DNA from: Hyunsoonleella ulvae
GTDB taxonomy: Bacteria > Bacteroidota > Bacteroidia > Flavobacteriales > Flavobacteriaceae
DNA length: 64,000 bases
Reading direction: 5' to 3'
NCBI RefSeq assembly: GCF_016827605.1
Contig: NZ_JAEPJQ010000003.1
Span: 1 to 64,000, forward strand
The position numbers and the translations under genes are program-made. Positions 1 through 64,000 of this stretch are shown here, in pieces. Under the pieces are notes generated by a model that saw only the letters and a list, made by a program, of their open reading frames with translations, was not told the origin of the DNA and searched no databases. How positions within the stretch are numbered: position 1 is the stretch's first letter; every line of letters starts with the position of its first letter.

Positions 1-93
1 CTTAATATTATTAGAAACAAAATTGTTAGCAGAATCTTTGCTGTAGCAAAAAGACAAACACCTTATGTGGAAACCTTTAAATTTGCAGCATAA
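1..93 (+). CDS. C-terminal end of a probable IS110-family transposase (cut by window edge)
   Basis: An open frame enters from the left edge and stops at TAA 91-93, giving 30 residues that end in KRQTPYVETFKFAA. The pattern (N-I-R-N-K, then R-I-F-A-V, then K-R-x-T-P-Y) resembles from memory the extreme C-terminus of IS110/IS116-type DEDD transposases. Only the tail is visible, so no catalytic residue can be checked. The call rests on a short motif and is tentative. A decayed copy of a GC-rich interspersed repeat follows immediately, which fits a mobile-element boundary. Confidence 0.45.
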   Translation, partial: LNIIRNKIVSRIFAVAKRQTPYVETFKFAA

Positions 94-117
94 AAATTAG
101 GATAAACCTTAGAATAC

Positions 118-149
118 AGGCAGGCCCGACCCTTGAGGTAACGCACAAA
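118..149 (-). repeat. Decayed copy 1 of a GC-rich interspersed repeat
   Basis: Read on the minus strand this short stretch gives TTTGTGCGTTACC followed by GGGTCGGGCC. It aligns with the first part of the longer copies at 20265-20370 and 33861-33974. Only the head of the element is left, directly after the transposase tail. It was recognised by eye, and the rest of the family is outside the window. Confidence 0.4.
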
Positions 150-185
150 TTATGTGTTGAAATTAGCATACTTGGCAATAAATTG

Positions 186-193
186 TACTTTTG
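186..193 (+). promoter_or_regulatory. Candidate Bacteroidota -7 box for trhO
   Basis: TACTTTTG fits the Bacteroidota -7 consensus TAnnTTTG and lies 38 bases before the trhO ATG. I do not see a well-spaced -33 TTG element. Confidence 0.35.
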
Positions 194-231
194 TCCTTTA
201 AAATATTTCTTAACCTTAAAATTAGTATAGC

Positions 232-1305
232 ATGCAACTGTACAATACATTAAGTGCAAAAGAAAGAGCAGAATTAATCGAAAAAGCCGGTAAGGATCGA
301 TTAACACTCTCTTTTTACAAATATGCCAAAATTGAGAATCCTCAAGAATTTAGAGATCAACTTTTTATAGTTTGGAATTCCCTTGACGTTTTAGGTAGAA
401 TTTATGTAGCTACCGAAGGTATTAATGGTCAATTATCGCTTCCTGCAGATCGTTTTCAAGAATTTAAAACACATCTAGATACCATTGATTTTTTGAAAGA
501 TATTCGTTTAAATATTGCTGTAGAACAGGATAACATGTCTTTTTTAAAATTGAAAGTAAAAGTGCGTCATAAAATTGTAGCTGATGGATTAAATGATGAT
601 ACATTTGATGTAACCAATAAGGGTGTACATGTTGGTGCTGATAGATTTAACACACTTATTGAGGATGAGAATACCGTTTTGGTAGACATGCGCAACCATT
701 ACGAAAGTGAAATAGGGCATTTTAAAAATGCGATTACGCCTGATGTTGATACGTTTAGAGAATCTCTAGATATTATTGAGGACGATTTGAAAGAACACAA
801 AGAAGATAAGAATTTAGTAATGTACTGTACGGGAGGTATACGCTGTGAGAAAGCAAGTGCCTATTTTAAACATAAAGGTTTTAAGAATGTGTTTCAATTG
901 GAAGGTGGTATTATTGAGTATACTAGACAGGTAAAAGAAAGCAATCTTGAAAATAAATTTATAGGTAAGAACTTTGTGTTTGATGAACGTAGGGCGGAAA
1001 AGATAAGTGACGATGTAATTGCGCAATGTCATCAATGTGGCATCCCTTGTGATGTACATACCAATTGTGCTAACGATGCATGTCACTTATTATTTATTCA
1101 ATGTGATTCTTGTAAGGAGGAGATGAACAACTGTTGCTCAACATCGTGTAAAGAGATACATGCTTTACCTTATGAGGAGCAAAAAGCTCTGCGTAAAGGC
1201 CAAGGAAATAGTAATGATATCTTTAAGAAAGGACGTGCCGACCATTTGCCTTACAAAAAGGATTTGAGGAATATTTTTGAAACATTAAAACAAGAAAAAG
1301 ACTAA
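232..1305 (+). CDS. trhO: tRNA uridine(34) hydroxylase TrhO (rhodanese-like, YceA family)
   Basis: A 357-residue protein of the TrhO/YceA family, which forms 5-hydroxyuridine at the tRNA wobble position. An N-terminal acylphosphatase-like region (about residues 1-110) is followed by a rhodanese domain with the active-site loop CTGGIRCEKA; the catalytic cysteine is Cys199. The C-terminal third is cysteine-rich (CHQCGIPC, CDSC, CC, C), as expected of the longer family members, and may bind zinc. The length matches full-length homologues. It is monocistronic in appearance, with a TAnnTTTG box upstream. The family assignment is firm; activity in this organism is inferred. Confidence 0.93.
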   Translation: MQLYNTLSAKERAELIEKAGKDRLTLSFYKYAKIENPQEFRDQLFIVWNSLDVLGRIYVATEGINGQLSLPADRFQEFKTHLDTIDFLKDIRLNIAVEQDNMSFLKLKVKVRHKIVADGLNDDTFDVTNKGVHVGADRFNTLIEDENTVLVDMRNHYESEIGHFKNAITPDVDTFRESLDIIEDDLKEHKEDKNLVMYCTGGIRCEKASAYFKHKGFKNVFQLEGGIIEYTRQVKESNLENKFIGKNFVFDERRAEKISDDVIAQCHQCGIPCDVHTNCANDACHLLFIQCDSCKEEMNNCCSTSCKEIHALPYEEQKALRKGQGNSNDIFKKGRADHLPYKKDLRNIFETLKQEKD

Positions 1306-1531
1306 ATTACAGAACGTATTGGTGTTTTATGGGTTTTAAAGAGTTAAGCAACTGCTTGGTCTCAAGAAGAATTTATGCGAATCACTGTTAGAGATTGTTA
1401 CGCTCTCTTTTTTAAGTACCCAGATAATCCTATATTTACATTTTTAAGTGCTGTTTTGCATTTTAATGAATAATCAGGTATGAATCTCCATTCGTAATAA
1501 TTTAATTATTAACGGATTCAATATATAAAAT

Positions 1532-2788
1532 ATGGCTTGCGCAAGTTGCTCAACTAAAGACGGCTCTCCAAAGGGCTGTAAAAATAATGGTACTTGTGGA
1601 ACAGACAGTTGTAATAAACTAACGGTTTTTGACTGGTTAGCAAATATGTCTCTTCCCAATGGTGAAACACCTTTTAACTGGATTGAAGTTCGTTATAAAA
1701 ACGGTAGGAAACACTATTATAAAAACACCGAGAATTTAACCTTAAGCATTGGAGATATTGTAGCTACACAGGCCCAGACAGGTCATGATATAGGCATGGT
1801 AACCCTTACAGGAGAGTTAGTACGTGTTCAAATGAAACGTAAAAACATAGCTCCAGAAGGGGACGATATTTTAAAAATCTACAGAAAAGCATCTCAAAAA
1901 GATATAGATATATGGCAAAAATCTCGTGATAGAGAGGAGCCTATGAAAGTAAAGGCAAGGCAATTTGCTATTGATTTACGACTTGAGATGAAAATTTCTG
2001 ATATTGAGTTTCAAGGAGACGGTAGCAAAGCCACATTTTATTACACTGCTGAAGAGCGTGTAGATTTTAGGGAACTCATTAAGGTATTTGCAAGGGAGTT
2101 TAGAACACGTATAGAAATGCGCCAAGTAGGATTTCGTCAAGAAGCCTCCAGACTTGGTGGTATAGGGTCTTGTGGACGTGAATTATGTTGTTCCACCTGG
2201 TTAACAGATTTTCGTTCGGTAAGCACTTCTGCAGCGCGTTACCAGCAATTATCATTAAATCCGCAGAAACTTGCAGGGCAATGTGGAAAGCTTAAATGTT
2301 GCTTAAACTACGAGCTGGATACGTATTTAGATGCTTTAAAAGATTTTCCTAAAACAGATATAAAACTTCAGACAGAGAAAGGAACTGCTGTATGCCAGAA
2401 AACAGATATTTTTAAGGGACATATGTGGTATGCATATGAGGGAGAGTGGATGAATTGGCATAAAATAACAGTAGTACAGGCCAATGAAATCATTGAGCTA
2501 AATAAGCAGAATAAAAAAGTAATAAGCCTTGAAGAATACGCTCTAGATCTTGTTGAAGATACTAAAACATCGTTTGAAAACGTTGTTGGACAAGATAGTT
2601 TAACACGTTTTGATAGTCCAAAACGTAATAAAAAACGTAGAAATAATAAGCGCAAGGGTAACCAGAGGAATACTAAAAGTAGTCAAGGCAATAAAAAGGA
2701 AACTACCAACAATAATAACACAAACAAAAATAAAAGAAGACGAAACAATAAAAGAAAACCGCAAAATGCTAAGAACAATCAAAAATAG
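1532..2788 (+). CDS. ricT: PSP1/RicT family regulatory Fe-S protein
   Basis: A 418-residue protein of the PSP1 C-terminal domain family (YaaT/RicT). In Bacillus RicT forms the RicAFT complex that affects mRNA maturation and phosphorelay. The centre carries the family cysteines in GSCGRELCCSTWL and QCGKLKCCLNYE. Two parts are not in the Bacillus protein: an N-terminal Cys-rich stretch (CASC, GCKNNGTCGTDSC) and a roughly 55-residue tail almost entirely of Lys, Arg, Asn and Gln, which suggests nucleic-acid binding. gldH starts 23 bases inside its 3' end, so the two are translationally coupled. The ricT-gldH-PBP1A order is, from memory, conserved in flavobacteria. Its role in this phylum is not settled. 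Confidence 0.88.
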   Translation: MACASCSTKDGSPKGCKNNGTCGTDSCNKLTVFDWLANMSLPNGETPFNWIEVRYKNGRKHYYKNTENLTLSIGDIVATQAQTGHDIGMVTLTGELVRVQMKRKNIAPEGDDILKIYRKASQKDIDIWQKSRDREEPMKVKARQFAIDLRLEMKISDIEFQGDGSKATFYYTAEERVDFRELIKVFAREFRTRIEMRQVGFRQEASRLGGIGSCGRELCCSTWLTDFRSVSTSAARYQQLSLNPQKLAGQCGKLKCCLNYELDTYLDALKDFPKTDIKLQTEKGTAVCQKTDIFKGHMWYAYEGEWMNWHKITVVQANEIIELNKQNKKVISLEEYALDLVEDTKTSFENVVGQDSLTRFDSPKRNKKRRNNKRKGNQRNTKSSQGNKKETTNNNNTNKNKRRRNNKRKPQNAKNNQK

Positions 2789-3257
2789 TGTCTTAGTAAT
2801 ACTATTGTTGTTGTGTATGTTGTCTTGTGACAAAAACCGAGTTTTTGATGCCTACAAATCTGTACCTAATGCATGGCACAAAGACTCTGTAGCAAGTTTT
2901 AAAATTAACCCACCAGATACTATTAACCCATACAATTTATTTATAAACCTTAGAAATACCAATGCCTATAAGTACAATAATTTATTTTTAATAGTGGAGA
3001 TGACATTTCCTCATGGAAAAACCATCAAGGACACTCTAGAATACCGTATGGCAGAACCCTCAGGAAAGTTATTAGGTACAGGTGTTTCCGATATAAAAGA
3101 AAATAAATTGTGGTATAAAGAAAGCGTTGTTTTTAATGAATTTGGCGAGTATGAAGTTCATATTCAACATGCCATGAGAGAGAGAGGCAAAGTAAATGGC
3201 GTTACCAATTTAGAAGGTATCACTGATGTTGGTTTTAGAGTAGAAAAGCCACAATAA
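2766..3257 (+). CDS. gldH: Gliding motility lipoprotein GldH
   Basis: The protein has 163 residues when started at ATG 2766. A longer open frame begins at 2610 inside ricT, but the 2766 start gives a clean lipoprotein signal peptide ending in LCMLSC followed by DKN. GldH is one of the lipoproteins required for gliding and linked to type IX secretion in Flavobacterium johnsoniae. The body contains the family's N-P-Y-N-L-F-I-N-L-R-N-T segment and the C-terminal D-V-G-F-R-V-E ending. It overlaps ricT by 23 bases and precedes PBP1A by 87 bases. It indicates a gliding or T9SS lineage, and the giant T9SS cargo at 11-18 kb agrees with that. Confidence 0.9.
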   Translation: MLRTIKNSVLVILLLLCMLSCDKNRVFDAYKSVPNAWHKDSVASFKINPPDTINPYNLFINLRNTNAYKYNNLFLIVEMTFPHGKTIKDTLEYRMAEPSGKLLGTGVSDIKENKLWYKESVVFNEFGEYEVHIQHAMRERGKVNGVTNLEGITDVGFRVEKPQ

Positions 3258-3344
3258 GTAAATAAAAGTATCAATTGTCACACTTAGTTTTTTGCCCCAG
3301 TTTTTATAGGCTTAAAGTAGAGTGTCTTTAATATTTAAAAAGAA

Positions 3345-5693
3345 ATGGCAAAAGCAAAAAAAGAAACAGCCCCAGTAGAAAGCTTTTCAAAATATATAAG
3401 ATGGTTTTGGATGGTGTTTTTAGGGGGGATTTTTGGATTAATTCTAGTGTTTTTATTAGCGTCTTGGGGTGTACTTGGAGAAATGCCTGATCACACGGTT
3501 TTAGAAAATCCAAAAACTAATTTAGCTACTGAGATTATTTCTTCTGATGGTAAAACATTAGGTAAGTTTTATTTTAATGATAATAGAACACCTGTTGGTT
3601 ATGAAGAATTACCAGAACATTTAGTTGATGCATTAATAGCTACTGAAGATGTACGTTTTCATGAACATTCTGGTATTGATGCTAGAGGGACATTACGTGC
3701 TATAGCTAAGCTTGGTAAAGGTGGTGGTGCTAGCACAATATCACAACAATTGGCAAAACAACTTTTTACAGTTAAGGTCTCTAGCAGTAAATTTGAAAGA
3801 GTTTTTCAAAAAGTTAAGGAATGGATTATAGCTACACGTTTAGAACGTCAGTACACTAAAAAAGAAATTATAGCTCAGTACTTTAATATCTATGATTTTT
3901 TAAATAATGCTGATGGTATCAGAAGTGCTTCTAGCATTTATTTTGATAAAGAACCGAACGAATTAAGTTTAAAAGAGTCGGCAATGTTAGTTGGGATGTT
4001 TAAAAACGCTTCTTATTTTAATCCCAGAAAGTATCCTGAGAGAGTCAAGGATAGAAGAAATGTTGTGCTAGCGCAAATGTGTAAGTATGGTTATATAAAT
4101 GAAGCATTAAAAGATTCGCTTCAAAAAACAGAACTCGATTTAAAATATACGCCACAATCACATCGTGACGGAATTGCTACTTATTTTAGAGGATATCTAG
4201 CAACATTTATGAAAGACTGGATTAAGAAAAACCCAAAACCAGATGGCACTAAATGGAGTTTGTACAACGATGGTTTAACCATTTACACCACAATAGATTC
4301 CCGTATGCAACAGTATGCAGAGGATGCAGTACAGCAACATATGCCAAGGTTGCAGGCCGAATTTTTTGCACAGAATACACCAAAACGAAATCCAACGGCA
4401 CCTTTTTTAGAGTTAGATAATAAAGAGATAAAAGATTTGATGAATCGTTCTATGCGTCAATCAGAGCGTTGGCGACACATGAAATACGATTTAAAAAAAT
4501 CAAATGAAGAGATTATCGCATCTTTTCAAAAGCCAGTAGCAATGTCGGTTTTTGCATGGAAGGATGGAAAGCCATCAGAAATAGACACCATTATGAAGCC
4601 CATTGATTCTATGCGTTATTACAAATCGTTCTTGAGAACAGGTATGATGTCTATGGATCCACGTACAGGACATGTAAAAGCATGGGTAGGTGGTATGGAT
4701 TATAAGCATTTTCAATACGATATGGTAAAACAGGGTAAACGACAAATAGGGTCTACCTTTAAGCCTTTTGTGTATACCTCCGCAATAGATCAATTGCATT
4801 TTTCGCCATGCGATGAGTTTCCAGACACACCGTTTTGTATAGAAGCTAATAAATATGGTAATCCTGAAGAGTGGTGTCCTAAAAATTCAAATCATAATTA
4901 TGGTGGTAATCGCAGTTTAAAAAACGCATTAGCTAATTCTGTTAATACAGTTACTGCACGTTTAATTGATAAGGTTGGGCCACAAACTGTTGCAGATTTA
5001 GCCGTGAAATTGGGTGTAGAGTCTGAAATTCCTCCAGTACCGTCAATTGCTTTAGGTACACCAGATGTTAGCGTTTATGAAATGGTGGGAGCATATTCTG
5101 CTTTCGCTAATAAAGGGGTATACACCAAACCTGTAATGGTTACTAGTATTGAAGATAAAAATGGTACGATTTTATACCAATTTAAACCAGAGACTCGAGA
5201 TGTTTTAAGTGAAGAAACGGCTTATGTTGCAGTTAAACTTATGGAAGGTGTTACTCAAAGTGGCTCAGGATCTGGCTTACGTCATAATTACAAGAAAAAT
5301 TTTGCTGTCTATAAGAAAGTTGTAACTGGCTATCCTTATGAGTTTACTAATTCTATTGCTGGAAAAACAGGGACTACGCAAAACCAAAGTGATGGTTGGT
5401 TTATGGGCATGGTACCTAATTTAGTAACTGGAGTTTGGGTTGGTGGAGAAGAAAGATCTATACATTTTAGTGGTATAGGATATGGTCAAGGGGGTGTGAT
5501 GGCACTGCCAATTTGGGGTATTTATATGAAAAGCTGTTATGCTGATGAAAATTTAAATATTTCCAAAGAAGAGTTTGAGGCTCCAGAAAGCTTATCCATA
5601 ACAGTAGATTGCTCTAAAGCTACTGGGAAAACAGTGATAGATGGTAATGATTTAAAAGATGATGACATTCCCGAAGATTTAGACTTTGGTTAA
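3345..5693 (+). CDS. mrcA: Class A penicillin-binding protein 1A (bifunctional transglycosylase/transpeptidase)
   Basis: A 782-residue peptidoglycan synthase. One transmembrane segment at about residues 20-42 anchors it. The GT51 glycosyltransferase domain shows EDVRFHEHSGID (catalytic Glu101) and GGASTISQQLAKQLF, then RLERQYTKKEIIAQYFN. The transpeptidase domain has all three penicillin-binding motifs: S470-T-F-K, S532-V-N and K674-T-G-T. It is the third gene of the ricT-gldH-PBP1A group. It overlaps by 8 bases the LuxR-type gene that follows, which suggests one transcript. The class is certain; the choice of mrcA as symbol rather than another class A name is by convention. Confidence 0.95.
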   Translation: MAKAKKETAPVESFSKYIRWFWMVFLGGIFGLILVFLLASWGVLGEMPDHTVLENPKTNLATEIISSDGKTLGKFYFNDNRTPVGYEELPEHLVDALIATEDVRFHEHSGIDARGTLRAIAKLGKGGGASTISQQLAKQLFTVKVSSSKFERVFQKVKEWIIATRLERQYTKKEIIAQYFNIYDFLNNADGIRSASSIYFDKEPNELSLKESAMLVGMFKNASYFNPRKYPERVKDRRNVVLAQMCKYGYINEALKDSLQKTELDLKYTPQSHRDGIATYFRGYLATFMKDWIKKNPKPDGTKWSLYNDGLTIYTTIDSRMQQYAEDAVQQHMPRLQAEFFAQNTPKRNPTAPFLELDNKEIKDLMNRSMRQSERWRHMKYDLKKSNEEIIASFQKPVAMSVFAWKDGKPSEIDTIMKPIDSMRYYKSFLRTGMMSMDPRTGHVKAWVGGMDYKHFQYDMVKQGKRQIGSTFKPFVYTSAIDQLHFSPCDEFPDTPFCIEANKYGNPEEWCPKNSNHNYGGNRSLKNALANSVNTVTARLIDKVGPQTVADLAVKLGVESEIPPVPSIALGTPDVSVYEMVGAYSAFANKGVYTKPVMVTSIEDKNGTILYQFKPETRDVLSEETAYVAVKLMEGVTQSGSGSGLRHNYKKNFAVYKKVVTGYPYEFTNSIAGKTGTTQNQSDGWFMGMVPNLVTGVWVGGEERSIHFSGIGYGQGGVMALPIWGIYMKSCYADENLNISKEEFEAPESLSITVDCSKATGKTVIDGNDLKDDDIPEDLDFG

Positions 5694-6504
5694 TGATAAA
5701 GTACTCAAATATTTATTAATCAATACTTTGCAAACAGACTCATTTCAAAACTTCAAAACGATATGGAGTAGTATTATTGGTGTTACTCCAGAATCATTTA
5801 AAACACAGTTAACAGAGAAACTTACTGAAAACCTTGAGGTGTTTAAAAACGGTATCGGTGTTTCTGCGCTTACTGTTTTTGATATGGAGAAAAATGGGTT
5901 TATATATGTTGATGAAGATATAGAGCGTGTAACGGGTATACCCAAACCTTTATATTTTGAAAAGGGAGCATCGTATGTATTATCCAGAGCAATACTTCAG
6001 CATGTGCCTTTATTGATAAGCTCTACACTTAAACAGCGTAATTTTTTTAAAAATAAGTCGCAAGAATTTTATAATAACTTTATCGTTAATCGTGAGTTTG
6101 CCTATAAATCAAAAAGAGAACCTGTAAATTGGGTGCTGCACCAAGTGGTTAGACATCTGTTTAATGCTTCAGGAAAATTATTTGGTGTTGTTGTATTGCA
6201 AACACAACTTAAAAACTCCAATTACATTGGGAAATTCCGCTTCAATATTTATGATAAAAAGAAGAATATAATAGTATACCCAAAGTTAGGTGTAAAGCAT
6301 TCGTATATTCATGATTTAACAGATAGAGAAAGGCAAGTCATCAATCTGTTGCTTCAAAATAAAACCAATAAAGCCATTGCTGAAGAATTGCATATCAGCT
6401 ATCATACTGTACGAACACACAGAAAATCAGCAATGAAAAAATTGAATTGCCATTCCATTTATGAATTGGCAAGAGAATATTCAGTGTTATTAAATGGAGA
6501 CTAA
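5686..6504 (+). CDS. LuxR-type helix-turn-helix transcriptional regulator
   Basis: A 272-residue protein with a C-terminal LuxR/GerE DNA-binding domain at about 205-265 (LTDRERQVINLLLQNKTNKA, then HISYHTVRTHRKSAMKKLN). The N-terminal 200 residues look like a PAS-type sensor fold, but no ligand can be named. The only start near PBP1A is TTG at 5686, overlapping the PBP gene by 8 bases. No in-frame ATG occurs until about residue 67, so a rare start or a second TTG at residue 16 must be used. It converges with a small lipoprotein gene, sharing 4 bases. Its target is unknown; its place behind PBP1A hints at envelope control. Confidence 0.8.
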   Translation: MVNDKVLKYLLINTLQTDSFQNFKTIWSSIIGVTPESFKTQLTEKLTENLEVFKNGIGVSALTVFDMEKNGFIYVDEDIERVTGIPKPLYFEKGASYVLSRAILQHVPLLISSTLKQRNFFKNKSQEFYNNFIVNREFAYKSKREPVNWVLHQVVRHLFNASGKLFGVVVLQTQLKNSNYIGKFRFNIYDKKKNIIVYPKLGVKHSYIHDLTDRERQVINLLLQNKTNKAIAEELHISYHTVRTHRKSAMKKLNCHSIYELAREYSVLLNGD

Positions 6505-6740
6505 GGCGTACAGTCGTCGTCTTCATCGTCTAAGAATCCATCTCCATCATCATCTATTCCGTTATCGCAAATTTCGCATACACAATCATTATCTGTACAA
6601 TCTGTAAACCCATCGTTATCATCATCAATACCGTTATTACAGATTTCTGATTTCGTATTGTCATTATCATCATTCTCACAATTAGAGAATAGAATAAGGC
6701 CAAAAAGTACGATTGCAAATTTTAAAATAGATGTCTTCAT
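6501..6740 (-). CDS. Small secreted lipoprotein with two Asp-rich CxNGxDDDxDG repeats
   Basis: A 79-residue precursor with a signal peptide ending in LFSNC, followed by acidic ENDDNDN, typical of Bacteroidota lipoproteins. The mature part has two copies of a Cys/Asp motif: ICNNGIDDDNDGFTDC and ICDNGIDDDGDGFLDD. These resemble calcium-binding repeats of the kind found in many Deltaproteobacterial and Bacteroidota surface proteins. The cysteine pairs suggest disulfides. It overlaps the 3' end of the LuxR gene by 4 bases on the other strand. The function is unknown, and calcium binding is inferred from the DxDxDG pattern only. Confidence 0.75.
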   Translation of the reverse strand: MKTSILKFAIVLFGLILFSNCENDDNDNTKSEICNNGIDDDNDGFTDCTDNDCVCEICDNGIDDDGDGFLDDEDDDCTP

Positions 6741-6771
6741 AAGTAGTTAATTTTGAGTTGTTGTTAACTGG

Positions 6772-6909
6772 TTACCATGGTTTGTGCTGGCGTTTACCAG
6801 TTGATTTTCCTGTAGTTGTAGAAGTTTCTTCGTCTTGACCTGGCTCAGCATAATCTCCACATTGATTAATGGTAAATAGAGCAAATAGAAGTAATAAAAA
6901 TTTTGACAT
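6772..6909 (-). CDS. Tiny putative lipoprotein, 45 residues
   Basis: This short frame gives MSKFLLLLFALFTINQCGDY, then a Thr/Ser/Lys-rich tail ending KRQHKPW. A hydrophobic start with Cys17 followed by Gly-Asp looks like a lipoprotein signal, though the lipobox (I-N-Q-C) is not ideal. It sits 31 bases upstream of the neighbouring small lipoprotein gene in the same direction, so the two may be one transcript. No homologue is recognised. The combination of signal-like N-terminus and position makes it more than chance, but it is not proven. Confidence 0.5.
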   Translation of the reverse strand: MSKFLLLLFALFTINQCGDYAEPGQDEETSTTTGKSTGKRQHKPW

Positions 6910-7015
6910 ATTACATTTTTTTGTAAAAGTCATATTATGAAAAGTGATTTCAAATACCTCATTGAGGTATTTTTAATGAAATGATGATAAGGAAAAAAGA
7001 ATATTACACTAAAAA

Positions 7016-8974
7016 TCAGATACGTTTAGCAAACTCAATAAAGAAATTAACAGATTCTGGGTTGCGCATGGCGTCTAAATTTATTGAGGTTTCAATAGGC
7101 ATTTTTAATAAAATCTTCTTAATAGGAGCTTCCATTTTTTTACCACTTATAGTATAAGGGATGTCTTTAACTTCAATAATTTCATCAGGAACATGTCGTG
7201 GAGAATAGTCTGTTTTTAGTTGATTATTGATATTTGACTTTATGTTTTCTGATAATTCAAAACCAGATTTAAGCTTAACAAATAAAGGCATGTAATGCTT
7301 GCCTTCATCCAATTCTAAATTTATAATTAAGGAGTCCTCTACAGCTGAAATTTTATTAACAGCACTATATATTTCACTTGTACCAATTCTAATACCATGC
7401 CTATTTAATGTGGCGTCAGAGCGTCCATAAATTACCAAACCTCCTGTTTTAGAGTTTATTTTAATAAAATCGCCATGGCGCCATTTCCCCGGATAATCCT
7501 CAAAATAAGAAGACTTGTATCTTGCATTGTTTTCATCATTCCAAAAGTAAATAGGCATGGAGGGCATGGGTTTGTCAATAACCATCTCACCTAAAACATC
7601 TTTAATTGGTTTACCATTATCATCTAAGGCATGTAGCGATACACCTAAAGCTCTACATTGAATTTCTCCAGAATGCACACTATTAAGAGGCGTACCTCCA
7701 ACAAAGGCGGTACATACATCAGTACCTCCAGCCATAGAACATAACCAAACATCAGATTTTATATTATTGTACACATAATCGAAAGCTTCAGCTGGTAATG
7801 GAGCACCTGTAGAACTAATAGAACGGATAGACGACAAATCATGAGCTGCTTTTAAATCTAGCTGCTTTTTCATATTAGCTACTAAAAAAGGTGCACTAGT
7901 ACCAAAATGATGAAGTTTAAGTTTATCTGAAAGGCTCCAAAGCGCATCAAATTTTGGATAGGTTGGAGAGCCATCATATAACACAATAGAAGCTCCCATC
8001 AACAAGGCCGATTGTAAAAAATTCCACATCATCCACCCCGTTGTTGTAAACCAAAAATAGAGTTCACCAGATTTTGTATCGTTGTGAAATGCCATGTACT
8101 TATAATGCTCTAATAAAATACCACCGTGAGAGTGTACAATCGCTTTAGGCAAACCTGTGGTTCCTGAGGAATATAGCACCCATATAGGGTGGTTAAAATC
8201 TACAGGTTGAAATTCCAGTTTACCACCATCCTTTTTAAAGATGGTATTTATGTCAATGTAATCTTCAGAAAAACGCTCCAGCGTATTATTATCTAAATAA
8301 GGCAAGATGATAACCTTTTTTAATGTAGGGAGTTCAGAAACTATGTCTTTAACGGTGTCTGTTTTACTATAAGGTTTTCCATTATAAAGATAGCCATCTA
8401 CAGCAATGAGCACTTTGGGTTGTATTTGGGCAAAACGATTTACTACACTTTCAGTCCCGAAATCTGGAGAGGTGCTAGACCACACTGCACCAATTGCATT
8501 TGCAGCAAGAAAGGCTATAGTAGCTTCAGGAACATTTGGCAGAAAAGCTACAACACGATCACCTTGGGTAACACCTAGGGATTTAAAATACATAACCATA
8601 GAAGCTACTTTAGCTTCAAGAGTTTTCCAAGATATTTCTTCTTGAAGACCACTTTCATTACTAAAATAAATAGCTGTTTGGTCTGGTTTAGATGTCCTAA
8701 AAATATGTTCTGCGTAATTTATAGAGGCACCTTCAAACCATTTACAGCTTGGCATATTATAAGATGATAATACTTTTGTATATGGGGTATGCGATATTAT
8801 CTTAAAATAGTGCCAGATACTTTCCCAGAAGTCTTCAATATTATTGGTAGACCATTCCCATAACTCATCGTAATCTTTAAACTTTAGGTTGTGATTTTCT
8901 TGTAGCCAATTACAATAGTGTTGTACATGGCTTTCCTTTTTAAACAAATGAGATCCTTCCCAAAGCTTTTTCAT
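7016..8974 (-). CDS. aacS: Acetoacetate--CoA ligase (acetoacetyl-CoA synthetase)
   Basis: A 652-residue member of the ANL adenylating superfamily, with acetoacetate, CoA and ATP as expected substrates. The AMP-binding P-loop YSSGTTGLPKAIVHSHGG is at about 268-285. The A8-type motif YGRSDATLNRHGIRIGTSEI and the C-terminal catalytic lysine region SGKKMEAPIKK are present. GTDVCTAFVGGTPLNSVHSG and the N-terminal WSTNNIEDFWESIW fit AacS better than acetyl-CoA synthetase. The length matches the family (about 650). It stands alone with its own -7 box. Acetoacetyl-CoA can enter the mevalonate pathway, whose reductase lies at 61-62 kb, but the genes are far apart. Confidence 0.9.
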   Translation of the reverse strand: MKKLWEGSHLFKKESHVQHYCNWLQENHNLKFKDYDELWEWSTNNIEDFWESIWHYFKIISHTPYTKVLSSYNMPSCKWFEGASINYAEHIFRTSKPDQTAIYFSNESGLQEEISWKTLEAKVASMVMYFKSLGVTQGDRVVAFLPNVPEATIAFLAANAIGAVWSSTSPDFGTESVVNRFAQIQPKVLIAVDGYLYNGKPYSKTDTVKDIVSELPTLKKVIILPYLDNNTLERFSEDYIDINTIFKKDGGKLEFQPVDFNHPIWVLYSSGTTGLPKAIVHSHGGILLEHYKYMAFHNDTKSGELYFWFTTTGWMMWNFLQSALLMGASIVLYDGSPTYPKFDALWSLSDKLKLHHFGTSAPFLVANMKKQLDLKAAHDLSSIRSISSTGAPLPAEAFDYVYNNIKSDVWLCSMAGGTDVCTAFVGGTPLNSVHSGEIQCRALGVSLHALDDNGKPIKDVLGEMVIDKPMPSMPIYFWNDENNARYKSSYFEDYPGKWRHGDFIKINSKTGGLVIYGRSDATLNRHGIRIGTSEIYSAVNKISAVEDSLIINLELDEGKHYMPLFVKLKSGFELSENIKSNINNQLKTDYSPRHVPDEIIEVKDIPYTISGKKMEAPIKKILLKMPIETSINLDAMRNPESVNFFIEFAKRI

Positions 8975-8999
8975 ATAAATCTTAATAAATTTTCGTCCT

Positions 9000-9007
9000 C
9001 AAATATA
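9000..9007 (-). promoter_or_regulatory. Candidate -7 box for aacS
   Basis: TATATTTG on the minus strand matches TAnnTTTG and lies 26 bases upstream of the aacS ATG at 8974. No clear -33 element is seen. Confidence 0.4.
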
Positions 9008-9223
9008 GAGCTTATATGAGTTAATAAATAGTTAAAACATTTATGATTAAGATTTAGTGATATGGGTTTTATCGATAAAAGACAAACTAGAATTGCATTT
9101 CGTCGATTTTTTATGTTTTTAATCGTGTTTTTTGAAAAAAAATAAGATATTAGTTGTCCCAAATCAACCAGATTAAAAAATAGATTTTTCTCAAATCTAT
9201 CATAAACTTAAAATTCTCATGAT

Positions 9224-9346
9224 ATGGCAACAGATCTATCTGAACAACCTACGAAAAGGGAAAGTAAATTTAAGGAAACTTTGAGCGAACAAATACGGTT
9301 TGTAAAAGGATTTCTTTACTTAACCAAGAAAATATTTATGCTTTAA
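9224..9346 (+). CDS. Orphan 40-residue ORF
   Basis: In the 453-base gap between two minus-strand genes lies a short plus-strand frame that starts MATDLSEQPTKRESKFKETL and ends in KKIFML. The amphipathic, charged composition looks protein-like, but I recognise no family. It could be the remnant of a longer gene cut short at TAA. It is followed by a hairpin terminator on the same strand (9378-9429), which supports transcription in this direction. Apart from this ORF and the terminator I see nothing else in the gap. Confidence 0.35.
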   Translation: MATDLSEQPTKRESKFKETLSEQIRFVKGFLYLTKKIFML

Positions 9347-9377
9347 TCGAAAAAGAGGGATAAGCTTAAATGTTATT

Positions 9378-9429
9378 AATCTTGCATAGAATCTACTGCT
9401 ATTTAGATTTTAAGCAAGATTTTCTTTTT
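9378..9429 (+). terminator. Hairpin terminator between the small ORF and the ABC gene
   Basis: Outer arms AATCTTGC (9378-9385) and GCAAGATT (9414-9421) enclose inner arms AATCTA and TAGATT, followed by a T-rich run. It terminates plus-strand transcription. It abuts the 3' end of the minus-strand ABC gene and may act both ways. Confidence 0.55.
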
Positions 9430-11101
9430 ACATCCCTTTTGGAATCGCATCAATTAACTTTTTTGTGTAAGCCTTTTTAGGGTTAGCATAAATACGATCT
9501 GCATCTCCTAGTTCTTCAATTTTTCCCTTGTTCATAACCAAGAGCTGATCTGCCATGTACTTTACCACTGCCAAATCATGTGATATGAAAATATAGGTAA
9601 ATCCAAAATCAGTTTTAAGCTCATTAAGGAGGTTTAAAACTTGTGCTTGCACAGAAATATCCAAGGCAGACACAGATTCATCACAAACAATTAATTTTGG
9701 TTGCAAAGCAATGGTTCTAGCAATACCGATACGTTGACGCTGACCACCAGAAAATTCATGGGGATATCTGTTAACGTGGGCTTCGGATAAACCAACACGT
9801 TCTAAAATTTCAATCACTTTGGCCTTACGCTCATCATCTGTTGCGTAAAGTTTATGAACCTGCATAGGTTCTAGTATCGCTTTGCCTACGGAGATTCTGG
9901 GATTTAATGAAGCAAAAGGATCTTGAAATATTATTTGAATATCTTTTCTCAACGCCCTGGTTTCAGTAGAAGATAGCTTGGTTATATCTACGCCTTTATA
10001 ATTAATAATACCCGATGTTGCTTTATCCAATTGTAAAATAGCATTACCTAAAGTAGATTTTCCACAACCAGACTCGCCTACCAAACCTAAGGTTTCCCCT
10101 TCGTACAATTTAAAGCTTACACCATTAACAGCCTTAAAGGATTCTGGTTTAGAAAACCATCCTGATTTAGATACATATTCTTTTTCTACATCTATAACTT
10201 CTAATAAGGGGGGTTGGCTGTACAATTGCTCATGCGCTTTTTTGCGGTCTGAGGGTAATATAATTTCAGACTTTAAAGTATCATTCAAAACATCTTTAAT
10301 AGTTGGTAATACTTTTAAGCGCTCATTTAAAGAAGGTCTGGAATTGATTAGTGCTCTAGTGTAATCGTTTTTAGGATGTTTAAAAATATCTTCAATACTT
10401 CCTGTTTCAACAATCTTACCCTTATACATAACCAAAACCCTATCAGCTATCTCTGAAATCAAAGCCAAATCGTGGGTAATGAATATGATGCTCATTTTGG
10501 TCTCTGCCTGTAGCTCTTTTAAGAGACTAATAATTTCTTTTTGAACAGTAACATCTAAAGCTGTAGTGGGTTCATCAGCAATTAAAATATCTGGTTTACA
10601 AGCAATGGCCATGGCAATCATTACCCGTTGTTTTTGCCCTCCAGAAATCTCATGAGGATAAGCTTTAAAAACACGTTCAATATCTGGAAGTCTAACTTTT
10701 TCAAATAAAGACAATGTTTCAATCTTAGCCTCTTTTTTAGATAGGTTTGTGTGTTGCAATAAGATTTCTAATACTTGTTTGCCACAGGTCATAGATGGAT
10801 TTAAAGAACTCATAGGCTCTTGAAAAATCATTGCTATTTTGAGGCCTCTTATATTTTGAAACGCTTTATTGGTAAGCTGTGTTATATCAATAGCATTATA
10901 AATAATACTTCCATTCGAAATTTTGGAAATCCGTTTAGGGAGTAACCCTAAAATAGCTAAAGAGGAAACAGATTTTCCAGAACCAGATTCTCCCACAATA
11001 CCTAATATTTCATTTTCATTTAAATCATACGAAATATTATGGATAACGTGTGTATTGTTAAAAGCAATGGAGAGGTGTTTTACAGATAAAATAGGTGTCA
11101 T
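9428..11101 (-). CDS. ABC transporter, two fused ATPase domains (oligopeptide/dipeptide type)
   Basis: A 557-residue protein made of two complete ABC ATPases, like DppD-DppF or YejF fusions that energise peptide or nickel uptake. Domain 1 has Walker A GESGSGKS (37-44), signature SGGQKQRV and Walker [13 protein letters not shown]. Domain 2 has Walker [10 protein letters not shown] (about residue 340), signature SGGQRQRI and Walker [13 protein letters not shown]. The oligopeptide-type extension after domain 1 is present ([14 protein letters not shown]). No permease or binding-protein gene is nearby, so the membrane partners must be encoded elsewhere. The substrate is inferred from family only. 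Confidence 0.9.
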
Positions 11102-11120
11102 GCATCAAGAACAGTATTTT

Positions 11121-11128
11121 CAAATATA
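11121..11128 (-). promoter_or_regulatory. Candidate -7 box for the dual-ATPase ABC gene
   Basis: TATATTTG on the minus strand fits TAnnTTTG, 20 bases before the start codon at 11101. Confidence 0.4.
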
Positions 11129-11310
11129 CTAAATAGAAGTTTTATACTATAGTTTGTGTGAGCAGACATGCTAATGTAGGTTTTTTCTTAATCAAGAATA
11201 TGGCTTTCCCATAAAATGATTAAATCCCTTTAAATCAATGAATAAAGAGATTGTTTTTTTGAAAAAAAATAGTACTTTAAACATGAAAATTAATTTTTAA
11301 CCAACCCCCT

Positions 11311-14300
11311 ATGAGAAAAATTACCTTTACCTTATTAGTGCTTTTCAATGTGCTTTTTATTTGCTCACAAGAAAAGCAAACTCCAAAAAGAATTTCAATT
11401 GCCAACCCTTCTCAATTTACATTACAGAAAATTCAGAAAGCAGGTATAGATTTAACATGTGGCCCTAGATTTATCAACAATAACTTAGAATTAGAACTTA
11501 GTTATGCGGAATTATTAGAGCTACAAAAAAGCGGTATCTATTATCAAGTTTTAATAGATGATTTAACCAAATACTATAGTGATAGAAATACCTTTGAGTT
11601 ACCAATAGCAAAAAACACTTTAAGAAGTTTAAAGAAAAAACCAAAAAAACAGATTGGTGGTTCTACCACTCAAAAAAGTTTGAGTTTACAGAATATCTTA
11701 GTTGGTAATCCTACACAACATGACGAATGCGAGGAAATAAACTGGCCAGTGCCCACAAACTTTCAATTAGGGAGTATGGGAGGTTGCTTAACAGTAAGCG
11801 AAACCCTAGCTCAATTAGATTTGATGCGTAGCTTGTATCCAAATCTTATATCTGTAAAAACAGATGCTTCTCCTTCTGGTCAGACTACTCATGGTAACTC
11901 TACCGGGGGTACTACATGGCCAGGACAAACCGTATATTATGTTAGGATATCTGATAATCCAGATGTCGATGAATCTAATGAGCCAGAAACTTTAATAACA
12001 GGTATGATTCATGCCAGAGAAGTTAATAGCTTAATGAATATTATGTACTTTATGTGGTACATACTTGAAAATTATAACAGTGACCCTTTCATCAAGAATG
12101 TGGTTGATAATCAAGAGCTGTACTTTATACCGATAATTAATCCTGATGGATTGCGTTGGAATGAAGTTATTGCACCTAACGGAGGAGGTTTACAACGAAA
12201 AAATCTTAGGCCAGGTGTTGCAGATAACGGTACAACAGGGACGTCAAATAATGTTAGGGGCATTGATTTGAATAGAAACTTCAACTACTATTGGGGTATC
12301 GACAATTCTGGGTCATCTCCAACTGAGAGTAGTAATACGTACAGAGGGCCGTCTGCAGGTTCAGAGCCTGAAACCCAAATAGTTCAAGATTTCGTGGCGC
12401 TTCATGATTTTAAAGTGGGGGTAAATCATCATTCTGGATTAAATTCGATAGTAACATCGTCTTATAATGGAAGCCTCACAGCTGCGGATTCTGGTCGCGA
12501 GGATGAATACGCTAAAATATGTCATGATTTAACACATTACAATAGATATATTTATGGATCTGCACCAAATACACTAACATCTGCAAACGGAGATGCAAAC
12601 GATTGGATGCTTGGTGGCCCTGCAGTGACTTCGGGAGGACAAACCAGTTCTGGTTCAGGAAAAGATATTTTGGCTTTTGCTCCTGAAAATGGAGATGACT
12701 TTTGGCCAGCACCTTCACAAATTACACCAATTGCTCAAAATGCCATGCGCATGAATTTCCTTTCTGTGCTATATTCTGGGAAATTTGCAAAATTACACGA
12801 CCTTAATCTTAGTGCAATTTCCTCAACTTCTGGAGATTTAACCTTTGGGGTGGAGTACTTAGGTAAAACCTATGATGATATTACATTAACAGTTGCACCT
12901 GTGTCCTCGAACATTACCTCAATAACATCGCCATCAACACAAACAGGGTGGACTAAATTAGAGCAAAGAAATTTAACAGTACCTTACACTTTAGATGCCG
13001 GCATACAACCTAATGATGAAATTGAATTTCAAGTTACCTTAAGTAATAATGATTTTGTGCTCTACCAGGCTAACTACGTTAAGTATTATCAAGCAAGTGT
13101 GTTATTTGCGGATGATCCAGATGTTACAGGAACCTCTAATTGGACAACCTCAGGAGGTAGCTGGGGAACAACAACAGATGCCTATTCTGGTTCTGCTGCA
13201 ATTACTGATTCGCCATCAGGTGCTTACAGTGATAATGAGAATAAAACCATTACATTAAATTCAACAATCGATTTATCAGTGACATCGCAAGCATTGGTTC
13301 AGTATTATGCAAAATGGGATTTGGAGCGTAATTATGATTTGGTACAAATAGAGGCAAGTACCAATGGAGGAGGTAGTTGGACAGCCTTATGCGGTAATTA
13401 TAATAAACCAGCAGCTGGTTTTGATACAAACTTTCATTTGAACAAAAACACCTCTACCTTTAGGAATCACCAGTCCACAAACGGAGATATTGTTTACGAT
13501 GGTGATACTATGGACAAATGGGTAATGGAAGAGATTTATATCAATGCCACTGAAAACACATTTTTGTTGGGACAGAGTAATGTGCAAATTCGTTTTAGGC
13601 TTAAAAGTGATAGCTTAAATAGAGAGGATGATTTAACAACCACCTTTGATGGATTTTCTTTTGATGATTTTAGGGTAATTAGCATTCAAACTCCTTGTGT
13701 GTTATCTGTACCAACTTCAGTTACTGCAGATAATGTTACGGTAACAGCTGCTACTATTACTTGGGATAACATTCCTTCTGCAACTTATGATTTAAGATAT
13801 CGTGATATTGGTAATTCTAATTGGACAGATGTTAATGGGCTAACTGTACCCACAACAGATTTAACAGGTTTGGTGGCGAGCACTGATTATGAGGTGCAAG
13901 TAAGAAGCCTTTGTGGAACAAATACATCAAGTTACAGTGCATCTACTAATTTTACTACGAATGATTTTGTCGCTTGTACAGGTACAACCATTAATGTATT
14001 TCCTTATGCTGAAGGGTTTGAAGGATCAATTGGGGATTGGAGTCAGTCATCAGCAGATGATTTAGACTGGTTAGTAAACTCAGGAACCACACCATCTGCA
14101 GATACGGGGCCATCAGCTGCAATAGAAGGCTCTAGTTATATCTATGTTGAAGCCTCAACAGAAGGAACTGGCTTCCCTGACAAACGCGCAATTATAAGCT
14201 CGCCTTGTTTAGATCTGTCAGGAATGGTTCAAGCTACTTTTAGTTTTCAATACCATATGTTTGGAGCTGCAGATATGGGGACAATAGATTTAGAGATTAG

Positions 14301-17300
14301 CAACGATAATGGTACTAATTGGACGAGTCTTTGGAGCCAATCTGGAAATCAAGGTAACTCATGGTTACCTGTTGATGTTAACTTAGATGCTTATGTAGGA
14401 GGAAGTGTTCAGTTAAGATTTAATAGGTTTGTGGGTAGTACATGGCAAGCTGATATAGCCATTGATGCTATTAGCGTTACAGTATTTGACGGAGTAGATA
14501 CTACACCTCCAGTAATAACTTTAAATGGAGATGCTGCAGTTGATGTTATAATAGGAAATACCTATAATGATGAGGGAGCAACTGCTACAGATAACATAGA
14601 TGGTGATATAACAAGCAATATTGTGGTCGGAGGGGATACTGTAGATAGTAATACCTTAGGGAGCTATGTAATAACTTATGATGTAAGTGACGTAGCAGGA
14701 AATGCAGCAACCCAAGTAACTAGAACGGTAAATGTTATAGAAGCAGTGCCAGGATGTTCAGGAGGTATAACTACGTATCCTTATGCACAGGGATTTGAAG
14801 GTAGTATTGGAGATTGGAGTCAGTCATCGGCCGATGATTTAGATTGGTTGGTAAATTCAGGAAATACACAATCGAACAACACGGGACCATCTGGGGCTGT
14901 TGAAGGTAGTAGTTACATATATGTTGAAGCATCAGGTAATAATACTGGGTACCCTAGTAAGAGAGCGATCATTACTTCCCCTTGTTTTGATTTGTCAAGT
15001 GCTAGTGCAGCAAATTTCAGTTTTCAATATCATATGTTTGGTGTTGCAGATATGGGAAGTGTTGATTTAGAAATAAGTAATGATGATGGAGTATCTTGGG
15101 TAAGCCTCTGGAATCAAACAGTAAATCAAGGAGATACGTGGTTGTTGGTAAATATAGACCTAGGTAGTTATGTTGGAGGAAGTGTTCAATTGAGATTTAA
15201 TAGGTTAACAGGAGACACTTGGAGAGCTGATGTTGCTATTGATGATGTTAATCTTACTGCAGTAGAGGAAGATACCACCGCTCCAGTAATTACCCTAAAC
15301 GGCAATGCTACGATAGATTTAAACGTAGGGGATACTTACACAGAAGAAGGCGCGACTGCGAGCGATAATATTGATGGGGACATCACAGCGAACATCGTTA
15401 TCGGTGGCGATGTGGTGGACACGAATACTGCTGGCACGTACATAGTAACCTATGATGTGAGCGATGCAGCTGGCAACGCTGCCACACAAGTAACCAGGAC
15501 GGTAAACGTGATACCAGATACCACCGCTCCGGTCATAACCCTAAATGGCAGTGCCACTGTTGATTTAAACGTAGGGGACACCTACACAGAAGAAGGCGCC
15601 ACGGCAACCGATAATATAGATGGTAACATCACGGCGAACATCGTCATTGGCGGCGATGTAGTGGACACCAATACTGCTGGCACGTATATAGTGACCTATG
15701 ATGTAAGCGATGCAGCTGGCAACGCAGCCACACAGGTAACCAGAACGGTAAACGTGATACCAGATACCACTGCTCCAGTAATTACACTCAATGGCAGTGC
15801 CACGTTAGATTTAAATATTGGCGGTATTTATACAGAGGAGGGAGCTACAGCAAGCGATAATATAGATGGGGACATCACGGCAAACATCGTTATCGGTGGC
15901 GATGTAGTGGACACCAATACAGCGGGCACGTACATAGTGACCTATGATGTGAGCGATGAAGCGGGCAACGCGGCAACACAAGTAACCAGAACGGTAAACG
16001 TGATACCAGATACCACTGCTCCAGTAATTACACTCAATGGCAGTGCCACGTTAGATTTAAATATTGGCGGTATTTATACAGAGGAGGGAGCTACAGCAAG
16101 CGATAATATAGATGGGGACATCACGGCAAACATCGTTATCGGTGGCGATGTAGTGGACACCAATACAGCGGGCACGTACATAGTGACCTATGATGTGAGC
16201 GATGAAGCGGGCAACGCGGCAACACAAGTAACCAGAACGGTAAACGTAATACCAGATACCACCGCTCCAGTAATTACCCTAAACGGCAATGCTACGATAG
16301 ATTTAAACGTAGGCGATACCTACACGGAAGAAGGCGCCACGGCGACAGATGATTTAGATGGGGACATAACCGCAAACATCGTCATTGGTGGCGATGTAGT
16401 GGACACCAATACAGCTGGTACGTACATAGTAACCTATGATGTAAGCGACGCAGCGGGCAACACGGCGACACAGGTAACCAGAACGGTAAACGTGATACCA
16501 GATACTACCGCTCCAGTAATTACCCTTAACGGCAATGCCACGATAGATTTGAATGTAGGCGATACCTATACAGAAGAAGGCGCCACGGCAAGCGATAATA
16601 TAGATGGGGACATCACGGCGAACATCGTCATCGGTGGCGATGTAGTGGACACCAATACAGCTGGCACGTATATAGTGACCTATGATGTAAGCGATGCAGC
16701 GGGCAACGCAGCCACACAGGTAACCAGAACGGTAAACGTGATACCAGATACTACCGCTCCAGTAATTACCCTTAACGGCAATGCCACGATAGATTTGAAT
16801 GTAGGCGATACCTATACAGAAGAAGGCGCCACGGCAAGCGATAATATAGATGGTGACATCACGGCGAACATCGTCATCGGTGGCGATGTGGTGGACACCA
16901 ATACTGCTGGTACGTACATAGTGACCTATGATGTAAGCGATGCAGCGGGCAATGCCGCCGCACAAGTAAGCAGAACGGTAAATGTAAATAGTATACCTAC
17001 AGATGTGGTTATACACCAAGGCTTTTTTGAAACAGCGCTTGATGGTTGGATCGACGGAGGAACTGACTGTGCGCGAGTATCAGACTCAAGGTCGTATGAA
17101 GGTAGTTTCTCGATTAGAATCCGTGATAATTCTGGAACAGCATCATCGATGACATATTCAAATGTAGATTTAACATCATTTGCTGAGGTACAAGTAGATT
17201 TTTACTTTTACGTAACTAGTATGGAAAGTAATGAGGATTTTTGGTTACGCTATTTTAATGGATCTTCATGGATCACTGTTGAGACTTGGGCTAGTGGAAT

Positions 17301-17760
17301 AGACATCAATAACAATACATTTTATAATGCAACTGTCGTTATTCCAGCATCTGTGTATAATTTTGCTTCAAATTCTGGATTTAGATTTCAATGTGATGCT
17401 TCAGGAAACAATGACCAAATTTTTGTAGATCAAGTTACAATTACTGGATTTGGATCTGCCACAGGAAGTGGTAATAGTCTTGTGAATTTAGGTAGTACTA
17501 CCAAAACAGGTATAGAAAAGAGTATTGCAGATTTCGAGGAATTTAAAGTATATCCTAACCCGGTTAAAGACGCATTCTTAAATGTTGAAGTTCCCGGAGT
17601 TTCTAACTTTAGCTATAAAGTTATGAATATGCTAGGACAAATTGTTATTGAAGGGACATCCACAGGTAAAATTAATGTTGATAGAATTGAGAGTGGAATG
17701 TATCTACTTGAAGTTAATGATGGAGATGAATTGTTGATTAAGAGGTTTATCAAAGAATAG
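11311..17760 (+). CDS. Giant secreted M14 zinc carboxypeptidase with FN3, MAM-like and DUF5011-like repeats and T9SS sorting domain
   Basis: A 2149-residue protein with an N-terminal signal peptide (ITFTLLVLFNVLFICSQ). The M14 metallocarboxypeptidase domain (about 140-500) shows zinc ligands H234-A-R-E237 and NHHSG (His373/374), the R-G-I-D-L-N-R-N-F motif, and a likely catalytic Glu459 in FAPENG. Then follow an MAM/InhA-like segment (about 600-790), a fibronectin III domain (796-885), an MAM-like domain (887-1062), one DUF5011-like repeat (1063-1145), a second MAM-like domain (1146-1320), seven tandem DUF5011-like repeats of 82 residues (1321-1894), a jelly-roll-like region (1900-2050) and a C-terminal type A T9SS signal (YPNPVKDAFLNVEV ... 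GMYLLEV). It is exported to the surface or secreted, probably to degrade peptides. Confidence 0.93.
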   Translation: MRKITFTLLVLFNVLFICSQEKQTPKRISIANPSQFTLQKIQKAGIDLTCGPRFINNNLELELSYAELLELQKSGIYYQVLIDDLTKYYSDRNTFELPIAKNTLRSLKKKPKKQIGGSTTQKSLSLQNILVGNPTQHDECEEINWPVPTNFQLGSMGGCLTVSETLAQLDLMRSLYPNLISVKTDASPSGQTTHGNSTGGTTWPGQTVYYVRISDNPDVDESNEPETLITGMIHAREVNSLMNIMYFMWYILENYNSDPFIKNVVDNQELYFIPIINPDGLRWNEVIAPNGGGLQRKNLRPGVADNGTTGTSNNVRGIDLNRNFNYYWGIDNSGSSPTESSNTYRGPSAGSEPETQIVQDFVALHDFKVGVNHHSGLNSIVTSSYNGSLTAADSGREDEYAKICHDLTHYNRYIYGSAPNTLTSANGDANDWMLGGPAVTSGGQTSSGSGKDILAFAPENGDDFWPAPSQITPIAQNAMRMNFLSVLYSGKFAKLHDLNLSAISSTSGDLTFGVEYLGKTYDDITLTVAPVSSNITSITSPSTQTGWTKLEQRNLTVPYTLDAGIQPNDEIEFQVTLSNNDFVLYQANYVKYYQASVLFADDPDVTGTSNWTTSGGSWGTTTDAYSGSAAITDSPSGAYSDNENKTITLNSTIDLSVTSQALVQYYAKWDLERNYDLVQIEASTNGGGSWTALCGNYNKPAAGFDTNFHLNKNTSTFRNHQSTNGDIVYDGDTMDKWVMEEIYINATENTFLLGQSNVQIRFRLKSDSLNREDDLTTTFDGFSFDDFRVISIQTPCVLSVPTSVTADNVTVTAATITWDNIPSATYDLRYRDIGNSNWTDVNGLTVPTTDLTGLVASTDYEVQVRSLCGTNTSSYSASTNFTTNDFVACTGTTINVFPYAEGFEGSIGDWSQSSADDLDWLVNSGTTPSADTGPSAAIEGSSYIYVEASTEGTGFPDKRAIISSPCLDLSGMVQATFSFQYHMFGAADMGTIDLEISNDNGTNWTSLWSQSGNQGNSWLPVDVNLDAYVGGSVQLRFNRFVGSTWQADIAIDAISVTVFDGVDTTPPVITLNGDAAVDVIIGNTYNDEGATATDNIDGDITSNIVVGGDTVDSNTLGSYVITYDVSDVAGNAATQVTRTVNVIEAVPGCSGGITTYPYAQGFEGSIGDWSQSSADDLDWLVNSGNTQSNNTGPSGAVEGSSYIYVEASGNNTGYPSKRAIITSPCFDLSSASAANFSFQYHMFGVADMGSVDLEISNDDGVSWVSLWNQTVNQGDTWLLVNIDLGSYVGGSVQLRFNRLTGDTWRADVAIDDVNLTAVEEDTTAPVITLNGNATIDLNVGDTYTEEGATASDNIDGDITANIVIGGDVVDTNTAGTYIVTYDVSDAAGNAATQVTRTVNVIPDTTAPVITLNGSATVDLNVGDTYTEEGATATDNIDGNITANIVIGGDVVDTNTAGTYIVTYDVSDAAGNAATQVTRTVNVIPDTTAPVITLNGSATLDLNIGGIYTEEGATASDNIDGDITANIVIGGDVVDTNTAGTYIVTYDVSDEAGNAATQVTRTVNVIPDTTAPVITLNGSATLDLNIGGIYTEEGATASDNIDGDITANIVIGGDVVDTNTAGTYIVTYDVSDEAGNAATQVTRTVNVIPDTTAPVITLNGNATIDLNVGDTYTEEGATATDDLDGDITANIVIGGDVVDTNTAGTYIVTYDVSDAAGNTATQVTRTVNVIPDTTAPVITLNGNATIDLNVGDTYTEEGATASDNIDGDITANIVIGGDVVDTNTAGTYIVTYDVSDAAGNAATQVTRTVNVIPDTTAPVITLNGNATIDLNVGDTYTEEGATASDNIDGDITANIVIGGDVVDTNTAGTYIVTYDVSDAAGNAAAQVSRTVNVNSIPTDVVIHQGFFETALDGWIDGGTDCARVSDSRSYEGSFSIRIRDNSGTASSMTYSNVDLTSFAEVQVDFYFYVTSMESNEDFWLRYFNGSSWITVETWASGIDINNNTFYNATVVIPASVYNFASNSGFRFQCDASGNNDQIFVDQVTITGFGSATGSGNSLVNLGSTTKTGIEKSIADFEEFKVYPNPVKDAFLNVEVPGVSNFSYKVMNMLGQIVIEGTSTGKINVDRIESGMYLLEVNDGDELLIKRFIKE
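15271..16992 (+). repeat. Seven tandem 246-bp repeats encoding DUF5011-like domains
   Basis: Units start at 15271, 15517, 15763, 16009, 16255, 16501 and 16747, each 82 codons long and beginning D-T-T-A-P-V-I-T-L-N. Units 3 and 4 differ at a single base (GTGATA versus GTAATA near the end). Units 6 and 7 share long identical runs. The repeats use GC-richer codons (ACG, GCG, GGC, GCC) than the flanking parts of the same gene. An earlier diverged unit lies at about 14500-14745. The near identity indicates recent unit duplication, so the copy number probably varies between strains. Confidence 0.95.
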
Positions 17761-17783
17761 CCTAAGAATTAATATTTTTTAAT

Positions 17784-17820
17784 GAAAGTCCAGATTTGAT
17801 CTTTTAAATCTGGGCTTTCT
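17784..17820. terminator. Bidirectional hairpin terminator
   Basis: The arms GAAAGTCCAGATTT and AAATCTGGGCTTTC flank an 8-base loop, with T-rich sequence on both strands. It separates the convergent carboxypeptidase and exonuclease genes. Confidence 0.7.
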
Positions 17821-18533
17821 TATACCTGTATAATTTCATCACTGTTTAATAGATTATCGCCTCGTAATCTAAGAAAAATCTGTGCTACAGCAATGGTGTC
17901 CTTTTCACAATAATCAATAATTCGGTCAATATTACCTTCCTCATAATACACACCATAAACTTCACTACCATCAATATCGTCCTTTGGAGATGGAATACCT
18001 AAAACATTAGTTAAAAGCTTTAAAGATGTGTATGTTTTATAATCGCCAAATTTCCATAGTTCTAAGGTGTCCAAGTGAGGTACTTCCCAGGGTTTTTTAC
18101 CAAAAAGGTTGAGTTTATAAGGTAATTCAATGGCATTGATAATCATACGGCGAGCAATGTAAGGAAAATCGAATTCCTTACCATTATGGGCACATAACAG
18201 ATGCTTGTTTTGACTAAAATGTGTTATTAATAAGTTTTTAAAATCCTTTAAAATAGTAATCTCATCGCCATAAAACGAGGTTACCCTAAACATACGTCTT
18301 TGTCCTTGAAATTTAAAATAACCCACCGAAATGCAAATAATTTTTCCGAATTCCGCCCAAATTCCTGCTCTATCGTAGAACGCTTCAGGAGTAAATTCAT
18401 CTTTACGTTGGTATTGCGATTTTTGTTCCCAAAGTGTTTGTTTTGTTGTATCTAAATCAGAAAAACTTTGGGTTTCAGGAACAGTTTCAATGTCCAGAAA
18501 TAAGATGTCTTCAAGGTTTAATTTCGAAATCAT
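17820..18533 (-). CDS. DEDD-type 3'-5' exonuclease (PolB-exonuclease-like)
   Basis: A 237-residue ribonuclease-H-fold protein. Exo motif I is FLDIET with Asp14 and Glu16. Motif II is in AHNGKEFDFPYIARRM. Motif III is in YCEKDT, the YxxxD-like arrangement of DEDDy exonucleases. It matches the predicted 3'-5' exonuclease family related to the proofreading domain of family B polymerases and lacks any polymerase domain. Its start overlaps the end of the serine hydrolase gene by 4 bases (ATGA junction), so the two are co-transcribed. The nucleic-acid substrate is not known. Confidence 0.85.
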   Translation of the reverse strand: MISKLNLEDILFLDIETVPETQSFSDLDTTKQTLWEQKSQYQRKDEFTPEAFYDRAGIWAEFGKIICISVGYFKFQGQRRMFRVTSFYGDEITILKDFKNLLITHFSQNKHLLCAHNGKEFDFPYIARRMIINAIELPYKLNLFGKKPWEVPHLDTLELWKFGDYKTYTSLKLLTNVLGIPSPKDDIDGSEVYGVYYEEGNIDRIIDYCEKDTIAVAQIFLRLRGDNLLNSDEIIQV

Positions 18534-19681
18534 TGAGACAGCATTTTGTAGGCTTCTTCTATATAAATATCAATATCAGAAGTAAATTGCCCAACGACAT
18601 TATTTACACCTTTAGAATGCCCTAATCTTACAATTATAAGGTTGTCATTAGGTTCAACAATAACATATTGCCCTAAATGGCCACGCATCATAAAAAAGTC
18701 TTTATCTCCAATAGATTTAAGCCACCAACCATAACCGTATACAGCACCATCAGGATATACAGGTTTTAAGGATTTAGCAACAAAAGTAGAATCTAAAATT
18801 TGTTTACCATTCCACTTGCCATGGTCCTTGTAAAGCTTTCCAAAACGAGCAAAATCTTTGGCATTACTGGCAATACAACAATACGCCTTTACCAAATCAT
18901 GAGCTTCGCTATCTACCTGCCATAGTGTTGGGTTTTCGCAACCCAGAGGTTTCCAAAAACTTTCGGTTAAATAATCATACAGTTTTTTACCAGTAGCTTT
19001 TTCAATAACCATGGCCAACATTTGTGTGTCGCCACTAGAATATTTAAAACTTTTACCCGGTTCTTTTTCCATTTTTAATCCCAACATTACCTTTTCTAAA
19101 TCATCATCAAAATAGGCGCGTGTTACTATAGAAAAAGGCGAATAGTACCGTTCATCCCAAGTGGTACCAGACGCCATAGAAGATAAGTGGCCAACCGTCA
19201 TTTTTGCTGCCAAACCTTCGCTAAATGATGGTAAAAAATCACATACTGGTTGGTCTAAGCCTTTTATATACCCTTCGGCTATAGCTTTACCCATAAGACC
19301 AGAAACATAGCTTTTGGCCATAGAAAACGAGTTGGACTGTGAATCTTCATTAAACCCATCATAATAATTTTCAAACCAAATACTATCGTTTTTTATAATT
19401 ACATAAGCAATCGTACCATTGTCCTTGTTTATTAGGTTTAGCGTTGCAGTTTCTTTTGCTGTATTGTAGTCTTTATGTAAAGGCCAAGGTTGCGGGGTAC
19501 CATTATTAATAGATCTATTATCAAAATATTTATAATCCTCTAGATAAGCAGTAGTATGCCCTTTTAAATAAATAGTTCTTACAGCCTTAATAAGGTAATC
19601 AGTGTCCGTAATGTAAAGGATAACAATTAGTAAGCCTATTAGTATTACTAACCATTTTATGAATTTTCTTAGGAATCGCAT
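18530..19681 (-). CDS. Beta-lactamase-like serine hydrolase
   Basis: A 383-residue protein of the class C beta-lactamase/PBP-like hydrolase family. An N-terminal membrane anchor (residues 7-25) precedes the active-site motif S120-M-A-K, then YSSGD as the Tyr-x-Ser/Asn element and RGHLGQ as the KTG-box equivalent. Such proteins are usually peptidases or esterases rather than true beta-lactamases. It is followed with a 4-base overlap by the exonuclease, and a thioesterase-like gene lies 38 bases upstream. The substrate cannot be told from sequence. Confidence 0.85.
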   Translation of the reverse strand: MRFLRKFIKWLVILIGLLIVILYITDTDYLIKAVRTIYLKGHTTAYLEDYKYFDNRSINNGTPQPWPLHKDYNTAKETATLNLINKDNGTIAYVIIKNDSIWFENYYDGFNEDSQSNSFSMAKSYVSGLMGKAIAEGYIKGLDQPVCDFLPSFSEGLAAKMTVGHLSSMASGTTWDERYYSPFSIVTRAYFDDDLEKVMLGLKMEKEPGKSFKYSSGDTQMLAMVIEKATGKKLYDYLTESFWKPLGCENPTLWQVDSEAHDLVKAYCCIASNAKDFARFGKLYKDHGKWNGKQILDSTFVAKSLKPVYPDGAVYGYGWWLKSIGDKDFFMMRGHLGQYVIVEPNDNLIIVRLGHSKGVNNVVGQFTSDIDIYIEEAYKMLSQ

Positions 19682-19719
19682 ATTTAGTTTTTGAAGTTGT
19701 AACTAAGATATGAAAATTC

Positions 19720-20247
19720 TTATTGGTTTTTAAACTTAGCTTTTCGCTGGCGTTTTTTCTTGTAAAAACCTTTATCGGCAACGTAAATAGTTTTGCTTAA
19801 TTCAGCAATAACAGCACCGTCTTTTTTTAGGATATTTGGTGTTTTCACAACATCTATTTCCCCTTTTTTAGCAATATCTTTTTTTATAGTTTCAATTTCT
19901 ACCTCAGAGAATACAAAATCACAAAACACAGTTTCTCTGGCAGGTCTCTTATACTTTATGGTTGCGGCTTTATCCCATACAATATAATCGTTTCCCAAAA
20001 TGGCCATAAGCTGTATCATATAAATAGGGTCTGTTGCACCAAGCATGCTTCCACCAAAAATTGTCCCAACATAATTTCTGTTTTTCCAGCTTAAAGGAAT
20101 TTTAATCTTCACAAAATGCAAATCTTCAGAAACTTCTATAATTTTAGCAGTAGTCCTACGATACATAGGCGACCAATTAAAGCCATATTTATAGATTTGG
20201 GCATCAGTAAAAAAGTGTTTGGCTATATTACTTAAAGTCTTATACAT
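19720..20247 (-). CDS. DUF4442 hotdog-fold thioesterase-like protein
   Basis: A 175-residue protein with the DUF4442 (YiiD C-terminal-like) hotdog pattern. It shows PLSWKNRNYVGTIFGGSML in the central helix and D-P-I-Y-M-I-Q-L with a following Y-K-R-P-A beta strand. The family is predicted to act on acyl-CoA-like thioesters, but no activity is known for this member. The C-terminus ends in a basic KKKRQRKAKFKNQ tail. It probably starts a three-gene unit with the serine hydrolase and exonuclease downstream. A GC-rich repeat lies just upstream of its start. Confidence 0.75.
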   Translation of the reverse strand: MYKTLSNIAKHFFTDAQIYKYGFNWSPMYRRTTAKIIEVSEDLHFVKIKIPLSWKNRNYVGTIFGGSMLGATDPIYMIQLMAILGNDYIVWDKAATIKYKRPARETVFCDFVFSEVEIETIKKDIAKKGEIDVVKTPNILKKDGAVIAELSKTIYVADKGFYKKKRQRKAKFKNQ

Positions 20248-20264
20248 ACTAATACATATTATTT

Positions 20265-20370
20265 TTTGGGCGCTACCCCTCCTAAGGTCGGGTCAGGCTA
20301 TCCGTTGCAAGTCCTCGTTCGTGCCTCACTGTGGGCTTTCCACTACTATCCTTAGCGCGGGCATGCCCGT
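20265..20370 (+). repeat. Copy 2 of a GC-rich interspersed repeat
   Basis: A non-coding element, GC-rich for this genome, runs from TTTGGGCGCTACCCC through GGTCGGGT to ACTATCCTTAGCGCGGGC. It shares the head, the GGTCGGG core and the ATCC(C/T)TA(A/G)CGC tail with the inverted copy at 33861-33974. It fills most of the 177-base gap between the thioesterase-like gene and ogt. No ORF of note lies in it. Confidence 0.6.
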
Positions 20371-20424
20371 AAAAGCCATTACCAGAATTACAATTAAGGA
20401 GATGTTTGCTAAGTTAAGGGTCAC

Positions 20425-20898
20425 TTAAAAAAGGGATTGTTGTTTATAAGGGCTCTCATGTTCTAAAAGCCATTGTTTACGTTGCAATCCGCCTGCATAA
20501 CCAGTTAACGACCCATCGCTTCCTATAACACGATGACAAGGTACAATTATCCAAAGCGGATTTTTACCATTGGCATTGGCAACAGCACGAATAGCTTTAA
20601 CATCGCCCAGTGCTTTAGAAAGCTCAAGATACGATAGTGTTTTCCCAAAAGGAATTTTCTCTAACTGTTTCCAGACTTTAAGCTGAAATTCAGTACCTGT
20701 AGGATTTAATTTTAAATCAAACGCTTTTCTAGAGCCATCAAAATATTCGTTAAGCTGGGTAACACAATCTTCAAGAACTACAGGAATAACGTCAGTAACT
20801 TCTTCTTCAGAATTAAGAATGGAAACAGAAGAAATTCCTAATTCGTTACCCATAATTTTTGTAAAACCCAAGGGCGAACTAATGATGCATTCTTCCAT
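20425..20898 (-). CDS. ogt: Methylated-DNA--[protein]-cysteine S-methyltransferase
   Basis: A 157-residue O6-alkylguanine repair protein. The acceptor motif IVPCHRVIGSDG and the preceding ANANGKNPLW region are intact, and the helix-turn-helix FGKTLSYLELSKALG is present. A longer frame starts at 20982, but ATG 20898 gives the normal N-terminus (MEECIISSPLG) and leaves room for a promoter. It transfers the alkyl group irreversibly to Cys, restoring guanine. It is divergent from the lipoprotein gene at 20995. No Ada-type regulatory domain is attached, so this is the Ogt/MGMT form. Confidence 0.92.
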   Translation of the reverse strand: MEECIISSPLGFTKIMGNELGISSVSILNSEEEVTDVIPVVLEDCVTQLNEYFDGSRKAFDLKLNPTGTEFQLKVWKQLEKIPFGKTLSYLELSKALGDVKAIRAVANANGKNPLWIIVPCHRVIGSDGSLTGYAGGLQRKQWLLEHESPYKQQSLF

Positions 20899-20994
20899 TA
20901 TTTTTTTGTTGAAGATACAAAATATAAAAAACGATATTTTTTTTGATGACATTTTAAATATGTATCGATGTATATAAAACAAATATTACATGAT

Positions 20995-21393
20995 ATGAAG
21001 ACAACAAAAACAGTACTCTATCTATTCTTACTAGTAGGGTTAACCCTTTTTGGTTGCTCAGGAAGTGACGATAATGATACAGAAGAAGAGTTTAGTCTTA
21101 TTCTTATTGCAGGTTCGTGGTCTGGAACTTTCGATGGTGGAGATTCTGGTGATTATTCGGTAGTTGTAGGTACAGACGGAACAGTAACAGGCACCGCATT
21201 TTCTAACGACTTACAACGAAATTTAGCACTCAATGGCACTATTGATGACGATGGTAATTTAGATGCCGTTGTTGGCTCAGCAGAAAACGGCGCATCATTT
21301 ACAGGAAAATTTAGAGCAACTACTTCTTCAGGAACTTGGAGAAATCCCAGTTTAAATTTAACAGGTACTTGGGAGGGAACGAAAGACCAGTAA
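20995..21393 (+). CDS. Small lipoprotein of unknown function
   Basis: A 132-residue precursor when started at ATG 20995, chosen over an upstream ATG because it gives a standard signal peptide MKTTKTVLYLFLLVGLTLFG before Cys. The mature N-terminus is acidic (CSGSDDNDTEEE). The rest is a small beta-rich domain with W-S-G-T-F-D-G-G, a G-T-D-G-T-V-T-G-T turn and a repeated G-T-W ending, suggesting a small barrel. I recognise no named family. It ends before a strong hairpin terminator. Confidence 0.75.
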   Translation: MKTTKTVLYLFLLVGLTLFGCSGSDDNDTEEEFSLILIAGSWSGTFDGGDSGDYSVVVGTDGTVTGTAFSNDLQRNLALNGTIDDDGNLDAVVGSAENGASFTGKFRATTSSGTWRNPSLNLTGTWEGTKDQ

Positions 21394-21427
21394 CTAAAAT
21401 ATTGGCTATTAATTTTAGTTTATTCCT

Positions 21428-21472
21428 ACAGAAAGGGTCTACAGTGTTTATTTTAATGTAGGCCCTTCTGTT
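21428..21472. terminator. Hairpin terminator between convergent genes
   Basis: ACAGAAAGGGTCTACA pairs imperfectly with TGTAGGCCCTTCTGT across a short AT-rich loop. It lies between the lipoprotein gene and the CNNM-type gene. Confidence 0.55.
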
Positions 21473-21503
21473 TATAGGTGATGCTAATTTCTAGTATCTT
21501 GTT

Positions 21504-22607
21504 TTATTCCTCAATAATACCAAGCTTTTTAGCGCGAGCTTCCCAACTTTTTCTAGCCAGGTGTTGCAGGTCTGATACATTATCACTCTCGTCCATAATT
21601 TCCATTCCTAATAGTGTTTCAATAACATCTTCCATGGTTACCAAACCACTAACAGAGCCATACTCATCTACAACAAGCGCCATATGGTTTCTGCTTTCCA
21701 CTAACTTTTCAAACAATGTGGGAATTGGTAAACCCCGGTTAACAACAATAATATCACGTTTTAAACCTGAAAGTTTTTTTGAACCCTTCCCCAAAGCCAT
21801 TTCTTTAAAAATTTCATCCTTTAAAACAAGCCCCGTAATGTTATCTGAATCATCGGCATATACAGGAATTCTGGAAAAACGCAGGTTTAAATTACGCTTA
21901 AAAAAGTCTTCAACGGTCGTAGTTTCATCTTCGGTTTGCATTACAGTTCTTGGTGTCATTACATCTTTGGCAAACACTTCTTTAAAGGTTAGAAGGTTTT
22001 TAATAATTTTACTTTCGTTTTCTTGAAAAACACCCTCTTCATGCGCAATATCCGTCATTGCCATAAATCCCTCGCGACTTAATACACTACCGTGCCCCTT
22101 ACCTCCAATTAATTTAGTTGTGAGTTGGAGTAGCCATAAAATGCCTGTCCATTTTAATGGAAAAATGAGTATTTTTAATGCTTTTGCTGTGAAATTGGCT
22201 AAACCTTTCCAATAGGTAGCTCCAATAGTTTTCGGAATAATTTCAGAGGCAACTAAGATTAATATGGTCATGATTGTAGAGACGACGCCCACCATAACAT
22301 CTTCAGTATACTCGAATCCCAAAATACTTTTTGTTTCTGAACCATACATTTCAGCGTAAGCCACTTTTGCCTGTACACCAACTAAAATAGCACCAACAGT
22401 ATGGGCTATCGTATTCAAGGTTAATATTGCAATTAATGGGCGGTCAACATCTTTTTTAAGGATTTCAAGTTCTATGGCATAGGTTTTACCTTCTTGTTTT
22501 TTTAAATTAATAAATGTTGGTGTAACACTTAATAAAACTGCTTCTAGTATAGAGCATAGAAAAGAAAAGAATATAGAAATAATGCCGTAGAATATCAGTA
22601 AGGCCAT
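21504..22607 (-). CDS. CNNM/CorC-type DUF21-CBS membrane protein
   Basis: A 367-residue protein of the DUF21 (CNNM transmembrane) plus paired CBS family, often labelled hemolysin TlyC. Members handle Mg2+ efflux or sensing. Transmembrane segments occupy about residues 1-170 (IFYGIISIFFSFLCSILEAV at the start). The CBS pair follows at about 210-335, with KDVMTPRTVMQTEDE and LVVDEYGSVSGLVTMEDVIE. No CorC_HlyC C-terminal transporter-associated domain is present, unlike the paralogue at 56178. It stands alone, minus strand. Confidence 0.85.
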   Translation of the reverse strand: MALLIFYGIISIFFSFLCSILEAVLLSVTPTFINLKKQEGKTYAIELEILKKDVDRPLIAILTLNTIAHTVGAILVGVQAKVAYAEMYGSETKSILGFEYTEDVMVGVVSTIMTILILVASEIIPKTIGATYWKGLANFTAKALKILIFPLKWTGILWLLQLTTKLIGGKGHGSVLSREGFMAMTDIAHEEGVFQENESKIIKNLLTFKEVFAKDVMTPRTVMQTEDETTTVEDFFKRNLNLRFSRIPVYADDSDNITGLVLKDEIFKEMALGKGSKKLSGLKRDIIVVNRGLPIPTLFEKLVESRNHMALVVDEYGSVSGLVTMEDVIETLLGMEIMDESDNVSDLQHLARKSWEARAKKLGIIEE

Positions 22608-22677
22608 GGCTAAGTTTTAGTTTCGGGCTAATTTACAAAATCAATTTAACTAATAAGGATGTAACACTCTTGTTGAA

Positions 22678-25515
22678 TTGTCAAATAAGCTGTATATTGA
22701 AAGAAATGTCTTAACACCCTCTATTTTGATACGAAAATCAATCTTTTTTCTACTCTTTTTTTGTTTGGTTACGTCTCTAAGGTCACAATCAAAAGACACC
22801 ATAAAACTCCAAAACGTTACTAGAAACACTTTTGCCGAAAAAATTTATCTTCAACTTAATAATACAGTCTTTACCACTAACGAAACAGTTTGGTTTAAGG
22901 CCATTGTAACTGATGCTAAAAATACACCTACTAAACTAAGTGGCGTTTTGCATGTGGAACTTATCGATTTTGATAAACATGTTATAGCTACTAAAAAGCT
23001 TAAGCTTGAAAACGGTATTGCTGATAATTTTTTTCAGCTAAATGAAAAATATCCATCAGGACGTTATTTAGTAAGAGCTTATACAGAGTGGAACAAAAAC
23101 TTTGGCGACGATTTTATTTCTAAACAATATATAAACCTTTTTCGGCCCAATAGAGAGCAAGGAGCATCTCCTATTCAAAACGTAACACTATCAAAGATTG
23201 GCACTGAGCAATATGAAATTTCCGCTCAATTTTTTCCAGAGTTTATAAAAACAGATTATAAGAAAGATTTATTGGTTTATATTAAAGCAGATGAATTTGT
23301 GGATTCCGTTGAGGTTAGATCAAAAAAAGGTGCTTATAAGCTACAATATCAGCTTCAAAAAGATGCTATAGCTGTAAACCTAAGGATGAAGTTAGAAGAC
23401 ACTAAGTTAAAAAACTTTAAAACCAGAGTAGAGAAAACATACAACAAAACTATTGCAATTGATAGAGATTATATAGACCTACAATTTTTCCCAGAAGGTG
23501 GAAAGTTAATTGATGATTTAACGGGTAAACTTGCTTTTAAAGCGCTAAACTATAAAGGTTTAGGTAAAAAGATAAATGGAGTTATTGTTGATGAAAAGGA
23601 TAGTATTATAATGCCAATTAAAACCAATAATCTGGGTATGGGTTATGTGTTTTTTACACCTAAATTACATAAAACATATTATTGTAAAATTAATTCCAAA
23701 CAAGATGTAGTTCATAAATATGAAATTCCAGCCGTGCATGCCGAAGGGTATGTTTTAGGTGTAACAGAAACAGCGAATTACATGAATATAAATGTAACTT
23801 CCAAGGTTAAAACCACCGATAATTATTGGATACAGCTTAAATCCAAAGGTATAATATTAAAGGAATTTCTATTAACATTATCTGATGCACCATATAACAC
23901 CTCGATATCTAAACATAAATTACCCCAAGGTATTCTTAATGTTACATTGTTAAATGAGAATAAAACACCGTTGTGCGAGCGTTTATTTTTTCATCTTAAT
24001 GAAGCTAACAATTTAAATATTGCCAAAGAAACCGAACAGCAATATTACAGTCAGAGAGATAAAACAGAACTTAAGCTTAGTATTACCAATGCCAACGGTC
24101 ATCCACTTGAGGCAAATTTATCTGCTTTAGTAATAGATGAGAATCAGTTTGAGCAAACAGACCAATTAAGAGGTAATATTTTATCTTATTTTTTATTAAA
24201 CTCAGAGCTAAAGGGATACATTGAAAACCCTAATCAATATTTTGATACATCTAATATCTATAGAAAGCGTGATTTAGAAGCTTTAATGTTAACACAGGGT
24301 TGGAGTAATTACGTTTTCAGTAAAAAAGACGCTAATGAGAGTTTTGATGTACAACCCGAGACTGCATTACGAATTTCTGGGAAAGTACGTTCTATATGGA
24401 ATAAAAATAAAGCCCCTAAAAATAATGTAAGTTTAAATTTACTGACATCGGGTAAACCACCTGGAGCGTATATTAAAGAAGTGGATAGTACGGGTTGTTT
24501 TAATTTTGATTTATTTGATCCTTATGGAGACAAACTGGACATAGTGATAAAATCAACAAATAAAAAAGGAAAAGCAAAAGAGTATCAAATTGCACTAGAC
24601 CCACCATTGCCATCTCCCAAGGTTGACTATGAAACACGTGAAATAATAGAACTTCCAGATAGTATTATAAATACGTTTTTGGAGATAAAAACAGAGGAAA
24701 GGCAAGCATTGGCAGGTTTTAATTTGGATAAAAGCACCGTGGAACTGGATGCGGTAGAACTTACAGGTTATAACGTAACACCAGAAAGAGAAAAAATATT
24801 CAAGCTGCATGGACCACCAGACATAGTTATTGATAACGATGAAATGGTAGGAGAGGAGGAAAAATGGATGTCTGGACTTTATGACCTTCTTTTTTTTAAA
24901 TTCCGTGACGATATTTTTATGAAAACTGTAGAACGAGAAGGAAAAAGTTTTGACATAGCTCATATCTATGGAACGGATCTTACTTTATTTTACATTGATG
25001 GAGAAGTGGTTCCAGGAGTAGACTATTCTTTTTTACCTATTTTACCTGTTGAAAATGTAAAGAGTGTTGAAATCTTAAAAAGGCCAAAAGGCACATTTAT
25101 GAATCATCTTATGGAGGCATTTCCATGGATGAGTCCAATAACTAGGCAAAAATTAGCATCGTCTTATATTGGGGTTGTTAGTATATACACCTATGGCGGT
25201 AATGGTATTGCTGCTCTAGAAGTTCCAAAAGGGATTTATAAAGGATCAATAGCTGGCTTTTCAACTCAACGCGAATTTTATGCACCTAAATACGAGACAT
25301 TAAAACCAGAGGATTGGGACATTCCAGATTTACGTTCGGTAATACATTGGGTGCCTTCAATGTATACTGACGAAAAGGGAGAAGCACAACTGGAGTTCTA
25401 TAATGATGATACTATTGGAGATAAACTCATCATCATAGAGGCTATTACGCCTGATGGTAAAATAGGCTATTTTAAGAGTCGTTATACGGTTGATGAACGT
25501 AAAGAAAACAATTAA
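22678..25515 (+). CDS. MG2/plug-like cell-surface protein, paralogue A
   Basis: A 945-residue secreted protein. After a signal peptide (RKSIFFLLFFCLVTSLRSQ) comes an alpha-2-macroglobulin MG2-like domain (AEKIYLQLNNTVFTTNETVW, then GRYLVRAYTEWN). The C-terminal part resembles a TonB-receptor plug (FYIDGEVVPGVDYSFLPILP, VKSVEILKRPKG, VVSIYTYGGNG). No beta-barrel follows, so it is not a full receptor. The start is either TTG 22678 or TTG 22726; no ATG fits. It abuts a tandem paralogue and shares with it a nearly identical 3' end. The family occurs widely in Bacteroidota with no firm function; a role in outer-membrane export or uptake is a guess. Confidence 0.8.
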   Translation: MSNKLYIERNVLTPSILIRKSIFFLLFFCLVTSLRSQSKDTIKLQNVTRNTFAEKIYLQLNNTVFTTNETVWFKAIVTDAKNTPTKLSGVLHVELIDFDKHVIATKKLKLENGIADNFFQLNEKYPSGRYLVRAYTEWNKNFGDDFISKQYINLFRPNREQGASPIQNVTLSKIGTEQYEISAQFFPEFIKTDYKKDLLVYIKADEFVDSVEVRSKKGAYKLQYQLQKDAIAVNLRMKLEDTKLKNFKTRVEKTYNKTIAIDRDYIDLQFFPEGGKLIDDLTGKLAFKALNYKGLGKKINGVIVDEKDSIIMPIKTNNLGMGYVFFTPKLHKTYYCKINSKQDVVHKYEIPAVHAEGYVLGVTETANYMNINVTSKVKTTDNYWIQLKSKGIILKEFLLTLSDAPYNTSISKHKLPQGILNVTLLNENKTPLCERLFFHLNEANNLNIAKETEQQYYSQRDKTELKLSITNANGHPLEANLSALVIDENQFEQTDQLRGNILSYFLLNSELKGYIENPNQYFDTSNIYRKRDLEALMLTQGWSNYVFSKKDANESFDVQPETALRISGKVRSIWNKNKAPKNNVSLNLLTSGKPPGAYIKEVDSTGCFNFDLFDPYGDKLDIVIKSTNKKGKAKEYQIALDPPLPSPKVDYETREIIELPDSIINTFLEIKTEERQALAGFNLDKSTVELDAVELTGYNVTPEREKIFKLHGPPDIVIDNDEMVGEEEKWMSGLYDLLFFKFRDDIFMKTVEREGKSFDIAHIYGTDLTLFYIDGEVVPGVDYSFLPILPVENVKSVEILKRPKGTFMNHLMEAFPWMSPITRQKLASSYIGVVSIYTYGGNGIAALEVPKGIYKGSIAGFSTQREFYAPKYETLKPEDWDIPDLRSVIHWVPSMYTDEKGEAQLEFYNDDTIGDKLIIIEAITPDGKIGYFKSRYTVDERKENN
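25297..25350 (+). repeat. 54-base segment identical to 28207-28260
   Basis: This segment, encoding T-L-K-P-E-D-W-D-I-P-D-L-R-S-V-I-H-W, is identical at every base, including third codon positions, to the matching part of paralogue B. Most of the two genes is clearly diverged at the DNA level. The similarity stays high for another 70 bases downstream. Confidence 0.85.
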
Positions 25516-25530
25516 TTGAACGTTTGTTAT

Positions 25531-28425
25531 ATGATGAAGTTATATCTTGAAAGCACTATTTCCAATACCTTTTATTGGAAATATAAGTGCTTCTTTTTCA
25601 TTTTTGTACTATGTTTTACTGGTATATCTCAATCGCAAACCAATACACCTATTGCCAATAAACAAGTTGACAAAAAGACCTACGCAGAAAAAATATATCT
25701 TCAACTTAGCAATACTATTTGTGCAACAGGAGAGACTGTTTGGTTTAAAGCTATTGTTACCAATACCTTAAATGTTCCATCAAAGCGAAGCGGTATTTTA
25801 CATGTAGAGCTTATAGATTTTGATGAAAATGTATTGAGCACTAAAAAGCTTAAGTTAGAAAACGGTATAGCAGAAAGTTTTTTTGATTTAGATGAAAAGC
25901 TACCCTCTGGCAGGTATTTGATAAGAGCCTATACTAAATGGAATAGAAATTTTGGGGCGGACTTTATTTTCAAGCAATATATAGATGTGTTTTCTATACA
26001 ACCTATAGAGAAACAAGATGTTATAACCGATATTGTATTAAGCGAAACAAATAATGACCAATTAAAAATAGCTGTAAAAATACACCCAGAACGTATTAAG
26101 GACGGTTATAATAAAGATTTAAAAATATACATTCTATCAGGAGATCTAAAGGATTCTGTAGAAGTAAAAAGAGTAGATAAACAATATGCATTAGAATATA
26201 GTGTTCCCAAAGATTTAATTAAGGTGGAACTAAAGGTACAGTTAGAAGATACCAAATTAAAAAACCGAAAGCGTAAGACTGAAAGTACCTACTCCAAAAC
26301 CATTGCTCTAAATAAGGATTTTTTAGACGTTCAATTTTTCCCTGAAGGCGGAAAAATGCTAGATGGGTTTACAAACAAGATAGCCTACAAATCTATTAAT
26401 TACAAAGGCCTAGGCGAAGTAATTAGTGGGCACATAGTTGATGAAAGCGATAGTACAGTTACCCATTTTACCACTAATAAATTGGGTATGGGATTCGTAT
26501 ATTTTAAACCAGATAAGCAAAAAAATTACTATGGTAAAATAATAAGAGCTAACGGAGTTGTGTATAAATACCCGTTACCTAAGGTAGTGCCACTTGGCTA
26601 TCTTTTAAGTGTCTCAGAAACCAGTAAGCACCTAAGTTTAAGTATAAAAAGCAAGATAAAAACAACGGACAGTCTTTATGTTGAAGTAAAAAGTAAAGGA
26701 GTATTAATTCAGCAACATAAATTTATATTAGAACAAGGGATTCATAAGGCTTTAATTAAAAAAGCACAATTACCCAATGGTATTATAAGTGTTACGCTTT
26801 TTAACAATAGTAAAGTACCAATAAGTGAACGTTTATTTTTCAATTTAGATGAAAAGAGCATATTAAATATAGCAGTAAAAGAAGACAAGACAATTTATGC
26901 GCAGCGGGATAAGACCATATTACATTTGGATTTTACTGATAAGGAAAATCAGGCAATTGTAACCAATTTTTCTGCACTAGTCATAGACAAGGCCAAACTA
27001 AACCCAAATGGAAGTGAGCATCCCAACATCTTATCTTATTTCTTGTTACATTCAGAGTTAAAGGGTTTTATAGAGAAGCCAGGTATTTATTTTGATACAA
27101 ATAATATGTATAGAAAGCGAGACTTGGATGCTTTGATGTTAACAAAGGGTTGGCGTAATTATGTATTTAGTAAAAGTGATACCAGTTATAATTTTGATAT
27201 ACAGCCAGAGACAGCTTTGAGTGTTTCGGGTAAAGTAAGATCTGCCTTTAATGATAAAAGACCACCTAAGAAAAAAGTAAATTTAACCATGCTTACCTCA
27301 GGAGAACCTCAAGGGCTTTATATGCTAACTACTGATAGCATAGGGAATTTTGTATTTAATTTAGGTAATCATTATGCTGATGCGCTAGATATCTTGATAC
27401 AATCTACAAATAAGAAGGGAAAGGCTAAACAAATTAGTTTTGAGCTAGACAAAGCCATCCCAATACCAGAGATAGCTTATGAGAGAGAAGAAGTTATAAC
27501 ATTACCTGATACTATCGTTACAGCATTTTTGAAGAAAAAGACAGAAGATAGACGTGCATCAGGAGGTTTTAACCTTTCTGATGATACAATAGAGCTAGGC
27601 ACAGTAGAGTTAACAGGATATAATGTAACACCAGAGCGTGAAAAATTATTTAAGTTACATGGGGCACCAGATGTAGTAATTGATAACGAAGAACTGGTTG
27701 AAGAAGAAGAAGGCTGGATGTCTGGATTATACGACCTGCTTAGAACTAAATTCCCTGATGATGTTTATTTTGAAAATGTAAGTTTCCCAGCTCAAGCATT
27801 TGGTATTGGGACTCACGACCCAGCGGTTACTCCTGCAGATACTATAGTTAAGTCTCTTGAAGTCCCCAAAATTGCAGAAACTAATGTTGCTTTTGTATTT
27901 ATTGATGGAGAAGTTGTTGAAGGTATAGATTATCCGTTATTGCCTTTTTTAGCAGTGGAAAACATAAAAAGTGTTGAGATTTTAAGACGACCTAATGGTA
28001 GTGTTTTACAGTATTATCAAGAGGCATTTCCTCGCCATGACCCTGTTGAGCTAGCAAAGGTAAGAGCATTAGCTCTTGTTGGAATTATTAGCATATACAC
28101 CTATGGCAGTAATGGCATTGCAGTGCTAGGAACCCCTAAAGGGGTGTTTAAAGGAACCATAGCTGGATTTTCAACCCAACGCGAATTCTATGCGCCCAAA
28201 TATGAAACATTAAAACCAGAGGATTGGGACATTCCAGATTTACGTTCGGTAATACATTGGATGCCTTCAATCTATACTAACGAAAAGGGAGAAGCACAAC
28301 TGGAATTCTATAATGATGATACTATTGGCGATAAATTAATTATCGTTGAAGCCATTACACCTGACGGAAAGATAGGGCATTATGAAACTTCCTATACTGT
28401 AGAAAAGCGATTGGAAAACAATTAA
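25531..28425 (+). CDS. MG2/plug-like cell-surface protein, paralogue B
   Basis: About 964 residues from ATG 25531; the open frame itself begins right after the stop of paralogue A. The architecture is the same as A: signal peptide, MG2-like domain (AEKIYLQLSNTICATGETVW), middle beta domains and a plug-like end (FIDGEVVEGIDYPLLPFLAV, IISIYTYGSNG). It carries an extra insert of about 30 residues (near PAQAFGIGTHDPAVTPAD) absent from A. It overlaps hemB, convergent, by 4 bases. The two genes are tandem duplicates, with a 54-base identical stretch near the 3' ends. Confidence 0.8.
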   Translation: MMKLYLESTISNTFYWKYKCFFFIFVLCFTGISQSQTNTPIANKQVDKKTYAEKIYLQLSNTICATGETVWFKAIVTNTLNVPSKRSGILHVELIDFDENVLSTKKLKLENGIAESFFDLDEKLPSGRYLIRAYTKWNRNFGADFIFKQYIDVFSIQPIEKQDVITDIVLSETNNDQLKIAVKIHPERIKDGYNKDLKIYILSGDLKDSVEVKRVDKQYALEYSVPKDLIKVELKVQLEDTKLKNRKRKTESTYSKTIALNKDFLDVQFFPEGGKMLDGFTNKIAYKSINYKGLGEVISGHIVDESDSTVTHFTTNKLGMGFVYFKPDKQKNYYGKIIRANGVVYKYPLPKVVPLGYLLSVSETSKHLSLSIKSKIKTTDSLYVEVKSKGVLIQQHKFILEQGIHKALIKKAQLPNGIISVTLFNNSKVPISERLFFNLDEKSILNIAVKEDKTIYAQRDKTILHLDFTDKENQAIVTNFSALVIDKAKLNPNGSEHPNILSYFLLHSELKGFIEKPGIYFDTNNMYRKRDLDALMLTKGWRNYVFSKSDTSYNFDIQPETALSVSGKVRSAFNDKRPPKKKVNLTMLTSGEPQGLYMLTTDSIGNFVFNLGNHYADALDILIQSTNKKGKAKQISFELDKAIPIPEIAYEREEVITLPDTIVTAFLKKKTEDRRASGGFNLSDDTIELGTVELTGYNVTPEREKLFKLHGAPDVVIDNEELVEEEEGWMSGLYDLLRTKFPDDVYFENVSFPAQAFGIGTHDPAVTPADTIVKSLEVPKIAETNVAFVFIDGEVVEGIDYPLLPFLAVENIKSVEILRRPNGSVLQYYQEAFPRHDPVELAKVRALALVGIISIYTYGSNGIAVLGTPKGVFKGTIAGFSTQREFYAPKYETLKPEDWDIPDLRSVIHWMPSIYTNEKGEAQLEFYNDDTIGDKLIIVEAITPDGKIGHYETSYTVEKRLENN

Positions 28426-29411
28426 GAGATCAATTTCACAACATCTTTAGCAAAATATGATGCTATAATATCTGCCCCAGCACGTTTAAAAGCTGTTGTG
28501 GTTTCCAGCATAATTTGGTCGTGATCTAGCCAGCCTTTTTCGGCAGCAGCTTTAATCATGGCGTATTCGCCAGAAACTTGGTATACGGCTACAGGTACAT
28601 CCACTTCGTTTTTTATCTCTCTTAGAATATCTAAATACGAAATTCCTGGTTTTACCATCACAATGTCAGCTCCTTCATCAATATCCATTTCGGTTTCTCT
28701 GATGGCTTCAAAGCGGTTACCATAATCCATTTGATACGTTTTTTTGTTCTTTGGAATATTTTGAACATCTACAGGCGCAGAATCTAAAGCATCCCTGAAA
28801 GGGCCATAAAATGCCGAGGCGTATTTAGCCGAATAACTCATAATTCCTGTGTTGGTAAAGCCTTCGTCTTCTAAAGCTTCACGAATGGTTAAAATACGGC
28901 CATCCATCATATCACTAGGTGCTACAAAATCAGCCCCAGCAGTAGCATGAGAAATACTCATTTCAGCTAGAAATTCTGCAGTTTCATCATTAACTATTTG
29001 TCCGTTTTCAATAATACCATCATGTCCGTAAACTGAGTATGGGTCTAAAGCCACATCCGTCATTACCAACATATCAGGGCACGCGTTTTTAACGGTTTTT
29101 ATAGCGCGTTGCATCAATCCGTTAGGGTTTAAGGCTTCTTTACCTGCGTTATCTTTTAAGTTATCAGGCACTTTTACAAATAACAATACCGATTTTAAAC
29201 CTAGTTTCCAGAGCTCTTTTACTTCGTTTTCTAGCAAATCTAAACTATACCGAAAGTAATTTGGCATAGATGGAATTTCATCTTTTACGCCCTTACCTTC
29301 TACCGCAAAAAGTGGGACTAAAAAATCGTTTGGTGTTATTATGGTTTCACGAACTAAAGCGCGAATGGCTTCGTTGGTTCTTAATCTTCGGTTTCTTCTT
29401 AGTGGATACAT
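28422..29411 (-). CDS. hemB: Delta-aminolevulinic acid dehydratase (porphobilinogen synthase)
   Basis: A 329-residue HemB that condenses two 5-aminolevulinate molecules to porphobilinogen in the cytosol. Catalytic lysines are Lys196 (MSYSAKYASAF) and Lys254 (VMVKPGISYLD). The metal-site region reads ALDPYSVYGHDG (121-132) in place of the Cys triad of zinc enzymes, so this is the zinc-independent, Mg/K-type form. It is the last gene of the minus-strand heme operon. The spacer before it is a repeat element whose end provides AGGGGG eight bases upstream of the ATG, an unusually strong Shine-Dalgarno-like sequence for this phylum. Confidence 0.95.
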   Translation of the reverse strand: MYPLRRNRRLRTNEAIRALVRETIITPNDFLVPLFAVEGKGVKDEIPSMPNYFRYSLDLLENEVKELWKLGLKSVLLFVKVPDNLKDNAGKEALNPNGLMQRAIKTVKNACPDMLVMTDVALDPYSVYGHDGIIENGQIVNDETAEFLAEMSISHATAGADFVAPSDMMDGRILTIREALEDEGFTNTGIMSYSAKYASAFYGPFRDALDSAPVDVQNIPKNKKTYQMDYGNRFEAIRETEMDIDEGADIVMVKPGISYLDILREIKNEVDVPVAVYQVSGEYAMIKAAAEKGWLDHDQIMLETTTAFKRAGADIIASYFAKDVVKLIS

Positions 29412-29567
29412 AAAATCCCCCTAGCCCCCAAAGGGGGAATGCCTATTAGGGGTAAATAGGGTTTAAGAGTTTCGCCTCTTTATTAAAAGAATTGAAACTA
29501 GTTGTTATTTTGTCAGCTAAACTTGTTCTCATAACAATAAGAGTTCCCCTTTTGGGGCTAGGGGGCT
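29406..29567 (-). repeat. MITE-like element with inverted-repeat ends between hemF and hemB
   Basis: The spacer is bounded by inverted copies of CCCCCTAGCCCC. The copy at 29413-29434 reads CCCCCTAGCCCCCAAAGGGG; the other, at 29544-29566, is its inverse with small changes. Each end is itself a small palindrome (CCCC/GGGG). The hemF stop codon TAG and its last codons lie in one end, and the Shine-Dalgarno-like AGGGGG of hemB lies in the other. Between them is a 28-codon frame (29446-29532) that I do not count as a gene. About 160 bases in total. Confidence 0.6.
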
Positions 29568-31087
29568 TCTACCCACTCTTTAGGGTTTTTCAATACGTCT
29601 ATTAATTTTTCTTCTTCGCTACCTGCTTTAGGATGATGATCGTACACCCATTGTACATGAGGCGGTAAACTCATTAAAATACTTTCTATACGCCCGTTGG
29701 TTTTTAGTCCGAATAGCGTTCCTTTATCATGCACTAAATTAAACTCTACGTATCGACCACGACGTATCTCTTGCCAATCACGATGCGTCTTAGTGTATGG
29801 CAAATCCTTGCGTTTTTCAACTATGGGCACATAAGCTTCTAAAAAGCTATTACCAACTTCGGTTACAAAGTTATACCAATTTTCCATAGTCATACCTTTC
29901 GTGGCTTTACAATAGTCAAAAAAGAGGCCCCCAATACCTCGGCCTTCGTTTCTGTGGGCATTGTAGAAATACTCATCGCAACGTTTTTTATAGGTTGTAT
30001 AAAACTCAGGATTGTGATTATCGCAAGCTGTTTTACAGGTTTGATGGAAGTGTGTTGCGTCCTCTTCAAATAAATAATATGGTGTTAAATCTTGACCACC
30101 ACCAAACCACTGGTCAATAATTTTTCCATTGGCATCATACATTTCAAAATAACGCCAATTGGCGTGTACTGTAGGCACCATTGGACTTTTAGGATGTATT
30201 ACCAAGCTTAACCCGCAGGCAAAAAAATCAACATCGCCAACCTTAAAATAGGCTTGCATAGATTTTGGCAGTTTTCCATGAACGCCTGAGATATTTACAC
30301 CGCCTTTTTCAAAAATAGTACCGTTTTCTATAACACGTGTACGTCCGCCACCACCTTCTGGTCGTTTCCAAATATCTTGCTGAAATTTAGCTTTACCATC
30401 AATAGCTTCTAGCTTGGAGGTAATGCTATCTTGTAAATCTTGTATGTATTGGTAGAATTTGTCTTTCATAGATGTTATAGAATTCAAACCTACAAGGTCT
30501 TTGAGACCTTGCAGGTTGTGACTAGAGCTTTCTTCTTGACCTGCAAGGTTTTGGAAACCTTGTAGGTCTGATTGATGAGCAAACTTAAAATTTGCTAGAT
30601 TTTCAAAAAGATTTAAAATATAGTTTCTTTCAAGAGATAGTTTTGAAGGAAACTCAGTGAAATAAGAATTATAAGACGAGAAATAATACTCTTTAAAGTC
30701 TTTAACTACACCATGAATTTCAGGGTTTTTATGTACATAGAGTACTGAATTTTTCAAATAAGTCTCGTCGACAATTTTTTTCCTTTTGAAATGCTTTTCA
30801 AACAAACTCCCCGTTCTTCTTTGTTGTTTATTGAAAGCTTTAGCGTAGGAATTAAATAGATTGGATAAAGCTTGAGTAGCCTCTTTTTCATCCTGAATAA
30901 TTTTAACTACGAAATGAAAATGATTGTTCATTAAACAGTAAGCAATGATTTCGACTTTAAAGGATAAGTGCTTGTCCATTAACTTTAGAAAATAAGACAT
31001 ATTATCTTCAGTTAAAAAAATATCATGACTGTCTATCCCTCTGTTGAAGATATGATAGTAATTGTCTTTTTCTAGCTTTTCTAGCAT
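29558..31087 (-). CDS. hemF: In-frame fusion: RAYT (IS200-like REP transposase) plus coproporphyrinogen III oxidase HemF
   Basis: One open frame of 509 residues holds two complete modules. Residues 1-170 are an IS200-like Y1 transposase of the REP-associated (RAYT) group: the HUH motif is CLMNNHFHFVVK (His56, His58), and YVHKNPEIHG (Tyr118 a candidate nucleophile) follows. Residues 171-206 are a linker whose codons include two REP palindromes. Met207 (ATG at 30467-30469) begins a normal full-length HemF of 303 residues with MKDKFYQYIQDLQDS, then PEGGGGRTRV, WFGGGQDLTPYYL and RRGRYVEFNLVHD. HemF oxidises coproporphyrinogen III to protoporphyrinogen IX using O2. Either the fusion is made, or hemF is translated from its own ATG; the latter seems likelier. 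Confidence 0.9.
   Translation of the reverse strand: MLEKLEKDNYYHIFNRGIDSHDIFLTEDNMSYFLKLMDKHLSFKVEIIAYCLMNNHFHFVVKIIQDEKEATQALSNLFNSYAKAFNKQQRRTGSLFEKHFKRKKIVDETYLKNSVLYVHKNPEIHGVVKDFKEYYFSSYNSYFTEFPSKLSLERNYILNLFENLANFKFAHQSDLQGFQNLAGQEESSSHNLQGLKDLVGLNSITSMKDKFYQYIQDLQDSITSKLEAIDGKAKFQQDIWKRPEGGGGRTRVIENGTIFEKGGVNISGVHGKLPKSMQAYFKVGDVDFFACGLSLVIHPKSPMVPTVHANWRYFEMYDANGKIIDQWFGGGQDLTPYYLFEEDATHFHQTCKTACDNHNPEFYTTYKKRCDEYFYNAHRNEGRGIGGLFFDYCKATKGMTMENWYNFVTEVGNSFLEAYVPIVEKRKDLPYTKTHRDWQEIRRGRYVEFNLVHDKGTLFGLKTNGRIESILMSLPPHVQWVYDHHPKAGSEEEKLIDVLKNPKEWVEAP
30487..30517 (-). repeat. REP palindrome 1 at the RAYT-hemF joint
   Basis: The arms AACCTACAAGGTCT and AGACCTTGCAGGTT pair with a single mismatch around a TTG loop. 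On the coding strand it is translated as residues 191-200 (NLQGLKDLVG). It lies 18 bases before the internal hemF ATG, so a hairpin here could affect internal initiation or transcript stability. Confidence 0.85.
30538..30568 (-). repeat. REP palindrome 2 at the RAYT-hemF joint
   Basis: GACCTGCAAGGTTT pairs with AAACCTTGTAGGTC around a TGG loop, with one mismatch. It has the same core as REP 1 and 3 and is translated as residues 174-183 (DLQGFQNLAG). It is separated from REP 1 by 20 bases, giving a paired, BIME-like unit. Confidence 0.85.
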
Positions 31088-31099
31088 TTTATTTTTTTT

Positions 31100-31133
31100 A
31101 TACCTACAAGGTTTTTAAAACCTTGCAGGATAT
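31100..31133 (-). repeat. REP palindrome 3 upstream of the RAYT start
   Basis: ACCTACAAGGTTTT and AAAACCTTGCAGG form a hairpin with a one-base loop and one mismatch. It lies 12 bases upstream of the RAYT ATG and after the GNAT stop codon. It shares the ACCTRCAAGGT half-site with REP 1 and 2, so REPs flank the transposase on both sides. Confidence 0.85.
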
Positions 31134-31144
31134 ACCTTAATTCA

Positions 31145-31687
31145 TTATTCAATTTCCTTATATAGTTCATACAACTCCATATCCATAGGTGTTTCGTTAG
31201 GAGGTGTATACTCATTTTTAAGTGTTTTTATGTGTGTAAAATTACAGTTTTCAGCAACTTTTAAACTTCCTATATTATTTTTATGAACGATGATTTGTAA
31301 AGTTTCTAAACCCAAAATTTCAAAAGCATAATCTGATAATTTTTCTATAGATTTTGTCATCAAACCTTTACCCTCTATATTATAATCTATAGCATAAGCA
31401 AATTCGCCTTGTTTTTTAATCCAATCTATAGCTTTGATATAAACTAATCCTACTAATTTATGATGTTTAGTCTCTTTGATAGTAAACAAAAACTCTTCTT
31501 TTGTGCCAAATCGCTTTGTTTTTTTTTCAACGAAAATTTTTGATAACTCTGGGGTTAGGTTTTGCTCTAAAGTTTTTGGAAAGTAACGCTTTAAACGATC
31601 TTCATTAGCTACACAAAAGTTGCAAACAGCCCATGCGTCCTTTAAGTTAATTGGAGCTATATAATATTGCTCTAAATTAAGATACAT
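31145..31687 (-). CDS. GNAT family N-acetyltransferase (RimJ/RimL-like)
   Basis: A 180-residue acetyltransferase of the RimJ/RimL group. The fold signature is visible as EFAYAIDYNIEGKGLMTKSI (motif A, acetyl-CoA pyrophosphate loop) and LETLQIIVHKNNIGSLKVAE (motif B), with the final CNFTHIKTLKNEY strand. The substrate (a protein N-terminus or small molecule) is unknown. It overlaps the EI24 gene by 11 bases and precedes the RAYT-hemF frame, so it is part of the heme operon transcript. An EI24-GNAT-hemF order is familiar to me from other flavobacteria; its link to heme is unexplained. Confidence 0.85.
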   Translation of the reverse strand: MYLNLEQYYIAPINLKDAWAVCNFCVANEDRLKRYFPKTLEQNLTPELSKIFVEKKTKRFGTKEEFLFTIKETKHHKLVGLVYIKAIDWIKKQGEFAYAIDYNIEGKGLMTKSIEKLSDYAFEILGLETLQIIVHKNNIGSLKVAENCNFTHIKTLKNEYTPPNETPMDMELYELYKEIE

Positions 31688-32435
31688 TTACAGGTTTGTT
31701 TTTAAGTTTAAGCACTTCAACCGTTCTGGTTGATGCTGCTGTGACCGATAATGGCAACACTAAAATTACACCAATTACTGGAATTAATAAAAACAGTATA
31801 AAAACAATACCGTTACCTATAGCCAACCCCCTATTTCTACGGACAAACTGAACACTTTCTTTATATTGATAATGGCGCTCCAAGGTGTAATCCATATTAC
31901 CAAAACCAGCATAATAGGCTTGCACCATAAATAACAAAACCGTTGAAAAAATGTTGATTATAGGAATAAACTTTAAGAGTAAAATAGGAATGGTTATAAC
32001 TAATTCCATAAGAAGGTTTCTACCATTGATTTTTATGCCACGTATCAACTGTTGCATAAATGAGGTATCTCTATGAGAATGTGGTGGATTACCTGTAAAA
32101 TGAGCTTCTATTTTTTCTGAAACGGGACTCATAAATGGCGCGGATAATGCCATGATGATGTGTTTATAAAGGATGACACCTATAACTACTACGATTAATC
32201 CGCCAATAAAATTGCTTATAGATGAAAAGGTATCTTTACCCCACTCCCAAATCCAGATTTTTGAAATAAACCCTCCTATATTATCTGATAATCCATATGC
32301 TGAGGTAAAAATTGCAACAGCCGTAAAAAAACTAATTAGCATAGGAATAGCAAAGTACTTCCAAAGCCTTAGTCTGGAAATTAAACCAAAAGCACCGAAA
32401 TATGCTTTAATTCCTGAGATAATGTTTTTTATCAT
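31677..32435 (-). CDS. EI24 (CysZ-like) membrane protein
   Basis: A 252-residue integral membrane protein of the EI24/CysZ family. It shows several hydrophobic segments (for example FAIPMLISFFTAVAIFTSAY and GIVFILFLLIPVIGVILVLP) and the conserved P-F-M-S-P-V-S-E-K-I-E loop after the second segment. CysZ proteins are sulfate-uptake related, but EI24 members in Bacteroidota have no assigned substrate. It lies 2 bases after trkH and overlaps the GNAT gene, so all three are co-transcribed. A role in ion or porphyrin transport is conceivable but unsupported. Confidence 0.85.
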   Translation of the reverse strand: MIKNIISGIKAYFGAFGLISRLRLWKYFAIPMLISFFTAVAIFTSAYGLSDNIGGFISKIWIWEWGKDTFSSISNFIGGLIVVVIGVILYKHIIMALSAPFMSPVSEKIEAHFTGNPPHSHRDTSFMQQLIRGIKINGRNLLMELVITIPILLLKFIPIINIFSTVLLFMVQAYYAGFGNMDYTLERHYQYKESVQFVRRNRGLAIGNGIVFILFLLIPVIGVILVLPLSVTAASTRTVEVLKLKNKPVNVS

Positions 32436-32437
32436 TG

Positions 32438-33793
32438 TTAAACCGCAATATCGCCTTTTAAAGTTGGGGAATCCTTTTCGCTTTTACTTCGTGCCCAAAT
32501 GGCCAAACCAAAAGTTAGTACACCAAGTCGCCCTATAAACATTAATACAATTACAACTATTTTTCCAAAGGTATTAATATCGCTTGTAATACCAGTGCTT
32601 ATACCAACTGTGCCTAATGCTGAGGCTACTTCAAATAGAATTTCCTCAAATTTTAAGTCGTTGGTAAGTGTGATCAAAAACGTGCCTAGTAAAATAATAA
32701 TGGTGTAAAAGATGAAAGCCGAAGTAGCAATATACAGTCTTTCGTAAGGGATAATACGCCCTAAAAACGTGATATGTTTACTGCCTTTTAACTGGCTTTT
32801 TAAGATAGCAAAAACGGCAGTTAGTGTTGTGATTTTTATACCTCCTGCAGTACCTGAAGGCGATGCGCCGATGTACATTAAAAATATGCAAATAAGCATC
32901 ATGGCTTGAGAAAACATGCCAAAATCTACAGTATTAAAACCTACAGTGGTCATTGCTGTCATAGTTTGAAAAAATGAAGCGAGAAACCTGGATTCGTTTG
33001 GTAAATTAGCTATGGATGGCTCTAGAAAGTAGAAAAATACAGTTCCAAAGGTTAGCAGTAATAAAAACCCATAAAGGATAATTTTTGTTGTGAAGCTTAG
33101 CTTATGGGATTTCTTTCTAATGAACATGCCAAAATCGGTAATCACTATAAAACCCAAAGAACCACTAATAGCCAACATTGAAATAATAAAATTCACAAAA
33201 TGATTATCTACATATTCTGTAAATCCACTATTGAAGAGACTAAATCCTGCGGTGCAAAACGTACTTACGCTATGAAATATAGAGGACCATAATGTTTCCC
33301 AAAATGGGGTTCCTTCACTTTTAAAAGCTATAAAAAACAGAATAGCACCAATGAGTTCCATAATAAATGTAAACAGTATCACAGATTTTAAAAAGTCATT
33401 TATTTTGATGGTTTTTGGTAATGTAAATTCGGTAGAGAGTATTTTTTTGTGCCAGATGGTCATTCTCCGGGTTGTAGATAATAACATAAAGGTTGTAAAG
33501 CTTAAATAGCCTATACCGCCTAATTGAATGAGTATCATGATGATAAACTGACCGAAAAAATTATACGTATCAAAAATTGAAATGGTTACTAAGCCCGTTG
33601 TTGATACTGCTGATGTTGAAATAAATAAATGGTCTAATACTGGTGCGCTTTGTTTTTGAACTATTGGAAGACATAGCAATAAAAACCCTAGGATTATATA
33701 AGTGGAAAAACCATAGAATAAATTTTGCTGTGGCGACCATCCTCTTTTTAGTAATGTATACTTTTTGGATAGTTGCTGAAATTTATTTGGCAT
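32438..33793 (-). CDS. trkH: TrkH/KtrB family potassium uptake protein
   Basis: A 451-residue K+ transporter subunit. The repeated membrane-pore-membrane units show selectivity-loop sequences such as STTGLV, FCTAGFSLF, TTVGFNTVD and LGTVGISTGI. These are characteristic of the Trk/Ktr/HKT superfamily, with glycine at the filter position. It would form the pore in the inner membrane. The usual regulatory NAD-binding subunit (TrkA/KtrA) is not next to it and must be encoded elsewhere. It lies within the heme operon between hemE and EI24, probably a later insertion into that order. Confidence 0.9.
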   Translation of the reverse strand: MPNKFQQLSKKYTLLKRGWSPQQNLFYGFSTYIILGFLLLCLPIVQKQSAPVLDHLFISTSAVSTTGLVTISIFDTYNFFGQFIIMILIQLGGIGYLSFTTFMLLSTTRRMTIWHKKILSTEFTLPKTIKINDFLKSVILFTFIMELIGAILFFIAFKSEGTPFWETLWSSIFHSVSTFCTAGFSLFNSGFTEYVDNHFVNFIISMLAISGSLGFIVITDFGMFIRKKSHKLSFTTKIILYGFLLLLTFGTVFFYFLEPSIANLPNESRFLASFFQTMTAMTTVGFNTVDFGMFSQAMMLICIFLMYIGASPSGTAGGIKITTLTAVFAILKSQLKGSKHITFLGRIIPYERLYIATSAFIFYTIIILLGTFLITLTNDLKFEEILFEVASALGTVGISTGITSDINTFGKIVVIVLMFIGRLGVLTFGLAIWARSKSEKDSPTLKGDIAV

Positions 33794-33860
33794 AACGTAT
33801 TAAGGTTGTTTATGTAAAAATAAGCCTTTTAAAACTAAAATTAGGTTATTAAACCTAAGC

Positions 33861-33974
33861 TCTGCGTTAGGGATTGAGGGGTTTGTTGAAGCTCCCCGAC
33901 AGAGGAGGAGCGACTCCCGAAAGCCTGCCGGCAGGCAAGCCCGACCACGCCCGTGGCGTGGAAACGCCCAAAGT
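33861..33974 (-). repeat. Copy 3 of a GC-rich interspersed repeat, inverted
   Basis: Read on the minus strand it starts TTTGGGCGTTTCC, contains GGTCGGGC and ends AATCCCTAACGCAGAG. The internal short palindromes CACGCCACGGGCGTGG and GCCTGCCGGCAGGC differ from copy 2. It begins 3 bases after the hemE stop codon and lies between hemE and trkH. A spurious short frame (33800-34021) runs through it. Confidence 0.6.
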
Positions 33975-33977
33975 ATT

Positions 33978-35003
33978 TTAGCTTCCGTATTCTTTAACAG
34001 CATCAATAAATGCTTTGGCATTATCTAAACCTATATTTGGCAAAATACCATGGCCTAGGTTTACAATGTATTTATCCTTCCCAAATCCGTTAATCATTTG
34101 GTGTACCATTTTTTTAATTTCTGCGGGTGGAGAGAACAAACGTGTGGGATCAAAATTACCTTGCAATGTGATGTTGCCTCCTGTTAAATAACGAGCGTTT
34201 CTTGCAGAACAAGTCCAGTCTACACCCAATGCCGAAGCACCAGATTTAGCCATTTCGCCTAATGCAAACCAACAGCCTTTTCCAAAAGCAATAACTGGAG
34301 CGTCGTCTTTTAAAGCATCAATTATTTGATTAATATATTGCCACGAAAATTCTTGATAATCGGTAGGCGATAACATACCTCCCCAAGAATCGAAAACTTG
34401 TACTGCATTACAACCTGCTTTTACTTTTTCTTTTAAATAGGCAATTGTAGTATCTGTAATTTTTTGAAGCAATTCGTGTGCCGCAACAGGGTTTGTAAAG
34501 CAAAACTCTTTAGCTTTATCAAAGTTTTTACTGCCTTGTCCTTGCACACAATAACAAAGAATCGTCCAAGGCGAACCTGCAAAACCAATTAATGGAATTT
34601 CATTATTAAGCTTTTCTTTGGTGGCTTTTATGGCTTGGTATACGTAATCTAGCTCTATTGTTACATCTGGAACAATTACATTATCTACATCTTTTTGAGA
34701 GCGCACGGGGTTTGGTAAATACGGACCAAAATTAGGTTTCATCTGCACCTCGATATTCATGGCTTGTGGAATAACCAAAATGTCACTAAATAAAATGGCG
34801 GCATCCATACCGTATCTGCGAATAGGTTGTACGGTAATTTCACTGGCTAATTCTGGGGTTTGGCAACGCGTAAAGAAGTCGTACTTTGCTTTAATTTCCA
34901 TGAATTCTGGCAAGTAGCGCCCCGCTTGACGCATCATCCACACTGGTGGACGGTCTACTGTTTCTCCTTTTAATGCTCTTAAAAATAAATCGTTTTTTAT
35001 CAT
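33978..35003 (-). CDS. hemE: Uroporphyrinogen decarboxylase
   Basis: A 341-residue HemE that removes four acetate carboxyls from uroporphyrinogen III to give coproporphyrinogen III. The N-terminal signature [17 protein letters not shown] contains the active-site Arg pair. The G-F-A-G-S-P-W-T loop, the F-D-S-W-G-G segment and G-H-G-I-L-P near the end are all in place. The length fits the family. It follows the four-helix-bundle gene in the heme operon. Its stop codon is 3 bases from a GC-rich repeat. Confidence 0.96.
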
Positions 35004-35006
35004 AAC

Positions 35007-35040
35007 TGGCTTTTGGCTGTTAGCCTTTAGCTTTTAGCTC
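35007..35040 (-). repeat. Direct repeat, hemE-proximal flank of the four-helix-bundle gene
   Basis: GGCTTTTGGCTGTTAGCC followed by TTTAGCTTTTAGC. It matches the copy at 35411-35440 in the same orientation with a few changes. It sits between the bundle-protein stop and the hemE start codon. Confidence 0.6.
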
Positions 35041-35047
35041 AGGGTTA

Positions 35048-35404
35048 TCAGCTATTTTTGATTTTATTTATTAAACTATTTACCATTTTTGCTTCTTTTT
35101 GAATTAAGCTAAAACTGATTTCAAGTTCTTTTTCTTCTATGAATTTTAATTCTTGGGCTATTATTAATTGTGTTTCAACTTCAAATAGAGAACCCATTGC
35201 AATTTCTAAAAATCGTTTAAATTCTATTTCACTATTTCGACTACATCCTTCTGCAATATTAGATGGCACTGAAATTGAAGCTCTTGTGATTTGACTTCTT
35301 AAACCAAACTTCTCCTCTGAAGGTAATTTCTCAGATAATTGATAGACCTGTTTTACAAGCTCAATTCCGTTCTTCCAAATTTCAAGTTTTTTAAAATCTC
35401 TCAT
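35048..35404 (-). CDS. Four-helix-bundle protein (23S rRNA intervening-sequence type)
   Basis: A 118-residue protein of the four-helix-bundle family first seen in 23S rRNA intervening sequences. It shows the conserved F-x-x-L-x-I-W start, FGLRSQITRASISVPSNIAE and G-C-S-R-N-S, then F-K-R-F-L-E-I-A-M-G-S-L-F-E-V-E. The family occurs singly at scattered genomic sites and has been linked to mobile retro-like or diversity elements, with no proven biochemical role. Here it splits hemCD from hemE. Roughly 30-base direct repeats bracket it on both sides, suggesting an inserted cassette rather than a heme gene. Confidence 0.85.
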   Translation of the reverse strand: MRDFKKLEIWKNGIELVKQVYQLSEKLPSEEKFGLRSQITRASISVPSNIAEGCSRNSEIEFKRFLEIAMGSLFEVETQLIIAQELKFIEEKELEISFSLIQKEAKMVNSLINKIKNS

Positions 35405-35410
35405 TTATCT

Positions 35411-35440
35411 AGCTTTTGGCTCTCTGCCTTTAGCTTTCAG
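35411..35440 (-). repeat. Direct repeat, hemCD-proximal flank of the four-helix-bundle gene
   Basis: AGCTTTTGGCTCTCTGCC followed by TTTAGCTTTCAG is the partner of 35007-35040. A further related, inverted stretch of the same AGC/GGC type runs at 35464-35495, up to the hemCD stop codon. Confidence 0.6.
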
Positions 35441-35463
35441 AATTATTTATTCGCGACAGTGGT

Positions 35464-35495
35464 GCCAATAGCTAAGAGCCAATGGCTAAAAGCCA
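35464..35495 (+). repeat. Inverted relative of the AGCTTTTGGCT repeat
   Basis: GCCAATAGCTAAGAGCCA followed by ATGGCTAAAAGCC, directly before the hemCD stop codon (on the plus strand). On the minus strand it reads GGCTTTTAGCCATTGGCTC, like the two flanking repeats of the bundle gene. Confidence 0.5.
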
Positions 35496-37082
35496 TCACA
35501 CGTAATACTGATTTACCAACTCAATTACACTCTCTACAGTAGGTGCTTTTGCCACCCTAACATCTTTAAAATGCTGTTTAGCTTCTTTTGCTGTGGTTTC
35601 TCCAATACAAAATGCAATAACATCACTTTTATTACTGCGAACAAAACTTTCTACTGTTGATGGACTGTAAAACATAGCGCTCTCTACAGAATTTTCCACT
35701 TTACTACCATCATATTTAGTTTGGTAAGCTTCTACTTCATTTACTTCTATATTGTTTTCGCTTAAAATAGTAGGTAATGCATCTAATCTAATATCACTGC
35801 AAAAATAAGTGACTTCAGTACCTTCAATATACTCCACTAAATAGTCTGCTAGTGCTTTTGCGTTTTTAGCAGCATGCTTCACAGGACCTATTTTACGTTC
35901 TATCAAGCGCTTGGTTCGTCGCCCTACACAATAAATGTTTTTAAACTGTAATTCTGTAGCGGAATAATTTGTTATTAAGGCTTCTACGGCATTTTTACTA
36001 GTGATGATAACGTTTTCAATCTCTGATTTTAAAATTTGTGGACGAATACGGTTCAGACTTATTTTTATAAAATCATCACTTTTTGCAACTACTTTTTCAT
36101 GAAACAGTTTTAGTTGGTCTTGGGTTAGCTTTTTTGTAGAAACCACATTGGTAACTTTATTGGAGTATTTAATCTCATCCATTAAACGTTTACCGCCACG
36201 TTCTATAATATAATCAGCGCAAAAGACAGCTAAATCCTCATGTTCACCTAATTTTTCAGAACGCTCTACTTGTATTTTTTTTGAACCATCTTTACTTAAA
36301 AGAATACCTTTAAAGACTACTTCTTCATCTTTGATTCTAGCTAAAGCGCCTATGGGTGCGGTACAACCGCCTTCTAAACGATTTAAAAATTTGCGCTCTA
36401 TAGTAGTACAAATTTCAGTTTCTTCGTGGTTTAACGGGGCACAAGCTTCTTTTACGAATTCGTCTTCATCTAAAGCTGTAATCATAATAGCACCTTGTGC
36501 AGGTGCAGGAATCATCCAGTCTAAATTTATAGCTTCATCTGGTCTAATACCAATTCTACCAATGCCTGCAGCGGCGAAAATAGCACCATTCCAGTCGTTA
36601 TCTTGAAGTTTTTGTAAACGGGAATTAACGTTGCCTCGTAAATCTGTAATGGTGTGTGTTGGGTAACGGTTTAGCCATTGCGCTTTTCGGCGTAAACTCC
36701 CTGTAGCAATTACAGCTTCTTTAGCGCTTAAAAACTCTTCGTTATCCTTAAAAACCAGTGTGTCATTTACATTACCACGTTTTAAAACGGCAGCTTGTAT
36801 AATGCCCTTTGGCAATATTGTAGGCACATCTTTAAGGGAATGTACTGCAATATCTATATCATGGTTTAACATAGCGATATCTAAAGTACGTGTAAAAATA
36901 CCTGTGATGCCTAATTCGTAAAGCGGTTTGTCTAACACCAAATCTCCAGTGGATTTTACAGGAACTAATTCGGTTTTATGTCCTTGATTTTCAAGTAAAC
37001 TTTGTACTATTTTGGCTTGCCATAACGCCAATTCGCTATCGCGTGTACCAATTCTTATGGTTCTATTCTCTTTAGATTTCAA
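35496..37082 (-). CDS. hemC: Fused hydroxymethylbilane synthase / uroporphyrinogen-III synthase (HemC-HemD)
   Basis: A 528-residue two-enzyme protein. Residues 1-305 are porphobilinogen deaminase: RIGTRDSELALWQA, HSLKDVPT, TGSLRRKAQ and the dipyrromethane-cofactor Cys240 in RLEGGCTAPIGA. Residues about 310-528 are the uroporphyrinogen-III synthase fold, two weakly conserved Rossmann-like halves with F-Y-S-P-S-T-V-E-S-F and C-I-G-E-T-T-A near the end. The fusion lets unstable hydroxymethylbilane pass directly to ring closure. This fused form is, from memory, usual in Flavobacteriaceae. It follows hemA after 143 bases without other features. Confidence 0.93.
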   Translation of the reverse strand: MKSKENRTIRIGTRDSELALWQAKIVQSLLENQGHKTELVPVKSTGDLVLDKPLYELGITGIFTRTLDIAMLNHDIDIAVHSLKDVPTILPKGIIQAAVLKRGNVNDTLVFKDNEEFLSAKEAVIATGSLRRKAQWLNRYPTHTITDLRGNVNSRLQKLQDNDWNGAIFAAAGIGRIGIRPDEAINLDWMIPAPAQGAIMITALDEDEFVKEACAPLNHEETEICTTIERKFLNRLEGGCTAPIGALARIKDEEVVFKGILLSKDGSKKIQVERSEKLGEHEDLAVFCADYIIERGGKRLMDEIKYSNKVTNVVSTKKLTQDQLKLFHEKVVAKSDDFIKISLNRIRPQILKSEIENVIITSKNAVEALITNYSATELQFKNIYCVGRRTKRLIERKIGPVKHAAKNAKALADYLVEYIEGTEVTYFCSDIRLDALPTILSENNIEVNEVEAYQTKYDGSKVENSVESAMFYSPSTVESFVRSNKSDVIAFCIGETTAKEAKQHFKDVRVAKAPTVESVIELVNQYYV

Positions 37083-37225
37083 AATTATGGATGAATAAAT
37101 TGAATTATTTTTTGATTAGTCAAGGCAAAAATAATAAGCATAGCCTTAGCTACGGTTAATTTTTTTAACGACGAGTAAGCGAAAAAGAAACGATTTATAT
37201 TCGTCATTTTGAGGTTTAAAGAGAA

Positions 37226-38491
37226 TCAAACATTTGTTTTTTGTGGTTCTTCTAACTGAAATACTTTTTTAATAAGATCCAGGCTATCATCTGTAGAAAT
37301 AGCATCATCTTTTAAATGATGTGCAAAATGATTGGTAATTTTTTGAATGATTTTATTACTGATTAACGTGGCTTGTTCTTCGTTAAAATCAGATATTTTT
37401 TTGCGTTGTGTATCCAATTCTGCAGATGCAAAATCTGTGAGTTTATGTTTTAGGGCTTTTATAGTAGGTGCAAACTTTCTTGTTTCTAGCCAACTATTAA
37501 ATTCAGCTTTTACTTCTTCTATAATCTCTTCTGCTAGAGGAATATGGGCTTTTCGTTTTTCTAAGGTTTCATCTGTAATTTTCGATAAATGATCTAAATG
37601 TATTAAAGAGACATTGTCTAACTCCTTTACATTTTCATCTACATTTTTCGGGATAGATAAATCTAGAATTAAAAGCGGTTTTTTGGTTTGGATGATGTGC
37701 TTATCAATCGTAGGGCGGTGCGCACCTGTAGCTACAATTAGAATATCAGATGTGCTGATTTCCTCTTGTAGATTAGCATAATCTTTCACTACCAAATTAA
37801 ATTTACCAGCAATTCGTTCAGCTTTATCTTTTGTCCTATTTATTAAGGTAATATGTTCGTTTTGTGTGTGCTTTACCAAATTCTCACAGGTGTTTCTACC
37901 TATTTTACCAGTTCCAAAGAGTAGAATGTCTTTGTTTGAAACATCAGGGACATTTTTAAAGATGTATTGTACAGACGCAAAGGATACTGATGTAGCACCA
38001 GAAGAGATATTCGTTTCTGTTTTTATACGTTTACTTGCTTGGATTACAGCATTGACCAAACGTTCTGAAAAATGATTTAACAAACCATATTTTCTGGATA
38101 GTTTAGTACTGGTTTTTAGCTGACTTATAATTTCAAAGTCGCCTAGAATTTGACTGTCCAATCCAGAACCTACACGAAACATGTGTGCAATGGCTTCCTT
38201 ATTTTTATAGATATAAGCTACGTCTCGAAATTCTTCTACAGTACCGTTAGTGTTATCACAAAGCAACTCTATAAGTTGGTAGGGATGTTGCGCAAAACCG
38301 TAAAGTTCAGTTCTATTACAGGTAGAAGTTACAATAAGGCTTTCTACTCCATTAGCTTTAGCTTGGTTAAGCAATGCGTGTTTAGCATCGTTATCTAAAC
38401 TAAAACGACCTCTTGTATCTGCATCGGCTTTTTTGTAACTTAAACCAACAGCATAAAAAGAACTACCTTTACTAATGTTGTATTTTTGCAT
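37226..38491 (-). CDS. hemA: Glutamyl-tRNA reductase
   Basis: A 421-residue HemA that reduces glutamyl-tRNA(Glu) to glutamate-1-semialdehyde, the committed step of the C5 heme pathway. The catalytic Cys58 lies in STCNRTELYGF. The substrate region GSGLDSQILGDFEI, the NADPH fold LLFGTGKIGRNTCENL and the C-terminal dimerisation helix are present. It is the first gene of the minus-strand heme operon and diverges from an AraC-type regulator over a 192-base region containing a -7 box. The next enzyme, HemL, is not in this window. Confidence 0.96.
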   Translation of the reverse strand: MQKYNISKGSSFYAVGLSYKKADADTRGRFSLDNDAKHALLNQAKANGVESLIVTSTCNRTELYGFAQHPYQLIELLCDNTNGTVEEFRDVAYIYKNKEAIAHMFRVGSGLDSQILGDFEIISQLKTSTKLSRKYGLLNHFSERLVNAVIQASKRIKTETNISSGATSVSFASVQYIFKNVPDVSNKDILLFGTGKIGRNTCENLVKHTQNEHITLINRTKDKAERIAGKFNLVVKDYANLQEEISTSDILIVATGAHRPTIDKHIIQTKKPLLILDLSIPKNVDENVKELDNVSLIHLDHLSKITDETLEKRKAHIPLAEEIIEEVKAEFNSWLETRKFAPTIKALKHKLTDFASAELDTQRKKISDFNEEQATLISNKIIQKITNHFAHHLKDDAISTDDSLDLIKKVFQLEEPQKTNV

Positions 38492-38513
38492 TACCTGATT
38501 TGAAATTGCTAAA

Positions 38514-38521
38514 CAAAAGTA
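38514..38521 (-). promoter_or_regulatory. Candidate -7 box of the heme operon promoter
   Basis: TACTTTTG on the minus strand matches TAnnTTTG, 23 bases upstream of the hemA ATG. The spacing to a TTG further upstream is not ideal. The site lies in the divergent hemA/AraC control region. Confidence 0.45.
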
Positions 38522-38683
38522 GACCGATTGCTCAAGAAAAAATAACGCTCAAAGAACTTTTAATATCGTTTGTGGTTTTTTGAGCTCATTTCGACAAAAA
38601 ATATGATAAATGTCATATTTTAGTAGTGAATTTGGCAGTTTCGATTGTTTTAATTTAGAACAATTCTAAATAAAAAAGAAAAA

Positions 38684-39580
38684 ATGAACGAAAAAAATGA
38701 CTTAAAAAGTATCGCTAAAAGTACTTTTAATGAAACACTAGTTGAAGCTGGTTTTTTAATATTAACATACAAAAATGACGACAGTGAGATCCAACACGTT
38801 GCTAAAGACATAGATAGCACATTTATTCAATTTCATTTTTGTATCAAAGGTGGTACTACATTTGTATTTAATCAAGGGCGTTATAGCTTAGATATACATG
38901 AAGAAAACTCTTTATTGCTTTATAACCCGCAACGTGAATTACCGATAGATTTAAAAGTTTTACCTAATTCGTGGATCGTTTCTATTTTAATATCTATTAA
39001 AAAATTCCACAGTTTATTTTCTCAAGAAGCAGATTATATCTCGTTTTTGAATTCTGAAAATAAGGATAAGAAATATTATAAAGATGGTGCTATTACACCA
39101 TCCATGGCAATTGTTCTAAATCAATTAATAAATTTTAGTTTAAATACATCAATAAAGTCGTTGTATTTTAAAGGGAAAGCTTATGAGCTATTGAGTTTAT
39201 ATTTTAACAGAAGCGAAGATGCAGACGTAGAGCAGTGTCCGTTTTTAGTAGATGAAGCCAATGTTATTAAAATACGAAAAGCAAAAGATATTATAGTAGC
39301 TAGAATGGCAGAGCCGCCAACTTTACAAGAATTGGCTGATGAAATAGGGTTAAATATTAAAAAGTTGAAAGAAGGATTTAAGCAAATTTATGGGGATTCT
39401 GTTTTTAGTTTTTTATTTGACTATAAGATGGAAGTCGCCAGGAAATTACTGGAAACTGGGGAAAATAATGTAAATGAAGTTGGGCTTAAAGTAGGTTACA
39501 GCACCTCAAGTCATTTTATAGCAGCGTTTAAAAAGAAGTATGGTACAACCCCTAAAAAGTATGTCATGTCATTGAGTTAG
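38684..39580 (+). CDS. AraC family transcriptional regulator next to hemA
   Basis: A 298-residue regulator. The C-terminal 100 residues form the two helix-turn-helix AraC domain (TLQELADEIGLNIKKLKEGF, then NVNEVGLKVGYSTSSHFIAA, ending KKYGTTPKKY). The N-terminal 190 residues are a cupin-like sensor region with F-H-F-C-I-K-G and L-Y-N-P-Q-R. It diverges from hemA, and I recall a similar arrangement in other flavobacteria, so control of the heme operon (by iron or heme) is the obvious hypothesis. The ligand is not visible from sequence. Confidence 0.85.
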   Translation: MNEKNDLKSIAKSTFNETLVEAGFLILTYKNDDSEIQHVAKDIDSTFIQFHFCIKGGTTFVFNQGRYSLDIHEENSLLLYNPQRELPIDLKVLPNSWIVSILISIKKFHSLFSQEADYISFLNSENKDKKYYKDGAITPSMAIVLNQLINFSLNTSIKSLYFKGKAYELLSLYFNRSEDADVEQCPFLVDEANVIKIRKAKDIIVARMAEPPTLQELADEIGLNIKKLKEGFKQIYGDSVFSFLFDYKMEVARKLLETGENNVNEVGLKVGYSTSSHFIAAFKKKYGTTPKKYVMSLS

Positions 39581-39601
39581 AGGTGTGTAAGTTTTTTTTA
39601 T

Positions 39602-39609
39602 TACTTTTG
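39602..39609 (+). promoter_or_regulatory. Candidate -7 box for the 51-residue ORF
   Basis: TACTTTTG matches TAnnTTTG and lies 24 bases upstream of the ATG at 39634. Its position supports a separate short transcript. Confidence 0.4.
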
Positions 39610-39633
39610 ACTAAACCCCAAACCTAAAATATT

Positions 39634-39789
39634 ATGAAATTCTTAACCCCTGAGATAGAAGCCCTATCAAAATTTACTCAAACTAAGTCGCTCGCAAAGC
39701 TAGGTACTTCTTGTGGTATTTTTCAAGATTGTAATCCAAATTCTAAGCCTTCAATCAGCTATTACAACAGGAAAACAGCTCGTAAATAG
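39634..39789 (+). CDS. 51-residue protein of unknown function
   Basis: In the 376-base gap after the AraC gene lies a clean short frame: MKFLTPEIEALSKFTQTKSL, then AKLGTSCGIFQDCNPNSKPS, ending in a basic RKTARK. It has a -7 box at the right distance and no overlapping gene. It has a mixed, soluble composition with two cysteines and no signal peptide or membrane segment. I recognise no family. The rest of the gap is AT-rich and holds only the control region of the MFS gene. Confidence 0.5.
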   Translation: MKFLTPEIEALSKFTQTKSLAKLGTSCGIFQDCNPNSKPSISYYNRKTARK

Positions 39790-39896
39790 GGCTGCCATTT
39801 TTCTTTTTCTAAACTAGAATAAGTAACTATTTTAAAACCTGCGAAAAAACATAAAATAAGCTGTTAAATTACAGTATTTTAACTGTGAAAAACATC

Positions 39897-39939
39897 TATG
39901 TTTGCCAAATCTAAGTATTTAAATACGTATTAATACTTA
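39897..39939 (+). promoter_or_regulatory. Candidate promoter and operator of the nitrate-type MFS gene
   Basis: TATGTTTG (39897-39904) fits the -7 box. Just downstream, TAAGTATT (39912-39919) and AATACTTA (39932-39939) form an inverted repeat that could bind a dimeric regulator or form a leader hairpin. Confidence 0.35.
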
Positions 39940-39956
39940 AATTAAAAACATAAAAC

Positions 39957-41312
39957 ATGGATGCACTAAGTACAAGTAAGGCTACTAAAATTAAACTCAC
40001 AGATTTTAAAACGGTTCAAATGCGAACCTTTCATTTAAGTTGGATTGCATTCTTCTTATGTTTCTTTGGTTGGTTTTCCCATGCACCTTTAATGAAATCT
40101 ACCATAGCTGTAGATTTGGAATTAACTAAGGCACAAACCACTTTAGCCTTTATAGCATCAGTTGGGGTTACTATTTTTGCACGATTGCTTATAGGTTCTT
40201 TATGTGATAAAATAGGTCCTCGAAAAAGCTACGTATATTTATTGGTTTTTGGAGCCATAGCTGTTGCAGGTTCTTCTTTCGCTAATACGTGGGAAACTTA
40301 TTTAATTTCTAGGCTTGCTATTGGTGTTATTGGAGCGTCGTTCGTAATTACGCAATATCATACTTCTGTAATGTTCGCACCTAATGTGATTGGTATCGCC
40401 AATGCTACTACAGCTGGTTGGGGTAATCTTGGTGGTGGTGTTACAAATGCTACCATGCCATTAATTGCTGCTGGAGTAGCGGCATTTGGTTTAGCAGAGG
40501 CTACAGAGTCTTGGAGAATTGCTATGTATGTCCCTGCAATTATAATGTTATTCGTTGCCTTTTTGTATTGGAAATACACTACAGATTGTCCTAAAGGAAA
40601 TTATGCAGATCTACCAGATGAAAGACCACAAACTAAAAAAGGTGAGAAAGGTTTGTTCTTAACTGCGGCTTCAGATAAGCGTGTGTGGATTTTATTTTTA
40701 ATGTATGCAGGTTGTTTTGGAATGGAGTTATTCGTTACTGGAAAAGCATCTACGTATTATCAAGAAAAGTTTAGCTTAAGTCAGGAGGCTGCTGGATTTA
40801 TTGTGCTATTTTTTGGTGCTATGAATTTGTTTGCCCGTTCTACAGGTGGTTGGATTGCTGATAAATTTGGTAAAAACTCTGGGTTGAATGGAAGGGTAAA
40901 AATATTAGTATATGTGGTGGTTGCTGAAGGTTTAGCATTACTATTATTCTCCCAAATGAATTCTTTAACATTGGCTGTAACTTCTATGGTGTTTTTCTCT
41001 TTATTTGTACAAATGGCAGAAGGCGCCACATATTCTGTAGTACCTTTTATTAATAGAAAAGCTTTAGGGGCGGTATCTGGTATTGTAGGTGCTGGTGGAA
41101 ATGTGGGTGCGGTATTATATGCGCAGTATTTACTAAGAAGTGGTTCTAGCTTGCAGGAGGCATTTTTTGCCTTTGGTTTTGTAGTGGCTATCGTAGGTTT
41201 CTTAGGTTTATTAGTAAAGTTTTCTCCTGCTGAAGAGCAGGCTGCTAAAGATGAGCAAAAGCGTTTGGAAGATTTACAGAAAGAAGTTGATATTATACAG
41301 AAAGCGGCATAG
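39957..41312 (+). CDS. MFS transporter, nitrate/nitrite porter (NarK) family
   Basis: A 451-residue transporter with twelve hydrophobic segments. The start RTFHLSWIAFFLCFFGWFSH and the two nitrate-signature motifs, AGWGNLGGGVTNATMPLI and GIVGAGGNVGAVLYAQYL, place it in the NNP (NarK/NasA) family of inner-membrane nitrate or nitrite carriers. The MFS loop motif A reads G-S-L-C-D-K-I-G-P-R-K. No nitrate or nitrite reductase gene is nearby. It has its own promoter region with an inverted repeat. A terminator hairpin follows. Confidence 0.88.
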   Translation: MDALSTSKATKIKLTDFKTVQMRTFHLSWIAFFLCFFGWFSHAPLMKSTIAVDLELTKAQTTLAFIASVGVTIFARLLIGSLCDKIGPRKSYVYLLVFGAIAVAGSSFANTWETYLISRLAIGVIGASFVITQYHTSVMFAPNVIGIANATTAGWGNLGGGVTNATMPLIAAGVAAFGLAEATESWRIAMYVPAIIMLFVAFLYWKYTTDCPKGNYADLPDERPQTKKGEKGLFLTAASDKRVWILFLMYAGCFGMELFVTGKASTYYQEKFSLSQEAAGFIVLFFGAMNLFARSTGGWIADKFGKNSGLNGRVKILVYVVVAEGLALLLFSQMNSLTLAVTSMVFFSLFVQMAEGATYSVVPFINRKALGAVSGIVGAGGNVGAVLYAQYLLRSGSSLQEAFFAFGFVVAIVGFLGLLVKFSPAEEQAAKDEQKRLEDLQKEVDIIQKAA

Positions 41313-41339
41313 CAAACAAAGTAGGTACTTTAAAAAATG

Positions 41340-41381
41340 AATATGTGCTAACACTATCTAAGTTAGTACATATTTATTTTT
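41340..41381. terminator. Bidirectional terminator after the MFS gene
   Basis: AATATGTGCTAAC pairs with GTTAGTACATATT (one mismatch) and is followed by T-rich sequence. The stop codon of the convergent TraB-like gene (41363) lies inside the hairpin. Confidence 0.65.
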
Positions 41382-44300
41382 ATACGTTGTCTCGTTTTGT
41401 GTTTTATTTGTAGCATGATATCTTCAATAATGTCTTTCTCAGTTTTGTAACCCGATATTGAAATCCCACGCTTTAATCCTGTGTAGTAGGGCTTAAGTTT
41501 ATACATGTTGTTCTTAGGATCTTCAAAGGCAATAACATGTAAAAATTCGTTTTGTTCATTCTGTCGTTTGTCGGTACGTTTATAGAGAAATAAGCGAATA
41601 GGTTTGTCATTATCAGTATTAAAACGTTTTTCTTCTAAGAGTGTAATGGTGTTTTCAGAAGGCTTAAAAAAACTATTGGCAAACAACTTAGATTTTGCAT
41701 AGGCTTGTAAATCCACAACATTAATTTCTGTGTCACTTAAAACATTATAGATTTTAAGCTTTGGTATTAGTTTGTATTGCGCAGCATCATTTAAAAGCGT
41801 TTTATCTTTTAATGGATTAGAAATTACTTCTTTGTTCTTTTTTAACAAGGCATAGTATGTTGTAAGACTTTCCCAATCCTCAGTTTCTAAGAGGCGTTGG
41901 TAGAACACATCTACATTTTTTTCATGCCTGTAAGGGAATAATAATTTCACATAATTTTCTAATGACGACATATTTTTAAAGCTGTAAGAATACCGCTGTT
42001 TATTGCCCAGGCTGCGTTTTACTTGAATTTTAGCATCATTAATAATTTGTTTTTTAAATTTTTTATAAACGTTTGGTTTTACAAGATTACTGTCTAGCGA
42101 ATTTGCAAGAAGTCTATATATAGGTGCTTTGTATTCTTCAATACTTGAAAAATTTAATAATTCTGGAAACAATACTTTTACTGATTTTAAAGAATCGGTT
42201 GTTTTACTGTAAGAAGAAAAATAAGGGGTTTTAGAACCTAAGGGTAAATCGTCATTTAACAATTCCAAAACAAACATAAAGGAAGCTTTGTCTTTTCGTT
42301 GAAAAAAGGCATTGAGAATAATGTTTTGTATGGCTGGTTGTGAGTAAGATTGCAAATATAAGGTTTTGGCAAACTGGGTAACTTTTTCACTTTTATCGTT
42401 TGTTATAAGCTGGCGAATTAAATGGTTTTTAATTTGGGTTTTGTTTTCAGGAAAATCAAAATGTTCTATTAGGGTAATAATTTCACTACTATGTTGTTTA
42501 GAAAATTCTAACTCATTATAACCATTTAAAGCAATACTGTCATCCGCTTTTAGTGCCTTAAAAAAAACGTTGGTTTTATCTTCAAAAATATCTTTTCCAA
42601 GTAAGGTGTCCATTGGTGTAAATGTATCATAGAATTCTGTTAAGAATTTTGAAGGTTTGCTTATAGAATCTGTAAGTGCTGCCAATTGATATAGAACCCC
42701 TTTTTTATGAATATACTTTAAGAGAATTTCTTTAGAGCTAAGGGAATCCCTAAGTTTATAAGTGTAGTAATTATAATCGTTTTCACTGTAACGTTTTTTG
42801 TCTACAGGTTTTAAATTTTTTGCATCAAATGATTTGGGTGCAAGTGCTAAGAAGCCAGGTTTTTTGTGTAATTGGTTCCAAAGGCTATCTGTATTCTTAA
42901 ACATTTTTAAATCGTGAAACTTAGTTCTTTTTATGGTAATTTGTTCATTGGCTTTAGTGGTATAAACGGTGTTTTTTATCGTTTCTTCATAGGTTTTTTT
43001 ACGTTTAAAATTATCATAAAGTTCGTTGAATGCTAAGGGTGATTTTACAGGGGAGTTTACCGTAAAAAATAGGGAAGTATCAGTAACTTTTTTAAAATTG
43101 CTATAGTTAGCCTTTTCAAATTTTAACGATTCAAAATAGGAGGTAGCCTTGTCCTTTTCGTTTCCATAATATCCCATAATGTAGTAGCTGCCATCTTTTA
43201 CTACAGATTTTAACCAGAGCTTGTCTTTTGATGTGGAATCTATAACCACAGATGATATTGCACTATGATAAACATCCTTTTTCATTTCAACTGTAACGTC
43301 TTTTATGTCTAAGTTTTTATAAAAACTGGTATGGATGTATTTCGCCTCAAAAGCATCTTCTTCAATATATTCCACATCATGTTTGGGGGATTCTTGAAAA
43401 AAGTAAAACGCATTATTTTTACCTCGTGCTTGTATTAATTTTTTACCTGTATGCTCTAAATTTGCTGTAATGTAATTCTCAGGACATTTAAAAGTGTATT
43501 TCCCATAGGGTTCTTTAAATATCGTCGTGTTGTAACTTATGGGCTTGAAACGTAGGGAGCTAAAAATTTCTGCCTCATGTAATAACACAAAGTCTTTTTT
43601 GCCTCCAAATTTTATTACTATAATTTCTAGAGGGGTTTTATATATGTGGTATTTTTGATAATCTCCTTTTTTAGTTTTATTTAAAATGCTAACGCCAGGA
43701 TACGGTGTTTTAAATTCTTCTTTCTTTATAATGGTTCCCGGGACATCTTCATAAAGGAGGTTTTTAATAAAATTTAAGTCAACCTTACTATCCTTATTTG
43801 GCAGATACTCAAAGGTGTTTAATCGGTTTATAGTTAGGTAAGCACCGTTGGTCATATCTGGAGCTACATAATATTTTATACCTTCAGCATTAAACTCTCT
43901 TAAAGCATCAAAGCTTTTAATACTTATAAAGCCATCAGAGGTAGAGTGCAAGGCCATTTTGGGCATGGTAAACGTTTGCTCAAGTTTGTCCTTTTCATCC
44001 CTAGCATATTTGGTTTGTTTGGATACCAAGGGTTTTATCGTATAGCCTCTATTTTTTAACATATTTAGCATTCCCTTTTTTCCACCTAAATGCGCAGCAC
44101 CTACACCAGAAAACACTATTTTTTTATGCATTAAAGAGTCTAGAACATTAACCATGTTTTCGTTGCGTTTAAACAGCATGTGTTCCCTGTAATAATTCGT
44201 GTTTGTGGCGGCTCCTATAGAGTCTAATAATTCAATATCACGATCACGGTACACATCTTCCTGAAACATAAACATGTTTTTCTTCTCCATAAGTTTTATA

Positions 44301-44866
44301 AACCAGTCATCTGGTTTACGCTTGTTCATGTTATAGCTCGCTTTTGTGGTAAGGTAGCGCGATTCTCTAAAGTCTTCTAGCCCTATTACTTGTTTGTTGT
44401 TCTTTTTGCCAGCTTGATAAATAAACATATCTAGATACGTTTCTTCTTCAAAATCATCAACATAAGAGTTTTTTCTATATAGATAGCTATTTATCAGGTA
44501 ATTGTCAAACCTAATAACGCTTCGCATTTGCATGGGGTCTAATGGCGATAACCTAAATAAGTTGGTGTAGAAATTGTTTCCATATAAAAAACTATCAAAA
44601 TCATAATTAAACCCAAAGTCTTCGTGCATGTACTTTAACCATTGTGTGGGGTCGGATTCCAAAGCGACACACTCACTTTTATTCAATGCTTCATAAAACA
44701 CATCATCTAATCTAAAAGCCACTTTACTACTTACATGCATAGTGCCATATATGTACGATGGGTGTTCTAATCCATTTCCTGAGATTTCCCAAAGCAGACT
44801 TTTTTCTTGGGAAAAGGAGAAACAATAGATTAAAGAAACTAATAAAAGTAGTGGTATGTTTTTCAT
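41363..44866 (-). CDS. Very long TraB/GumN family secreted protein
   Basis: A 1167-residue protein with a signal peptide (MKNIPLLLLVSLIYCFSFSQ). The first 280 residues or so form a TraB/GumN domain: SLLWEISGNGLEHPSYIYGT with M-H-V, then A-L-E-S-D-P and a conserved G-L-E-D, ending V-F-S-G-V-G-A-A-H-L-G-G. This fold is related to gluzincin-like or pheromone-shutdown proteins. The remaining 880 residues, rich in charged and aromatic residues, are of no family I recognise and may form beta and helical-repeat regions. Typical TraB/GumN proteins have only about 300 residues. It stands alone between convergent and divergent neighbours. Confidence 0.75.
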   Translation of the reverse strand: MKNIPLLLLVSLIYCFSFSQEKSLLWEISGNGLEHPSYIYGTMHVSSKVAFRLDDVFYEALNKSECVALESDPTQWLKYMHEDFGFNYDFDSFLYGNNFYTNLFRLSPLDPMQMRSVIRFDNYLINSYLYRKNSYVDDFEEETYLDMFIYQAGKKNNKQVIGLEDFRESRYLTTKASYNMNKRKPDDWFIKLMEKKNMFMFQEDVYRDRDIELLDSIGAATNTNYYREHMLFKRNENMVNVLDSLMHKKIVFSGVGAAHLGGKKGMLNMLKNRGYTIKPLVSKQTKYARDEKDKLEQTFTMPKMALHSTSDGFISIKSFDALREFNAEGIKYYVAPDMTNGAYLTINRLNTFEYLPNKDSKVDLNFIKNLLYEDVPGTIIKKEEFKTPYPGVSILNKTKKGDYQKYHIYKTPLEIIVIKFGGKKDFVLLHEAEIFSSLRFKPISYNTTIFKEPYGKYTFKCPENYITANLEHTGKKLIQARGKNNAFYFFQESPKHDVEYIEEDAFEAKYIHTSFYKNLDIKDVTVEMKKDVYHSAISSVVIDSTSKDKLWLKSVVKDGSYYIMGYYGNEKDKATSYFESLKFEKANYSNFKKVTDTSLFFTVNSPVKSPLAFNELYDNFKRKKTYEETIKNTVYTTKANEQITIKRTKFHDLKMFKNTDSLWNQLHKKPGFLALAPKSFDAKNLKPVDKKRYSENDYNYYTYKLRDSLSSKEILLKYIHKKGVLYQLAALTDSISKPSKFLTEFYDTFTPMDTLLGKDIFEDKTNVFFKALKADDSIALNGYNELEFSKQHSSEIITLIEHFDFPENKTQIKNHLIRQLITNDKSEKVTQFAKTLYLQSYSQPAIQNIILNAFFQRKDKASFMFVLELLNDDLPLGSKTPYFSSYSKTTDSLKSVKVLFPELLNFSSIEEYKAPIYRLLANSLDSNLVKPNVYKKFKKQIINDAKIQVKRSLGNKQRYSYSFKNMSSLENYVKLLFPYRHEKNVDVFYQRLLETEDWESLTTYYALLKKNKEVISNPLKDKTLLNDAAQYKLIPKLKIYNVLSDTEINVVDLQAYAKSKLFANSFFKPSENTITLLEEKRFNTDNDKPIRLFLYKRTDKRQNEQNEFLHVIAFEDPKNNMYKLKPYYTGLKRGISISGYKTEKDIIEDIMLQIKHKTRQRIKINMY

Positions 44867-44986
44867 CTTAAATTATTGAATTGTTAAATATAGAAATAAA
44901 AAGCCTGTCGGGTAATGTAAATGAGTTAATAGATTTTTTCAATGAGCGAACGTGTAATTCATAAGGCTATTGTAAAATTTGTGTCG

Positions 44987-44994
44987 TATTTTTG
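44987..44994 (+). promoter_or_regulatory. Candidate -7 box upstream of the secreted protein and hemH
   Basis: TATTTTTG fits TAnnTTTG and lies 18 bases before the ATG at 45012. It could serve the 45012 gene, hemH and MATE together. Confidence 0.4.
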
Positions 44995-45011
44995 TTGTGA
45001 ATAAATACTTT

Positions 45012-45611
45012 ATGAGATTTTTAACAATAGTAGTACTTGCGTTTTTATTTACAGTTTCATCGTTTTCGCAATCCCATAGTGAGGACATCAAAAAGGAAGC
45101 TCAAATTTACTATGATTATATGACCGAAATGGACCTTGATGGTATTTTGGATTATATGTATCCGAAAGTATTTGATATGGCGTCAAAGGAACAAATGAAA
45201 ACGGGAATGCTACAGATGTTTGATTCGCCACAACTAAAAGTCGAGTTTCTTTCTAATGAAGTAACAAGTGTAAGCCAGGTAGAGGAAGTTGAAGGTGTAA
45301 ATTATGCATTAGTGTACTACAAAAGCGAGATGCGCATGACGTTTTTAACTGAAAAAGATAAATCTGAAGAAGAGCGAAAGTCTCATTTAGATCTAATGAA
45401 GAGCACTTTGGCAACACAATTTGGTGCTGAAAATATAACAATTGATACTGCAACAACGTCTTTAGTTATTAGCCATGATGCCAGTATGTTTGCTATTAAA
45501 GACCCGCAATATGATGGATGGAAATTTTTAGCAAATGAAAAAAATATGGAAGCTCTAGTTAATACCATGATACCAGAAGCAGTAAGAAGTAGACTTTCAG
45601 AAAAAGATTAG
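45012..45611 (+). CDS. Secreted protein of unknown function upstream of hemH
   Basis: A 199-residue precursor from ATG 45012; the frame is open to 44979, but this start gives a standard signal peptide (RFLTIVVLAFLFTVSSFSQ). The mature part is a small alpha/beta domain beginning DIKKEAQIYYDYMTEMDLDG and with the Y-P-K-V-F-D-M segment, somewhat like NTF2-like or DUF-type periplasmic proteins, though the family is not certain. No catalytic motif is seen. The hemH gene starts 40 bases downstream, so both may share a transcript. Function unknown. Confidence 0.7.
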   Translation: MRFLTIVVLAFLFTVSSFSQSHSEDIKKEAQIYYDYMTEMDLDGILDYMYPKVFDMASKEQMKTGMLQMFDSPQLKVEFLSNEVTSVSQVEEVEGVNYALVYYKSEMRMTFLTEKDKSEEERKSHLDLMKSTLATQFGAENITIDTATTSLVISHDASMFAIKDPQYDGWKFLANEKNMEALVNTMIPEAVRSRLSEKD

Positions 45612-45650
45612 AGGCGTAACATCCAGTAAAAATTGTAAAGAAAGAGAAAA

Positions 45651-46688
45651 ATGAAAGGTATTCTTTTGGTAAATTTAGGTTCTCCCGATAGTCCGGAACC
45701 CAAAGATGTAAAAAAATATTTAGGCGAGTTTTTAATGGACGAACGTGTTATTGATGTGCCATTGTGGGCCAGAACTTTGCTGGTTAAAGGCATTATTTTA
45801 AACACGCGACCAAAAGCATCTGCAAAAGCCTATAAAAAAATATGGTGGAAGGAAGGTTCACCGTTAATTGTACTTTCTGAAAAACTGCAAGCAAAAGTAC
45901 AAGATAAGTTAGAGTATCCTGTAGCTTTAGCCATGCGGTACGGCAGTATGACTATTAAAAAAGGGCTTCAAGAATTGGTCGATAAAGGGTGTACAGAAAT
46001 AAAAACAATTCCGTTGTATCCGCAATTTGCAATGGCTACTACTGAGACTATTGATGTAAAGGTTGATGAGCTTGTTGCAAACTATTTTCCTCAAGTAACT
46101 ATTACGAGAACACCTGCATTTTATGGTCGGGAGGATTATATAAATGTACTTTCTAAAAGTATTGCCGAAAAGCTTGATGGGCTAGACTACGAACATATTT
46201 TGTTTAGCTACCATGGTGTGCCGGAGCGACACATTCGAAAAAGTGATATTACCAACGGCAATTGTAAAATGGATGGTAAATGTTGCTTTAAAAAAGGAAG
46301 TAAACAGCATGAGTTTTGCTACCGACACCAATGTGAAATTACCACAGTAAATATTGCTAAAAAATTAAAATTAAAAAACGGGACTTACTCTACAACGTTT
46401 CAATCTAGGTTAGGTTTTGATCCTTGGCTACAACCCTATACAGATCGTACTATAGAGCGTATGGGAAAGGAAGGTGTAAAGAAAATGGCTATTGTGACTC
46501 CTGCCTTTGTTAGTGATTGTTTGGAGACCTTAGAAGAAATTGCCATGGAAGGCGAAGAAATATTCCATGAGGTTGGAGGAAAAGAATTTACGGTTATTCC
46601 TTGTTTGAATGATCGTGAGGATTTCGCCCAAGTTATAGCTAATATAGCAGAGGAGTGGGAAACTGTTGAAAAACCCTTAACCGTTTAA
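45651..46688 (+). CDS. hemH: Ferrochelatase
   Basis: A 345-residue HemH that inserts Fe2+ into the porphyrin ring. The catalytic His188 lies in FSYHGVPERH, and RLGFDPWLQPYTDRTIERMG and A-F-V-S-D-C-L-E-T-L-E-E are present. Between them is a cysteine-rich insert with Cys at 205, 211, 212, 223 and 228 (CKMDGKCC, then CYRHQC), more cysteines than in the classical QC motif. A metal or Fe-S site is possible. It overlaps the MATE gene by one base (TAATG), giving tight coupling. Confidence 0.95.
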   Translation: MKGILLVNLGSPDSPEPKDVKKYLGEFLMDERVIDVPLWARTLLVKGIILNTRPKASAKAYKKIWWKEGSPLIVLSEKLQAKVQDKLEYPVALAMRYGSMTIKKGLQELVDKGCTEIKTIPLYPQFAMATTETIDVKVDELVANYFPQVTITRTPAFYGREDYINVLSKSIAEKLDGLDYEHILFSYHGVPERHIRKSDITNGNCKMDGKCCFKKGSKQHEFCYRHQCEITTVNIAKKLKLKNGTYSTTFQSRLGFDPWLQPYTDRTIERMGKEGVKKMAIVTPAFVSDCLETLEEIAMEGEEIFHEVGGKEFTVIPCLNDREDFAQVIANIAEEWETVEKPLTV

Positions 46689-48040
46689 TGGCTAAAGTTT
46701 CATCACAAGACTTAGGCACACAACCCATTGGTAAACTTTTAATAAAACAAGCTGTTCCAGCATCTATTGGTATTCTAGTAATGTCTCTAAATATTTTAGT
46801 AGACACTATTTTTGTTGGGCAATGGATAGGCGCTACTGCTATTGCAGCTATAAATGTTGTACTCCCAGTTTCTTTTTTTATTGCTGCTTTAGGAATGGCT
46901 ATAGGTATTGGAGGTTCTTCAATAATATCAAGGGCATTAGGTGCTGATAATATCAAAAAAGCGCGAATCACTTTTGGTAATCAAATTACACTAACACTAC
47001 TGGTTACCATTACTATGGTAATGCTAGGATTATGGTTTATTAATAGTATTATTCCAGCCTTTGGTGGTAAGGGTAATATTTTAGAACCAGCAACTGTATA
47101 TTATAGAATTGTATTATATGGAGTGCCTTTTTTAGCGCTTTGTATGATGGGAAATACGGTAATAAGAGCTGAAGGTAAACCTAAATTTGCAATGTATGCA
47201 ATGATGATACCTTCTGTTGGAAATTTACTTCTAGATTATATTTTTATTAATGTGTTAGATTGGGGGATGATGGGAGCAGCATGGGCTACAACAGGCTCTT
47301 ACCTTTTATGTTTTGCTTTTATTATTTGGTTTTTCTTATCAAAACATTCAGAATTAAAATTATTAAAATGCCATTTTGGATTACAGAAAGGTATTGTGTC
47401 AGAGATAGGTTCATTGGGTTTTGTTACGCTATCAAGGCAAGCTGTGGTTAGTATTACTTATTTATTTATGAATAATATTCTATTCGATTTAGGAGGAGAA
47501 ACTTCAGTTACAGCTTATGCTATAGTTGGTCGTATGCTCATGTTTGCCTTATTTCCTGTGTATGGTATTACACAGGGGTTTTTGCCAATTGCAGGATTTA
47601 ACTATGGTGCTTCAAAGTTTGAGAGAGTAAAAGAAACAATTTCTACAGCAATTTTATACGCATCAGGTTTAGCAACGCTAGTATTTATAATGTTAATGGT
47701 GTTTCCAGAAGAGATAACGCGACTATTTACTTCAGATACAAATGTACTTTTAGAAACTCCTCCTGCTATGCGTTGGGTGTTTGCTGCAACTCCTATTATA
47801 GCAATACAGCTTATTGGTGCAGCCTATTTTCAAGCTGTGGGTAAAGCAATTCCAGCATTATTATTAACACTTACACGACAAGGTTTTTTCTTTATTCCAC
47901 TCATTTTAATCTTACCTAACTTCTATGGAGAACATGGGGTTTGGATGTCTTTTCCTATTGCTGATGTATTGTCAACTATTGTAACAACTATTTTTTTGCG
48001 TCGAGAAGTAAAGTTAAATCTATTGTCAGAGGCTGGATAA
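46688..48040 (+). CDS. MATE family efflux transporter
   Basis: A 450-residue multidrug/toxin exporter with twelve predicted transmembrane helices. MATE features include the first helix segment IKQAVPASIGILVMSLNILV with V-D-T-I-F-V-G, the G-G-S-S-I-I-S-R-A-L-G loop and the second-half P-V-Y-G-I-T-Q-G-F-L-P-I-A-G-F-N-Y-G motif. It uses a Na+ or H+ gradient at the inner membrane. The start ATG overlaps the hemH stop codon. Export of a porphyrin or related compound is conceivable given the coupling, but nothing in sequence proves it. Confidence 0.9.
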   Translation: MAKVSSQDLGTQPIGKLLIKQAVPASIGILVMSLNILVDTIFVGQWIGATAIAAINVVLPVSFFIAALGMAIGIGGSSIISRALGADNIKKARITFGNQITLTLLVTITMVMLGLWFINSIIPAFGGKGNILEPATVYYRIVLYGVPFLALCMMGNTVIRAEGKPKFAMYAMMIPSVGNLLLDYIFINVLDWGMMGAAWATTGSYLLCFAFIIWFFLSKHSELKLLKCHFGLQKGIVSEIGSLGFVTLSRQAVVSITYLFMNNILFDLGGETSVTAYAIVGRMLMFALFPVYGITQGFLPIAGFNYGASKFERVKETISTAILYASGLATLVFIMLMVFPEEITRLFTSDTNVLLETPPAMRWVFAATPIIAIQLIGAAYFQAVGKAIPALLLTLTRQGFFFIPLILILPNFYGEHGVWMSFPIADVLSTIVTTIFLRREVKLNLLSEAG

Positions 48041-48148
48041 CATTTTTATTTGATTTTGGGTAGTGTATATTAAGAACTAATGTAAAACTTATAGATCTAT
48101 TTGCAAAGAATTAATTTTTAATATTTTTGTAAATTCTTACATTTATTT

Positions 48149-49630
48149 TTGATGCCTAACTTTATTCAAACAGAAATAAAAAAAATCACGGATGTATCAT
48201 CATTTTTGAATGATATATTTAAAGATGTGTATAATTTATCTCTTGTTCAAATAGCTAGAAGCCTTAGTGTTTTTAATAATTATATATCTCATTTTAGGAA
48301 TGATATCTTTGGGTTAATTGAATTTCCCTATGTAGATAAGGTTTATAGAGATTCCTATTACCACTACTATGCTTCAAAAAATCAAGAATATAAAAGAGAT
48401 TGTATCAGAGTCTCTTTTTTTGATAGAGAATTAAAAATAAGTGATTTTAGAGACCCTGAAAGATATGATGATATTAATAATTCTTATTTGGGTTTTGTGG
48501 TCATTAGACCTACATTTCCTCATATCATGGGAAGGTCAATTGTTTCTCCTAAAGCGATTATTACAAATAATTTTAAAATATGTAGTGTGTTAACTAGTAC
48601 AACAGCTAACGGTTTAAAATTGAGTGTTTCTGGTTTTCCCCATTCTTCTCAAAATACGGAGACTATCGCATGTGCTGAAACTACCATCTGGTCCGTCATG
48701 GAATATTTTGGAATTAGATATCCAGAATATACACCTACATTACCCTCTAAAATTGGAGCTATTCTTTCACAACATTCGTTTGAAAGGTTACTACCTTCAA
48801 AAGGATTAAGAGCAGACCAAATATCATATGCTTTAAGAGAGTTAGGTTTCGGTGTTAAATTGTATCACAGAGAAGTTTATGGTAAAGATTTATTTTTAAT
48901 TTTATTAAGAATGTATATAGAATCTGGAATCCCTGTAATTTCAGCTATTCAATCAAATACAATAGGACATGCTCAATGTATTATTGGTAGAGCAAGATTT
49001 ACTGATAATGATGTAGATGAATTAAATAATTCTGAAGAAATAGGGAAGGGAGTGAGTTTATTAGATATTGAAAAAATGAACTTGGAATATGTTTTTATTG
49101 ACGATAATTACCCTCCTTATCAAATTACTCAATTAGAAAATCCTGGTGGTTTTTATAGTGATGAAGGTTTTAAAGAATGTGAAATTACAAGTTTTATTGT
49201 TCCTCTTTATTCTAAAATATACTTAGATGCTGATGCAGCTAGAGCATATGTTAAATCTTTAATTAAGCAGTATATACATAATTTAGATTTGTTAAAAGAT
49301 GAAGAGGTTATTCTTAAAGTGTTTCTTGCTTCATCTAGATCATATAAGGATTATGTTAGTTTGAACAGCTTAATTGACAGTTTGCCCAAAGAATTGATTT
49401 TAAGAGTACCTATGCCGAAATTTGTCTGGGTTGCTGAATTAAGTAATAGAGATTTAATAAAGAATAATTTGATAAACGGACTGTTAATAGTTGATGCTAC
49501 TGAAACTAAACATCATGGATTAATTGCAGGTTTCATAGGAAATTACTACTTTTCAGAAAACTTAAATGAAATTGTACAAATTAATGTACCTTTGCAACCA
49601 TTTAAAAACTACAGTAATAATCTTAGATAA
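48149..49630 (+). CDS. Predicted cytoplasmic papain-like (C39-like) protease of unknown family
   Basis: A 493-residue protein without signal peptide or membrane segments. The central part keeps a papain-like set in the right order: Gln167 (HSSQ), Cys174 in ETIACAETTIWSVMEYFG, His273 in NTIGHAQCIIGRA and Asp317/Asp318-Asn319 in VFIDDNYPPY. This resembles peptidase C39-type folds. An N-terminal region (1-150) includes LGFVVIRPTFPHIMGRSI, and the C-terminal 150 residues are of unknown type. A 66-residue acidic ORF follows 3 bases later and is probably co-translated. It is AT-rich and set between MATE and hemJ. The family name and target are unknown, and the protease call is by motif only. Confidence 0.65.
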   Translation: MMPNFIQTEIKKITDVSSFLNDIFKDVYNLSLVQIARSLSVFNNYISHFRNDIFGLIEFPYVDKVYRDSYYHYYASKNQEYKRDCIRVSFFDRELKISDFRDPERYDDINNSYLGFVVIRPTFPHIMGRSIVSPKAIITNNFKICSVLTSTTANGLKLSVSGFPHSSQNTETIACAETTIWSVMEYFGIRYPEYTPTLPSKIGAILSQHSFERLLPSKGLRADQISYALRELGFGVKLYHREVYGKDLFLILLRMYIESGIPVISAIQSNTIGHAQCIIGRARFTDNDVDELNNSEEIGKGVSLLDIEKMNLEYVFIDDNYPPYQITQLENPGGFYSDEGFKECEITSFIVPLYSKIYLDADAARAYVKSLIKQYIHNLDLLKDEEVILKVFLASSRSYKDYVSLNSLIDSLPKELILRVPMPKFVWVAELSNRDLIKNNLINGLLIVDATETKHHGLIAGFIGNYYFSENLNEIVQINVPLQPFKNYSNNLR

Positions 49631-49633
49631 TCA

Positions 49634-49834
49634 ATGAGTAAATCTATCAAAGAATACTACGAGAGTCTGATTAAAGAACTAGAGGTTGAAGCAACTGTAA
49701 AAATTCTAGATGACGAAATAACTGAAAAAATATTTAATGGTATTGATGAAGATTTGGAAGAGTTTAAAGTAGAGAATCAGAAGCGTGTTAAAGAGACACT
49801 AGAAAAAATCTCAAACGTTGTGTTCACATCTTAG
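49634..49834 (+). CDS. Small acidic helical protein, partner of the papain-like gene
   Basis: A 66-residue protein starting MSKSIKEYYESLIKELEVEA and continuing with a long charged helix ending in LEKISNVVFTS. It starts 3 bases after the upstream stop codon, so the two are very likely expressed together. It has no signal peptide or known domain. It may be a regulator, inhibitor or substrate of the upstream protein; that is inference from position and size. Confidence 0.6.
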   Translation: MSKSIKEYYESLIKELEVEATVKILDDEITEKIFNGIDEDLEEFKVENQKRVKETLEKISNVVFTS

Positions 49835-49877
49835 AAAATAAAAAGACTTCTACAAAAATGTTAATAATTAGGTTTTA

Positions 49878-50423
49878 ATGACATATTTCTACCTAAAAGC
49901 ATTTCACCTCATATTTGTAATTACGTGGTTTGCTGGCTTGTTTTATATCCCACGACTTTTTGTGTACCAAATAGAAGCGTTTCATAAGCCATCTCCCGAA
50001 AAAGAAATTTTAGGAAAGCAATTAAAACTCATGGCTAAGCGCTTGTGGTTTATCATCACTTGGCCATCAGCGATACTAGCGTTAATTTTTGGTTTAACCC
50101 TATTTTATATCAACCCTACATTGTTTTACATGCCATGGATGCAAGTTAAATTGGGTTTTATTGTTTTGTTATTTGCGTATCACTTAAAAACGCATCAATA
50201 CTATAAACAATTACAAAGGGATGAAGTAAAAAAATCATCCAGCTATATGCGTATTTGGAATGAGGGCGCCACTTTTATCCTGTTTGCAGTTATTTTTTTA
50301 GTCATCCTAAAAAGTGCAATTAATTGGATTTGGGGCGTTATAGGTATTGTTGTTCTAGGGATCTTAATTATGCTAGGTTTTAAGATGTATAAGAATATCC
50401 GAGAAAAAAATCCTGAAGCCTAA
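49878..50423 (+). CDS. hemJ: Protoporphyrinogen IX oxidase HemJ (CopD-like)
   Basis: A 181-residue inner-membrane protein of the HemJ/UPF0093 family, which oxidises protoporphyrinogen IX. The first helix holds His10 in KAFHLIFVITWFAGLFYIPR, and the central LFYMPWMQVKLGFIVLLFAYH carries Lys91; both are expected in the family, where the His is a heme ligand. Four hydrophobic segments are seen. No HemG or HemY is found in the window, so HemJ is the likely enzyme linking HemF and HemH. It converges with a LacI-type gene, 4 bases apart. Confidence 0.88.
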   Translation: MTYFYLKAFHLIFVITWFAGLFYIPRLFVYQIEAFHKPSPEKEILGKQLKLMAKRLWFIITWPSAILALIFGLTLFYINPTLFYMPWMQVKLGFIVLLFAYHLKTHQYYKQLQRDEVKKSSSYMRIWNEGATFILFAVIFLVILKSAINWIWGVIGIVVLGILIMLGFKMYKNIREKNPEA

Positions 50424-50427
50424 GGTT

Positions 50428-51450
50428 TTAAAGTGGTTTTGTGCTCTCTCTGGCAATTAAGCTAGTTTTTACCACTTTGGTAACAAAAGGTTTGTTTTGG
50501 TCTTCATTTTCAATACGGTCTATTAAAATATCTGTAGCCGTTTTACCAATAAATTTACCATGTTGGCTTATGGCAGAAATAGAGGGTGTTACATGTTGTA
50601 ATAGTTTTCCATTTGTAAAGCAAGCAATAGCCATTTCCTCTGGTATTTTATAACGCATGTGCTTTACAATACGCAGTGCATTTACTGCTGCACTCTCTTC
50701 TAAACACAACAAGCCATCAATAGTTTTATCGGCGAGCACAATTTTTAAGGCGGTATCAAAATCTTCAAATTTTCCAATCCTCACAATAAGCTTTTCTTCA
50801 ATGGGGATGTTAGATGTTTCTAAAGCTTTTTTATAACCCTCAACCCTAAGTTTCCCAACGCTTAAATTGTCAATTACAGAAATTAAGGCTACACGCTTAC
50901 ATCCTGTTTTAATAAGGTGTTCGGTAGCTTCAAAAGCACTTTCCATATCGTTAACAATTACTTTATCGCAAGTAATGGTATCAGAAACTCTATCAAACAT
51001 TACTATAGGTACACCCTCATTTATCGCATTTTGTAAATGGGCATATTGTTGTTTTACTTGAGTTTCTTCTGCTAACGAGATAATAATACCATCAAGAGTA
51101 TCGCTTTTTAATAATTCCAGTGTTTTTACTTCTTTTTCATAAGATTCGTTAGAGATACACGATATAAGATGGTAGCCATGTTCTGTGGCTTTGGTCTCAA
51201 TACCTACAAATACTTTTGCAAAAAAACTATTCATAATATTGGGAATAATTACCCCAATGGTTTTTGTTTTTTTGTGCAGTAAACTAAGGTCTATGCTTTT
51301 AGACTTATAATTATTCTCCCTGGCATAGGCTACAATTTTTTCTTTGGTACTGGTGCTAATTTCATAGCTATCACTTAATGCTTTAGACACTGTGGCGATA
51401 GACACCCCAAAGGTATTGGCAATATGTTTTAATGTAATGCGTTTGGGCAT
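50428..51450 (-). CDS. LacI family transcriptional regulator
   Basis: A 340-residue regulator. The N-terminal LacI helix-turn-helix reads ITLKHIANTFGVSIATVSKA and continues L-S-D-S-Y-E-I-S. The rest is a periplasmic-binding-protein-like sensor with DGIIISLAEE, I-V-M-F-D-R-V, the G-C-K-R-V-A-L-I segment and a T-P-S-I-S-A-I-S-Q-H motif near the end. Such proteins usually respond to sugars. No sugar gene is adjacent, so its targets lie elsewhere. Its own promoter region has a TAGCTTTG box at 51487-51494. Confidence 0.88.
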   Translation of the reverse strand: MPKRITLKHIANTFGVSIATVSKALSDSYEISTSTKEKIVAYARENNYKSKSIDLSLLHKKTKTIGVIIPNIMNSFFAKVFVGIETKATEHGYHLISCISNESYEKEVKTLELLKSDTLDGIIISLAEETQVKQQYAHLQNAINEGVPIVMFDRVSDTITCDKVIVNDMESAFEATEHLIKTGCKRVALISVIDNLSVGKLRVEGYKKALETSNIPIEEKLIVRIGKFEDFDTALKIVLADKTIDGLLCLEESAAVNALRIVKHMRYKIPEEMAIACFTNGKLLQHVTPSISAISQHGKFIGKTATDILIDRIENEDQNKPFVTKVVKTSLIARESTKPL

Positions 51451-51486
51451 TTTAAGTCTTAAATTAACCTTCTTAGGTAAGAATTA

Positions 51487-51494
51487 CAAAGCTA
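51487..51494 (-). promoter_or_regulatory. Candidate -7 box for the LacI gene
   Basis: TAGCTTTG on the minus strand fits TAnnTTTG, 37 bases upstream of the start codon at 51450. Confidence 0.35.
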
Positions 51495-51558
51495 AGAATT
51501 AATCATGGAAATTTTATGTAGCTGGGTTTTGTAATTGAAGTTCATTACTAAAAACAAA

Positions 51559-51590
51559 AAATCCCGTAAACAAAAATGTTTCGGGATTTT
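51559..51590 (-). terminator. Terminator of tRNA-Phe
   Basis: AAATCCCG(T)AAAC and GTTTCGGGATTT form a long hairpin a few bases beyond the tRNA 3' end, followed on the minus strand by a T-rich run. Confidence 0.75.
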
Positions 51591-51594
51591 GTTG

Positions 51595-51667
51595 TGGTAC
51601 CTCCAGGAATCGAACCAGGGACACAAGGATTTTCAGTCCTTTGCTCTACCAACTGAGCTAAGGTACC
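51595..51667 (-). tRNA. tRNA-Phe (anticodon GAA)
   Basis: 73 bases on the minus strand with a 7-bp acceptor stem (GGTACCT/AGGTACC), the D-loop GCTCAGTTGGTAGAGC, the anticodon arm GGACTGAAAATCC with anticodon GAA, and the T-arm CCTGGTTCGATTCCTGG. The 3' CCA is not encoded. A terminator hairpin follows. The LacI gene is downstream on the same strand. Confidence 0.97.
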
Positions 51668-51814
51668 TCGCCAAAGCGGTTGCAAATATAAATTCAATTT
51701 TATTATCCACCAAAATAAAAATAATAAAAAGTGTGCTATTTTTTATCCCAACAATTATAAGTTTTTTAAGATTTAAGTAAATGTGGTTTTGTAGTTTTAC
51801 GTTTTTCTAAGGCG

Positions 51815-52543
51815 ATGAATTTAATTATAGATGTTGGGAATACTTTTGTGAAACTTGCTGGTTTTGAAAAAGATAAACTTGTTTTTAGGGAAACAACAAA
51901 GCTATCAGGAGTGGTTGAGGTAGTAAATAAACTAAAAGAAAGTTATCCTGAGCTAAAGCAAGGTATTGTATCATCAGTAGGGCGATTAAAAAGCAAACAA
52001 ATAGATGCCATTAGTAAAAATTTTAATGTGTTAGAACTTACCCATAAAACAAAAGTTCCCTTTAAAAACAGTTATGATACTCCTAAAACCCTTGGTATAG
52101 ATAGAATTGCCTTGGTAAGTGCATCAGTGTACCACTATCCAGATAACAATGTATTGATTATTGATGCAGGAACCTGCATAACGTATGATTTTATTACTGA
52201 TAAAAACGAATATTTAGGAGGTGCTATTTCTCCAGGATTACGAATACGCTATAAAGGGTTAAATAATTTAACGGCAAATTTACCGTTGTTAGAAACTAAA
52301 ATACCAAAACATTTTTTGGGAACATCAACAAACAGCTCCATACATTCTGGAGTAGTTAACGGTGTTGTAAATGAAATAGATGGCTTTATAAGTGCCTATA
52401 AAGACAAATATCCAGATTTAACAGTTATTTTAACAGGAGGAGATGCTAATTTCTTGTCAGAACAATTAAAAAGTAGCATATTTGCCAACTCTAATTTTCT
52501 GTTGGAAGGGCTAAATTATATATTAGAATTTAATACAAACTAA
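51815..52543 (+). CDS. coaX: Type III pantothenate kinase
   Basis: A 242-residue CoaX that phosphorylates pantothenate in the first step of CoA synthesis. It shows the ASKHA-fold phosphate-binding start NLIIDVGNTFVKLAGFE, the KTLGIDRIALVSA segment, the I-D-A-G-T-C-I-T-Y-D motif with the catalytic Asp, and LGGAISPGLRIRYKGL. The stop overlaps the next gene by one base (TAATG), so coaX leads an operon with the outer-membrane protein and TPR genes. Confidence 0.94.
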   Translation: MNLIIDVGNTFVKLAGFEKDKLVFRETTKLSGVVEVVNKLKESYPELKQGIVSSVGRLKSKQIDAISKNFNVLELTHKTKVPFKNSYDTPKTLGIDRIALVSASVYHYPDNNVLIIDAGTCITYDFITDKNEYLGGAISPGLRIRYKGLNNLTANLPLLETKIPKHFLGTSTNSSIHSGVVNGVVNEIDGFISAYKDKYPDLTVILTGGDANFLSEQLKSSIFANSNFLLEGLNYILEFNTN

Positions 52544-53859
52544 TGATAAAAAAACTTTTAGTAGTTTTTGTTGCTATTTTCACTTTCTCGTCTTATGCCC
52601 AAGAGGGTACAGCCTCTCCTTATTCGTTTTATGGAATAGGTAGTTTAAAATTTAGGGGGACTGTAGAAAATAGAAGTATGGGAGGGATTAGTATCTACAC
52701 GGATAGTATCCACATGAATTTACGAAATCCAGCTACATTCACGGGGCCAAATTTGTTAACGTTTAATAATAAAAGCAGACCTGTAAAGTATACCGTTGGA
52801 GGTACTTACTCGTCTACAAACCTAAAAAGCGATTCTGGTACTGCAAATGTATCCTCTACAACTTTTGATTATTTTGCATTAAACCTACCAGTTGGAAAGT
52901 TTGGTGTAGGCTTAGGCTTGTTGCCTTATACTGCAGTAGGTTACAGGCTAGAAACAGAGAATGCTGAGGGACTCACAACAAGTAGATTTAATGGAGAAGG
53001 CGGTTTAAATAAAGCCTTTTTAGGGTTTGGTTATAGTATATTAGATAATTTAAGTGTTGGTGTTAATGCGCAATACAATTTTGGAAACATTCAAAATAGT
53101 GCCATAGAATTTCGTTTTGATAATGATGGAGTACCCTTATTTTCCCAATCTAGAGAAAATAACCGTTCTGATTTAAGCGGCTTAAACTTAGATTTTGGAG
53201 TGTACTATAAAACAAAGCTGAACAAATCATTAGAGCTAACAACAGCATTCACGTATACACCAGAAAGCAATATCACTTCTCAAAATAGAAGGGCGCTTTC
53301 TACTGTTAACGTTGGTACTTCAGGTCAAGAAGTAGTATTAAATACCATACAAGTAGATCTTGAGCCCCTAGGCTTATTAGAAACAGATTTAGTATTACCC
53401 TCAAAATTTTCATTTGGAGCAGGTGTAGGGAAGCCCAGAAAATGGTTTGTAGGGGCAGAATATGAATCACAGCAACTAAGAGACTTCAACAATCCATTTT
53501 ATACTTCTGGGGCTACAATCTATGATGATGGTTACCGGTATTCTGTTGGAGGCTTTTACATACCAGAGTACAATGCCTTTTCTGGCTACTTTAAACGACT
53601 GGTTTACAGGGCTGGTTTTAGATCAGAAGATACAGGGCTGGTTATATTCAATAACGGAAGCAAACAACAAATTAAAGAGTTTGGCATATCTTTTGGAGTA
53701 GGTATACCAGTCGGGGAATTTGGTTCTAATGCAAATGTAGGATTTGAGATTGGAAGAAGAGGTACCACCAATGACAACCTAATTCAAGAGAACTTTATAA
53801 ATTTTCAGATTAGTTTATCTTTGAACGATAGATGGTTTCAAAAACGAAAATATGATTAA
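52543..53859 (+). CDS. Outer-membrane beta-barrel protein (OmpP1/FadL-like)
   Basis: A 438-residue precursor with a signal peptide (IKKLLVVFVAIFTFSSYAQE). The mature protein alternates short aromatic strands and turns, with N-terminal S-P-Y-S-F-Y-G-I-G-S, then repeated L-N-L-P-V-G-K-F-G-V-G-L-G and G-V-N-A-Q-Y-N-F segments, and ends in a terminal aromatic strand (FINFQISLSLNDRWF). It resembles FadL/OmpP1-type barrels, but the transported substrate is unknown. It overlaps coaX by one base and is followed 18 bases later by the TPR gene. A coaX-barrel-TPR-lptC order recurs, from memory, in related genomes. Confidence 0.75.
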   Translation: MIKKLLVVFVAIFTFSSYAQEGTASPYSFYGIGSLKFRGTVENRSMGGISIYTDSIHMNLRNPATFTGPNLLTFNNKSRPVKYTVGGTYSSTNLKSDSGTANVSSTTFDYFALNLPVGKFGVGLGLLPYTAVGYRLETENAEGLTTSRFNGEGGLNKAFLGFGYSILDNLSVGVNAQYNFGNIQNSAIEFRFDNDGVPLFSQSRENNRSDLSGLNLDFGVYYKTKLNKSLELTTAFTYTPESNITSQNRRALSTVNVGTSGQEVVLNTIQVDLEPLGLLETDLVLPSKFSFGAGVGKPRKWFVGAEYESQQLRDFNNPFYTSGATIYDDGYRYSVGGFYIPEYNAFSGYFKRLVYRAGFRSEDTGLVIFNNGSKQQIKEFGISFGVGIPVGEFGSNANVGFEIGRRGTTNDNLIQENFINFQISLSLNDRWFQKRKYD

Positions 53860-53877
53860 CAGAGTAACAGGATTATC

Positions 53878-55269
53878 ATGAAAACAAAAATTACATTTTT
53901 AACTTTTTTATTCGCTTTCTTAATGTTAGGAGTAAGCGGTGTGAATGGACAGACGCAAGAAGAGAATATGGCTAAATTGTCTATAATGACAGAATATGCC
54001 AAAGCTAAGAATTATGAGGCGGCTTATACCCCTTTTACAGAATTATGGAGCAATACCCCTCAATTTAGCCGTGCCATATACGTGTATGGAGAGAAAATTT
54101 TAGACTACAAGTTAGATAATACCTCAGGTGATGAAAAAGTGGGTTATATAAATGACTTAATAAAGTTATGGAAAGATAGAAGGACCCATTTTGCATCTAA
54201 AACTCCTGAAGGAGAATATGCAGCAAAAGCTTGTCAATTAATGTTTGATAATAAATCTGTTTTAGGTAAGACAGATGAAGAATTGTATGATTGTTTTGAC
54301 GCTGCTTACACAGCTGATAAAGAAACCTTTAAAAACCCTAAAAGTCTTTACACATACTTCTATTTAATGGTAAAGTTATATGATGCAGGTAAAAAGCCAG
54401 CAAAGGACTTATTCAATAAATACGATGATGTAGTTGAAAAGATTGAAGAGGAAGTTCAAATTGCTTCCCAAAAGTTAAATAAACTTGTAGAAAAAGAAGA
54501 AGCAGGTACACCACTTACATCTAAAGATGCAAGATATAAAAAGTACTATGGTCAGGTTTTAAATGCTTTCGATCAAATATCTGGTAGTGTAGATACACAA
54601 TTAGGAGATCGTGCAAATTGTGCTAACTTAATTCCTTTATACACCAAAGATTTTGAAGCACATGCTACCGATGCTATATGGCTAAAACGTGCAGTAAGCA
54701 GAATGTTTTATAAGGAATGTACAGACGATCCATTATACGAAAAACTGGTAAAAGCTTATGATGAAACAGCACCATCAGCAGATACAAAATATTTCGTAGC
54801 TACCATTCTTCTTAAAAATGGAAAAACATCAGAGGCTGAAGGCTATCTAAAAGAAGCTTACGATTTAGAGGAAGATACCTTTAAAAAAGCAAAATTAGCT
54901 AACAGAATCGGGTTGATATTAAAGAAGAAAGGAAGATATGGGCAAGCAAGAAGTTACTTTAGAAATGCTTTAAAACTCAATCCATCAAACGGACGCCCAC
55001 ACTTGTCTATAGCAGCGATGTATGCTGCGAGTGCTAAGGATTGTGGATCAACAAACTTTAATAAAAGAGCAGTGTACTGGTATGCTGCACAAGAGGCTAG
55101 AAAAGCATCTCGTGTAGATCCTACTCTAAGTAAAGCGGCATCGCAAAGTGCAGCTAACTATGAAGCAAAGGCACCTCAAAAATCAGAAATTTTTACTGAG
55201 GGTAATAGCGGACAAACCATAACCATTGGTTGTTGGATTGGAGGTTCTGTAAAAGTACCAAATATTTAA
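53878..55269 (+). CDS. Secreted tetratricopeptide-repeat protein
   Basis: A 463-residue precursor with a signal peptide (ITFLTFLFAFLMLGVSGVNG). It is mostly helical, with TPR-like motifs at the C-terminal end (AKLANRIGLILKKKGRYGQA, RSYFRNALKLNPSNGRPHLS) and another pair near residues 300-330. It is probably periplasmic and may serve as a scaffold for the neighbouring outer-membrane barrel, with which it is co-transcribed. A strong palindromic terminator follows. No catalytic motif is seen. Confidence 0.75.
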   Translation: MKTKITFLTFLFAFLMLGVSGVNGQTQEENMAKLSIMTEYAKAKNYEAAYTPFTELWSNTPQFSRAIYVYGEKILDYKLDNTSGDEKVGYINDLIKLWKDRRTHFASKTPEGEYAAKACQLMFDNKSVLGKTDEELYDCFDAAYTADKETFKNPKSLYTYFYLMVKLYDAGKKPAKDLFNKYDDVVEKIEEEVQIASQKLNKLVEKEEAGTPLTSKDARYKKYYGQVLNAFDQISGSVDTQLGDRANCANLIPLYTKDFEAHATDAIWLKRAVSRMFYKECTDDPLYEKLVKAYDETAPSADTKYFVATILLKNGKTSEAEGYLKEAYDLEEDTFKKAKLANRIGLILKKKGRYGQARSYFRNALKLNPSNGRPHLSIAAMYAASAKDCGSTNFNKRAVYWYAAQEARKASRVDPTLSKAASQSAANYEAKAPQKSEIFTEGNSGQTITIGCWIGGSVKVPNI

Positions 55270-55300
55270 TGCGGGAGTGCCCTTTTACATACAAGAGATT

Positions 55301-55338
55301 AAACATAGTCATAGCAATTGCTATGACTATGTTTTTTT
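55301..55338 (+). terminator. Strong terminator after the TPR gene
   Basis: A long perfect palindrome, AAACATAGTCATAGC followed by its exact complement, then a run of seven T. It lies only a few bases before the lptC frame, so lptC should not simply read through from the TPR gene unless the hairpin is leaky. Confidence 0.85.
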
Positions 55339-55341
55339 CAT

Positions 55342-55914
55342 ATGATAATTTTTAGTTTCCTCTCAATGGTCACATGGTATTCATATAAGCAGGTATTTGC
55401 AATGGGGTTATTTTTTATAACGCTCATCTCATGTACAAACAATCTCAAGGATGTTCAGAATATAGGGATTTCAGAGAACGAACCCATTGGTGTTGCCGAG
55501 AATATTAATTTAAAATACACCGATTCAGGTAAAATCAAAGCGATTTTGAAAAGCCCCAAAATGTACGACTATGGTAATATGAAATTTCCCTATAATGAGT
55601 TTACAGAAGGTGTTAATCTAGAAGTTATTGAAGACGGTAAAAAAAGTGTGATCATCTCAGACTATGCTGTTTTTTACAAAAAAACTAATATCATCGATTT
55701 ACAAGGAAATGTAAAAATTACGACCCATAGCAATGATACATTATTTGCAGAGCAATTGTATTACGATGAAAGCAAAGAATGGTTGTTTACCAATAGCCCA
55801 GTTACCTTTAGAACAGGCCAAGATTTAATACATGGTAATGGTTTCGATTCTAATTCAAAATTCACAAATGCAGAGGTTTTAGAGATTACAGGCCTCATTA
55901 CAGTTGATGAATAA
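55342..55914 (+). CDS. lptC: LPS export ABC transporter periplasmic protein LptC
   Basis: A 190-residue bitopic or lipoprotein-anchored LptC that bridges the LptBFG transporter and the LptA-type bridge. The N-terminus is hydrophobic and reaches a lipobox L-I-S-C at residue 31. Then follow the OstA-like beta-jellyroll strands (ILKSPKMYDYGNM, VIISDYAVFYKKTNIIDLQG, GNVKITTHSNDTLFAEQLYY). The first ATG is only 4 bases after the preceding terminator's T-run, so a start at 55366 (Met9) or 55402 (Met21) is possible. The short and CNNM/CorC-type genes follow downstream. Confidence 0.88.
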   Translation: MIIFSFLSMVTWYSYKQVFAMGLFFITLISCTNNLKDVQNIGISENEPIGVAENINLKYTDSGKIKAILKSPKMYDYGNMKFPYNEFTEGVNLEVIEDGKKSVIISDYAVFYKKTNIIDLQGNVKITTHSNDTLFAEQLYYDESKEWLFTNSPVTFRTGQDLIHGNGFDSNSKFTNAEVLEITGLITVDE

Positions 55915-55958
55915 TTTTTTTTGGATTCCTCTTCTCTTATTAGCGCCGCTATTTTAAG

Positions 55959-55966
55959 TATCTTTG
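55959..55966 (+). promoter_or_regulatory. Candidate -7 box upstream of the 62-residue membrane protein
   Basis: TATCTTTG fits TAnnTTTG and lies 22 bases before the ATG at 55989. It would give a transcript for this gene and the CNNM/CorC-type gene behind it. Confidence 0.45.
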
Positions 55967-55988
55967 TACAATAATTATCAATACGTTT

Positions 55989-56177
55989 ATGAAATACGCT
56001 AAGTTCTTCCAATTTGTATACTTAGTTTTTGCAGCATTATTTATTTATGATGCTATTTCTAAATACACTGCAAATGGCGAAATTGCATACCCGTCTATTT
56101 TATTAGGGATTACTGCAATTTTCATGTTCTTCTTTAGAAGAAAGTTTATGAAAAAATTTGAAAACAGAGGCAAGTAA
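55989..56177 (+). CDS. Small conserved two-helix membrane protein
   Basis: A 62-residue protein with two hydrophobic segments (FFQFVYLVFAALFIYDAI and ILLGITAIFMFFFRR) and a basic tail KFMKKFENRGK. It is followed without a gap by the CNNM/CorC-type gene (start at 56178), so the two are translated together, and a -7 box lies upstream. I recall a gene like this in the same place in related genomes. It may be an accessory subunit. No motif suggests a catalytic role. Confidence 0.7.
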   Translation: MKYAKFFQFVYLVFAALFIYDAISKYTANGEIAYPSILLGITAIFMFFFRRKFMKKFENRGK

Positions 56178-57467
56178 ATGACGCTTTACGTTGTTATTAT
56201 TGTTGTGTCTTTATTGCTTTCGGCCTTCTTTTCAGGAATGGAGATTGCCTACATATCTTCCAATAAAATTCATATAGAGTTAGAGAAAAAGCAAGAAGGT
56301 GTGCTTGCCACGGTTTTAAGACGCTTAACAGCTAAGCCATCAAAATTTATTACCACGATGCTTATTGGGAACAACATCGCATTGGTAATTTATGGGTTTT
56401 TTATGGGAGATGTTTTGGTAAAATGGTTTCAATCCATGTTGCCAACACAGTCTGCATTTGCGAATTACCTACTAACGGATTTAAGCTTATTGTCCCAAAC
56501 TGTTATTTCAACGTTTGTTATATTGATAACCGCAGAATTTTTACCAAAAGTATTTTTTCAGATTTATGCCAATACGCTTATAAAATTTCTAGCGATTCCT
56601 GCCTACATCTTTTATGTGTTGTTTACCTGGGTTTCAGATTTCGTGATTTGGATATCAGATTTAGTACTAAAATATTTCTTTAAAACCGAAGGCGATAATA
56701 TCCAAATGGCCTTTTCAAAGGTAGAACTGGGAAATTATATTAGCGAACAAATGGAATCAGTTGAAGCACATGATGAGGTAGATTCAGAGATTCAAATTTT
56801 TCAGAATGCACTAGAGTTTTCAGAGGTAAAAGCTCGGGAAGTTATGGTGCCCAGAACAGAAATTATAGCTGTTGATATCAATGATACTGTAAAATCCCTA
56901 AACGGTTTGTTTACCGAAACAGGCTGTTCTAAAATATTGGTATATAAAGATTCCATAGATGATATTTTAGGGTATGTACATTCATTTGAGCTTTTTAAGA
57001 AGCCAAAAACTATAAAATCTATACTCTTGCCTGTGGAATTTGTTCCAGGTACCGTTTTAGTGAGCGATGTATTAAATATTTTAACAAAAAAACGAAAAAG
57101 TATAGCAGTTGTTTTAGATGAATATGGAGGCACATCAGGTATTATGACAGTGGAAGATATTGTAGAAGAATTATTTGGAGAAATAGAAGACGAGCATGAT
57201 ACCGTAGTGTTGGAAGAACAGAAGATTGATGATGAAACCTATCGTTTTTCAGCAAGAATGGAAGTAGACCATATTAATGAAACCTATAAAATTAACCTTC
57301 CAGAAGATGAAAATTACGAAACCCTAGGAGGATTGATAGTATACCATACTGAAGGAATTCCCGAAAAGGATGAAGTTATAGAAATAGATGCTTTTGAATT
57401 TACAATTTTAGAGGTATCCAATACCAAAATTGATTTGGTTGAAGTAAAACTTATAAACGAAGATTAG
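56178..57467 (+). CDS. CNNM/CorC-type DUF21-CBS-CorC_HlyC protein
   Basis: A 429-residue protein with four membrane segments in the DUF21 domain (starting VVIIVVSLLLSAFFSGMEIA), paired CBS domains (KAREVMVPRTEIIAVDIND, then IAVVLDEYGGTSGIMTVEDI) and a C-terminal CorC_HlyC transporter-associated domain (YETLGGLIVYHTEGIPEKDE). These proteins act in Mg2+ or Co2+ efflux or sensing. It differs from the shorter paralogue at 21504, which lacks the last domain. It is immediately downstream of the 62-residue membrane protein. Confidence 0.9.
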   Translation: MTLYVVIIVVSLLLSAFFSGMEIAYISSNKIHIELEKKQEGVLATVLRRLTAKPSKFITTMLIGNNIALVIYGFFMGDVLVKWFQSMLPTQSAFANYLLTDLSLLSQTVISTFVILITAEFLPKVFFQIYANTLIKFLAIPAYIFYVLFTWVSDFVIWISDLVLKYFFKTEGDNIQMAFSKVELGNYISEQMESVEAHDEVDSEIQIFQNALEFSEVKAREVMVPRTEIIAVDINDTVKSLNGLFTETGCSKILVYKDSIDDILGYVHSFELFKKPKTIKSILLPVEFVPGTVLVSDVLNILTKKRKSIAVVLDEYGGTSGIMTVEDIVEELFGEIEDEHDTVVLEEQKIDDETYRFSARMEVDHINETYKINLPEDENYETLGGLIVYHTEGIPEKDEVIEIDAFEFTILEVSNTKIDLVEVKLINED

Positions 57468-57553
57468 ACATATATTGCATATTAGCCAGCACATGCAATT
57501 ATTGCTTGTTTCTCCTTTTATTATTTGATAGAAAATGGTATTTTCGCGCACAA

Positions 57554-57561
57554 TATTTTTG
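57554..57561 (+). promoter_or_regulatory. Candidate -7 box upstream of ppiD
   Basis: TATTTTTG fits TAnnTTTG about 100 bases upstream of the ATG at 57662, which would leave a long leader. A TTTG at 57524 is too far away to be a perfect -33 element. Confidence 0.35.
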
Positions 57562-57661
57562 TAAAATCTCAATTACACAAGCTATTCTGGTATTTTGATA
57601 TTAAAATTTTTATCAAAAAAGTGATTAAACATAGCTTAACGATTTAAAATTTATAAAGCAT

Positions 57662-59794
57662 ATGGCAGTTTTAAATAAAATTAGACAACGCTCATTATTT
57701 CTAATACTAATTATAGCATTAGCGCTATTCTCTTTTGTATTAGCTGATTTGTTTAGAAATAGCGATGCCCTATCGGCGAAATCTCAAAATACAGTGGCTA
57801 CCATTAATGGAAAGGATATTACCCGCGATGATTTCCTTAAAAAGGTAGAAAACATGCAACGCCAAATGGGACCAAATGCCACAAACACCCAAGTAATAAA
57901 TCGTGTTTGGAACCAAGAAGTAAGAGAAGCTGTATTGTCTACGCAATATGAAAAATTAGGTATTTCCATAGAGAAAGACCAGATGAAAGATTTATTAAAA
58001 ACAGCATTGACTGGAAATCAACAGTTTTCTAATGAAGCAGGACTGTTTGATGAAGGTAAATTAAACGAATATATTGCTAACTTAAAAAACACATCAGAAG
58101 CCCAATACCAAGGTTGGATAGATTATGAAAAAAGGGTAGCATCCAATGCATTACAACAAAACTACTTTAACCTTGTAAAAGCTGGATTAGTTGGTACATT
58201 AGCAGAAGGAGAGCTTGAACACCAACTGGAAGGAAATAAAGTAGATATTAAATTTGTACAAATACCTTACACTAAAATAGCAGATAGTACAATTAAAGTA
58301 ACCAAGTCTGATATTGAAGCGTACATAAAGGAACATAAAAGTCAATTTGAGGTTGATGCTTCAAGAGATATCAAGTTTGTTGAGTTTAAGGAAACCGCGA
58401 CAGTAGCTGATGAAAATGCCATACAAGAAGACCTTAAGGTATTTATTACAGGAAGAATTAAGGATAAAGATGGAAGAACAGATCCTATCGATGCGTTTTC
58501 AACTGTAGAAAACAATGAAGAATATATTAATTTAATAGCAGCATCAGATGAAAAGTTTGATGATCGTTTTGTGTTCAAATCAAGTTTACCAGTTCAAGTT
58601 GCAGATAGCATCTATAACCTAAACGTAGGAGAGACCTATGGGCCTTACAGAGATGGGAACGCTTTTAAGCTAACAAAGCTTATCGAAACAAAGAATATTC
58701 CAGATTCTGCTAAAGTGAGACATATTTTAATTCCTTTTATTGGGTCGCAAAGTTCAGGTACACCAGCAACACAAACCGAAGAAGAAGCTAAAGCTACTGC
58801 AGACAGTTTATTGGCAATTTTAAAAAGAAACAAATCTAAATTCCCTGAGTTTGTTAAGGAGTTTTCTTCAGATCAAGGAAGTGTAGCTAACGAGGGACGT
58901 TACGATTGGCATGCCTATGGTACTATGGTTCCAGAATTCAATGATTTTGAGTTTAACGGCCGTGTTGGGGATATAGATATCGTAAAAACGATTTTTGGAT
59001 TTCATATTGTAGAAATAGAAGGGTTAAAGGATAAAAAGAAAGCCGTTAAAGTAGGTACCATAGCTAAGAAAATAGAACCTTCTGAAGCAACAGTAAACGC
59101 TATTTTTAGGGATGCCTCTAATTTTGAAATGAAAGCAAAAGAGGGTGAATTTGAAGCTATTGCAAAAGAGAAGAACTATACGGTGCGTCCTGTAAATGGT
59201 ATAAAAGCTTTAGATGAAAATATCCCAGGTGTAGGAAATCAGAGACCAATAGTGCGTTGGGCATTTGAGGACGAGACCAAAGAAGGAGACATAAAACGTT
59301 TTACTATTTCTGGAGGCGGGTACGTTATTGCACAATTAGTGGCAAAACATGAAGAAGGTTTAATGGCAGTTGAAAACGCATCGGCTACCGTATTACCTAA
59401 AATAAGAAAAGAGCGAAAAGCTGAAATAATAAAAGAACGTGTTACCGCTACTACTTTAGAAGATGTAGCAACCGCTGAAAACACCTCTGTTAGAACTGCT
59501 TTGGCAGTTAATATGAAGAACCCTACTATTTCAGGTGCAGGTAGAGAACCTTTGGTTGTTGGTACAGCATTTGCATTAGAAGAAGGAGAAACATCAAAAT
59601 TAGTTTCAGGAGAAAGAGGTGTGTATATGGTAAAAGTTACCAAGAAAACACCAGCAGTGGCATTAGATAACTATCAGTCGTTCGCCAATAGAGTAGAAAC
59701 GCAAAAGGCAAGTGTTGTTAACTCTAAGCTATACAATGCGCTTAAAGATGCAGCAGATATTGAAGATAATAGAGTTGAACTTCAAATTCAATAA
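57662..59794 (+). CDS. ppiD: PpiD-like peptidyl-prolyl isomerase (SurA-N plus PpiC)
   Basis: A 710-residue periplasmic folding factor anchored by one N-terminal transmembrane segment (LFLILIIALALFSFVLADLF). The SurA-like N-terminal chaperone region follows (NGKDITRDDFLKKVENMQRQ). A parvulin PpiC domain occupies about residues 340-445 (VRHILIPFIG, then E-F-S-S-D-Q-G-S and T-I-F-G-F-H-I-V-E). The arrangement matches PpiD/SurA-type foldases that assist outer-membrane proteins. The terminator at 59830 ends the transcript. Confidence 0.9.
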   Translation: MAVLNKIRQRSLFLILIIALALFSFVLADLFRNSDALSAKSQNTVATINGKDITRDDFLKKVENMQRQMGPNATNTQVINRVWNQEVREAVLSTQYEKLGISIEKDQMKDLLKTALTGNQQFSNEAGLFDEGKLNEYIANLKNTSEAQYQGWIDYEKRVASNALQQNYFNLVKAGLVGTLAEGELEHQLEGNKVDIKFVQIPYTKIADSTIKVTKSDIEAYIKEHKSQFEVDASRDIKFVEFKETATVADENAIQEDLKVFITGRIKDKDGRTDPIDAFSTVENNEEYINLIAASDEKFDDRFVFKSSLPVQVADSIYNLNVGETYGPYRDGNAFKLTKLIETKNIPDSAKVRHILIPFIGSQSSGTPATQTEEEAKATADSLLAILKRNKSKFPEFVKEFSSDQGSVANEGRYDWHAYGTMVPEFNDFEFNGRVGDIDIVKTIFGFHIVEIEGLKDKKKAVKVGTIAKKIEPSEATVNAIFRDASNFEMKAKEGEFEAIAKEKNYTVRPVNGIKALDENIPGVGNQRPIVRWAFEDETKEGDIKRFTISGGGYVIAQLVAKHEEGLMAVENASATVLPKIRKERKAEIIKERVTATTLEDVATAENTSVRTALAVNMKNPTISGAGREPLVVGTAFALEEGETSKLVSGERGVYMVKVTKKTPAVALDNYQSFANRVETQKASVVNSKLYNALKDAADIEDNRVELQIQ

Positions 59795-59829
59795 AAAATA
59801 ACTCAAACTAAATTAAAAAACTAACTACA

Positions 59830-59856
59830 AAGCCTCCAATCGGAGGCTTTTTTATT
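59830..59856. terminator. Terminator between ppiD and the GHMP kinase
   Basis: AAGCCTCC and GGAGGCTT form an 8-bp stem with a short ATC loop, followed by TTTTTT. It serves the two convergent genes. Confidence 0.85.
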
Positions 59857-60787
59857 TTAAAATCATCTCATTGTAAGGTATAATGGTGTGAAAACCTTTT
59901 TCGACAAAGTAAGATGTTGGGTTGGTTTCAGAGCATACCAACATAAAATCGCCGCCCCACGCACCAAGACTCTTCATGGCGCCATTAAAATCATTAAAAT
60001 ACTTAGATGTTATAGTGGGTTGGTTTATAACCTTTGAAATGATGCTTTCGTGCTTTATGATTAACTTTTGAAATTCACTAAAGTTATCACTTGTAATTAA
60101 CGCCTTGGTAATAGCATTAATTTCAGAAATAGCATGGCTTAGGTTTTGATGTAACGCTTTATAATACGCAATACCATCACGACTGTTTTGTTTTTTGTTA
60201 AGATAGACAAAATAGAGATGGTCTTTAAAAGGAGGATTAAAATCAACCGATGACACTATTCTATTGGTTTCCTGATTTTGTTTTAGAGTATCATCATTTA
60301 ATAATTGATATGTAATCGCAGTATTGTGTTGCGCGCAAGCAATGTCGTACCCACTACCCCCAAATGTTAGTTTTAAGAGTTTATACGGGTTTATACTTGC
60401 CCATTTAGCAATATTATTTATAAGTGTTGATGAGGTGCCAAGCCCCCAATTTTTTGGAAAATCTAAATAGGTTTCAATTGAAAAACCTGTGTTAGTATCA
60501 AGAAAATTTGGGTTTAGTTGTTGAGCTGCATTCAAAATTTGTAATAATCTTAAATGTGGCGTACTAGTCTCAGTTTTATTTGATTTTAAATCATTTAAAT
60601 GAAATTTATCTTCAAACCATACCTTATTTTTTTCATCAAAGCTTTTCCAGTGAATATGCTTGGAATCAATAGGCTTAACATTAAGTGATTGGCCATATTT
60701 AGTAGGAATAGCAAGAGAAATAGCACCATCAAGCACTACATATTCTCCCGTTAGTAATAATTTGCCGTTGCTCTTAAATGTTTTCAA
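59852..60787 (-). CDS. GYDIA family GHMP kinase
   Basis: A 311-residue small-molecule kinase of the GHMP superfamily. The N-terminal start LLLTGEYVVLDGAISLAIP, the ATP-binding GLGTSSTLINNIAKW and the family tag GSGYDIACAQHN are visible, the last giving the family its name. It lies 18 bases downstream of HMG-CoA reductase on the same strand, so phosphorylation of mevalonate or an intermediate of that pathway is likely. The exact substrate is not proven for the GYDIA subgroup. Confidence 0.88.
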   Translation of the reverse strand: MKTFKSNGKLLLTGEYVVLDGAISLAIPTKYGQSLNVKPIDSKHIHWKSFDEKNKVWFEDKFHLNDLKSNKTETSTPHLRLLQILNAAQQLNPNFLDTNTGFSIETYLDFPKNWGLGTSSTLINNIAKWASINPYKLLKLTFGGSGYDIACAQHNTAITYQLLNDDTLKQNQETNRIVSSVDFNPPFKDHLYFVYLNKKQNSRDGIAYYKALHQNLSHAISEINAITKALITSDNFSEFQKLIIKHESIISKVINQPTITSKYFNDFNGAMKSLGAWGGDFMLVCSETNPTSYFVEKGFHTIIPYNEMILK

Positions 60788-60804
60788 TACAATAAATTAA
60801 ACTA

Positions 60805-62121
60805 TTAATTACGTAGGTTTTCCAAGGTTTGCACTACAGCATTATGAGTTACCGTTTTTGTTTTAAAAAGCTCCACTATTTTTTGTTTCTCAGTGTCAGT
60901 AGCCTCAAATTGGTTTAAAATATTCATAAGATGCATTTTCATGTGACCTTGTTGAATACCAGTTGTAGTTAGCGAACGTAATGCCGCAAAGTTTTGTGCC
61001 AAACCTGCAACAGCTACAATTTGCATTAATTCTTTTGCAGAAGGTTTGTCTAATAACTCCAGAGCGAGTTTTACTAATGGGTGTAAACCAGTTAACCCAC
61101 CAACAGTACCCAGTGCTAATGGTATTTCCATCCAAAATGTAAAAATACCATCCTTAATTTCAGCATGCGACAAACTACTATATGAACCATTTCTGGAAGC
61201 AAAAGCATGTACACCTGCTTCAACAGCTCTAAAATCGTTACCAGTAGCCAAGATAACAGCGTCTATACCATTCATTATACCTTTATTATGAGTTACGGCA
61301 CGGTATGGCTCCACCTCAGCAATCCTAACAGCCTCAACAAATTTATTGGCAAAAGATGCTCCAGAAACACCAGTATTTTCAGATAACTGTTCTACAGGGC
61401 AACTAACCTCTGCTCTAACCAAACAATCAGGGACATAATTAGATAAAATGCTCATCACAATATCAATGTACTTTTCGTCCTGAGAAAACCCATCAAAATG
61501 TAAGGCTTCATTTTTAAACGTTTTCGCAAACTGCTCTAAACATGAATTGATGAAGTTGGCACCCATAGCATCTAAGGTTTCAAAAGAAACATGCAATTGG
61601 TAATACCCCTCAATATCTTGTGTTTTGTTTCGTAACTCAATATCCAAAATACCACCACCACGTTTTTCCATATTAGCGGTAATGTGTTTTGCCTCTTCAA
61701 TTAATTTTGGCTTTACATAGGCAAAGTACGACGTTAAATGCTCGTTGTCTCCTCTATATTTAAAATGGACTTGACCTATTTTTTTAGTAGCAATTACCTT
61801 GGTTTTAAATCCTCCTTTATCTAACCAAAATTTTGCAGCTTTACTAGCGGCAGCCACAACAGAACTTTCCTCAATAGCCATGGGAATGGTATAGGTTTTT
61901 CCGTTAATTAAAAAATTTGGAGCTACCCCTAAAGGCAAGTAGTAGTTGGTAATAGTGTTTTCAATAAACTCATCATGAAGCTGCTGCAATTTTTTGTCAG
62001 CATTCCAATATTGTGTTAAAATTTGTTTTGCCTTATCATTTTTGGATAAATAAGTATTAACTATCCAATCAATTTTTTCAGATTTTGAGAGTTTAGAAAA
62101 ACCAGAAATCGTTTTGCTCAT
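60805..62121 (-). CDS. Hydroxymethylglutaryl-CoA reductase, class II (degradative type)
   Basis: A 438-residue HMG-CoA reductase linking HMG-CoA and mevalonate. The family residues are visible: LDAMGANFINSCLEQ with the catalytic region, GTVGGLTGLHP and QQGHMKMHL with the catalytic His. The frame extends to ATG 62133, but a good promoter (TATCTTTG at 62142-62149, TTG 23 bases further up) would put the transcription start at about 62136, three bases before that ATG. ATG 62121 (MSKTISGFSK) is therefore preferred. It precedes the GHMP kinase gene. The 225 bases to the divergent DPP-IV gene hold only the control regions. Confidence 0.92.
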   Translation of the reverse strand: MSKTISGFSKLSKSEKIDWIVNTYLSKNDKAKQILTQYWNADKKLQQLHDEFIENTITNYYLPLGVAPNFLINGKTYTIPMAIEESSVVAAASKAAKFWLDKGGFKTKVIATKKIGQVHFKYRGDNEHLTSYFAYVKPKLIEEAKHITANMEKRGGGILDIELRNKTQDIEGYYQLHVSFETLDAMGANFINSCLEQFAKTFKNEALHFDGFSQDEKYIDIVMSILSNYVPDCLVRAEVSCPVEQLSENTGVSGASFANKFVEAVRIAEVEPYRAVTHNKGIMNGIDAVILATGNDFRAVEAGVHAFASRNGSYSSLSHAEIKDGIFTFWMEIPLALGTVGGLTGLHPLVKLALELLDKPSAKELMQIVAVAGLAQNFAALRSLTTTGIQQGHMKMHLMNILNQFEATDTEKQKIVELFKTKTVTHNAVVQTLENLRN

Positions 62122-62141
62122 AGTGGCACGCATTTAAAGTG

Positions 62142-62175
62142 CAAAGATACTACTCTTGATGCGAAAATTGAGCAA
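62142..62175 (-). promoter_or_regulatory. Promoter of the HMG-CoA reductase operon
   Basis: On the minus strand TTG, 23 bases, then TATCTTTG (62142-62149) fits the Bacteroidota -33/-7 pattern. It is the best-spaced promoter I found in the window, and it argues for the HMG-CoA reductase start at 62121 rather than 62133. Confidence 0.55.
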
Positions 62176-62358
62176 GTATACAAACAGCACGATTTACTGT
62201 TAATAATTGTGGTTAATTACATAATTTTTAGTAAACTTGGTATCGCTTTATAAAATAGATGGTTTTTTAGACTAAATGTCTATAATTTGTAATTTTAATT
62301 TGAATAAACAGATTGAAATGGAAGTTAAAGAACTGTCAAAAACGATAGCAAAATACGT

Positions 62359-64000
62359 ATGAAATATTTAAAATTCTCCTTTAGCATTTCTCTGTTTCTC
62401 TCCCTTTCACTTTTAGCGCAAACCAAAGAAATTGTTTTAGAAGATATTTGGAGTGGTGGATTTAGAACGGAAAAGATAGATGTTTTACATTCTATGAAAA
62501 ACGGACAGCAATATTCGGTTTTTAACTTCGATAGAGCTGCAAGAACCACTTCGGTTGATATTTATGACTATAAAACACTGAAGAAAGTACAAACTTTAGT
62601 GTCTTCATCTGATATTCCAGAGCTTAATTATTTTACTGATTATACCTTCAGTGAAGACGAACAAAAAGTATTATTGGCAACAGATGAAGAATCTATTTAC
62701 AGAAGGTCTTCGTTAGCTTACTATTATGTTTATGATGTGGAAACTAAAAGTGTTACTAAAGTATCAGATGAAAAAATACAAGAACCAACGTTTTCTCCCG
62801 ATGGTACAAAACTAGCTTATGGGTTTAATAACAATCTGTATATTTTAGATTTAATCTCAGAAGAGACGAAACAAATTACTTTTGATGGAGAAAAAAATAA
62901 AATTATCAATGGCATTGCCGATTGGGTTTACGAAGAGGAATTTTCAATAGTGCGTGCTTTTAGTTGGAATAAAAACAGCAGTAAAATTGCATTTATACGT
63001 TTTGATGAAACTGATGTACCTGAATTTTCTATGGATATTTATGGTACAGGCTTATACCAAACCCAACAGGTGTTTAAATATCCTAAAGCAGGAGAGAAAA
63101 ATTCTGAAGTCTCCCTTCATGTATATAATATTAACAATGAAGCGTTGACAGCTGTAAAAGTTGATAAAGCGTATACTGATTTTTACATTCCGAGAATTAA
63201 ATGGACAAACGAGACAAACATTTTAAGTGCTCAATTTATGAACCGTCAACAAAACATGTTGGACTTATGGTTTGTTGATACAGAAAAAAACACATCAAAA
63301 ATAGTACTTGATGAAAAGGATAGGGCTTACATAGATATTACCGATAACTTAACTTTTTTAAGCGACAATAGTTTTATTTGGACCAGTGAGAAAGATGGGT
63401 ACAACCATATTTACCATTATGATAAAGATGGAGCTTTAATTAATCAGGTAACCAAGGGTAATTGGGAGGTTACTAATTATTATGGTTATAACGAGAGCAG
63501 CAAAAGTATTTTTTATCAATCTACCGAAAACGGATCTATAAATAGAGATGTATATAGTATTAAATTAAACGGGCGTAATAAAAAACGATTAACGAAAACA
63601 AATGGGACAAATAGTGCTGCGTTTAGTGCAGATTTCTCATATTTTATAAATACATTTTCAAGTGCCACAACCCCACCAGAGTATACTTTAAATAGTGCTT
63701 CATCTGGTAATCTTATCAAGAGTATAAAAGACAATGATAAGCTAGTTCAAAAACTATCAGATTTTAAAACATCAAAAAAAGAATTTAGTACCATACAAGT
63801 AAACGGTAACGATTTAAACATGTGGATGCTTAAACCAGCAAATTTTGATGCTTCAAAAGCATATCCTCTTTTTATGACACAATATTCGGGTCCAGGTTCA
63901 CAGTCGGTTTCCAATAGTTGGAACAGTGCAAATGATTATTGGTTTCAAATGCTAGCACAACAAGGATACGTTGTAGTTTGTGTAGATGGGAGAGGTACTG
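62359..64000 (+). CDS. Dipeptidyl peptidase IV-like S9 peptidase (cut by window edge)
   Basis: 547 codons of a secreted prolyl oligopeptidase-family enzyme that continues past the right edge. It has a signal peptide (KFSFSISLFLSLSLLAQ). The beta-propeller contains the DPP-IV glutamate motif DWVYEEEFS, which binds the substrate N-terminus, and the entry to the hydrolase domain begins near LMWMLKP-like text followed by G-P-G-S-Q. The catalytic Ser, Asp and His lie beyond the window. The subfamily S9B call rests on the EE motif. It would release N-terminal dipeptides outside or in the periplasm. Confidence 0.88.
   Translation, partial: MKYLKFSFSISLFLSLSLLAQTKEIVLEDIWSGGFRTEKIDVLHSMKNGQQYSVFNFDRAARTTSVDIYDYKTLKKVQTLVSSSDIPELNYFTDYTFSEDEQKVLLATDEESIYRRSSLAYYYVYDVETKSVTKVSDEKIQEPTFSPDGTKLAYGFNNNLYILDLISEETKQITFDGEKNKIINGIADWVYEEEFSIVRAFSWNKNSSKIAFIRFDETDVPEFSMDIYGTGLYQTQQVFKYPKAGEKNSEVSLHVYNINNEALTAVKVDKAYTDFYIPRIKWTNETNILSAQFMNRQQNMLDLWFVDTEKNTSKIVLDEKDRAYIDITDNLTFLSDNSFIWTSEKDGYNHIYHYDKDGALINQVTKGNWEVTNYYGYNESSKSIFYQSTENGSINRDVYSIKLNGRNKKRLTKTNGTNSAAFSADFSYFINTFSSATTPPEYTLNSASSGNLIKSIKDNDKLVQKLSDFKTSKKEFSTIQVNGNDLNMWMLKPANFDASKAYPLFMTQYSGPGSQSVSNSWNSANDYWFQMLAQQGYVVVCVDGRGT

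Follow-up and report, generated by a model that had tools for sequence, protein, structure and literature searches.

RAYTs, the TnpA_REP-like HUH tyrosine transposases, have been described as single-copy domesticated transposases that are inherited vertically over millions of years and whose exact function is unknown (PMC8049555). In isolated cases, RAYTs have been suggested to spread by horizontal transfer (PMC3686654). In the accessible part of a 2018 survey, the RAYT/TnpA_REP systems (REPtrons) of Bacteroidetes fall into subclasses 2.4 and 2.6, and in-frame REPs inside RAYT genes are described for subclass 2.4 (PMC6006769). The same part of the survey gives median RAYT lengths of 148 to 325 amino acids by subclass and states that unexpectedly long proteins were discarded as "gene fusions or annotation errors" (PMC6006769).

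The window analyzed here, 64,000 nucleotides of Hyunsoonleella ulvae (contig NZ_JAEPJQ010000003.1, positions 1 to 64,000), contains one such long protein. A minus-strand open reading frame of 509 codons at 29558-31087, with no interrupting stop, holds a RAYT, a linker, and a complete HemF in one frame (Table 1). A sequence-only reading of this DNA had claimed this uninterrupted frame, the HUH histidines and YVHKNP of the transposase, and a complete HemF from Met207, and all of these are present where it placed them. The Pfam family Coprogen_oxidas (PF01218) matches residues 211-505 over profile positions 2-295 of 295 (447 bits), and the HemF domain is therefore complete; the NCBIfam model for the oxygen-dependent enzyme (NF003727) scores 419 bits, with a cut-off of 297. 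For the RAYT part, Y1_Tnp (PF01797) matches residues 10-118 with 19.6 bits, under its 23-bit cut-off, and with 23.1 bits, over the cut-off, in a six-frame search. REP_Tyr_transpos (NCBIfam NF047646) gives 52.9 bits, below its 80-bit cut-off. Intein families were absent from the Pfam and NCBIfam scans of the 509-residue protein at E 0.01. The genes on the minus strand run in the order hemE, two membrane-protein genes, the GNAT-like gene, RAYT-hemF, and hemB; apart from RAYT and HemF, these names are ones we presume from the translations.

Table 1. Positions of the RAYT-hemF frame and neighboring features in the window
Feature	Position	Strand	Remarks
RAYT (TnpA_REP-like HUH tyrosine transposase) domain	30572..31087	-	Residues 1-172; HUH His56/His58, catalytic-type Tyr117 in YVHKNP; Pfam/NCBIfam matches, fold match to 4er8
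Linker	30470..30571	-	Residues 173-206; mostly two translated REP palindromes (SDLQGFQNLAGQEESSSHNLQGLKDLVGLNSITS)
HemF (oxygen-dependent coproporphyrinogen III oxidase)	29558..30469	-	Residues 207-509 and stop; own ATG kept (30467-30469)
REP palindrome 1, within linker	30539..30566		Palindrome search
REP palindrome 2, within linker	30488..30515		Palindrome search
REP palindrome upstream of RAYT	31102..31129		Palindrome search
Segment (671 bp) present in window, missing from RAYT-free site of G006	30470..31140		In G006 the left and right homology blocks abut, sharing 5 nt
ATGAA left of the 671-bp segment	31141..31145	-	Same as ATGAA at HemF start (30465-30469); old hemF start remnant, small duplication, or chance
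GNAT-like gene	31145..31687	-	Name presumed from its sequence
hemB, next gene downstream of RAYT-hemF	28422..29411	-	Name presumed from its sequence

How does this protein compare with the described ones? Taken as a group rather than by subclass, and as far as the accessible part of the survey describes them, Bacteroidetes RAYTs share with the present one the HUH motif with a single tyrosine, hairpins on both sides, and copies elsewhere in the genome; unlike the surveyed RAYTs, this one is joined to HemF, in its relatives often without a separate HemF start (PMC6006769). The HemF part has the complete domain and fold of its family (PF01218, NF003727). It differs from an ordinary HemF in its 206-residue N-terminal extension and in the loss of its own ATG in 25 of 34 fused relatives. 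A RAYT-HemF fusion was not found in the open-access literature, judged by titles and the beginnings of abstracts. In-frame REPs in RAYT genes were already known; a conserved fusion of a RAYT to a housekeeping enzyme was likewise not found in that literature.

The fused frame recurs. It is present in 4 of 12 genomes of the genus (G000, G008, G009, and G010), and the other 8 have HemF without an adjoining RAYT. At a threshold of E 1e-15, RAYT matches were obtained in 61 of 397 genomes of the family. In 17 of the 397, from 16 genus groups, the RAYT belongs to an open frame, 490-553 codons long, that runs on into HemF; these counts would overlook very diverged RAYTs. HemF itself was detected at E 1e-60 in at least 331 of these genomes. 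A scan of named genomes kept 80 loci, 22 of them fused, from Algibacter, Flavivirga, Hyunsoonleella jejuensis, Hanstruepera, Aestuariivivens, Gelidibacter, Winogradskyella, and MAGs. With identical proteins counted once, 34 distinct fused ORFs were obtained among 144 loci, and the fused frame was repeated in both isolates and MAGs. Read errors, which had been feared around the junction, are in practice rejected because the same frame stands in other genomes. A RAYT-HemF fusion through a translated mobile repeat is present in a number of flavobacteria.

In a tree of 84 of the 111 RAYT rows, 71 fell in one group (SH-aLRT 95), comprising 34 fused RAYTs, 34 unfused RAYTs that lie upstream of hemF in the same orientation, and 3 without hemF in the locus examined. 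Identical repeats, alignments of 120 residues or fewer, far relatives (L117 on), and L015-L017, L019-L022, and L035 were omitted from the tree, and L054 was set to "linked" by its coordinates. The RAYT of G425 lies between what we take to be hemD and hemE, the same place as in G018, a linked case; that of Gramella sp. AN32 (L109:4001-4546) sits just upstream of a polA-like gene; L110 is the third clade member without hemF in the locus examined. In Flavobacterium, one or two small genes stand between RAYT and hemF. This RAYT lineage is strongly, not wholly, tied to the hem region. Broken unfused RAYTs were also seen in the family, namely, in two Flavobacterium genomes (L119 and L120), where the RAYT that precedes hemF is divided between two frames, and in G277 and G024 of the family sample, whose RAYTs contain stops. 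The H. ulvae genome has one copy of this RAYT type, and some relatives have a second match. As far as the source's accessible text goes, the RAYT resembles the domesticated transposases in being single copy in its own genome, in keeping its catalytic residues, and in its long tie to one chromosomal region, and differs from them in the exchange of the module at the same site, the second match in some relatives, and an upkeep through fusion to a host gene that appears visible here (PMC8049555).

With two palindromes in the linker and a third upstream, the RAYT is flanked by REPs on both sides, and the two palindromes inside the linker make its peptide largely REP DNA read in frame. In the H. ulvae genome, this REP occurs at a total of 9 places, 6 of them beyond the three at the gene, and a reversed control pattern occurs at none; 9 places are few for a busy REP system. 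Another REP type is found in relatives at up to about 25 places among the matches listed, with none listed in G009 and G006. Perfect REP-like stems of at least 8 occur in 22 of the 34 fused linkers compared with 0.1 of 34 after shuffling, and upstream of 21 of the 34 fused genes compared with 1.0 of 34, the shuffles preserving single-base composition alone. Linker length ranges from 16 to 48 codons across the 34 distinct fused genes. The fused frame of the linker is stop-free in all 34 by definition; the other two forward frames are open in just 5/34 and 1/34, and openness by chance was rejected on these counts. Elsewhere in the window, a small ORF beside hemE (33800-34021) encodes an ACLPAGF-like peptide, perhaps, by its presumed resemblance, a further family of palindromic repeats.

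We then asked what the site looks like without the RAYT. In 4 of the 8 genus genomes without a RAYT at hemF (L027-L030), the stop of the GNAT-like gene abuts the hemF ATG. Compared with G006, the window carries 671 extra base pairs (30470-31140) with ATGAA on both sides; by eye, no clear counterpart of this flanking 5-nt repeat was seen in the other junctions compared. Several neighboring arrangements may represent steps to fusion. In Polaribacter L078, HemF follows the RAYT in the same frame after a single stop, the TAA of the REP loop, a position that reads GAA, CAA, or AAA in fused linkers with a recognizable REP. In L042, the RAYT stop and the HemF start overlap as ATGA. Seonamhaeicola L068 has almost the same DNA as the fused H. 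jejuensis gene, with an extra 4-nt repeat unit that shifts the frame and with the ATG intact. The loci thus include a natural series from sites without a RAYT, through an adjacent RAYT, overlapping frames, and frames one stop apart, to fusions that keep the ATG and fusions that lack it. Left of the RAYT in Flavivirga amylovorans L069 (∼3820-4000), the REP linker and first HemF codons occur a second time in broken form, which gives the appearance of a module inserted next to a fused copy that was already there.

On the basis of these observations, we consider it likely that a REP-RAYT-REP unit settled upstream of hemF, became fused to it through its own REP, and tied its upkeep to the heme gene. 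The unit (a REPtron) would have inserted between the GNAT gene and hemF, and its downstream REP copies, open in one frame, would have turned into a flexible linker through which the RAYT frame reached HemF. A 509-residue RAYT-linker-HemF polypeptide would then be made from the RAYT start, presumably as a whole in this strain. Its HemF part would perform the usual heme step, and its RAYT part, which keeps the HUH nuclease residues, may remain active. After fusion, the HemF ATG was lost more than once. Once that ATG is gone, a stop or frameshift in the RAYT costs HemF too, so that expression and upkeep of the transposase would be secured. The advantage of the fusion would thus be RAYT upkeep, not heme regulation. 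HemF would shield the fused RAYT from stops and frameshifts, more so after ATG loss, and unfused RAYTs are sometimes broken (L119, L120). The RAYT module has nevertheless passed between species at the hemF site.

To what extent do RAYT and HemF travel together? As a rule, the RAYT evolves faster than HemF. Between H. jejuensis and an Algibacter, DNA identity was 96.8% in the RAYT, 83.2% in hemF, and 79.1% upstream; between Winogradskyella sediminis and W. endarachnes, the corresponding values were 98.6, 87.1, and 90.9%. Synonymous divergence in RAYT versus HemF was 0.078 versus 1.373 in the first pair and 0.034 versus 1.009 in the second. The alike stretch of the first pair begins 24 bp before the end of the GNAT gene and fades out inside hemF, over its first 30 bp, a part of the gene that is well conserved in any case; that of the second runs from a palindrome on the left to the HemF start. 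Among unfused RAYTs, some Flavobacterium and Arenibacter pairs are also alike in the RAYT beyond HemF. RAYT dS was smaller than HemF dS in 13, larger in 5, and undefined in 1 of 19 pairs that were hand-picked and mostly close relatives. Of 109 pairs preselected by shared RAYT 12-mers, 33 were more alike in the RAYT than in HemF, 11 of them by at least 5 points. Strict vertical inheritance of the whole fused gene is contradicted by pairs such as L005/L067 and L103/L104, and constraint is an unlikely cause of the low synonymous change in the RAYT, as RAYT dS was not below HemF dS in five diverged pairs. These comparisons support well a recent exchange of the RAYT module at the hemF site without HemF. 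Homologous recombination between the flanks would give a similar pattern.

Two further observations concern H. jejuensis. Around RAYT-hemF, L123 of this species and Seonamhaeicola aphaedonensis L068 are 96-100% identical in 16 of 17 250-bp windows (about 1251-5500 of L123), and most alignable flanking windows are 78-87% identical, which points to recent transfer of a larger tract. The HemF domain of L005 carries a 7-residue in-frame insertion (YPSTPLRAGEPREII), which we take to resemble another translated repeat.

Inteins and homing endonuclease genes place a mobile nuclease in frame with a conserved gene and are exchanged between species at one site. The RAYT module shares both features, and its distribution is of the homing type, with one site that carries exchanged copies in some species and has no copy in others. 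Unlike an intein, the RAYT stands at the N terminus and not inside the host protein, and any homing by it is hypothetical. One tentative extension, which we regard as possible but would not favor, is that the RAYT is a start-capturing homing element that inserts at the hemF start and supplies a new start and a REP linker, leaving the host addicted without toxin or antidote once the ATG is gone. If true, a single-copy "domesticated" transposase would have here a novel means of persisting and of moving from one species to another.

Is HemF made only as part of the fusion? The HemF first codon is ATG in 9 of 34 fused genes, compared with 33/33 unfused genes with an upstream RAYT (33 of 35 linked loci had enough HemF to be included) and 8/8 without a RAYT, that is, 41/41 unfused genes. 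The 25 non-ATG codons are ATC (14), ATA (4), TTA (2), ACC (2), TTT (1), GTC (1), and CTC (1), and 19 of the 34 fused genes have no ATG, GTG, or TTG between −18 and +30 codons of the HemF start. In G008, of the window's genus, the codon is already TTA. The ATG state requires 7 changes on each of the RAYT and HemF trees, at least 3 of them forced by supported branches; the trees are quick ones with many weak forks, and the "fused" state needs 6 and 14 changes on them. On these data, HemF in fused genes without a start of its own is probably made only together with the transposase, and a translated fusion very probably exists in many species.

An alternative explanation is internal initiation, in which translation of a separate HemF begins within the transposase message and the joined frame has no role of its own. 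The 9 retained ATGs, that of the window included, would allow this. Of the other 25 starts, 18 are ATC or ATA, possible weak starts that may rarely initiate HemF, and the frames of L042 and L068 overlap as in coupled translation. However, 7 of the 34 fused genes read TTA, ACC, TTT, GTC, or CTC where all 41 unfused genes keep ATG, and the linker is rarely open in the other frames, so we consider internal initiation doubtful as a general account. The sequence-only reading had offered a bifunctional protein or an internal start: because 25 of 34 fused genes have lost the HemF ATG, the lineage leans to the fusion, and in the window itself, which has kept its ATG, both a fusion and a separate 35-kDa HemF are possible.

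HemF had also been called essential, a description that is not supported in this genome. HemN over the family cut-off was detected in 23 of 25 genomes tried, that of H. ulvae included; in G010 and G358, among those 25, it was not found. HemF as the sole coproporphyrinogen oxidase was accordingly rejected; with HemN present there are two routes, and HemF serves the oxygen-dependent one. An aerobe should nonetheless pay a price for losing HemF.

The claim that the transposase is intact is supported insofar as it looks intact. Across the 34 fused genes, His58 and Tyr117 are invariant and His56 is present in 33; L047, with Gln in its place, retains the frame without an intact HUH and is a counterpoint to the upkeep reading. 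RAYT dN/dS was 0.08-0.14 in five fused pairs with RAYT dS above 1, and 0.26-0.67 in close pairs, on very few changes. The diverged pairs suggest that the RAYT is under purifying selection. The predicted structure of the fusion has a mean pLDDT of 58.5, with residues 134-204 under 50. Foldseek on this low-confidence model matched the N-terminal part to 4er8, a REP-bound RAYT (E 5.5e-5; TM [target] 0.57), and the model also matched HemF structures; a PDB sequence-profile search with the RAYT gave no match at E 0.01. The RAYT domain is presumably still able to act on REP hairpins. According to the accessible part of its description, the RAYT of E. coli touches the GTAG foot of the REP with two of its C-terminal tail residues (PMC8266576), and by analogy the joining of HemF at that end may matter. 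One answer to the long retention of RAYTs can be read here, in that a fused heme gene whose own start is often lost makes the RAYT frame costly to lose. With the natural series and the module exchange at hand, how a gene fusion arises and how a domesticated transposase is maintained can both be tested directly.

The shared frame would tie transposase expression to heme synthesis, as the sequence-only reading had proposed. Does the coupling benefit the host? Under the main functional alternative, the RAYT would regulate HemF or the heme pathway, for instance, through its binding to the REP hairpin of its own gene or transcript. The occurrence of the RAYT clade in the hem region across many genera, unfused members included, and the REP hairpins at the fusion point are consistent with this. 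Nevertheless, 8 of 12 genus genomes have hemF without an adjoining RAYT, the fusion was found in 17 family genomes against at least 331 of 397 with HemF (a count that would overlook very diverged RAYTs), the module moves between species independently of HemF, and one clade member adjoins polA. We therefore regard a regulatory role that profits the host as unlikely. Two last alternatives, an error of assembly or sequencing and the chance read-through of a decayed transposase, can be dismissed: the broken unfused RAYTs noted above (L119, L120, G277, and G024) show that decay occurs in the family, but the fused frame is repeated in isolates and MAGs, its catalytic residues are conserved, and diverged pairs point to purifying selection.

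Other RAYTs were seen in frame with other proteins. In L162:3-1556 (G695), Y1_Tnp precedes the C-terminal part of RecG in frame at a contig edge, which could be an assembly join. In L161:1176-4829 and L159:2031-5648, the two scanned of at least four RAYT frames over 1100 amino acids, Y1_Tnp lies in frames of ∼1200 residues with DUF1156 or N6_N4 methyltransferase domains. In L145:3106-6000 (G257), another RAYT is in frame with a PIF1-like helicase and an HRDC domain; the linker between them appears to be REP encoded (THTVTQSHGVSMTLK), and a similar stretch occurs inside its RAYT.
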